Shown: positions 1 through 29,748 of the stretch, in pieces
Layout: every line of letters starts with the position of its first letter
How positions within the stretch are numbered: position 1 is the stretch's first letter
IMG/VR virus record: IMGVR_UViG_3300035670_000979
Coordinates: 1 to 29,748 of that record
Length of the DNA stretch: 29,748 nucleotides
From: a virus
Direction: 5' to 3' (one strand)
Made by a program: the position numbers and the translations under genes
Notes under the pieces: model-generated
Database searches by the model: none
What the model was told of the DNA's origin: nothing
Seen by the model: the letters and a program-made list of their open reading frames with translations, nothing else

Positions 1-1
1 C

Positions 2-694
2 GGCACCAATATCGGAGCGCGTTATACAACGATTTATGCTGGCGAACAGAATGAAGGAAATGTCGGAGGGAATATCGTAAACTCTGGATTTAACACGGTC
101 ATGCTTGGCGTAACACCGGGGCCCGGCATGACTGACACTGGATCAAATACTATCATAATTAGTCCGGGTATCAGCAAAATGGACGCTTTGCGCGTCACCA
201 ATATCCTGACTTCCGAAAGACCTACCAGTGGAACCTTCGACTATCCTGTTATTGCCAAAATTTTTGGCAATGCCTCCGATGGTCGCGGCGGTGGTTTTGA
301 AATCCAAACTCCAGCAGGGGGCGGCACGGCGCGCACTGCCGCGCGGATTGCAGCGGCCCAAGATGGTGGAAACAATGACCGCCTTGCTATCTTTTTGAAT
401 ACTGGCGGAGCAATGGTGGAATATCTTCGCCTATCTCCGGTTTTGAATGCGCTTTATCCTGTAACCGACGATGTTATTGGCCTTGGCCGCTCGACAAATA
501 GGTTTAATCGGGCGTATTCAAAAGAGTTTCGCCCCGGCTCAGGGGCCCCCATTTGGACGAGTGGCGCAGGAAGCCCGAATGGTAATGTCACCGCGCCTGT
601 AGGATCGCTCTATACCGATACTTCGGGCGGGGCGACAACCACACTGTACGTCAAGGAAAGCGGCACTGGCAGCGCCGGGTGGATAGCGAAGTAG
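2..694 (+). CDS. Tail fibre/spike protein, C-terminal part (5' truncated by window edge)
   Basis: The frame is open from base 2 of the window, so only the last 230 codons are seen and the start lies outside. The protein is rich in Gly, Thr, Ser and Asn with alternating hydrophobic residues, as in beta-rich phage tail fibres or spikes. The end (VGSLYTDTSGG, then TTLYVKESGTGSAGWIAK) matches the C-terminal signature common to tail-fibre receptor-binding proteins of many phages. It is probably the host-recognition protein at the distal tail. The GC content is visibly higher than in the genes that follow, which fits frequent horizontal exchange of fibre tips. The exact type (fibre or spike) cannot be told without the N-terminus. 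Confidence 0.6.
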   Translation, partial: GTNIGARYTTIYAGEQNEGNVGGNIVNSGFNTVMLGVTPGPGMTDTGSNTIIISPGISKMDALRVTNILTSERPTSGTFDYPVIAKIFGNASDGRGGGFEIQTPAGGGTARTAARIAAAQDGGNNDRLAIFLNTGGAMVEYLRLSPVLNALYPVTDDVIGLGRSTNRFNRAYSKEFRPGSGAPIWTSGAGSPNGNVTAPVGSLYTDTSGGATTTLYVKESGTGSAGWIAK

Positions 695-719
695 GGGCAA
701 CCCAACATGTTTTCGGTCG

Positions 720-733
720 CGGCGGGAACGCCG
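720..733 (+). other. Small GNRA-loop hairpin in the gap before the head-completion gene
   Basis: The gap at 695-799 holds a CGGCG stem, a GGAA loop and a CGCCG stem. No T-run follows, so it is not an intrinsic terminator. The rest of the gap shows only the AAGGAG ribosome binding site of the next gene. It may be an RNA-processing or stabilising element, or chance. Confidence 0.25.
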
Positions 734-799
734 GGTACTTGTGGCTGACAACGCAAATACGGGATGGTGATAGGAAAAGATTTCACAAAGGAGTAAACA

Positions 800-2857
800 A
801 TGGTTAATTTGCCACTGGCTAAATCAGACTGGAGACGAGAAACTGCTGAAGAGCCAGTGGCGAAGGTCCAAAATAGGTTCTTCGAGCAAAATCCTACAAA
901 TCTTGTAGAAGGTTCATCGCTTATCCTTCGTCCCGGTTTTAAGTTTTGGACCAATCTTGGAGATTCTCCGGTACTCTCTATTTACTCGCAAGACGGCGCT
1001 TTTCAAAATGACACGTTTGTTATCCAGACTAACCAAGTCATGCGTCTTGATGAACAGGCTACTGTTATTGGACCACTATCTTCTTCTTTTTCGTCAAGCA
1101 GTACTTCTACTAATCGTGCTTGCTTTTCTAATGCGATTGGGTCAGTGCCTTCTTATTTCTTCTTCGTAAAAGGCACTACTCTAGACAGCTATTGTCATTT
1201 GCCTGTTGCAACTAATTCTTTGACGTTTACAGCACAACCTGAAGTCGATTCTATCGTTCGGTTGGGAGAAATGTATTATAAGTTTGTTGCACCCGGTGCT
1301 GTAGATACTGGAACAATTGACGGAACTTCTACTAATCCTTGGAAAGTTAATCGAGGTGTAGTGGCAGGTGAAGCCTTTTTCAACTTGACTAGAGCGGTCA
1401 ATGCAGTTGGTACACCTGGATCAGACTACTCGTCTATTCTTACAAAGAACCCCCTTGTTAATGCAGATGAGTACGGCGGACTTACTGTAGTTAATTTTTA
1501 TGCAGCTACTGGTGGTCTGTCAGGCAATACTATACAAGCAAGTGTATCAGCAACAGCGGTAATGTCTTTTGCTTCTAGTTCTTTTACAGGTGGTGCAGGG
1601 TCAGGTAAAGATTTCCAATCTCATGCTGTCCCTCTGCCTGCGGACGAAGGTGATCCGTTCCTAAGAGAAATTTCTGTTAAGGCTGTCGCAACGATTAACT
1701 CGTATGTAATTGTTGTTGTCAATTCCCAATACAACGGGACTTCTGGCAGGTTCTACTGGATCAATCCCGGAGAAACTTGGATTGATCCGCTGTCCTTTGC
1801 TACGACAGAAAGTAACCCTGACAGCATTGTTTCTGTTCAAGTCGTAGGGGATCAGTTGTGGTTCCTCGGAAGGGACTCTATAGAAATCTGGGCAGCGACT
1901 GGCGATCCCGATCTACCGTTTGCTAAGATCAACGGCCTTACGATGAACTATGGTGCACTTGAAGGCACTGACGTAACAATTAATAATATGCTTTTCTTTG
2001 CGGACACTACAGGAATTGTTTATTCTGTTTCTGGCGGGGCTCCTCAAAGAATCAGCACTAATTCTATTGAAGAAAAAGTTCGTCAGTTCCAGCAGAATCT
2101 TAATTACTATACTTCCGCAGAATTAGTATTTAAGTTTAGAACTTGGACCTATTCAGCAGACGGGCATTTATTCTATATTCTGAATCTTGGAGATTTGCAC
2201 ACTTTCGCGTACGACGTAACGTCAGAGCAGTGGACAAGCTGGAGCAATTATAACAGTGATATTCTAAGGCAACACGCGGGTTGTCCTGTTTTTGCGTCTC
2301 TTGAGATACCTTATTCTGATTCCACTCTTTTGATTAAAAGCAATCCTGTGGTAGTCGGAGATATATATTCAGGAACGCTATGGGTTGTTGACCCTGCTTA
2401 TAGGTATGACGACAATACGGATAGAACTGCTGTGACTGTTATTGAAACAGTTTTTACAACAGGTTTCCCGGCCCGTATGAGAGAAACTACAAAATGTAAC
2501 GAAGTCTATGTAACTGGTTCAGTAGGGAGTCCTTCTTTGAGCAGTCCTGTTTATCTAATAGATGGCGATAGTGGCACCTACCTAACGGATGGCGATGGAG
2601 GGCCTTATTTAGTCGATCCCGCCATGCCTGTAGAGGGTTTAACGGTAGATGGTTCGTCTCTATCCATTGTAACCTTGGAGACTTCTGACGATAACGGCAG
2701 AACTTGGGTATCTCATGGTTCTCTAGAAATTAATCCAGACGAATGGACTTTTGAGTTGGTTTGGAGAAGTCTTGGTGTGATCCAAGCTCCGGGCAGAATC
2801 TTCCGATTCACTGATTATGGGTCTCTTGCACGAGTAGACGGAGTCGATATGCGATGA
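800..2857 (+). CDS. P22 gp10-like head-completion/DNA-stabilisation tail protein
   Basis: This 685-residue protein begins at an ATG six bases after a clear AAGGAG. The N-terminus (NRFFEQNPTNLVEGSSLILRPG) and the mid-protein segments VVGDQLWFLGRDSIEIW, then TGDPDLPFAKI, and further on FFADTTGIVYSV and AQRIS-like residues, follow the pattern of the phage stabilisation family (P22 gp10). That family is a beta-propeller-like protein that plugs the portal exit after DNA packaging and connects it to the tail. The length is longer than P22 gp10 (472 aa), so an extra C-terminal region is present. It precedes probable ejection proteins, as in P22-type tail modules. The family assignment is by recognition of conserved segments, not by a search. 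Confidence 0.7.
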   Translation: MVNLPLAKSDWRRETAEEPVAKVQNRFFEQNPTNLVEGSSLILRPGFKFWTNLGDSPVLSIYSQDGAFQNDTFVIQTNQVMRLDEQATVIGPLSSSFSSSSTSTNRACFSNAIGSVPSYFFFVKGTTLDSYCHLPVATNSLTFTAQPEVDSIVRLGEMYYKFVAPGAVDTGTIDGTSTNPWKVNRGVVAGEAFFNLTRAVNAVGTPGSDYSSILTKNPLVNADEYGGLTVVNFYAATGGLSGNTIQASVSATAVMSFASSSFTGGAGSGKDFQSHAVPLPADEGDPFLREISVKAVATINSYVIVVVNSQYNGTSGRFYWINPGETWIDPLSFATTESNPDSIVSVQVVGDQLWFLGRDSIEIWAATGDPDLPFAKINGLTMNYGALEGTDVTINNMLFFADTTGIVYSVSGGAPQRISTNSIEEKVRQFQQNLNYYTSAELVFKFRTWTYSADGHLFYILNLGDLHTFAYDVTSEQWTSWSNYNSDILRQHAGCPVFASLEIPYSDSTLLIKSNPVVVGDIYSGTLWVVDPAYRYDDNTDRTAVTVIETVFTTGFPARMRETTKCNEVYVTGSVGSPSLSSPVYLIDGDSGTYLTDGDGGPYLVDPAMPVEGLTVDGSSLSIVTLETSDDNGRTWVSHGSLEINPDEWTFELVWRSLGVIQAPGRIFRFTDYGSLARVDGVDMR

Positions 2858-3051
2858 AAAAGATAGACAAACTTTCTTGGAATACGCAAATTGTCGATCC
2901 GTCTACTGGCGCTCCTACTCCATTCTTCGTACTTCTTTGGCAGACTTTGTTGGAAAAAGTAGAACTTATTTCTTTTCCCGATAATCCGGCAGATGGTGCT
3001 ACTTTGACTCTTACCTACAATGCAGATACTAAGAAGTGGATCGGGTCTTGA
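2854..3051 (+). CDS. Small virion-module protein of unknown function
   Basis: The start codon overlaps the stop of the upstream head-completion gene in an ATGA junction, so translation is likely coupled. The 65-residue product has no signal peptide or membrane segment. Its sequence (SWNTQIVDPSTGAPTPFF near the start, TLTYNADTKKWIGS at the end) looks like a small beta-rich structural or assembly protein. The final segment resembles the short beta repeats at ends of tail proteins. I do not recognise the family. The position in a tight virion operon suggests a tail accessory role. Confidence 0.6.
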   Translation: MKKIDKLSWNTQIVDPSTGAPTPFFVLLWQTLLEKVELISFPDNPADGATLTLTYNADTKKWIGS

Positions 3052-3461
3052 TAGAAAGGACTAATGACGTTGAGACTGTCATGAAGGCAGTCTCTCAATA
3101 CAGAGAAAGAATTTTAGGATTCTATCCTAAAGAATGGCTAGAAGACACTGCTAATATCGCTCTTGTCGATGAAAAGGGAAATGTCGCTCTGTTTGAACAC
3201 AATTACCCCGGAGTCTATACAGGTCATTACTTTTTCTCCGTACGAGGCAAAGAGGCTCTTAGTCTTTCTAAAGAAATTCTACGTATAGTCTTTACTGACT
3301 ACAATGTAAAAGCCATCAGGGGGATAACTCCTCTTAAACACTTAGGAGCAAGGTGGATGACCAAGCAACTTGGTTTCAAATCATATGGAATAGTCCACAC
3401 GCCCAACGGCCCTGAGGAACTATTTGTACTTACAAAAGAAGAATGGGAAGGAACTGATTAA
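3048..3461 (+). CDS. GNAT-fold protein resembling T7 gp13 (internal virion protein A-like)
   Basis: The product is about 137 residues from a TTG that overlaps the upstream stop (TTGA); a GTG at 3036 is the alternative. The TTG gives MIERTNDVETVM, the usual opening of GNAT-like proteins, which is why I prefer it. The later part (LKHLGARWMTKQLGFKSYGIV) looks like the acceptor-side helix and strand of a GNAT fold. Phage proteins of this kind (T7 gp13) are needed for virion assembly and ejection and are not known acetyltransferases. A classic acetyl-CoA-binding Q/RxxGxG/A loop is not evident. Its place inside the tail/ejection operon supports a virion role. Confidence 0.5.
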   Translation: MIERTNDVETVMKAVSQYRERILGFYPKEWLEDTANIALVDEKGNVALFEHNYPGVYTGHYFFSVRGKEALSLSKEILRIVFTDYNVKAIRGITPLKHLGARWMTKQLGFKSYGIVHTPNGPEELFVLTKEEWEGTD

Positions 3462-4141
3462 TGGGCGGTATTTTCGGAGGGCCTAGCAAATCTAAAAGCA
3501 CTAGCTATTCTGGTAATCTAAATAACAGTCTTATCACTGGCGCAACTCAAGGAAGCCTAGGTAATATTCAAACTGCCGGTGACTTGATGAAGGCGTTCCT
3601 TAGTGGCGACTCTACTGGTTTCGACACCTTTAAACGTACCACTGGTTATGATGCTGCACAAGAAGCCGGTAGTCGAGGAGTCACTTCTAATCTTGCAGCC
3701 AAAGGTGCATTGAACAGTGGGGCGGCTGGTAAAAATTATCTTCGAGTAGCTAACGACATTTCTAATCAATACTCAGATAACTATTGGCAACGTCTCCTCG
3801 GTCTTAATCAACAGGGCATTTCTGCAGGGTCTCTTGCTTCCAGTGCAGGGCAGTACAGCAAGTCTGACAGCACTTCTCGGGGAGAGGGCAAGAGCGGTCT
3901 TGGTAATGCGCTTGCTCTTGGGGCGCAGATGGTGGCTATGTCTGATCCTCGTCTTAAGAGAAACATTGTTCGTATCGGAGAAACCCCTGAGGGTATTCCT
4001 ACGTACGAGTACGAGTACCTGTGGGACGACGTTAAGAGGGTCGGTGTCATGGCTGACGAAGTCGCTAAGATTAAGCCTGAAGCGCTTGGTCCGACTATTG
4101 CTGGTTACAGGTCTGTCGACTATAGTAAATTGGAGGTCTAA
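3461..4141 (+). CDS. Probable DNA-ejection/transfer protein with a C-terminal S74-like module
   Basis: This 226-residue protein starts on the last base of the previous stop (TAATG). The N-terminal 140 residues are Gly/Ser/Ala-rich. They contain a TTGYDAAQEAGSRGVTSNLA stretch followed by KGALNSGAAGKN and NDISNQYSDNYWQRLLGL, a pattern seen in P22 gp7-like DNA transfer proteins of many podoviruses. From about residue 160 there is SDPRLKRNIVRIG, then YEYEYLW, GVMADEV and a final VDYSKL, the signature of the S74 intramolecular chaperone-autoprotease domain. The Ser and Lys of SDPRLK have the five-residue spacing of the S74 catalytic dyad. The module is short (about 65 residues) and truncated relative to endosialidase chaperones, so cleavage is unproven. 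Confidence 0.6.
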   Translation: MGGIFGGPSKSKSTSYSGNLNNSLITGATQGSLGNIQTAGDLMKAFLSGDSTGFDTFKRTTGYDAAQEAGSRGVTSNLAAKGALNSGAAGKNYLRVANDISNQYSDNYWQRLLGLNQQGISAGSLASSAGQYSKSDSTSRGEGKSGLGNALALGAQMVAMSDPRLKRNIVRIGETPEGIPTYEYEYLWDDVKRVGVMADEVAKIKPEALGPTIAGYRSVDYSKLEV

Positions 4142-5049
4142 TGGCAAGCATCTTTGATCTCCTCGGAATGGGAGCACAAGCAGGAGCAACTCCTCCTATT
4201 TATAACCCTAATCAAAACCAATCAGAAGTTATTCCTGAAACGATTGACACTACTCCTATTGTGTCCGATCCTGCTCCTGAGCATAAAGGGCTGTTTGGAG
4301 TAAAAGGAACACTCCGCGATCTTCTTGGTATGGCAGGAGACTTCCGTGCTAATATGGAAGGTCGTCCTGGTAGGTACGAACAACTTCGTAAGCAAGAACA
4401 GATCGGCGATGCAATGCGAGGGTTTAATGAAGACCCTATGACTGCGATCCGTCGAGTGTTCAAAGCTGATGGTAAGCTCGGCAATGAAATGCTTGAGTCG
4501 TACAGGGAACAGGAAACTAAAAGGCTTCTGGCAGAAGAGAAGCGTCGTGAACAAGGTCGTCAGATTATTCAAGGGATGCTTGGTACGATTAAAGACGATA
4601 GGACGTATGCTAAGATGGCTCCGCTACTTAGACAGTCTGCTCAAAGGTATGGTGTACCTGCAGAGGAGATTGATCCGTACCTTGGTGATAAGTACGACCC
4701 TGATTTGATTGCAGCTTACAGGTATGGCGGCTTCCCTGTAGACCGACAGATTGCTGCAGAAGAGACTCGTAGGTATCACGATCTTCAAGACGAGAATGCT
4801 GATCAGCGCACTGGTATTCAAGCTAGTAGAGCGGCTGCTCAAAATGCTCAAGGAGCACGTAGAACTTCTGCGTACGAACGTAATGTAGCTAATCAAATTG
4901 AACGACGTAACAACCCTGTTGCTCGTCCCTCTAGTAAGACTTCGACGCCCCGTCCTAAGGGCAGCGGACCTGCTGTCGGAACTAAAAAGGGTGGTTACAC
5001 CTTCATGGGAGGCAACCCTGCTGACCCTAAGAGTTGGAAAAAGGATTAA
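4141..5049 (+). CDS. Probable internal virion/DNA-ejection protein
   Basis: The ATG overlaps the preceding stop in TAATG and has a GGAGG six bases upstream. The 302-residue product starts with a short hydrophobic MASIFDLLGMGAQAGA. It is then strongly charged and helix-forming (many Arg, Gln and Glu, with a coiled-coil-like central region ESYREQETKRLLAEEKRREQ). It ends in a low-complexity basic tail rich in Pro, Ser and Gly. This composition and its position between the gp7-like protein and the giant ejection protein match the three-protein ejection sets of podoviruses. I see no enzymatic motif. Confidence 0.5.
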   Translation: MASIFDLLGMGAQAGATPPIYNPNQNQSEVIPETIDTTPIVSDPAPEHKGLFGVKGTLRDLLGMAGDFRANMEGRPGRYEQLRKQEQIGDAMRGFNEDPMTAIRRVFKADGKLGNEMLESYREQETKRLLAEEKRREQGRQIIQGMLGTIKDDRTYAKMAPLLRQSAQRYGVPAEEIDPYLGDKYDPDLIAAYRYGGFPVDRQIAAEETRRYHDLQDENADQRTGIQASRAAAQNAQGARRTSAYERNVANQIERRNNPVARPSSKTSTPRPKGSGPAVGTKKGGYTFMGGNPADPKSWKKD

Positions 5050-5051
5050 CA

Positions 5052-8000
5052 ATGGCTAATGAACCGTGGCTTGAATATCAGACTACACCTGCCCAAGAAC
5101 CGAAAGGTCCGTGGGAAGAATACCAGACTGAAACCGCTCAGGCCCCGGTCCAGCCGGAGGCTCCTAAAAGCCCTGCTATAAGCGAGAGCCTTGCCGCTGG
5201 CTATCGTACGGCAAAGGATGAAATTCCTTATGTGCAGACTACTCGCAAGAGAGACGCGTATTTTGATCTTGCAGCCAAGATGGGGAAGAATCCTGTAACG
5301 GACTATTTCTCAGTAAAGGGTTTGATCCCTGGCTCGGACATGTTCGATGTCGATAAATACGATTATGATGCACTGTTCAATGACGCTAAGAAAGCAGGTC
5401 TTGTCACCGCTAAAGATCGTAAAGAATTTGAACGTAATCTTTTGCAGAGGGATGGAGAGCGTTTTGCAGACCTTAAGACTGTGTACGATAATCCAATTTT
5501 GGGTACTATCGGCGGGCTGGGGTCTTTTATTCACGATCCGTTAAATGTTGGAGCTAGTCTTGTTACAGGCGGTTTATCTAAGGGCATGTCTTTGGGTAAA
5601 GCCCTCGCCACTGAAGCAGGTGTTAACGCGCTAACTGAACTTGCTCAAGTTCCTCTTACTGATCGTGCGCTTGAAGCAATGGGAGAAGATTTGACTCCCG
5701 AGCAAGCAGCGGCTCGTGTCGCAATGGCGGGAGCTTTCGGGGCGGGTCTCCATGGGCTGTTCCGTAGCCTTGGTATTGGCGACCGCGTAGAAGCTGAACC
5801 TACTGTGCGCACCGATGAAACCACTGCTGTTGAAGGAGCTGCGCCTGCAGGCACTCGTGAGTGGACCGATGAGGAAATGCTCGGCATCACTAAGATGATC
5901 GAGGAAGGCGGTACGGTTGATGACATCGCTAAGGTGTATCCGCTTACTGAAGAACAGCGTAATGCCATTGGTTGGTATGTAGAAGCCAACAAGAAGGGGC
6001 AGGATCAGAAGGTTATCTTCGAAGGTGGTGATAAGCCTGCAGAGGAAGATGTTCCGTTTGAAGCACCTGATTTCCTTAATCAGCCTGTCAAGGGGCCATT
6101 CAAGGAAACTCCTGCGTTCCTTAATGAGAGCGCTACTCCTCGTACGGTAGAAGACCTTCCTAAGCCTGCCAAGGGCAAGAAGGCTGTCTCGATTGAGAAC
6201 AGCGCAAAGAAGACTTCAGCTAGTGCTCCGGGTGCTGTAAAGGAACCTGAGACTGCTCCTATTCGTGTGCCTGTTAATAAGGCAGTTGACCATATCAATG
6301 ACATTACTAGTGACTGGAAGGCTGCTCCTGAGTTCTCTGTAGCAGGCCGTCTAGAAGACCTTCCTGACAATGTTCGTAGGGATATCATTGAGGATGGCGC
6401 TGAAGACGCTATTGGTGTTACTGTTGATGGTAAGGTGTATATCCTTGCTCACAACATTAAGGACGCAGATGAACTGTCTGCTGTCACCTTTCATGAGGCT
6501 CTTGGCCACGTAGGCCTTGAGCGTATGTTCCGTCAGCGTCTTGATGCTGTCCTTACTCAGATGTACAATACCAATGAAATGGTACGTAACTCTGCAGATG
6601 GCTGGCTCGCTAAGAACAGTACTCAGGCAGGCAATCCTATTGCTCATGCTGTGGAAGAGATTCTTGCTGAGACTTCTGAAGGTGGTAAGCTTGAAGCTCG
6701 TATCCTTGATAAGGTTCGTGCTTTCCTTAAGCAGTACGCCCGTCGTATCCCCGGTCTGAAGAACCTGAAGTACACAGACAAGGAAGTTTACGCTATCCTT
6801 TCTATGGCGCACCAGAAGGTTACAGACGGTGGCCGCTCTGTCGGTCGTACGGGTAATCGCTATATGCGTATGTACGCTAATGACAATGTGGACCAGCGCC
6901 GAGTCTCAGATATTATTGATCGTGAAGCAGAGTTCTGGGGAATCAAGGATGTGAACAAAGCCCTTAAAGAAAGGGACTTTAGAGCAGATGTTCGAGCAGC
7001 TCTAGCCAAAGAGGGTCTTCCACAAGACGTTATTAACTTTGATCCTCGCATGACAAATAAGTACTCCAAGCCTGACACTGAAGGAGGTCGTACTCGTGGT
7101 CTCCGTCTAGACAAGATTGTCACTAAGGACGATGAAGCTAGTGCTAAGTTCATCAAGGAGCTTCAGAAGGAACTTCCTGATAAGTACACACAGTCTTGGG
7201 AAGAGACTGAAGCCATGGCAGAGCGTATTGGCATGAACATCAATAAGCTTGAGAAGATGGCAGACGGCATTAATCCTGAACATATCAAAGCTGCTGAAGT
7301 CTTTGTTATCGGTAAGCTCAACATGATTACTGACCTACAGAAGAAGCTTGATGGAAACAAGTGGACGCTTAAGGACAGAGATAATCTTATTGTTCAGACT
7401 CGACAGTTTGTTGAAGCGCTTAAAGCTCTTGAAGATATTAAGTCTGCGCAGGGCCGTAACCTTAACATTCTTCGTACGATGACGATTAATAACAAGGCTG
7501 GTACTAACAAGGTCCGCTACGCTCTCGCTCAGGCAGAGAAGAATGGACTTAGCGATGTTGAGTCAATGAAGCAATTGGCTAACGCTCTTGATGAACTCAA
7601 GAAGAATCCTAAGGGTACTGCTGAACGTGGTTACTCGAAGGCTTATGAGTATTTCATGGATGTTATCAATATCCCCCGTACACTGCAATCGACTTATGAC
7701 ATGTCGGCTCCTTTCCGGCAGGGTATTAACCTTGTGTCAAGAAAGGAGTTCTGGAAAGCATACGCAAAGATGTTTAGCTACGCTAAAAGCGAGAAAGCAT
7801 ATCTAGACCTTCTAGAAGATATCAAAAGTCGTCCTACTTATGAGGCAATGCAAAACGCTAAACTGTTTATTGCTGAACTTGAAGATGGTATCAGTGGCAG
7901 AGAAGAAGCGTTTCTTTCTAAGCTTGCCGGGAGAGTTCCGGGCGTACGTATTTCAGAGCGTGCATACAACGGCTTCCTTAACAAGCTTCGGGCAGACACC

Positions 8001-9101
8001 TTTGACACTATCTATAAGAAGGGTCTTGAAGTTGGGGCTGACCTGTCAGAAGACAGCAAGGCTCTAAGGGACTTGGGAAGCTTTATCAACAATGCAACTG
8101 GCCGTGGCTCAATCAAACATGTTGATCAGTCAATGCCTATCCTTAGTGCATTGTTCTTCTCTCCTAAGCTTATTGCTTCTCGTGTGCAGATGTTGAATCC
8201 GTTCTACTACGCACAGCTCGATCCTATGGTTCGTAAGGAAGCGCTTAAGGCAACGATGGCTCTTGGTGCTATTGCCATGACTATTGGTTCGCTTGCTCAG
8301 GCTGCTGGTGCAGATGTTGAAGGTGATCCTCGTTCGTCTGACTTCATGAAGATTAAGACTGGTGATACTCGTTACGATATCCTTGGCGGATTTGGGCAGT
8401 ACATCACTCTTGCTTCGCGTCTTATGACAAATGAAAAGAAGACAACCGCAGGTGTTGTTAAGCAGTACGGAACTAAGTTCGGTGAAGAGAACCGTCTTGA
8501 CGCAATTGAGAAGTTCTTTGAAAACAAGTTCAGCCCTGTTGCATCGTTTGTCGCAGACTACTACCGCGGTACTGACGCTGTTGGTAAAGAGTTCAAGATG
8601 GACGAAGCTGTTACCAAGCGTATGATTCCTTTGTACTTGCAGGATGCGTATGAAATCATGCAGGAAGAAGGGACCAGCAAGGGTGCTCTAATGGCTGCTC
8701 CGGGCCTGTTCGGTATTGGCACGCAGACGTACAAGGACGAGCGTGGCGGGTTTGAGATGAAGGATCGCAGCACTGATGACCCTGCTGTACAGGAGATTCA
8801 GCGTCTTGGCGGAGACAAGGATATTGTCACTACCGGTAACAAGACGGATGCTAAGACTCTTGGTATCCCTGAACTCGATGAGAAGCAACTCAAGCAGTAC
8901 CGTGATTACTCGTCGCAACTTATCTCTGCTGCTGTCAAGGAAGCTATGGCCACCCCTGAGTGGAAGGAAGCTTCTGATGAAGAGAAAGTTAAGTGGGTGA
9001 AACAGATCGGTAAAGATATGCGGCTTATGGCAAGAGAGGACCTCTTCGGGTCCAATAACGAGGAGGAACAACCTTGGGATGAATACAATGACGAAGAGTG
9101 A
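5052..9101 (+). CDS. Giant internal virion/ejection protein with zincin-like (polyvalent-type) metallopeptidase motif
   Basis: The product is 1349 residues. The ATG at 5052 is preferred over an in-frame TTG at 5034 because an AAAGGA lies just before it and the longer form would sit inside the upstream gene. Residues 478-487 read TFHEALGHVG, a HExxxH zinc site. They are followed about 50 residues later by VEEILAE (E535/E536), a plausible third ligand. This arrangement is typical of the zincin-like domains of phage large polyvalent proteins. The rest is long, helical and mostly soluble, with Ala-rich segments (for example near residues 1065-1090, GAIAMTIGSLAQAAGA) that may insert in the membrane. 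The size matches T7 gp16/P22 gp16-type ejection proteins that enter the host with the DNA. A PW-x-EY motif occurs twice at the N-terminus and once at the extreme C-terminus. Confidence 0.6.
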   Translation: MANEPWLEYQTTPAQEPKGPWEEYQTETAQAPVQPEAPKSPAISESLAAGYRTAKDEIPYVQTTRKRDAYFDLAAKMGKNPVTDYFSVKGLIPGSDMFDVDKYDYDALFNDAKKAGLVTAKDRKEFERNLLQRDGERFADLKTVYDNPILGTIGGLGSFIHDPLNVGASLVTGGLSKGMSLGKALATEAGVNALTELAQVPLTDRALEAMGEDLTPEQAAARVAMAGAFGAGLHGLFRSLGIGDRVEAEPTVRTDETTAVEGAAPAGTREWTDEEMLGITKMIEEGGTVDDIAKVYPLTEEQRNAIGWYVEANKKGQDQKVIFEGGDKPAEEDVPFEAPDFLNQPVKGPFKETPAFLNESATPRTVEDLPKPAKGKKAVSIENSAKKTSASAPGAVKEPETAPIRVPVNKAVDHINDITSDWKAAPEFSVAGRLEDLPDNVRRDIIEDGAEDAIGVTVDGKVYILAHNIKDADELSAVTFHEALGHVGLERMFRQRLDAVLTQMYNTNEMVRNSADGWLAKNSTQAGNPIAHAVEEILAETSEGGKLEARILDKVRAFLKQYARRIPGLKNLKYTDKEVYAILSMAHQKVTDGGRSVGRTGNRYMRMYANDNVDQRRVSDIIDREAEFWGIKDVNKALKERDFRADVRAALAKEGLPQDVINFDPRMTNKYSKPDTEGGRTRGLRLDKIVTKDDEASAKFIKELQKELPDKYTQSWEETEAMAERIGMNINKLEKMADGINPEHIKAAEVFVIGKLNMITDLQKKLDGNKWTLKDRDNLIVQTRQFVEALKALEDIKSAQGRNLNILRTMTINNKAGTNKVRYALAQAEKNGLSDVESMKQLANALDELKKNPKGTAERGYSKAYEYFMDVINIPRTLQSTYDMSAPFRQGINLVSRKEFWKAYAKMFSYAKSEKAYLDLLEDIKSRPTYEAMQNAKLFIAELEDGISGREEAFLSKLAGRVPGVRISERAYNGFLNKLRADTFDTIYKKGLEVGADLSEDSKALRDLGSFINNATGRGSIKHVDQSMPILSALFFSPKLIASRVQMLNPFYYAQLDPMVRKEALKATMALGAIAMTIGSLAQAAGADVEGDPRSSDFMKIKTGDTRYDILGGFGQYITLASRLMTNEKKTTAGVVKQYGTKFGEENRLDAIEKFFENKFSPVASFVADYYRGTDAVGKEFKMDEAVTKRMIPLYLQDAYEIMQEEGTSKGALMAAPGLFGIGTQTYKDERGGFEMKDRSTDDPAVQEIQRLGGDKDIVTTGNKTDAKTLGIPELDEKQLKQYRDYSSQLISAAVKEAMATPEWKEASDEEKVKWVKQIGKDMRLMAREDLFGSNNEEEQPWDEYNDEE

Positions 9102-9294
9102 AGTTGAGAGAATTACAGCTCTAGAAGTTCAGATGGCGCATCTTACTGAAATAGTAGAGAAGCAGAATGAAAAGCTAGACGATCTTCTTGGGCTTCGCAA
9201 TAAGGGTGTGGGGGCGTTCTGGTTAGCCAGCGCCCTCGCAGGCACCGGGATAATCGGTGTTGTGTTTTCTTTCTTTGAATGGATAAAGAGCTAA
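9079..9294 (+). CDS. XhlA-like membrane protein of the lysis cassette
   Basis: This 71-residue protein overlaps the end of the giant ejection gene by 23 bases and follows an AGGAGG at 9061. Residues 5-40 form a coiled-coil pattern (VERITALEVQMAHLTEIVEK). One transmembrane segment (FWLASALAGTGIIGVVFSFF) follows, then a short basic end. The coiled coil followed by a C-terminal TM is the layout of the haemolysin XhlA family, which helps holins disrupt the membrane. A second in-frame ATG at 9088 is possible. Placement immediately before the endolysin supports a lysis role. Confidence 0.6.
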   Translation: MNTMTKSEVERITALEVQMAHLTEIVEKQNEKLDDLLGLRNKGVGAFWLASALAGTGIIGVVFSFFEWIKS

Positions 9295-9980
9295 TGGTCC
9301 CCGGTGTAGAACAAGCACTCACAGAAGTTCTTAGTCAGCTTCAGAAGATTCTGGCAGAGATTGAGAAAGCAACAACCGAAGATCAGAAAAGACAGATCGA
9401 CCTTAAGACGTTCTTTGATGACGTACGAGGCAGTCTGTTTAATGGCAAGCTGTCTGCCACACAAGTAAAGGGAATGGAAGCTAAGATCAAGGCCTTTCAA
9501 GAGGCCGGCTTCCCTCTATCTTGGGCAGCGTACGCAATGGCTACTTCGTATCACGAGACTGCTCGCAAGATGGTCCCTGTACGCGAAGGCCTTAGTGCAA
9601 GTAACTCGTGGCGTAGGAAGAATCTAAGATACTACCCGTGGTACGGACGAGGGGACGTACAGCTTACATGGGAAGAGAATTACAAGAAGGCGGATAGAGA
9701 ACTTGGTCTTGGTGGGAAGCTTATCAGTAATCTTGATCTCGCTCTCGATCCTGACATTTCCGCGAATATAATGGTCAAGGGAATGACAGAAGGTTGGTTT
9801 TCTTCTGATAGTCAAGGGAGACATACCCTTGCACGTCATCTTCCTAATGCGGAAGAGACTGTCGGAAGATTTGCTAACGCGAGGCGTATTATTAACCTAA
9901 CAGACAAGGCAATGCTGATTGCTTCGTACGCAGTAAAATTCCAAGAGGCCTTTAAGAAGGCTGGATACGGGAGGGTTTAA
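9294..9980 (+). CDS. Endolysin, glycoside hydrolase family 19-like muramidase/chitinase fold
   Basis: The ATG at 9294 overlaps the preceding stop (TAATG); an earlier ATG at 9279 has no ribosome binding site and lies inside the neighbour. The product is 228 residues. Residues 78-100 hold AAYAMATSYHETARKM and VPVREG, and residues 113-128 YYPWYGRGDVQLTWEE. These are the two hallmark segments of GH19-like lysozymes, with E88 of the HE pair as the likely catalytic acid and the YGRG-xxQL segment lining the cleft. The N-terminal 45 residues are helical and charged. There is no signal peptide, so release to the murein should depend on the holin. It cleaves peptidoglycan glycan strands at the end of infection. 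Confidence 0.8.
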   Translation: MVPGVEQALTEVLSQLQKILAEIEKATTEDQKRQIDLKTFFDDVRGSLFNGKLSATQVKGMEAKIKAFQEAGFPLSWAAYAMATSYHETARKMVPVREGLSASNSWRRKNLRYYPWYGRGDVQLTWEENYKKADRELGLGGKLISNLDLALDPDISANIMVKGMTEGWFSSDSQGRHTLARHLPNAEETVGRFANARRIINLTDKAMLIASYAVKFQEAFKKAGYGRV

Positions 9981-10414
9981 TGGGTATTCCGATTATAGGT
10001 GATATCATCGGCGCTGTTAAAGACCTCGCCGGTAAAGCTATTGTTGACAAGGATAAGAGAAATGAAATTATCCTTCAACTTGAACAACTTAAAGACAAAG
10101 CTGACGCAAGGTTTCATGAAGAACTCATGGGCCAGATCGAAGTCAATAAGGTCGAAGCCCAACATCCGAGCTTGTTTGTTGCAGGTTGGCGACCCGCTGT
10201 TGGTTGGTTGTGCGCGGCAGGTCTCGGTTGGCAATTCGTGCTATCTCCATTCGCTGAGACTATTGCACGGTTTAACGGTTGGGCAGGGCAAATGCCTGTG
10301 GTTGATACTGAGAATCTCTTGATGCTTATCCTTGGTATGCTTGGCATTGGTGCCCAGCGTACGATGGAGAAGGTTAAGGGTGTAGAAACCAGTATCGTAA
10401 AGAAAGTTAAGTAA
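9980..10414 (+). CDS. Holin of the three-transmembrane family (GTA-holin-like)
   Basis: This 144-residue protein starts on the last base of the endolysin stop (TAATG) with GGGAGG upstream. An amphipathic N-terminus and a charged helix (residues 22-55) are followed by EAQHPSLFVAGWRPAVGWLC. The TM segment AAGLGWQFVLSPF follows, and a second around LLMLILGMLGIGAQRTMEKV. The HPS..VAGWRP..GW motif and the G-x-x-G-A-x-R-T-x-E-K end are characteristic of the Holin_3TMs family. It forms the membrane lesion that times lysis and lets out the endolysin. It is the last gene of the + strand block and is followed at once by a terminator. Confidence 0.75.
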   Translation: MGIPIIGDIIGAVKDLAGKAIVDKDKRNEIILQLEQLKDKADARFHEELMGQIEVNKVEAQHPSLFVAGWRPAVGWLCAAGLGWQFVLSPFAETIARFNGWAGQMPVVDTENLLMLILGMLGIGAQRTMEKVKGVETSIVKKVK

Positions 10415-10455
10415 AAGAAAACCCCCTCTAGCGTAATGCCGGAGGGGGTCTTTTT
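10413..10455. terminator. Bidirectional rho-independent terminator between converging gene blocks
   Basis: ACCCCCTC at 10421-10428 pairs with GAGGGGGT at 10442-10449 around a 13-base loop. An A-rich run precedes the stem and CTTTTT follows it, so the hairpin has a T-tract in both directions. It sits between the holin gene (+) and the endonuclease gene (-), where two transcription units meet. Confidence 0.9.
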
Positions 10456-10458
10456 GTA

Positions 10459-10851
10459 TCAACCGTCTAAGTATTTAGCAGCTTTTCTCAACATATAGGC
10501 GTCGTCTTTAAAATACCCCAGACCTCTATTACAAAGGTCACAAAGTAGCCCTCGAACTTTGCCTGTAAGATGGTCATGGTCTACGTGAAAATGTGTATGA
10601 CCTTTCCTTCCTACATTAGTAGTCTTGCAGATTGCGCAACTATCTCCTTGCTTCTCTAGAAGATTCTCGTAATCTTGACGAGCAATACCATATCGTCGTT
10701 CCCAGGCCCTTTCACGACTTTTCTCTTTGTCTCGCCGCCGCTCGTATTCTTTCATTTTATCAGGGTTGAGTTTTCGCCATTGACGTTGGTATTCTGCCTT
10801 GTCTTCATATTGTGAGACAGTTATCTCAAGTTTATCTTTGTTACACACCAC
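10459..10851 (-). CDS. Recombination endonuclease VII-family nuclease (probably free-standing homing type)
   Basis: The C-terminal two thirds has CAICKTTN, then HFHVDHDHLTGKVRGLLCDLCN. This gives the two CxxC zinc pairs and the HVDHDH-TG core of the endonuclease VII HNH family. The N-terminal part is a basic helix (KAEYQRQWRKLNPDKMKEYE). The GTG at 10851 is chosen because AAGGG lies eight bases before it; GTGs at 10848 and 10860 are alternatives. The start overlaps the 3' end of the ribonucleotide reductase gene by 11 bases. Members of this family act either as Holliday-junction resolvases or as mobile homing-type nucleases. The four such genes in this window, all placed at ends of core genes, favour the mobile interpretation, but one may serve as the phage resolvase. 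Confidence 0.75.
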   Translation of the reverse strand: MVCNKDKLEITVSQYEDKAEYQRQWRKLNPDKMKEYERRRDKEKSRERAWERRYGIARQDYENLLEKQGDSCAICKTTNVGRKGHTHFHVDHDHLTGKVRGLLCDLCNRGLGYFKDDAYMLRKAAKYLDG

Positions 10852-12508
10852 ACGATCCACCCTTACCGTAGATGTCACATACGTCGTGGGTAATCACACT
10901 TTCCTGAAATTCTTGACCCAAGCTTTCCCTCGCTTCATAATAAGAACAAGGAGTAAGGGGCTGCCCACCACGACTACCATCAGGGTAGCAAGTAAACCCG
11001 CGAAGGCGATGAGCATATCGAGCAAGAGTTTCTGCAAATTTATCAACAGTGTCTTCATTATTAAGGTCTGACCCCCATGCCGGCAGATTAATAGTTGAAG
11101 AAATGCTCATATCAACATAGTCTTGAACGTCTGCTTGGAACTTAATCCGCCTCTCAAAGTCATTCGCCAAGTCAAGGGCTGATTCGATACTATCTGGGTC
11201 AGCTCCATACATGTCTATAAGCTCTTGTGCAGCAGAGTCAACCACGTATTGGTAATGCCAGTCTGTGCCATTCTTCAGATACCTTCTCTTGTAAGCAACA
11301 GCGAACAGAGGTTCAATACCAGTAGTAGTTCCAGCCAGAATACCAATAGTGCCAGTAGGCGCAATCGCCCGCTTAGCTACCGGACGGCTAATACCTAGAG
11401 AGTCAGCAAACGCATCAGAAACTGAATCAGATACATCTCTGTATGATGCCAGCCAAGAATGAAGCTCTTCGGTAACTTCATACTTATTGCCCCTTTGAAT
11501 AAGCCACTCGTGCATTCCCATAAGCCCAAGACCAAGCCTACGATTCTTCTCGCGAGTTAGGTAAACAGCAGCATAAGGGAGCTTAGCTTCTAGTGTCCCA
11601 CATACAAGAAACTTAGTAGCTAGTTCACAAACTTGCTTGAACTCTTCAAGTGTTTCAATGCGCCCCATATTGACAGAACCTAGGTTACATACATCGCTAT
11701 CATCTTCTGATGTAACTTCTGTGCAAGCATTACGAAGTGTCTCATTTTCTTTTTCATAAAAGTTAAAAGAGAAACCCGGCTCAGCTCCCTTAAGCGCCTG
11801 CCTTACATTGGTAAGGAAAACCTCTCCTACATTACCAGTAGCCTTATACGCCTCAATCCATGCTGTATCATAGTTTACAGAAATATTAGTCATGTCTAGA
11901 GGACAAGGGAAGTTGAAGTCTAGTTGCTTAACATCCTTGTAAGTCTTATCTGTTCCCGGAATTGGGTAGTTCTCCCAATCCTTAATAGTAAGAAACTTAT
12001 TGATATCAGCATGTCGCCAATTCAAAGATGCATAGATAGCAGACCTACGAGAACCCCCTTGCATGACTCGCCTGCCAATCTCATTAAGCATTTCCATCTT
12101 GGGTAGAGGACCAGAAGCTGATCCACCCGTACGGCGGATAGGAGAGCCTTCTGCACGATATACAGAGTAGTCTACACCAATGCCACCTCCAGTCATTAGA
12201 CAACTTTCAGCCTTCCAAGACAGATTGGCCCAGTCTTCACGAGTGTCTTCTTCCGCCTTGAGAAGATAGCAATTGTTATAGAAAGGATTAGGACGGCCTG
12301 CGTAATAAAGATAGCGCCCACCCGGAATAAACTTCATGTCTGTAACGTATTGAGTAAGTTGAGAGACTTCATCTTTACTCATGTAATTACTACAAACACT
12401 TTCTATAAGTGTCTTAGCAAGTTCTGGCCAAGTCTCAGCTCCTTCGTGAGCGTACTTCTGTTCAAAAATATGGCGTGCAAAATAACTACGAAAATAATCG
12501 TTCTTCAA
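10841..12508 (-). CDS. nrdJ: Adenosylcobalamin-dependent (class II) ribonucleoside-diphosphate/triphosphate reductase
   Basis: The product is 555 residues from a TTG (AAAGG upstream). It makes deoxyribonucleotides for phage DNA synthesis. N260-A-C262-T-E264 is the N-x-C-x-E active-site motif, with C262 as the thiyl-radical cysteine. C80 (NNCYL) and C274 (DVCNLGSVN) are the expected redox pair, with spacing close to that of class II enzymes. APTGTIGILAGTTTGIEP is the conserved phosphate-binding region. The C-terminal C544 and C553 would shuttle electrons from thioredoxin. No NrdB radical-subunit gene is nearby, as expected for a B12 enzyme. The host or its environment must supply adenosylcobalamin. 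It overlaps the downstream nuclease gene and lies 2 bases after the MazG-like gene. Confidence 0.9.
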   Translation of the reverse strand: MKNDYFRSYFARHIFEQKYAHEGAETWPELAKTLIESVCSNYMSKDEVSQLTQYVTDMKFIPGGRYLYYAGRPNPFYNNCYLLKAEEDTREDWANLSWKAESCLMTGGGIGVDYSVYRAEGSPIRRTGGSASGPLPKMEMLNEIGRRVMQGGSRRSAIYASLNWRHADINKFLTIKDWENYPIPGTDKTYKDVKQLDFNFPCPLDMTNISVNYDTAWIEAYKATGNVGEVFLTNVRQALKGAEPGFSFNFYEKENETLRNACTEVTSEDDSDVCNLGSVNMGRIETLEEFKQVCELATKFLVCGTLEAKLPYAAVYLTREKNRRLGLGLMGMHEWLIQRGNKYEVTEELHSWLASYRDVSDSVSDAFADSLGISRPVAKRAIAPTGTIGILAGTTTGIEPLFAVAYKRRYLKNGTDWHYQYVVDSAAQELIDMYGADPDSIESALDLANDFERRIKFQADVQDYVDMSISSTINLPAWGSDLNNEDTVDKFAETLARYAHRLRGFTCYPDGSRGGQPLTPCSYYEARESLGQEFQESVITHDVCDIYGKGGSCGV

Positions 12509-12510
12509 GA

Positions 12511-12900
12511 TCAGAGGCCTTTCATATCAGGTTTATGGTAATTTGGGCCCTTCTCAATTTTCCCATCGCTCCGGAAGAATACCTTACCGTTAACAACCTT
12601 ACTCATATTGGAATTATGAACACGATTGAAGGAAGGATCAGCAGGAATACCAAAGTACACAGCAGCCTGAGAGACTACGTATTGTAGGTCGGCCCACTCC
12701 TTACAGAGTTCGGCTCGATTAGATTCGTTCTGCTCTCGTACGTATGCCTCGGCAGCCATAAAGAACTCGTTAAGTTCCTCAACGATACAAGTAGCGATAG
12801 ACTCATCAACACTATCCGGAGTCCCATCAAAGTCCTTCTTGCCCGCCGCCTTACGAAATTCATTAACCTTTTCCTCACGCGAAATAGTCTTCGGCATCAT
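12511..12900 (-). CDS. MazG-like nucleotide pyrophosphohydrolase
   Basis: The 129-residue product starts at an ATG about nine bases after GAGG; a second ATG follows directly. IVEELNEFFMAAEAY and later KEWADLQYVVSQAA give the EExxE and ExxD metal-binding pattern of the all-alpha NTP pyrophosphatase (MazG/HisE/dUTPase-2) superfamily. Phage members hydrolyse (d)NTPs to monophosphates or lower alarmone-related nucleotides during infection. Its position directly upstream of the ribonucleotide reductase fits nucleotide-pool control. It overlaps a 47-codon upstream ORF by 26 bases. Confidence 0.75.
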   Translation of the reverse strand: MMPKTISREEKVNEFRKAAGKKDFDGTPDSVDESIATCIVEELNEFFMAAEAYVREQNESNRAELCKEWADLQYVVSQAAVYFGIPADPSFNRVHNSNMSKVVNGKVFFRSDGKIEKGPNYHKPDMKGL

Positions 12901-13018
12901 CGTAATCTTCCTCAATTTGATTCTTCTTGCGCTTAGGGAAACGGAAGTCCTTTTCCTTATGGAACTTCCGTCGCATTTCCCTCTTCTGCTTTTCGTCGTA
13001 CTTATTAAGTCCGCTCAT
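12875..13018 (-). CDS. Small highly basic/acidic protein (47 aa), unknown
   Basis: The ORF starts MSGLNKYDEKQKREMRRKFH and ends in an acidic EEDYDDAEDYFA. The first 35 residues are strongly basic (KRKKN) and the last 12 acidic. It overlaps the DUF3310 gene upstream by 14 bases and the MazG-like gene downstream by 26. This is the same dense overlap style as its neighbours, and it bridges an otherwise uncovered stretch. No clear ribosome binding site is seen, so translational coupling would be required. Function unknown. Confidence 0.5.
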   Translation of the reverse strand: MSGLNKYDEKQKREMRRKFHKEKDFRFPKRKKNQIEEDYDDAEDYFA

Positions 13019-13289
13019 TACCATACTCAAGCTTGATAAGAATATCAATATAATGTCGTGCTTTCAGAAGGTCTTCGAGACCTCCCTTCGTACGAAAGCG
13101 ACTGACATACTTAACAACATTAGATTGGCAATGATCAAGCTTGTTGGCCATGCAATATTCAATAGGCTGGATAGCAAAGGCCTTATAGTGACCACCACCA
13201 ACCTGAACCTTAAGCGGGTCGGGTATCGTCGCTGTCGTCGTCAAAGAGGTCGTCAAATTCGTATCCTTCGTCGTCGTAGTCATCTTCAT
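13005..13289 (-). CDS. DUF3310-family phage protein
   Basis: The C-terminal 60 residues have GGGHYKAFAIQPIEYCMANK, NVVKYVSRFRTKGG, and DLLKARHYIDILI. This is the HY..IQPIEY...N......N..KY..R...K.G..DL.KA..YID pattern of DUF3310, a small family common in T7-like phages. Its role is unproven (it is sometimes labelled a nucleotide-kinase-like protein). The start is uncertain: ATGs at 13289 and 13283 give a Thr-rich leader that overlaps the upstream acidic gene by about 80 bases in another frame. I give the first. A shorter form from a non-ATG codon near the conserved core is possible. Confidence 0.7.
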   Translation of the reverse strand: MKMTTTTKDTNLTTSLTTTATIPDPLKVQVGGGHYKAFAIQPIEYCMANKLDHCQSNVVKYVSRFRTKGGLEDLLKARHYIDILIKLEYGNERT

Positions 13290-13458
13290 CAATTTCTTCG
13301 ATGACGCCATGAAAGTAATAGCGCTTCGGGGAAATATCGACCTCGCGGAAGCGTCGGCGAGCATCCCTCTCAATATCTTGCAATCCCCCAAAACCTTCTT
13401 CTGAAACAACAATTGCTTCTCCGTCATCACCCAACCAGAAATAAACATCAGTCTTCAT
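13210..13458 (-). CDS. Small acidic protein of unknown function
   Basis: This 82-residue product starts MKTDVYFWLGDDGEAIV after AAGG and overlaps the preceding gene by 11 bases. The body has an amphipathic segment (LQDIERDARRRFREVDI). The last 30 residues are almost all Asp, Glu, Tyr and Phe (DEDDYDDEGYEFDDLF), a DNA-mimic-like acidic tail. The encoding bases also serve the start of the DUF3310 gene in another frame. I do not recognise the family. The acid tail suggests binding to a basic or DNA-binding partner. Confidence 0.6.
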   Translation of the reverse strand: MKTDVYFWLGDDGEAIVVSEEGFGGLQDIERDARRRFREVDISPKRYYFHGVIEEIDEDDYDDEGYEFDDLFDDDSDDTRPA

Positions 13459-13639
13459 TATTATTATCCTTTTCTAGACCGAGTTCCTCTTGTACGTCTT
13501 CGATGTTATCTATGATTTCCTCTTCAAGAAGTTCAACAATACGTTCGATACTTACATTCAGAAACTCTACAAGTTCCCAACCCTCAAAACGATCAATGAG
13601 GGCTTCTCTAATCAACGGGCTAAGTTCGCCCTCATCCAT
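13448..13639 (-). CDS. Small acidic helical protein, unknown
   Basis: The product has about 63 residues. The ATG at 13639 sits 11 bases after AAGGAG; the ATG at 13648 and GTG at 13651 are too close to that site. The sequence is acidic and helical (EALIDRFEGWELVEFL, then SIERIVELLEEEIIDNIEDV) with heptad-like Leu/Ile spacing, so a coiled coil is likely. It overlaps the next gene by 11 bases. No family recognised. Confidence 0.6.
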   Translation of the reverse strand: MDEGELSPLIREALIDRFEGWELVEFLNVSIERIVELLEEEIIDNIEDVQEELGLEKDNNNED

Positions 13640-13654
13640 CAATGCCATCACTCC

Positions 13655-14401
13655 TTAGCCGTATTCTTTCTTAAGGTGGTTCATAGAAATCCACGAGAAG
13701 TCATAGATACCGTCTTCAACATTGTCACAGATAGCAATACCATCAGACCACATATCATTAGACGGACCAGCGTATCCCATGTGGAACCCAATGAAGTTGC
13801 CTACAACAAGGCCCATCAGAGAGCGCCCCGGGGTCTTGTCAATCTTATAATCAAGTACGTGGGAATGGCCAGCAGTGCCAGACTTATTACGCTTCTTAAC
13901 AATAGTCCATGCTGCATGTTGTCCACCAATAGGGCGACCCATGATACCGCTTGTAAAATAGTGACAATAATCAATACCATCGATATCAATTGGTTCAAGG
14001 AATGGAACGACGTCCGACCACGGGTAGTCCTTGTATCCAATGTCTTCCGTCTTGATCTTCCCTTGAAATACCGGGTTGTCGGCGACGAAACGATCCGCCC
14101 GTATGTCATGATTTCCCAAGGTCCATACAAAGCGGGGTAGCTTCTTCTTGTGTTTGCGAACTTCGTGGAACATGCGTTCTTGCGCGTCCTTAGCCGCATT
14201 TACATCCGCTTCATACCTTGCGCCTTCGATCTCTATCGCCTTACTGTGAGCGCATAGAGAGGCCATATCAGCCATATCACCAATATTGACAACCACATCA
14301 GGACGGCTATCGTGAATAAGCTTACCAAGCCAAGTAAACCGCTCGTTAGAGTAGTCAGGGTGCGCATGGCTGTCCCCAATAATTAGGTGTCGTTTACCCA
14401 T
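13655..14401 (-). CDS. Calcineurin-like metallophosphoesterase
   Basis: The 248-residue product has the full dinuclear-metal motif series: D10-x-H12 (IGDSHAHP), G41-D42 (NIGDMADM), G96-N97-H98-D (TLGNHDIR), H147 and G178-H179-S-H181. The start is set by a GGAGGA at good spacing before ATG 14401; an upstream in-frame ATG would add 15 poorly conserved residues. Phage members of this superfamily hydrolyse phosphoesters (nucleotides, cyclic phosphates or DNA ends). The substrate cannot be told from sequence. It sits between small ORFs and the nuclease/SSB genes, suggesting a nucleic-acid or nucleotide role. Confidence 0.85.
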   Translation of the reverse strand: MGKRHLIIGDSHAHPDYSNERFTWLGKLIHDSRPDVVVNIGDMADMASLCAHSKAIEIEGARYEADVNAAKDAQERMFHEVRKHKKKLPRFVWTLGNHDIRADRFVADNPVFQGKIKTEDIGYKDYPWSDVVPFLEPIDIDGIDYCHYFTSGIMGRPIGGQHAAWTIVKKRNKSGTAGHSHVLDYKIDKTPGRSLMGLVVGNFIGFHMGYAGPSNDMWSDGIAICDNVEDGIYDFSWISMNHLKKEYG

Positions 14402-14417
14402 ACCATTCCTCCGGTAT
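14399..14417 (-). promoter_or_regulatory. Ribosome binding site displayed in a hairpin loop
   Basis: Read on the - strand, ATACC and GGTAT pair with GGAGGAAT as the loop, and the ATG of the metallophosphoesterase overlaps the 3' arm. The Shine-Dalgarno is thus exposed while the start codon lies at the stem edge. This fixes the start and could tune translation. Confidence 0.4.
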
Positions 14418-14458
14418 CGTTGTTCCTTCTTCCCAGAGGAACCCATGTTGTTTGTTTA

Positions 14459-14938
14459 TCATATAAATGGTTTTCTTTTTACTGGTTTTTTCTTTTTAGG
14501 GACAAACCATCCAGTACCTTGCTCTAGGTAATCTGCAATTTTTCTAAAGATTTTACCATCACGGTGTCGTCCAACTCGCATTCTATTACAATAGTTACAT
14601 AGAAGTCCTCGGATTTCTCCAGTAATATGATCGTGATCTACATGGAAATTTGTTTTTTCCATATCTTGATGCTTTTCACAAACAGCACAACAATTATTCT
14701 GCTTTTCTAGTAGAAATTTATATTGTTCAATTGTTATACCGTACCTTGATTTTAGGTGATTAGCTCTGCGTTGCTGTTTGAGCAAATTGGGATCAGAACT
14801 ATTCTTTGCCTTCCGCAAAATTGATAAACACAGCCTACAAGTTGGGTCGTTTATCTTACCTGCACGAGAAGTATAAAAAGCGTCTCGTGGTTTTATTTCT
14901 TTACAGTGCTTGCACTCTTTTTCTTTAAGTGACTTCAT
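14459..14938 (-). CDS. Endonuclease VII-family nuclease with extra N-terminal zinc site (homing-type)
   Basis: The 159-residue product starts at ATG 14938 after GGAGG and overlaps the nuclease gene upstream by 14 bases. An N-terminal CKHCKEIKPRDAFYTS and CRLCLS give one CxxC pair set (residues 9-12 and about 36-39). The C-terminal part, CAVCEKHQ, NFHVDHDHITGEIRGLLCNY and CNRM, is the endonuclease VII HNH core. Coding is markedly more AT-rich than the neighbours, which suggests recent acquisition. It sits exactly at the 3' end of a core gene like the other three nucleases. A basic tail (KKKKPVKRK) would aid DNA binding. Confidence 0.8.
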   Translation of the reverse strand: MKSLKEKECKHCKEIKPRDAFYTSRAGKINDPTCRLCLSILRKAKNSSDPNLLKQQRRANHLKSRYGITIEQYKFLLEKQNNCCAVCEKHQDMEKTNFHVDHDHITGEIRGLLCNYCNRMRVGRHRDGKIFRKIADYLEQGTGWFVPKKKKPVKRKPFI

Positions 14939-15767
14939 AAACCTCCGGTTCTCGCACAACCTTAGTAAGATACCGTGGGCCTGTGCTATAAATAAACGTT
15001 CTAAGGTCCTTCCAGCAGTGGTGCTTGAAGGCACAATAACTACACTCTGTTCCCAGCTTCATGTTACCAGACTTGCCGTCTGGCTCATCAGGGAAGCAAC
15101 GTTCTGGCGGTGTCTCGCTAGCAATAACTTCCTTGAGATGTGCAATGCGTGGCCGCGGCGGATTGTCAGCGATGATAGATGCACTGACATTCATTACACA
15201 CAAGTCCCCACTTACCTTGTCTGCGGCAAGAAAAGCTCCAGCTTCTCCCGGAGTAATCGTATCTGTGTAGCCAGAGATTTGCTGGATATACCCAAAAGGA
15301 TCGTTCTGATGGAGAGTGTTGTCTTTGAATTTCTTATACGCAAAGGGAGAAGCGGATTTAACATCAGTGACAACACCATCAATGATAGCATCGATGTGCC
15401 CCTTGACACCATCCACTTCAATCTCCATCTGTTCAGCTTCAACGCTATGACCAGATTCCTTAGCAAGGAAGAGAAGAAGTGCTTCAATCACATCACCATA
15501 AAGGAATTTGAAGTATGTCTTTGGGGTCATCTCTTCTGAAGGATACCCCTTAGCCATATACCATAGCTGTCGGTCTGGCTTACCCAGAGCAGAGAACCGC
15601 AGAGGGTCTCGTACGTCTTCTCGCGATGCGAGTCGTACGCGGAGAATCTGCTTCATGTTCTGGGCGAACTCTTCTAGGTTGTCCTCGTTAGGCTCGTGCA
15701 TGACCTTAGGATCAAACAACGAGTATATGTCCTGAACGAGTGTGTCAATCGTCTTTTGTTGGGTCAT
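14925..15767 (-). CDS. PD-(D/E)XK exonuclease, Cas4/RecB-like, with possible Fe-S cluster
   Basis: The product is 280 residues. The core motif is VKGHIDAIIDG (H124, D126) followed by VVTDVKSAS (D135, K137) and YIQQISGY (Q163), in the order of Cas4/RecB nucleases. C242-xx-C245-x5-C251 near the C-terminus, with C224 as a possible fourth ligand, matches the cysteine cluster that binds [4Fe-4S] in Cas4 and AddB relatives. The usual N-terminal cysteine is replaced (GKPDRQLWY). No CRISPR array is present, so it is more likely the phage recombination/degradation exonuclease that takes the place of T7 gp6. It overlaps both neighbours. Confidence 0.75.
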   Translation of the reverse strand: MTQQKTIDTLVQDIYSLFDPKVMHEPNEDNLEEFAQNMKQILRVRLASREDVRDPLRFSALGKPDRQLWYMAKGYPSEEMTPKTYFKFLYGDVIEALLLFLAKESGHSVEAEQMEIEVDGVKGHIDAIIDGVVTDVKSASPFAYKKFKDNTLHQNDPFGYIQQISGYTDTITPGEAGAFLAADKVSGDLCVMNVSASIIADNPPRPRIAHLKEVIASETPPERCFPDEPDGKSGNMKLGTECSYCAFKHHCWKDLRTFIYSTGPRYLTKVVREPEVYEVT

Positions 15768-15942
15768 ATTCTAGTCCAAACTTTAGCAAATCTTCTAGAG
15801 CTTCTTCATAGTCTTTCTTGTTATAGAAAGGACCCCCGCAGCAATCTGGATCGCCACAGGAATTATCAGTCTCGTAGCCAAAAATATAATCAGTCGCCCA
15901 AGAAAGTTGGCGTACCTCGTCTAAGTTAATCTTCTTCGTCAT
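15745..15942 (-). CDS. Small cysteine-rich protein, unknown
   Basis: This 65-residue product starts after GAGG and overlaps both the upstream gene (17 bases) and the nuclease downstream (23 bases). The centre reads SCGDPDCCGGPFYNKKDYEE, with three cysteines in seven residues that could bind a metal. The rest is acidic and helical. I do not recognise the family. The overlap suggests translation coupled to the Cas4-like nuclease, perhaps as a partner. Confidence 0.6.
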   Translation of the reverse strand: MTKKINLDEVRQLSWATDYIFGYETDNSCGDPDCCGGPFYNKKDYEEALEDLLKFGLEYDPTKDD

Positions 15943-16135
15943 TATCAGCCTCTACATAGACAGTATCAAATTCCCAATTCTCGTCGTCGTACGCCATATT
16001 GATAGGAAGAAACTCTGAGAACTGCAATCTCTTGGCAGCTTCTCGCCAGTCCTCTCCCTCATCAATATCAACAGAAGCAGCGCCTCTCATTATGAACTGC
16101 CCCGTACGTTTGAATACAATATCAATACGCTTCAA
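15926..16135 (-). CDS. Small acidic protein, unknown (TTG start)
   Basis: The frame is open far upstream, but the upstream part encodes an unconvincing Ser/Tyr/Arg stretch and overlaps a better small ORF. I therefore place the start at TTG 16135, which overlaps the stop of the 21-residue membrane peptide (TTGA). The 69-residue product (KRIDIVFKRTGQFIMRGAAS, then a helical EDWREAAKRLQF and an acidic end VEADNDEED) looks like an alpha/beta small protein. A later ATG (before RGAAS) is the alternative start. Function unknown. Confidence 0.5.
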   Translation of the reverse strand: MKRIDIVFKRTGQFIMRGAASVDIDEGEDWREAAKRLQFSEFLPINMAYDDENWEFDTVYVEADNDEED

Positions 16136-16197
16136 CGTACTGCTAGTCCTACACCAACTAGAAGAACTACGATAATAATAACTGACCAAATATCCAT
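16132..16197 (-). CDS. 21-residue single-transmembrane peptide
   Basis: The sequence starts MDIWSVIIIVVLLVGVGLAV and ends with one Arg. It is a single hydrophobic segment of about 17 residues with acidic N-side and basic C-side flanks. AAGG lies at good spacing before the ATG. The stop overlaps the TTG start of the next gene, so the two are likely translated together. This is too short for routine gene calling. Tiny TM proteins of this kind in phages affect host membrane functions or lysis timing; no specific role can be assigned. Confidence 0.55.
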   Translation of the reverse strand: MDIWSVIIIVVLLVGVGLAVR

Positions 16198-16327
16198 AAC
16201 AATCCTTATAAAGACGAGGGCCTTTCACCCTCTGGTTCCCTACGCGCGGGGAATCTTCAACAGACATAGGACAGACTTCCCTGCCTACACTGACCTGTTG
16301 CCATCAGCACTGCCGTAGCAGCGGTCC
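16198..16327 (-). other. Non-coding gap with two hairpins
   Basis: On the - strand, CGCTGC-TACG-GCAGTG (16308-16323) forms a compact stem closed by a C(UACG)G tetraloop, an unusually stable RNA loop. Nearer the next gene, GAGGG and CCCTC (about 16215-16231) form a second stem followed only by a weak T-run. Neither is a convincing terminator. They may protect the mRNA end or mark processing sites between the HNH gene and the small-protein genes. No promoter was found here. Confidence 0.4.
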
Positions 16328-16720
16328 TTATACTGTCATTTTCTGACGACACATTTTTCTATGATACTCTTTTATACTGGGTCGGTTTAGATTATCTTTT
16401 TGTGATTCGTAACACAAATTGTTTACCGAATTATCCAAAGAGTTTTCATTAATATGTGAAATGACAAAAGATACTGGGCGTTCACCTAAAAATGTCTTAG
16501 CTATTAAAGATGCAATACGATACGTTTTTCGTCTAAAGACGATAATCTTTCGTTTGTAATTTTTAGTAACTTGTTGGTTATGCCCGTATGTCGGTTTTAG
16601 CCTATTTATTTTGAACCCGCCACGCGGCATCGGTGTCTCGTAATCTTCTGACTTGACACGACCCAACGTAGATACCCATAAATAATCAACATTTGGAACT
16701 TTCTTCCATTCTTCGATCAT
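16328..16720 (-). CDS. HNH homing endonuclease with NUMOD4 motif
   Basis: The 130-residue protein begins MIEEWKKVPNVDYLWVSTLG and RVKS, the NUMOD4 DNA-binding motif. It continues to a HNH_3-type core VISHINENSLDNSVNNLCYE. The catalytic His and the paired Asn residues are in place. It starts ATGA over the stop of the ssb gene. The coding region is strongly AT-rich and basic. Proteins of this type nick or cut a target in a cognate gene and copy themselves into it; here the obvious target is the ssb region. Confidence 0.85.
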   Translation of the reverse strand: MIEEWKKVPNVDYLWVSTLGRVKSEDYETPMPRGGFKINRLKPTYGHNQQVTKNYKRKIIVFRRKTYRIASLIAKTFLGERPVSFVISHINENSLDNSVNNLCYESQKDNLNRPSIKEYHRKMCRQKMTV

Positions 16721-17280
16721 ACGGGCAGATCGTCGTCGAGATCGTCGACAGGTTCCGCAAGGTCAAAGTCCTTAGCAAACTCTGCATCATCAACCTTGAT
16801 AGCATTAGCAAAGAACTCATCATCTTCAGAGATAGGGGCAAAACCACTACCTCCTTCGTACGGGACAAGATTCAGAACCCGGACACCTCGGATGTAAACA
16901 CCCTTCTTCTTGCCGGGGCCAAAGTCCATAACTACGAACTTAACATCAACGTCAGAACCGTTACCGATCAGCTTCTCATCATCCCAAGGCCGGCCCTTGA
17001 TATCCACAACAGGGATCGGGTCGTTCTTAGTGATACCGTCCTTACGATATTCGGTCTGCTTAAACGACAGATAAGGCTCACCATCAAGGTAAGTTTCCTT
17101 ACGCTTAATACGGTCAGCAATGCCAGCCGCCTTAAGCTCCTTCAGACTATCCTTGTTAGTCAGCAGAAGGTCCATTTTCCATTCCTTGCCGTCCTTGTTA
17201 TAGTTCAGGACAGGCTCACCGAGAATCTTAGCAAACGATGCCTTACCACGGATAACAACAGTCTGGGGCTTATTAGTCAT
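16717..17280 (-). CDS. Single-stranded DNA-binding protein, T7 gp2.5-like
   Basis: This 187-residue protein has a beta-rich body (for example VVIRGKASFAKILGEPVLNY, DLLLTNKDS, VDVKFVVMDFG) typical of an OB fold. It has a very acidic C-terminal tail (DLAEPVDDLDDDLPV), the hallmark of phage SSBs that recruits polymerase and helicase. It lacks the terminal aromatic residue of T7 gp2.5. It is the first gene after a consensus sigma70 promoter with AAAGGA as ribosome binding site, so high expression is expected. It binds ssDNA at the replication fork together with the polymerase and primase-helicase encoded upstream. Confidence 0.75.
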   Translation of the reverse strand: MTNKPQTVVIRGKASFAKILGEPVLNYNKDGKEWKMDLLLTNKDSLKELKAAGIADRIKRKETYLDGEPYLSFKQTEYRKDGITKNDPIPVVDIKGRPWDDEKLIGNGSDVDVKFVVMDFGPGKKKGVYIRGVRVLNLVPYEGGSGFAPISEDDEFFANAIKVDDAEFAKDFDLAEPVDDLDDDLPV

Positions 17281-17316
17281 ATATTTCCTTTCAAAGTTTT
17301 CTCAAAAGAAGATTAG

Positions 17317-17344
17317 GCAATTGCAGGGTTACTATGTTTAACCC
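17317..17344 (-). promoter_or_regulatory. ssb leader: palindrome and short hairpin
   Basis: In the leader between promoter and ssb start, GCAATTGC (17317-17324) is a perfect palindrome whose near copy (GCAATTGT) lies in the promoter spacer. GGGTTA and TAACCC (17326-17344) can form a six-pair hairpin. They could be an operator or an SSB autoregulatory site; this is inference from symmetry alone. Confidence 0.3.
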
Positions 17345-17359
17345 CTAACCTTCTACTTC

Positions 17360-17388
17360 ATTATACCAACAATTGCAACAAAAGTCAA
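17360..17388 (-). promoter_or_regulatory. Sigma70-type promoter upstream of ssb
   Basis: On the - strand TTGACT (17388-17383) and TATAAT (17365-17360) are separated by exactly 17 bases in an AT-rich context, with transcription expected to start near 17353. It should let host RNA polymerase transcribe ssb and the downstream genes. It lies just downstream of the 53-codon ORF, which ends at 17402. Confidence 0.8.
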
Positions 17389-17401
17389 CAACTATTTTTA
17401 A

Positions 17402-17563
17402 TTAATTTCCATTTAGTCGACCCGGATTATACAAATCCTCAATCTCATTCAACAGGTCGATAATGAGATCGTCGTAGTCTGTAAGGTTATCAGGAAGATT
17501 ACACCACTTATTATAGTAGTAGTCACGTATTTCCTTGAGTTCTTTATCAGCCGTAGAAGCCAT
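17402..17563 (-). CDS. Small acidic protein (53 aa), unknown
   Basis: The ORF reads MASTADKELKEIRDYYYNKW at the start and is acidic throughout (DYDDLIIDLLNEIEDLYNPG). A GAGGA lies about eight bases before the ATG, and the start overlaps the upstream gene by 17 bases. The heptad-like Leu/Ile pattern suggests a helical pair. It ends just before the ssb promoter. No family recognised. Confidence 0.6.
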   Translation of the reverse strand: MASTADKELKEIRDYYYNKWCNLPDNLTDYDDLIIDLLNEIEDLYNPGRLNGN

Positions 17564-17738
17564 AATAGTCGTCCTCATCTAGAAGTTCTATGCTCTTGAT
17601 CTCTTGTTCGTACAAGGTACGATACCATTCGATCTCTCCTTCCGAAAGAAATTCCAGCCGAGACTGGTCTCCATTTTTGTGGGTAATAAGAGCAGAGATA
17701 TATTTGTGGTTAGTCGGACAAGTCATTAAGGTATCCAT
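17547..17738 (-). CDS. Small protein of unknown function
   Basis: The product is 63 residues, or 59 if the ATG at 17726 is used; that ATG overlaps the stop of a 25-codon ORF (TAATG). Its sequence includes CPTNHKYISALITHKNGDQS and then GEIEWYRTLYEQEI with an acidic end. This looks like a small beta-hairpin plus helix fold. Neither start has a strong ribosome binding site, which favours coupling. Function unknown. Confidence 0.55.
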   Translation of the reverse strand: MDTLMTCPTNHKYISALITHKNGDQSRLEFLSEGEIEWYRTLYEQEIKSIELLDEDDYYGFYG

Positions 17739-17803
17739 GGAACAGAGTGGTCTTCGTCTTCATCAACAGGAGGAAAAGGTCCAACTAGTGTGTTGATGCC
17801 CAC
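17726..17803 (-). CDS. Possible 25-residue peptide overlapping the DNA polymerase 3' end
   Basis: A GTG at 17803, about ten bases after AAGG, opens a 25-codon frame ending DEDEDHSVPWIP. It fills the gap between the polymerase stop and the next gene, and its TAA overlaps an in-frame ATG of that gene (TAATG). The acidic run and the aromatic-proline end look protein-like rather than random. It is very short and unproven. Confidence 0.35.
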   Translation of the reverse strand: MGINTLVGPFPPVDEDEDHSVPWIP

Positions 17804-19626
17804 GTCAAACCGACCTTAGCATCACAATCAATGGGAAGCCGATAACGGAAATGCTCGCCGCTGCTGCGGAAAGCAAGGGGACAAACTTCGTACGCAAATT
17901 CATCTGTATGGTCCTTATAAACATCATTCTGCCATTCATCGTGAATGTCCCCTACCTTAAGGACATCTAGAGCACGACGACGGTTCTCAATATCTGCCAA
18001 AATGGCGGCCTTCTTCATGATTCTTGACTCGTCTCCTTGTAGGAGGTAGCCAAGGCGAGTGTGTGGAGAGGAGACGATAATGGGAGTCCCGTCACAAAGG
18101 ACAATTCTTCCAGTTCGGTCCACCTGTCTTTCAAGAGCATCGAGTAGATTTTTAAGTCCTGGGAAATTGTTTGTAAACAGTTGCTTAACTTCTCGACCAT
18201 CCTTTGTTGATCCGCCAATGATTTGCCCGACTTTTGCATCTCCTGCACCCAAGAGGTAGCTGTATATAAATGTTTTGGCAATACTTCGTGTCGCAAAACT
18301 TCCAATCTTTTGATTGTAACTGTGTGGGTCTCCTCCAAGAACTGCCTCCGTAAATTCAGGGTTGTTTAGATAATGAGCGAGAACGCGTAGCTGAATGCCT
18401 TTAGCGTCAACCCCAACGAGCATACGATCATCAGAACGAACGGTCCATAGGTTACGAGCTTCGTACGTAAAGACTCCGTCTTCCCCGTAGCGAACTCTAT
18501 CTTCTTTGTCAAGTCGTACAGCAGGTATGTTAGCGCTGTTAGGCTCGCTGTGGCGGTACCGAAGAGTATTAGCAAGCCACAAGCTACCATGAATGCACCC
18601 GGTATCATCGTTGTATGCCTCGATCCATGTATTAATCATGTTGGCACGAGCATTGTATTCAATCCAGTTAGCGATCAGTTTTACCTGTTCATTGCCAGAC
18701 TTCTCTACAAACTCTGCCAGACTAGGGCTTAGCTTTCCTTTGGAGGTGGGTTGAGGCGAGCCTCCCTTCGTGAACTCTCGGGGTTCCCATCCGAGTTCCA
18801 GAAGCTTTTCAACTCGTTGCTGAGGACTTCCAATGCTGAAGTACACGTAGTCATAAGCATCGTATTCTCCGTCGTCTTCTCGGACTCGGACTTCAACATA
18901 TTGCTGTTGGTGTCGTGTATAATTTGCAGAAGGGTTTCCATCTTTCTTAAATGGCTTCTTGAACGTAGCAACGTGTCTAAGTTCGGGAGGCCAGAACTCG
19001 TGGATTCTGTCTCGGATTTCATTCTCTTTTTCCCTTATCTTGTTATAGAGAATATGAGCTTCTTTGATATTAAACGCAAAACCATTACGCTTCTGCTTCT
19101 GTATGAGGTGCCATGAACGATGCTCAATGTCTAGACCGTCTTCTGTAAAACCAAGCTGGCGCATACGGTTGACAAGAGCAATAAACACCTTTCCGCACAG
19201 AATAGCATCATTCATGCAGTAGTCTTCTTGTTCTTGAGACCACTTGCTGAAATCATCCCATTCTGTTTTAGCGTGTCCAATACGCTTGCCCCATGCTGCT
19301 AGGCCATGTCCCCCGTCAAGGGACGGAGAATAAACCATAGACATAAGCATGGTATCACAGATATCAGAAATAGTAAGCTTAGTCCCTACAAGAAGATTCA
19401 GTGTGTAGAAATCGTACCCAATACCATTGTGGGCTACGAACTTACAGCCTTCTGCCTTCCTGTCGGCAATCCATTTACGAAGGTTCTCGTAATCACGAAA
19501 GCGAACTTCCTCTCGTGTACGAATATTCCATGCGCAAGCGCACCAGACCCTTGTTGAAGGTATGGGATCGCCCTCTATGTCTATTGCCCAATAAAGATGC
19601 AACTTTTCTTTATTTGGGAGATACAT
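17785..19626 (-). CDS. Family A DNA polymerase with 3'-5' exonuclease (T7 gp5-like)
   Basis: The protein is 613 residues from ATG 19626, which overlaps the HNH gene stop (TAATG). The exonuclease motifs are intact: D16-x-E18 (AIDIEGD), D72 (NGIGYDFYTL) and Y136xxxD140. Polymerase motif A is VGVDAKGIQLRVLAHYL with catalytic D407. Motif B is RSIAKTFIYSYLLGAG with R447, K451 and Y455. Motif C is GDIHDEWQ with H562-D563-E564. It lines up closely with T7 DNA polymerase. Two active-site positions differ: Q412 replaces the steric-gate Glu (T7 E480, Klenow E710), and L459 replaces the Tyr at T7 Y530/Klenow Y766. Tyr at position 455 (Klenow 762) is the form associated with fast lytic phages. It is the replicative polymerase, working with the helicase encoded just upstream. 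Confidence 0.92.
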   Translation of the reverse strand: MYLPNKEKLHLYWAIDIEGDPIPSTRVWCACAWNIRTREEVRFRDYENLRKWIADRKAEGCKFVAHNGIGYDFYTLNLLVGTKLTISDICDTMLMSMVYSPSLDGGHGLAAWGKRIGHAKTEWDDFSKWSQEQEDYCMNDAILCGKVFIALVNRMRQLGFTEDGLDIEHRSWHLIQKQKRNGFAFNIKEAHILYNKIREKENEIRDRIHEFWPPELRHVATFKKPFKKDGNPSANYTRHQQQYVEVRVREDDGEYDAYDYVYFSIGSPQQRVEKLLELGWEPREFTKGGSPQPTSKGKLSPSLAEFVEKSGNEQVKLIANWIEYNARANMINTWIEAYNDDTGCIHGSLWLANTLRYRHSEPNSANIPAVRLDKEDRVRYGEDGVFTYEARNLWTVRSDDRMLVGVDAKGIQLRVLAHYLNNPEFTEAVLGGDPHSYNQKIGSFATRSIAKTFIYSYLLGAGDAKVGQIIGGSTKDGREVKQLFTNNFPGLKNLLDALERQVDRTGRIVLCDGTPIIVSSPHTRLGYLLQGDESRIMKKAAILADIENRRRALDVLKVGDIHDEWQNDVYKDHTDEFAYEVCPLAFRSSGEHFRYRLPIDCDAKVGLTWASTH

Positions 19627-20015
19627 TAAATTTTGTCCCAATTTTCGTATATAAGCAGGGCTTCGTGCTTTTCCATTCTGTTTTTTAATTTATTTGCTCT
19701 ATTGGAAATCAGCCGAACATTACCTTGAACATACCCTTTAGTGTTGTCAATCCTATCTAAAGAAGGTGAGTTGTCATCTCCGCCTGGTCCCTTGTTTCTT
19801 TGAAATGAAATAGGTATGCCTAAGACAGGGCAGATACTGTTCCACTTTACATCTTCAACTTTTAAAGAAAATTCTAAACCTTTAAGCTTAGCTCTGCTTT
19901 TTGCTTCTACTAGCATTCTGTTTAGTCTTTCTTCGACAGAAGAAAATGTTTTGCTATAAGATTTTCTTGCTCGTCTAAAATAGCCTTCTTTATTCTTTTC
20001 GTAATCTGTTACCAA
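19626..20015 (-). CDS. HNH-type endonuclease between helicase and polymerase genes
   Basis: The 129-residue product starts at TTG 20015 after AGAGG and overlaps the helicase gene by seven bases. It ends in TAATG with the polymerase start. The core is CPVLGIPISFQ, GDDNSPSLDRIDNTKGYV, and GNVRLISNRANKLKN. This D-R-I-D-x3-G-Y-x2-G-N-V pattern is common to small phage HNH nucleases. The N-terminal half is a basic helix. AT-rich codon use contrasts with its neighbours. It has been inserted cleanly between the two replisome genes, so it now supplies the translational context of the polymerase. Confidence 0.75.
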   Translation of the reverse strand: MVTDYEKNKEGYFRRARKSYSKTFSSVEERLNRMLVEAKSRAKLKGLEFSLKVEDVKWNSICPVLGIPISFQRNKGPGGDDNSPSLDRIDNTKGYVQGNVRLISNRANKLKNRMEKHEALLIYENWDKI

Positions 20016-21667
20016 ATTTGATCCTCTCTTAATGCGTCGCCCTCAAGAAACAACTTCTGCTCTTCTTGAGACAATTCGGTCAAGCGTGCTGTCTCTTTAT
20101 TGTACCATAGACACCCCGCAATTCCTGTAAACCCTGAAAATCTATTCTTTTCTACAGTAACCTTAGTCACATTTCGACGCCATTCGTTTTCCTCAGTTTT
20201 ATTTCTTTCTAGCCGAAATATAATATTTGCTAGTTGTTCTACACCTGCTGTGCCCCGTATTTGCCCTTGGCGGTTAGTATGAATAACAGCTATTACACAA
20301 ATATCTAATTCCATACAAAGTGTTTTAATTTTTGTAGATATTTCGTCTAGCTGCTTTCGCTCATCTCCGCTTTGGTCTGATACGATAATGCTAAGGTGGT
20401 CAAGAACAATATACTTACACCCTAGCGCAACCATATGCCTAATTTTATTTAGAATGGCATCGACAGAATTACTTCCAAAGTGGTCGTAAATTACGACACG
20501 ACTATTGTTAAGAACTTCATCGTACGCCCTCTTCAAATCCTCTACCGGTCTTTCCGAATCTGGCAGGTGGTAAGGAACACTATTATGAATACTCAACAGG
20601 CCTAGTGCAGTATCTCCATTAGGTTCTTCAAGGTGAAGGAACCCTACACCATATTCTTTCTCGATAACTGTTGGATCAGTTAGTAACTTATGTTCAATAT
20701 GTTTAAGAAACGAAGTTTTGCCGACACCTGTTTCAGCAGTAACAACAATAAACTCAGAGAGTCTAATGCCATAAGTAAGCTTGTTAAAACCTTCAAAAGG
20801 GTATTGAACAGTAAAGTGCTCTTTCCTATCAATAATCTCGTCCCAGATATCAGAACCAAACTTAAGACCGTCTGGTTGATGAACGGGGGCGGCCCACCAT
20901 TCACGAGAGAATGCTTCGGCTTCCTTGTTGAGAAGGTAGTCGTTAGCGTCCTTATACTTCCTCGGAGTCATTACCTTGATCTTGCCGAGGGGGAATCCGG
21001 GGATGTTGGCTACAGCCTTGGCTGCCTTCTGGCCCATCTCGTCATTATCGAACGCAAGAACGATATTCTCAAACGAGTTAAGATACTCAAAGTCTTCTCG
21101 TACGTCACGCTCAGCAGTTGAGGACGAGTGAACAGACACAGCAGGGTAACGACTACCTGACATCTGATACACGGCCATAGCGTCGTCCTGACCCTCTGTA
21201 ACAGTGATATACTTAGCACTGCCCGGAGGGAAAGCATGACGACCAAATAGACCGGGTTTAACAGTCTTAACATCACCCTCAAAGGCAAAGGTCTTGTCAG
21301 GTCCACGAACCTTGTTAGCGATGTGACGGTTATTGATATCGAACAGAGGATACTTGGCTTGATAGTCTGCTACAGGACCACCAACGTCGATCTTGTAACG
21401 TTCAATAGTGTCCTTAGTTAGACCCCTATCAGGGAAGCCTCGAAATACCTTAGTGATTGGGGTGAGTTCACGAGCCTTAGCGACTCGTTCCATAATAGAT
21501 GCAGGTTCTGCCAATACGATTCCTTCTCCGGTATAATACTTTTCTACGTACGCGGGAGGGTAGTTCTTACCACCACATCCTCCGAAGCACTTGCCCCATC
21601 CGTTATCTTGAATGGAGAAAGCGTCGGAGGACCCGCATTGATGACACTCTAGATGTTGCTTATTCAA
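20009..21667 (-). CDS. Primase-helicase, T7 gp4-like
   Basis: From the TTG at 21667 the product is 552 residues. The zinc-binding domain is C8-xx-C11 and C27-x3-C31 (GWGKCFGGCG). The Toprim primase core has E158 (VTEGQDD) and D207-x-D209 (AFDNDEMG). The RecA-type helicase has Walker A TAETGVGKTSF (K317), Walker B KYIVLDHLSII and the DNA-binding/arginine-finger segment with FRLERNK. It unwinds DNA 5'-3' and makes RNA primers. The start is uncertain: an ATG at 21766 with a GGAAG site would add 33 residues encoded inside the upstream gene, and they do not look conserved. I chose the TTG that overlaps that gene's stop. C-terminal coding is more AT-rich than the N-terminal part, next to the HNH insertion. 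Confidence 0.88.
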   Translation of the reverse strand: MNKQHLECHQCGSSDAFSIQDNGWGKCFGGCGGKNYPPAYVEKYYTGEGIVLAEPASIMERVAKARELTPITKVFRGFPDRGLTKDTIERYKIDVGGPVADYQAKYPLFDINNRHIANKVRGPDKTFAFEGDVKTVKPGLFGRHAFPPGSAKYITVTEGQDDAMAVYQMSGSRYPAVSVHSSSTAERDVREDFEYLNSFENIVLAFDNDEMGQKAAKAVANIPGFPLGKIKVMTPRKYKDANDYLLNKEAEAFSREWWAAPVHQPDGLKFGSDIWDEIIDRKEHFTVQYPFEGFNKLTYGIRLSEFIVVTAETGVGKTSFLKHIEHKLLTDPTVIEKEYGVGFLHLEEPNGDTALGLLSIHNSVPYHLPDSERPVEDLKRAYDEVLNNSRVVIYDHFGSNSVDAILNKIRHMVALGCKYIVLDHLSIIVSDQSGDERKQLDEISTKIKTLCMELDICVIAVIHTNRQGQIRGTAGVEQLANIIFRLERNKTEENEWRRNVTKVTVEKNRFSGFTGIAGCLWYNKETARLTELSQEEQKLFLEGDALREDQIW

Positions 21668-21890
21668 TATTGGTATTCTTGAGGGCTTGGCGGACTTGGT
21701 TCCACCACGGGCGACAACGGGTATTGTGGTTTCGTAGTCCTTCGTCTTCCACGGCCTTGAGCGCATCCCGCAGCTTCCGCTCCCGTTCCTCGAAGGCGCG
21801 TTGGACGAGAATAACAGCGTTATTACTATACCTATGATACCGAACATCTTCTACTAGAGATATTGCCCACTGTTCTGGTTCAGTCTGCAT
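21660..21890 (-). CDS. Small helical protein, unknown
   Basis: The 76-residue product starts at ATG 21890 after AAGAGGAAG and overlaps the upstream zinc protein by 11 bases. It has a charged helix (VQRAFEERERKLRDALKAVE) and ends KNTNIE, overlapping the helicase start. It is probably translated together with the primase-helicase. No family recognised. Confidence 0.55.
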   Translation of the reverse strand: MQTEPEQWAISLVEDVRYHRYSNNAVILVQRAFEERERKLRDALKAVEDEGLRNHNTRCRPWWNQVRQALKNTNIE

Positions 21891-22098
21891 GTTCAACTTC
21901 CTCTTCTGCTGTGTCAGCTTCGCCAAAGATAAGAGACCACTCGCCTTCTAGCTGTGCTGTAATCTCTTCTTCACTGTCGTCAGTGAACACTTCTGAAATC
22001 TCAATCAGACAAGTAGGGCACGGGTCCCAATCCTGATGATCATTGTTCCACTGGATTGAGTTCTCTTTTAGTTCTGCATCACAGATAGCACACTTCAT
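21880..22098 (-). CDS. Small zinc-ribbon-like protein
   Basis: The 72-residue product starts MKCAICDAELKEN and has DPCPTCLIEISEV, giving CxxC pairs at residues 3-6 and 27-30 that should bind zinc. It has a very acidic second half. AGGAG lies before the ATG, and it is the first gene downstream of a consensus promoter. Such four-Cys small proteins in phages are often regulators or adaptors; the role here is unknown. Confidence 0.65.
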   Translation of the reverse strand: MKCAICDAELKENSIQWNNDHQDWDPCPTCLIEISEVFTDDSEEEITAQLEGEWSLIFGEADTAEEEVEHAD

Positions 22099-22126
22099 AA
22101 CAAATCTCCTACTAACCCTACTATTA

Positions 22127-22155
22127 AATATACCAGCTTAACGAACGCTTGTCAA
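22127..22155 (-). promoter_or_regulatory. Sigma70-type promoter for the helicase/polymerase block
   Basis: On the - strand TTGACA (22155-22150) and TATATT (22132-22127) are separated by 17 bases. Transcription would begin near 22120 and cover the zinc-ribbon, helical-protein, primase-helicase, HNH and polymerase genes. The stop of the 55-codon ORF lies inside the -35 element. Confidence 0.75.
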
Positions 22156-22319
22156 GGATAAAGTTCAAGTCTCTCGATGATTTCTGCGTGTGTAAGCCTA
22201 TTTTTCTCACGTTGTTCTGCTTTTAGCCGTGCGTCTACCTTATCTCGCCAATCTCTAGTAGCTTGAGAAGCCCACGGCCAACGATCAGATTTGCCTTCCG
22301 AAATACCTGACGTAATCAT
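22152..22319 (-). CDS. Small basic protein (55 aa), unknown
   Basis: The ORF opens MITSGISEGKSDRWPWASQA and continues with a helix rich in Arg, Lys, Glu and Asp, ending ELYP. AAGGGA precedes the ATG at about nine bases. The start overlaps the 3' end of the ATP-grasp gene by 35 bases in another frame, and it fills what would otherwise be a gap. It is the last gene of the biosynthetic island. Function unknown. Confidence 0.55.
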   Translation of the reverse strand: MITSGISEGKSDRWPWASQATRDWRDKVDARLKAEQREKNRLTHAEIIERLELYP

Positions 22320-23037
22320 CAATAGTAGTCCCTTCGAGACCGGGAGCTGAGTTAATCTCTAGCACGTAAGCACGCTGCTGACGCTCATTCCAGATTACGT
22401 CCACTGCTCCGAAGTCAAGGCCTGATGCAAGCATTGCTCGCTGTGCCACGTCCAGTGCTAGGGTAGGGGGCTGAACGTTTTGTCGCACGAACACAAACCC
22501 GTTGGCATGATTTCGGATTTGCCAGTTTGGATCGTCCACGTCGGCACGACGGGCTTTGCGTTGCTGGCTGATGATAGATGTGCCACCATCATTAAGAACT
22601 CCTACATGGATACGATATTCGTCTTGCTTCTTGATATACTTAACATACAGGGAACAATCGACTAGTTCATCCCGAGTATTAGCAATAACAATTCCTTCGC
22701 CGGAATGACCAGCAAGAACAGTCCGGCAGACAATAGGAAAGTCTTCATCAGGAATATCCTCTTTGTTCGTCCAGAATGGTGGGATAACATCAGGCGCAAG
22801 CTCCTGCATCCTTTGAAAGAAGGTAAGCTTGTTACTAACATTTCGGATAGACTCAGGCTCGTTAAACATGATCATAGGGCCAGCGTAAGGATTAGTATTA
22901 CCCCAGTTAATGATTACATCTGTAGGCCGCGGTCGAAACCGCGAACCCTCAAGACGAAGGACCTTGCCACCAAGAGCGTCAGCAAGAGCACGAGCAGAGC
23001 GGCTGCCCTGACGATATGGAAGAACTCGAATACGCAT
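22285..23037 (-). CDS. ATP-grasp ligase of the amidoligase island
   Basis: The 250-residue product follows AAGGA. Residues 102-118 (IVCRTVLAGHSGEGIVI) form the nucleotide-binding loop. E140-YRIHVG supplies a phosphate/Mg contact, D213 lies in FGAVDVIW, and E227/N229 in VLEINSAPG are the metal-binding residues. Together these make an intact RimK/D-Ala-D-Ala-type ATP-grasp core. Such enzymes join a carboxylate to an amine through an acyl-phosphate. It sits 14 bases after a GS-fold amidoligase, as in the phage amidoligase neighbourhoods described by Iyer and colleagues (2009). The substrate is unknown; an amino acid or peptide is likely. Confidence 0.8.
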   Translation of the reverse strand: MRIRVLPYRQGSRSARALADALGGKVLRLEGSRFRPRPTDVIINWGNTNPYAGPMIMFNEPESIRNVSNKLTFFQRMQELAPDVIPPFWTNKEDIPDEDFPIVCRTVLAGHSGEGIVIANTRDELVDCSLYVKYIKKQDEYRIHVGVLNDGGTSIISQQRKARRADVDDPNWQIRNHANGFVFVRQNVQPPTLALDVAQRAMLASGLDFGAVDVIWNERQQRAYVLEINSAPGLEGTTIDDYVRYFGRQI

Positions 23038-23051
23038 GTTAGTTCCTTACC

Positions 23052-24527
23052 TCAATGAATGAATGCAATATTGTCGCCATTGAAACGACCATCACGAATG
23101 TTATACCACCATGCCCTAGAAAGGTCTGTACGCCCCCCAACCATAAGGCGCTTGTTTGCACGTACCTGAATCATAGTGCCTCGACGGTCAATCTTAACGA
23201 TAATTGCACGGGCTACTCGCATACTAGTATTATCGTAGAAATGTAACCCATTTGAGTTAACAACACCGGCACTAATCGGCAGAGCAGCAGGGCACATTGT
23301 GTACTCAACTTGTGCGTCAGGCAGGTTAATGTTAAATGCTTCCGGGTCATAGTCAGGATTGCACCAATACTCGCCGTTCCAGTAGTAATTACGAGGGACA
23401 ATGCGAGGACGATCAGGCTCACCGGGGGCATCAGGACGAGCAACGTCAACGTCAGCAACCGGAACCGCTTCAGCGAAGAGAGGACGCAGCCTGTACGCAG
23501 GTGCAGGAGCTATAGCGGCAAAGTCATCGGCGATCACAAAGTCTTCAAAGGCTCGTCGTGCCGTCTTCTTTTTAGACTTGCCAAAAGGATCAGCGATGTA
23601 TTCCTTCTTGCACTCTTCATACCAATCGTGCCAAGGGAACCCTGCTACAATAGGTTGCGCTCGACGGAATCCGCACATGACAGCCGTATTGATATCAGGT
23701 ACGGTGTCAATAACGCCAGTTACAAAGTCAGGCGATACACCAGCCTTCTCACAAATCTCCATGAAGATTTCACGACCGCCCTTCTCAGACATGCTGTAAG
23801 CCATCGTGGCAGGATTAGCGAACTTGTCACTAGCGTAGCGAGTAAGACTATGAACAAACTTAGTCCAATCGATAGCACGCTGTGCATCCTCAGTGCCGTT
23901 CATTACTCGGTATTCAAGCGAGCCAAAGCGATACAGCGTAAGAATGTTCAATGCACTATACTTGAGATTGTCATTGAAATCCCGACGACCTGACCGAAGG
24001 AAGCTACGCCATGCGGACACAGTGCCTGCATTGCAATCCTTAGCACCAAGGCAGAAGTGGTTATTAACTCGCTCTTCTCCTGCCCAAAGAGTCAACGGCT
24101 CCTCGAAAGCGGTCCAAAGAGCGATAGCAGAAGTAATATCATTAACTTTTGCACCGGCCATGTTGACGTGTACGTGGGTCGAGCAGCGATTTGAAAGCTT
24201 AAGTTCTGTTCCATTGTCGACAAAGGCCTTGTAAAGACCCTCGACCATCGCGTCTACTTCGTCAATATTGCAAGGTCGGCTGAGGACATACTCAAGAGAT
24301 TCACCACGAAGGGAACCGTCTGACTTGCTAGTCCACTGCGAACCAGTAGTCTTGCCCACTACACGGGCCAGCTTTCCGGACGAAGGAAGATTTTCGCCTT
24401 CAATCTCGAACTCAAGTCCGATTTCACCAAGGCCGTTAATGGCCACAACAGGTTCGTTCATTACGACAGAAGGAATACCGACATGCGGAGCCTTAACCTT
24501 TTCGTACTCTTCCATGAACGCAGTCAT
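23052..24527 (-). CDS. GS-fold amidoligase (COOH-NH2 ligase)
   Basis: The 491-residue product starts at ATG 24527, ten bases after AAGGAG. Residues 37-45 GLEFEIEGE supply the first acidic metal ligands. SDGSLRGESLEYVLSRP (69-85) holds further catalytic acids. C115-STHVHVN holds H118 and H120, and FGSLEYR (201-207) holds E205 and R207. This is the full motif set of the Amidoligase_2-type glutamine-synthetase-like fold. Residues from about 380 form an extra Tyr/Trp-rich C-terminal region (YYWNGEYWCNPDYDPEAF and onward) not needed for catalysis, perhaps a substrate-binding add-on. It is expected to make an amide or isopeptide bond using ATP. Confidence 0.8.
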   Translation of the reverse strand: MTAFMEEYEKVKAPHVGIPSVVMNEPVVAINGLGEIGLEFEIEGENLPSSGKLARVVGKTTGSQWTSKSDGSLRGESLEYVLSRPCNIDEVDAMVEGLYKAFVDNGTELKLSNRCSTHVHVNMAGAKVNDITSAIALWTAFEEPLTLWAGEERVNNHFCLGAKDCNAGTVSAWRSFLRSGRRDFNDNLKYSALNILTLYRFGSLEYRVMNGTEDAQRAIDWTKFVHSLTRYASDKFANPATMAYSMSEKGGREIFMEICEKAGVSPDFVTGVIDTVPDINTAVMCGFRRAQPIVAGFPWHDWYEECKKEYIADPFGKSKKKTARRAFEDFVIADDFAAIAPAPAYRLRPLFAEAVPVADVDVARPDAPGEPDRPRIVPRNYYWNGEYWCNPDYDPEAFNINLPDAQVEYTMCPAALPISAGVVNSNGLHFYDNTSMRVARAIIVKIDRRGTMIQVRANKRLMVGGRTDLSRAWWYNIRDGRFNGDNIAFIH

Positions 24528-24531
24528 TTTA

Positions 24532-25191
24532 TCAGAACTCCTTAATGTTAGAAATCTTGAAAGCAGGTGTTTCAGCAATTTGCTCTTTCAGGTATGAGAA
24601 CCGGTCGATAAGAAGAAGCGTGTCATTATCAACAAACAATCCTACACGATCCTGTTCGACATACAGCCAACGCAATCCTAGATCGTCTCGTCCAACAGCC
24701 ATGGTATTGCAAAACGCTATAGTGGTTCCAGCACGAATACGATTAAGAACTTCTGCAATATCAGGGTAATTGCCAGTAATGGCTGCCTGATACTGAACGT
24801 CCTTAGCAATAGTCTCAAAAGAAATTTCGCCAGTAGCGAGAAGACCCAGCCCCCGGTGCATTGCAATTTCTTTAACAAGAATATTGTTTCGAGAGAAGCC
24901 GTGTTGTCGGGAACGAATAGGTCGGCGTTCAAGAAAATACGCCTGTTTTGTATGTGTATTATTCACCCATCCGATAGGAAGTGGAACGCGGAACCGATGA
25001 AAGCCCTTGTCCGACAAGGAGATTTCCTCAGATACTCCTGTAGGATACTTAGTGGTAATCGCAGAAGGGTCTCCGCGACGCGACCTAATTTCGTGGATAT
25101 AAACAGGACAATCGTTGTAAAGAACAAACGAACCGGTCAACCTTTCATTGGCCTGATCCCTGTCCGTCCAAAAGTACTCTGTCTTAAGCAC
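24532..25191 (-). CDS. Unknown protein encoded between the two amidoligases
   Basis: The 219-residue product starts at GTG 25191, seven bases after AAGGGA, and overlaps the upstream amidoligase gene by eight bases. The N-terminal half appears beta-rich (SFVLYNDCPVYIHEIRSRRG, FHRFRVPLPIGWVNNT). The C-terminal half is mixed alpha/beta (GNYPDIAEVLNRIRAGTTIA, then DNDTLLLIDRFSYL). There is no TM segment, Walker motif or metal-site pattern. I do not recognise the family. Its tight placement between two amide-forming ligases suggests it is the substrate carrier, target or a subunit. Confidence 0.65.
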   Translation of the reverse strand: MLKTEYFWTDRDQANERLTGSFVLYNDCPVYIHEIRSRRGDPSAITTKYPTGVSEEISLSDKGFHRFRVPLPIGWVNNTHTKQAYFLERRPIRSRQHGFSRNNILVKEIAMHRGLGLLATGEISFETIAKDVQYQAAITGNYPDIAEVLNRIRAGTTIAFCNTMAVGRDDLGLRWLYVEQDRVGLFVDNDTLLLIDRFSYLKEQIAETPAFKISNIKEF

Positions 25192-26197
25192 GCTTGGTTC
25201 CCTTCTTGGTTTCGCGCTCAACAATATGAGCATGAGTAGGTTCTTCCTTTCCTGCCATCCGCTTAAGCTCAGCGTTTAGCAGCCTTCGGGTAGCGCCGTG
25301 AGAACTATAACAATAATTCAGAATGTTCCGAAGAACCTGATTAGCCTTCTCCGTATCACCCGTGTTGATAATAGTCTGGATAAAAGTATCCAAGTCTGAA
25401 ATATCGTCCATAAACCTGTAAGGATTAGCAGACCAATTGCCATAATTAAGATATGGCAGACCTACTATTGCCAGTTTAACAGTCCGGTCACTCTGCATAT
25501 TCAACCACGTAGCAAGATTCACAAGGTCATAGATAATACGACGACGGTTCTTGTGAGTCAGCCAAACGTTTGACGGGGTTCGATATTCAACACCGTAAGG
25601 CTTCGGACGGAATGCGCCAGCCTTGCCGTAGAGTTCACGACGACGAGAATCAGTGTCAATCAGCGTCATGAACATACCGACAGTCATATCAAGCTTCTTA
25701 ATGAAGCCTGTACAAATTTCGATATGATCGGGGTGATCTACAGGAATATCTGCACCCCATCCTACGTGGATATGCCCGCTGGCCGTACGGAAGGTAACAT
25801 CGCCGTCAGGCCGCGGATTAGGTTCCTTGGTGTAAGCATTCCAATCAGGATCGCACCCAAGTTCCTTAGCTTCCTTCGGCTGCTCAGCCATAAGGTCTTC
25901 ACCAAAGTCCTGAACAGGGGCAATGTTAAAGCGAACAGTCTTGAACCCGTTAGCCTTAACGTCTTCCTTCAGCTTCTTCATGACAGAGACAATGTTCTTG
26001 TCAAACATTGGGAACTGCCCAGTCGCAGGAACAGGATCAGTATTAAATTCAAGAGCCATTCCATCGACCTGATAGGCACCAGCAGGAACCTTAAATGGCT
26101 CGCGCTTAGTTCCCTTGACTACACCGTATGCACTGACAGGCTTGCTAGTGCGGGCGTCAACCAGAAAGATTTCAGGATCGCAACCAATAGTAAACAT
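25184..26197 (-). CDS. phiEco32-like COOH-NH2 ligase, type 2 (second amidoligase)
   Basis: The 337-residue product follows GGGGAG. GCDPEIFLV (5-13) and YQVDGMALEFNTDP (42-55) give the acidic ligands. ASGHIHVGWG (139-148) holds H142 and H144, and YGVEYRTPSNVW (201-212) holds E204 and R206. This is the GS-like amidoligase pattern first noted in phage phiEco32 neighbourhoods. It is clearly diverged from the other amidoligase in this island but uses the same catalytic layout, so two successive or alternative amide bonds may be made. It has a basic C-terminal tail (ETKKGTKRA). Confidence 0.82.
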   Translation of the reverse strand: MFTIGCDPEIFLVDARTSKPVSAYGVVKGTKREPFKVPAGAYQVDGMALEFNTDPVPATGQFPMFDKNIVSVMKKLKEDVKANGFKTVRFNIAPVQDFGEDLMAEQPKEAKELGCDPDWNAYTKEPNPRPDGDVTFRTASGHIHVGWGADIPVDHPDHIEICTGFIKKLDMTVGMFMTLIDTDSRRRELYGKAGAFRPKPYGVEYRTPSNVWLTHKNRRRIIYDLVNLATWLNMQSDRTVKLAIVGLPYLNYGNWSANPYRFMDDISDLDTFIQTIINTGDTEKANQVLRNILNYCYSSHGATRRLLNAELKRMAGKEEPTHAHIVERETKKGTKRA

Positions 26198-26412
26198 TAA
26201 TTGAACTCCCCAACAAACTTAAACGCATAATCAGAACGTGCGGCAACACCGCTAGAGTGAACTACAGCAGGATACGGGGAAACATTTCCTTTTGCATCCA
26301 TTACTTGAATCTTAGCGCCCTTCTTAAGCTTATCTGCGGTTGCACAAGCCCCGTGATGGTATAGATTACCGAAAGGTCCGGGAAAGGTGATACGAAAACC
26401 TGCAACAAACAT
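26197..26412 (-). CDS. Small beta-rich protein, unknown
   Basis: The 71-residue product starts after AGGAG and ends in a TAATG overlap with the second amidoligase. The sequence (FRITFPGPFGNLYHHGAC, KKGAKIQVMDAKGN) suggests a small barrel with a conserved-looking His pair and one Cys. No family recognised. Coupling implies a role with the ligase, for example as a substrate or cofactor subunit. Confidence 0.6.
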   Translation of the reverse strand: MFVAGFRITFPGPFGNLYHHGACATADKLKKGAKIQVMDAKGNVSPYPAVVHSSGVAARSDYAFKFVGEFN

Positions 26413-26424
26413 TAATTATACTCC

Positions 26425-27804
26425 TCAATTGATCATTGTGGCAACAACAAGTGCCGGGTTTGGTTCAACACACGTACGACAAATGAAAGTCACATACTCC
26501 TTGTCAAACTTTCGATCACTCGAATGAATAAAGATTTCATGGACTTCATCCAAATCCCCAACAGGTGACTTACAGAAGGTGCAGACTGCTCCCGTGAGCT
26601 GTTCGAAACGCTGCTCTGAGAACTCAGTCTTAGTCTTATTATCCGTGATGAACGGTATTCCGGACACTGTGCGAAAGGACACCTTCGGCTTTTCGCAATT
26701 CTCCGAACAATCGTTGCACTTTCTTGCAGTGCTTCCGCTGTTTTCCTGCTGACAGCTTTTGGAACTCGACGATGGTAATGAGAGCTTTGGACGCTGCCCA
26801 TTTGTCGAACTTGTCGATACCGTCGAGGAACCCGTATTTTGTTGTGAAGACTTCTGCGATTTGTCGACGGTAGAAGCTGTATGTGTCGCAGCGCCCGGAG
26901 TCTGCGTGGTTGCTGGGAGTTGGCGGGGGCGTGACGTTCCTATGTCGTCGAGATTGTCGTCGAGAAGGTCCTTGTCCACGAAAGGGCTGGGCACTGAACC
27001 CCCGATGCTGCTACCATACCTGCCACCACTTCCATACAGGTGTGTCACGTTTCCCGAGTAGCTTCTAACCTCACCTTTAACATCGTTCTCTACCTTAAGG
27101 GTAAAGATTTCCGAGGGCTTATCCTTGTATGCGTCGATGGTGAATGATAGATGTGTCTCGATGGGAAGTTCAAAGAACGATTTGCCAGCATCATCCTTAT
27201 GGAGTTCAACACCAATACGAGTAGCCGCCGAGAAGAACCACGGCTCACTTGCCCACAGCATAGCCTTCTGGTCCTTTGTATGAGCAAAGTAAAGAGGACG
27301 ACGCTCATTGCGGAGGAAGTTAAGGGTGCGTTCCTTGTTATCCCAATAGACCAGCGCCCATGCACCGGTGTTGTCCAACTGGCTGATGGTGTCCTTAAGA
27401 CCATATTCGCTAATGTGCCAATACAGCCAGTCACTATCTACGTCAAACTGACGAGCACGCTCCATGGTGTAATGGCCCTGAAGAGTGCCATTATGAACGC
27501 CAATAATGTTACCATGCTCAAAGGGGTGAGCGTTAGCAACAATGTTGTCGCCAATAGTCTTGGCTCGACAATGGCCAATCAGCGCCTTGGCTCCGTGAAT
27601 ATCAATCTCACGGTCAAAGAACTTGGTCTCCATAAGATAGTTAGGAGTGCCAAGAGACTTCTTGTACTTGTAACCACCCGCTGAATTGACACGAATGACA
27701 CCAGTTGAATCAGTGCCTCGAAGTTGATTGACAACAAGCATACCCTTGAATGCATTGAGCAGCTTGTTGTCGATCTTGCCAGCTACGCCTATAATTCCAC
27801 ACAT
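26425..27804 (-). CDS. Class II (Ntn) glutamine amidotransferase with C-terminal zinc-binding tail
   Basis: The 459-residue product starts MCGIIGVAGK after AAGGA; an upstream in-frame start would block the required N-terminal Cys. C2 is the nucleophile exposed after Met removal. RGTDSTG (29-35), GHCRAKT (77-83), NAHPF (91-95), HNGTL (104-108) and D123/D126 complete the glutaminase site of GlmS/PurF-like enzymes. No synthase domain follows. Residues about 280-370 form a Ser/Thr/Gln-rich linker with CNDCSENC. The end has C408-xx-C411 and C442-xx-C445, a likely zinc finger. It should release ammonia from glutamine for the ligases encoded downstream. Confidence 0.85.
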   Translation of the reverse strand: MCGIIGVAGKIDNKLLNAFKGMLVVNQLRGTDSTGVIRVNSAGGYKYKKSLGTPNYLMETKFFDREIDIHGAKALIGHCRAKTIGDNIVANAHPFEHGNIIGVHNGTLQGHYTMERARQFDVDSDWLYWHISEYGLKDTISQLDNTGAWALVYWDNKERTLNFLRNERRPLYFAHTKDQKAMLWASEPWFFSAATRIGVELHKDDAGKSFFELPIETHLSFTIDAYKDKPSEIFTLKVENDVKGEVRSYSGNVTHLYGSGGRYGSSIGGSVPSPFVDKDLLDDNLDDIGTSRPRQLPATTQTPGAATHTASTVDKSQKSSQQNTGSSTVSTSSTNGQRPKLSLPSSSSKSCQQENSGSTARKCNDCSENCEKPKVSFRTVSGIPFITDNKTKTEFSEQRFEQLTGAVCTFCKSPVGDLDEVHEIFIHSSDRKFDKEYVTFICRTCVEPNPALVVATMIN

Positions 27805-27809
27805 TAGTA

Positions 27810-28184
27810 TTAGTCCTTCCACTCTTGGCATTCAGAGATGTCGAAAGTTTTCTTGCCATCAGGTGTTGTAAGAATCAACGACAGGTTACTTGAGTAGTAC
27901 CCGTTGTTGTAACCATACCCCGGAATGCTAACCGGGTGGCCGTTAGTAGGTACAAGCCGGATACCGTAGTCAGGCACTCTCTCAAAGAAATCTTCTGACG
28001 ACAGATCAAACTCCAATCCGTCGAAGTCTTCAAGGGAGATGGCTGAGAAATCTAAGTAGTGATGTTCACAGCACTCGCTATCATGAAAGTCTTCCAAAGT
28101 TGACCCATCATCGAAGCGAATGCCGTTGGCCCTTCTTACTGAAATAGTAGAGAAGCAGACATTCACCCGTGTAACTTTTGGCAT
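27810..28184 (-). CDS. Conserved-looking phage protein, possibly DUF7448-related
   Basis: The 124-residue product starts at ATG 28184, about ten bases after AAGGA. Its core has IRFDDGSTLEDFHDSECCEH and acidic strands, then RLVPTNGHPVSIPGYGYNNG. The DGST...H-x-x-CCE arrangement recalls a small DUF family seen in many phages; this resemblance is from memory and unverified. It contains a GYG/NNGYYSSNL loop that may bind a ligand. It lies between the inverted repeat and the glutamine amidotransferase, so it is co-transcribed with the island. Confidence 0.6.
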   Translation of the reverse strand: MPKVTRVNVCFSTISVRRANGIRFDDGSTLEDFHDSECCEHHYLDFSAISLEDFDGLEFDLSSEDFFERVPDYGIRLVPTNGHPVSIPGYGYNNGYYSSNLSLILTTPDGKKTFDISECQEWKD

Positions 28185-28196
28185 GTCATTTTTTCC

Positions 28197-28225
28197 TTGA
28201 CAATTCGTACAAGAGATGATATAAT
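28197..28225 (+). promoter_or_regulatory. Perfect sigma70 consensus promoter on the + strand, opposite to all local genes
   Basis: TTGACA (28197-28202) and TATAAT (28220-28225) are separated by exactly 17 bases. Transcription would start near 28232, at the base of the inverted repeat, and run antisense to the C26-type gene. No convincing + strand gene follows; a 40-codon GTG frame at 28326 has a Shine-Dalgarno but overlaps a better - strand ORF. The role is unknown; a small or antisense RNA is plausible. Confidence 0.7.
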
Positions 28226-28322
28226 CTCTTATAGAAGGGTTGTTTAAGAAGATTGTAATAAACAATAGTCTTTAACTATTATCTATAACAACCCTCTTAA
28301 ACAATGCTTCTAGAGGAGATTA
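28222..28322. repeat. 101-bp imperfect inverted repeat (two 48-bp arms, 5-base loop)
   Basis: Arms 28222-28269 and 28275-28322 are reverse complements at 39 of 48 positions around a CTTTA centre. The longest perfect blocks are TTGTTTAAGA/TCTTAAACAA and AATAGT/ACTATT. Read as - strand RNA, four of the mismatched pairs become G-U wobbles and the inner 30 pairs have a single mismatch. Read as + strand RNA, the same four are A-C mismatches. The - strand RNA therefore folds better. It is not followed by a T-run, so not a simple terminator. It might be an RNase III processing site, a protein-binding operator or an sRNA. Confidence 0.7.
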
Positions 28323-28396
28323 AAGGTGAGGATAACGGCCAACCAACATAGAGATGTCAGTAGAGCTATTACTAAGACTTTCCCTAGAGGTGTCAT
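28310..28396 (-). CDS. 28-residue single-transmembrane peptide
   Basis: The sequence starts MTPLGKVLVIALLTSLCWLA and ends VILTFNLL, one hydrophobic span with a lysine near the N-terminus. The ATG overlaps the stop of the C26-type gene (ATGA), and AAGGAG lies eight bases upstream, so translation is well supported. It ends inside the inverted repeat. It might anchor island proteins at the membrane or be a small toxin-like or lysis-modulating peptide; nothing specific can be said. Confidence 0.6.
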   Translation of the reverse strand: MTPLGKVLVIALLTSLCWLAVILTFNLL

Positions 28397-29151
28397 GCTG
28401 CAACTCCTTCGCTATCGTCGTAAGGCTCATCGGCAATACGATCCTTAGCTCCCCATTCCAACATCAGGTTAAAGAGCTTGTTCATGGTCCACGAACGATA
28501 CTGCTCATTGCCGATTTCAGGATGGCCTTGTACGAAAAAGCATTGCGTCAGTGCGTAGCAACCTGCTTCGATCTCAAGTTCAACAGCAGCGTCATCGGTT
28601 TCCTTGTCAACATGGACAACCAAATCAGCTTCTTCAAACTTGGTAGCAACCTGCTCCTTCGTGCAAGCAATGACTTCCATATCCTTGTTGAACTGCAACA
28701 TCTGGTGATGCAGAGACGTAGCCGTCACATACACATCATCGTCAATGTCATAGATAACATGATCAGGTCCGCCATGATTATTGACGTTCTGCCAGAGCTT
28801 GCCGCCATTCATCGCATGAAGGAACTGTGCGCCGCGGCAGATACCGAAACACACCTTGTTTAGCCTCTGGGCCTTGCGATAGAAGAACTCCTCTTGGAAG
28901 TCTCGGTCGTCAGTCCAGAAAGATGAACGATGTGCCTTGGCGTCGTAAAGCTTGGGGTTGATATCTTCACCGCCGATGAAGACAACGACGTCTGCATCTT
29001 CGACAGTGTTTGCCTTGCCAAAGCCGGCCTCGGCCATGAGAGCGACACATGCGCCATAGAAGGCACCCGGAAGAACAAAAGCCTTCATACCCTTGCATTC
29101 GGGCATTTCACGGCTAGTGTAGTTCTTAGAGATTGAAGTCATTGCGGACAT
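28393..29151 (-). CDS. Class I glutamine amidotransferase/peptidase C26-like hydrolase
   Basis: The 252-residue product starts in a TAATG overlap with the upstream gene. FGICRGAQFLHAMNGG has the nucleophile elbow with C105. H210-P-E212 (VQGHPEIG) completes the catalytic triad, and TSLHHQ (145-150) matches the loop seen in gamma-glutamyl hydrolases such as PuuD. It also has the GGEDINPKLY segment near residue 60 typical of C26 enzymes. It either hydrolyses a gamma-glutamyl linkage or acts as a glutaminase. With an Ntn glutaminase already present, a gamma-glutamyl hydrolase that trims or recycles the amidoligase product is the more economical reading. It is a stand-alone domain. Confidence 0.85.
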   Translation of the reverse strand: MSAMTSISKNYTSREMPECKGMKAFVLPGAFYGACVALMAEAGFGKANTVEDADVVVFIGGEDINPKLYDAKAHRSSFWTDDRDFQEEFFYRKAQRLNKVCFGICRGAQFLHAMNGGKLWQNVNNHGGPDHVIYDIDDDVYVTATSLHHQMLQFNKDMEVIACTKEQVATKFEEADLVVHVDKETDDAAVELEIEAGCYALTQCFFVQGHPEIGNEQYRSWTMNKLFNLMLEWGAKDRIADEPYDDSEGVAA

Positions 29152-29363
29152 TAGAGAATCACCGTCTTTCGTGCAGTTACGCGAGTTGGAATATAATTGG
29201 TTGGGTGGCTATCGAGTGTTACGTCATAGCCTCTTTTACCAAGCTTATTTCTAAGCTCAATCAAGGTCTTCAAGGTCTGCCGCATAGCGTCGGCAACCTG
29301 ATTGTCATTCCATCCGTCCATAGGATTGTCGGTCGCCGTAGACCGGCTATCAGTGGATCGCAT
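29151..29363 (-). CDS. Small protein of unknown function
   Basis: The start is placed at ATG 29363 because GAGGAG lies nine bases before it; longer in-frame starts lie inside the upstream gene. The 70-residue product has a Ser/Thr/Asp-rich N-terminus, a helix (DNQVADAMRQTLKTLIELRNK) and a short beta end (DVTLDSHPTN). It overlaps the upstream gene by 14 bases and ends in TAATG with the C26-type gene, so it is coupled to it. No family recognised. Confidence 0.6.
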   Translation of the reverse strand: MRSTDSRSTATDNPMDGWNDNQVADAMRQTLKTLIELRNKLGKRGYDVTLDSHPTNYIPTRVTARKTVIL

Positions 29364-29748
29364 CTTTGAAATCTCCTCGTTCATACAGATAAGGGATGAT
29401 GACGTTATACAATTCTTCGTAAGTAACGTCAGTCGGGGCAGGAGTTCGGCCATCGTGGCGAACAAACGGATTGATGATAGATGTGCCCGTATTTCCACCA
29501 CGATACTTCCGCAGCATTTCTGCAAAGGGTGCATCATTCATAATCAGTTGCTTAGTGAATGGCGGCTGGCCCCCGGTATTACGATTGCAAAACAAGGTGC
29601 TTGTGCCATGCGTAGATGGGTGATCACAGTATGCCCGATCAGTCTGATCGAGCCCAATGGCATTGCCTGTGGTAAAGTTATGCAGTTCCTTTGTAGTTGC
29701 AGGAATAGCAAACAACCTGTGTCCCCATTTGCCGGTCACAGGTTTCTT
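29350..29748 (-). CDS. Unknown protein, probably 5' truncated by the window edge
   Basis: The frame remains open to the end of the window; a GTG at 29739 lacks a ribosome binding site, so the true start is probably outside. The visible 132 residues include AYCDHPSTHGTSTLFCNRNT, GNTGTSIINPFVRHDGR and a helical end NVIIPYLYERGDFKDAIH. The His/Cys/Asn-rich segment could be a metal or substrate site. I do not recognise the family. It overlaps the next gene by 14 bases and is probably part of the same biosynthetic operon. Confidence 0.55.
   Translation of the reverse strand, partial: KKPVTGKWGHRLFAIPATTKELHNFTTGNAIGLDQTDRAYCDHPSTHGTSTLFCNRNTGGQPPFTKQLIMNDAPFAEMLRKYRGGNTGTSIINPFVRHDGRTPAPTDVTYEELYNVIIPYLYERGDFKDAIH

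Follow-up and report, generated by a model that had tools for sequence, protein, structure and literature searches.

A conserved protein encoded between the two amidoligases of phiEco32-type phage islands: a proposed non-catalytic partner of the glutamine-synthetase-fold enzyme

Introduction

What is the role of a protein that is encoded between two amide-forming enzymes? The question is raised by a virus record of 29,748 bases (the whole stretch analysed, hereafter the window), which carries a cluster of amidoligase genes on the minus strand. The gene in the middle, which we call MID, is flanked by a type 2 ligase (T2) and a glutamine-synthetase-fold amidoligase (GS). In the order of transcription the cluster reads as follows:

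28393..29151, minus strand: Peptidase C26 / GATase-I protein (PF07722, E 3.8e-16)
26425..27831, minus strand: protein with a class II glutamine amidotransferase domain (PF13522, E 1.8e-14); a downstream ATG may be the start
26197..26412, minus strand: 71-aa ORF between T2 and the amidotransferase, without Pfam or PHROG match
25184..26197, minus strand: T2, phiEco32-like COOH-NH2 ligase type 2 (PF14395, above cut-off)
24532..25191, minus strand: MID, 219 aa, from a GTG at 25191 to the stop codon ending at 24532; phrog_11055, proposed non-catalytic partner of GS
23052..24527, minus strand: GS, Amidoligase_2 (PF12224) glutamine-synthetase-fold amidoligase, 491 aa from ATG (PF12224, E 3e-05, above cut-off; phrog_7469, E 7.9e-47)
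22285..23037, minus strand: RimK-like ATP-grasp ligase (PF08443, E 4.6e-05; phrog_2599, E 2.8e-73)

Amidoligase islands are widespread among phages (T2 was matched by 317 phage records and GS by 320), and we know of no established substrate or product for them. Islands of the phiEco32 type bring together T2, GS, an ATP-grasp ligase, a class II amidotransferase and a C26 peptidase. The window belongs to this type: T2 lies close to the GS-fold amidoligase (PF14395 and PF12224), an ATP-grasp ligase and a class II glutamine amidotransferase are found in the same cluster (PF08443, PF13522), and all five components co-occur. A gamma-glutamyl cyclotransferase, frequent but not universal in such islands, is annotated in several relatives. 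A role in cell-wall modification or superinfection has been proposed, attributed to Iyer et al. (2009) in the accessible text of PMC10580990 and PMC11318856, where the enzymes are discussed and the middle protein is not mentioned. The accessible parts of PMC6209634, PMC10580990, PMC4281155 (apart from an unnamed 23.3 kDa product), PMC11318856, PMC7824862 and PMC3517423 contain no discussion of MID or of the C-terminal tails described below; Iyer et al. (2009) may mention either.

A first-pass annotation, made from the letters of the window, had regarded the MID product as a non-enzyme and as the natural candidate for a substrate, carrier or scaffold of the two ligases. Here we ask which of these roles, if any, fits the occurrence, the conservation and the predicted structure of the protein.

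Results

The MID gene

The first-ATG version of the ORF spans 24532..25233 on the minus strand. The GTG at 25191 is preceded by the stretch AAGGGAAC, and the N-terminus that it gives is consistent with those of close homologues. With this start the gene overlaps the T2 gene (25184..26197) by eight bases, exactly as first annotated. The distance to GS had been given as five bases; the near-contact stands, although the true gap between the MID stop and the GS ATG at 24527 is 4 bases, five being the coordinate offset. In the ORF list GS starts at an upstream TTG (24578), a start that would make GS and MID overlap. Overlap or near-contact between T2, MID and GS is common in the relatives; the first annotation took translation of MID to be tied to both neighbours, and such coupling may exist. 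Compared with a 61% identical relative, the nucleotide changes were concentrated in the third codon position (72/60/139 at positions 1/2/3). This bias, the match to phrog_11055 and the conserved synteny show that MID is a real gene, not a chance ORF.

MID is a nearly constant member of the islands

A tblastn search with the MID of the window alone returned only 2 phage records at E <= 1. The relatives have diverged too far to be recovered by simple searches, therefore we used synteny and profiles. The first 14 annotated phages were collected through MID matches (two) and T2 matches (twelve, from Zobellviridae, PaP3, 7-11, SJSY21, Slicky01 and an Alcaligenes phage), and in 14/14 the slot between T2 and GS was filled by a protein of 178-219 aa. 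Because the first MID profile was built from these 14 phages, their own matches to it are circular, and PHROGs served as the independent check. MID matched phrog_11055 with E = 5.4e-18, its residues 10-207 aligning with profile positions 7-188 of 192, thus across most of the length of the family. When 15 slot proteins including that of the window were scanned, phrog_11055 was found in 12 and phrog_4877 in 7 (E <= 0.01). PHROGs keeps these as two families and names no function for either (the category of phrog_11055 is unknown function), yet both occupy the same slot as MID, and the common slot and common members suggest that they form one superfamily.

The scans of IMG/VR viral contigs gave a similar picture. 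MID was present in 79 of 80 T2-seeded loci (kept of at least 583 confirmed), the single miss (L078) being a contig that ends at T2. It was present in 74 of the 80 GS-seeded loci (kept of 136 confirmed), and in the six misses (L100, L109, L112, L134, L138, L164) the contig begins either inside GS or no more than 336 bases ahead of its frame; L138 retains a 46-aa stub of MID. The two sets overlap, many contigs being common to both. Absence of the gene from most amidoligase islands, which the first-pass annotation had named as the outcome that would speak against its reading, is thus the opposite of what these loci show. When a scan was seeded with the clade of MID itself, 11/11 loci lay on contigs carrying both T2 and GS, and all three genes were present in RHph_N3_13, phiM6 and KIT05, which had been chosen by MID match. 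Six phages were chosen by GS match: MID was recognised by profile in SU10, PJNS034, 1.293.O and LAh_6; the slot ORF of Pseudoalteromonas phage HP1 was missed by the profile at E <= 1 and had a partial match to phrog_4877 (E 6.2e-6); in Bacillus phage 031MP002 GS is present together with a cyclotransferase, whereas T2 and MID were not found within the stretch examined. Small ORFs are inserted around MID in CVT22, CW02 and T2S1.

A T2 scan of a collection of 84,980 species, each represented by a single genome, yielded 11 loci, all in records titled metagenome-assembled genomes. Eight had MID by profile, one (L333) had a slot ORF that looked divergent by eye, one (L332) was cut, and one (L331) had T2 on a contig of 4.8 kb where neither GS nor MID was found. 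Among 398 bacterial genomes drawn from the phylum of the genome that carries locus L324, PF12224 was found in 24, the genome of L324 included, whereas only 2 had MID; one of these matches was the seed phage contig itself, the other was weak (E 1.7e-4) and, judged by eye, sits in a Mu-like structural region. None of 129 random viral loci matched MID, T2 or GS. PF12224 enzymes thus occur also where MID was not detected, namely in Bacillus phage 031MP002, in the genome G234 and in most of the 24 bacterial genomes. A cluster of another kind was seen at L352 (4998-10864): three of its ORFs are GS-like, the beginning of another looks by eye like that of a class II amidotransferase, and neither T2 nor MID was matched. 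From these surveys, MID is a conserved component of an already known kind of phage island.

Sequence and predicted structure of MID

MID had no match among the Pfam, NCBIfam and PADLOC models, in agreement with the earlier statement that it has no recognisable enzymatic motif. The PADLOC defence-system models matched none of 8 proteins tested, and the idea that MID belongs to a defence system was dropped for lack of such a match. A search for solved relatives by sequence gave one match only, to a designed protein (E 0.098). We found no natural fusion of MID with GS or T2; no ORF of the loci examined for this matched two profiles.

The AlphaFold model, computed from an alignment of 77 window and viral-contig sequences, was compact and confident (mean pLDDT 94.5, pTM 0.89, with pLDDT >= 90 for 195 of 219 residues). 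It consists of an SH3/Tudor-like N-terminal unit and a second beta unit. Ten matches at E <= 0.001 were found in BFVD, and the named ones are uncharacterised phage proteins, among them one of Salinivibrio phage CW02. In the PDB the Foldseek search gave no match at E 0.001 (best E 0.036). Closer comparison, mostly spanning MID residues 5-101, pointed to SH3/Tudor-like barrels: the best likeness was to the SETDB1 Tudor domain (Z 5.7, rmsd 1.9 over 52 residues), no Z reached 8 among the fold families compared, and weak likeness was also seen to the Tudor, RapA N-terminal, CarD and EF-P barrels. Barrels of this kind (SETDB1, 53BP1, the RapA N-terminus, VapX) align with about residues 5-70 of MID, but they leave its second half unmatched and have no sequence match to it; at Z under 8 the likeness may be merely a common arrangement. 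The C-terminal half modelled alone had a pLDDT of 87.8 and found no match in the PDB (best E 0.18, Z at most 4.5). Neither the PDB nor the BFVD search revealed an unrelated enzyme or virion family that MID strongly resembles; such a resemblance was the other finding that would have counted against the first interpretation.

MID follows the GS-fold amidoligase

If MID works with one of the two ligases, gene order and evolutionary distances may tell with which. In L049 and L051 the genes are arranged as MID-GS-T2, MID still standing beside GS, and in L056 MID and GS have stayed together about 2.4 kb from T2. L041 carries a second MID and GS pair (4170-5620, minus strand) on the strand opposite to a complete T2-MID-GS set, and no second T2 was found in this 10-kb locus. 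In the 14 annotated phages compared, out of 22, MID and GS overlap by 1 to 53 bases, and in the same 14 the spacing from T2 to MID ranges from an overlap of 22 bases to a gap of 10 bases. Outside this count are CVT22, T2S1, RHph_N3_13 and phiM6, which have small ORFs between MID and GS, CW02 with a 9-base gap, and KIT05, HP1 and PJNS034, where overlaps appear in their tables. The adjacency of MID and GS is thus not strict, the first four phages having intervening small ORFs.

Patristic distance matrices were compared for 124 loci, after 38 of 162 had been removed because their T2 was nearly identical to another or because they were too short. The correlation of distances was 0.76 for MID-GS, 0.60 for MID-T2 and 0.67 for GS-T2. 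The partial correlation was 0.61 for MID-GS given T2 versus 0.18 for MID-T2 given GS; in 500 label permutations it reached at most 0.13 and 0.15, respectively, and the bootstrap 5-95% range of the difference was 0.31 to 0.56. Mean distances were 3.5 for GS and 3.7 for MID versus 2.1 for T2, and because a correlation between two rapidly evolving genes can have other causes, we take the MID-GS correlation as support, not as proof. Synteny and correlated distances can also reflect operon linkage. With this reservation, gene order and distances point to GS as the partner ligase of MID.

A probable MID product in phage SU10

The accessible text of the SU10 proteomics study (PMC4281155) lists among the early products a 'hypothetical' protein of 23.3 kDa, identified by 1 peptide with 10.2% coverage, beside ATP-grasp, amidotransferase and YtfP-like products; the preparation was, according to the same text, not purified by CsCl gradient. 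The computed mass of SU10 MID is 23.28 kDa (that of SU10 GS 42.19 kDa), thus the listed product is probably SU10 MID. We say probably because the numbering differs: in the table of PMC4281155 the 23.3 kDa product is CDS 86, whereas in RefSeq MID is gp087 and gp086 is GS.

Discussion

We propose that, in phage islands of the phiEco32 type, MID serves the GS-fold amidoligase as a dedicated partner without catalysing a reaction itself, a reading that we hold to be reasonably probable. MID would bind GS, perhaps bridging GS and T2, and through this binding the amidation substrate would be recognised or handed on. The SH3/Tudor-like unit might offer the peptide- or protein-binding surface. The chemistry would be left to GS, T2 and the ATP-grasp ligase, and the amidotransferases would supply or remove glutamine-derived groups. 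We favour such a partner over a substrate or carrier because the slot is conserved, MID follows GS, the predicted fold is compact, there is no invariant acceptor residue, and no known enzyme is matched. The probable SU10 product, listed beside ATP-grasp and amidotransferase products, agrees with this reading. Against it speak the PF12224 enzymes seen where MID was not detected, the loose adjacency of MID and GS in some phages, the slot ORF of HP1 that the profile missed, and the weak fold match. A near-constant, unannotated member of the island that tracks GS offers a concrete complex to purify and a single gene to delete.

That a ligase attaches an amine or amino acid to a side chain or to the C-terminus of MID itself would fit a protein whose gene lies between those of two amide-forming enzymes and which is found together with both, and the close relatives of the window do have a common C-terminal ending (E-F/Y/I, the KEF type). 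However, this ending is present in 11/93 homologues only, those related to the window, and the side chains that could act as acceptors have no invariant column: the top Lys column is K179 (63 K plus 14 R), the top Glu column E203 (67), and the best Asp column has 40 of 93. The best-conserved positions are instead of the Gly, Arg, Asn, Pro and Ala types (G74 in 92; R93, G98 and G184 in 90 each; R89 in 87; N77 and P143 in 82). A conserved covalent acceptor in MID is therefore unlikely, and the two conservation checks proposed in the first-pass annotation, on Lys, Glu and Asp side chains and on the KEF residues, both turned out against a substrate. Pup is a disordered carrier with a conserved C-terminal Glu/Gln. 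Pupylation by PafA/Dop resembles the MID-GS pair in that a glutamine-synthetase-fold ligase works with a small partner protein, but MID is predicted to be compact, with high confidence over most of its length, and its C-terminus is not conserved. Column conservation and the comparison of C-termini did not support MID as a substrate, and we regard the substrate or carrier role as unlikely, well behind the role of GS partner. Of the original suggestion, a co-encoded non-enzyme working with the ligases is supported, the substrate and carrier parts are not supported by residue conservation, and MID may still be a scaffold or adaptor.

The weak barrel likenesses described above, and the probable place of SU10 MID among the early products in the available text of PMC4281155, could also be read as signs of a host-takeover protein, or one binding nucleic acid or RNA polymerase, which merely shares the operon. 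Such a protein would be expected away from amidoligases as well, yet it was met in 0 of the 129 random viral loci, and the 398 bacterial genomes gave the seed phage contig and the one weak match in what looks by eye like a Mu-like structural region; we find this explanation rather unlikely, hardly different in weight from the preceding one. The conserved polar positions (R93 in 90, R89 in 87 and N77 in 82 of 93) and a C-terminal half that resembles nothing in the PDB would suit an enzyme that belongs to an undescribed family and takes part in the same pathway. MID matched no enzyme family, however, and the columns of Asp, Glu, Cys, His and Ser, none of them above 67/93, fall behind the Gly, Arg, Asn, Pro and Ala columns at the top, which leaves an enzyme quite improbable, slightly more so than the two foregoing alternatives.

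Shared C-terminal tails in some related islands

Around some of the islands, small proteins with mostly unrelated bodies end in a common tail that is specific to the phage. This was seen in L096, L004/L201, L010, L001, L038, L076, L024, L030, L056 and L084; the window has no such tail set. In CVT22, 17 proteins end in LENE, one in LINE and one in LENK, at 28.0-43.2 kb of 47.6 kb. In RHph_N3_13 the ending E/D-E/D-D-I is found in 12 ORFs of the island region, and one more similar tail lies in the next 45 kb (the first 10.7 kb lie outside the count). After removal of the tails the bodies were alike in 1/66 pairs in RHph_N3_13, 1/136 in CVT22, 4/28 in CW02, 0/21 in T2S1, 1/36 in L038, 1/28 in L076, 7/15 in L024 and 1/21 in L030. 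Comparison of the last seven residues over the loci examined, repeated CVT22 copies included, gave 296 similar pairs on the island strand versus 2 on the other strand.

At least one similar-tail pair was found in 12 and at least three pairs in 7 of the 80 T2-seeded loci; the corresponding numbers for the 129 random viral loci were 11 and 1, the one (L308) being a duplicated segment with differing tails. The difference between 7/80 and 1/129 had a Fisher p of 0.0056, the random loci being shorter on average (about 8.2 vs 11.5 kb). Among 22 annotated island loci, four had six or more tail pairs and 15 had none. T7, T4 (1-50 kb) and N4 (1-45 kb) had 0 to 2 similar-tail pairs per strand, and we discarded the notion that such tails are a general phage feature.

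Two kinds of constraint can be distinguished. Codon identity at identical residues was close to that of the body in RHph_N3_13 (tail 0.42, body 0.47), L038 (0.47/0.44) and L076 (0.30/0.26), which speaks for conservation at the peptide level. It was above background in the tails of CVT22, CW02, T2S1, L024 and L030 (0.58-0.71 vs 0.42-0.48), which speaks for a constraint at the DNA level. The last 21 bases contained a Shine-Dalgarno-like word in 12/12, 16/17, 8/8, 7/7, 9/9, 8/8, 5/6 and 7/7 members of the eight sets, with a start codon close behind most of these words; as far as the sequences go, the tails of all eight sets could serve as ribosome-binding sites.

The common tails make their bearers candidate protein substrates in these islands, and we hypothesise a link between the tails and the ligases. 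The island might be a phage-encoded peptide-tail modification system, in which a phage would carry its own tail (such as GDT-E/D-E/D-DI, LEDWL or LENE) on otherwise unrelated small substrate proteins, the tails would mark the true substrates, and MID would be the adaptor that brings the tailed proteins to the GS-fold ligase; the window would then be a variant with its substrate elsewhere or in the host. The Shine-Dalgarno-like words in the tails of every set make this scheme less probable, and we consider it very unlikely. No sequence link was found between MID and 15 tail-bearing small proteins (hhalign probability 0.2).

Other genes of the window

Most of 15 aligned homologues lack the long C-terminal extension seen in the GS of the window (491 aa). 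The C-terminal AFKFVGEFN of the 71-aa ORF (26197-26412) faintly resembles the AFKISNIKEF of MID. The C26 peptidase-like protein (28393-29151) bears a weak similarity to gamma-glutamyl-CDP-amidate hydrolase, with E 5.4e-6 and 26.6 bits where the curated cut-off is 250. The ORFs at 14459-15034, 16328-16720 and 19626-20015 look by eye like HNH-type homing endonucleases.
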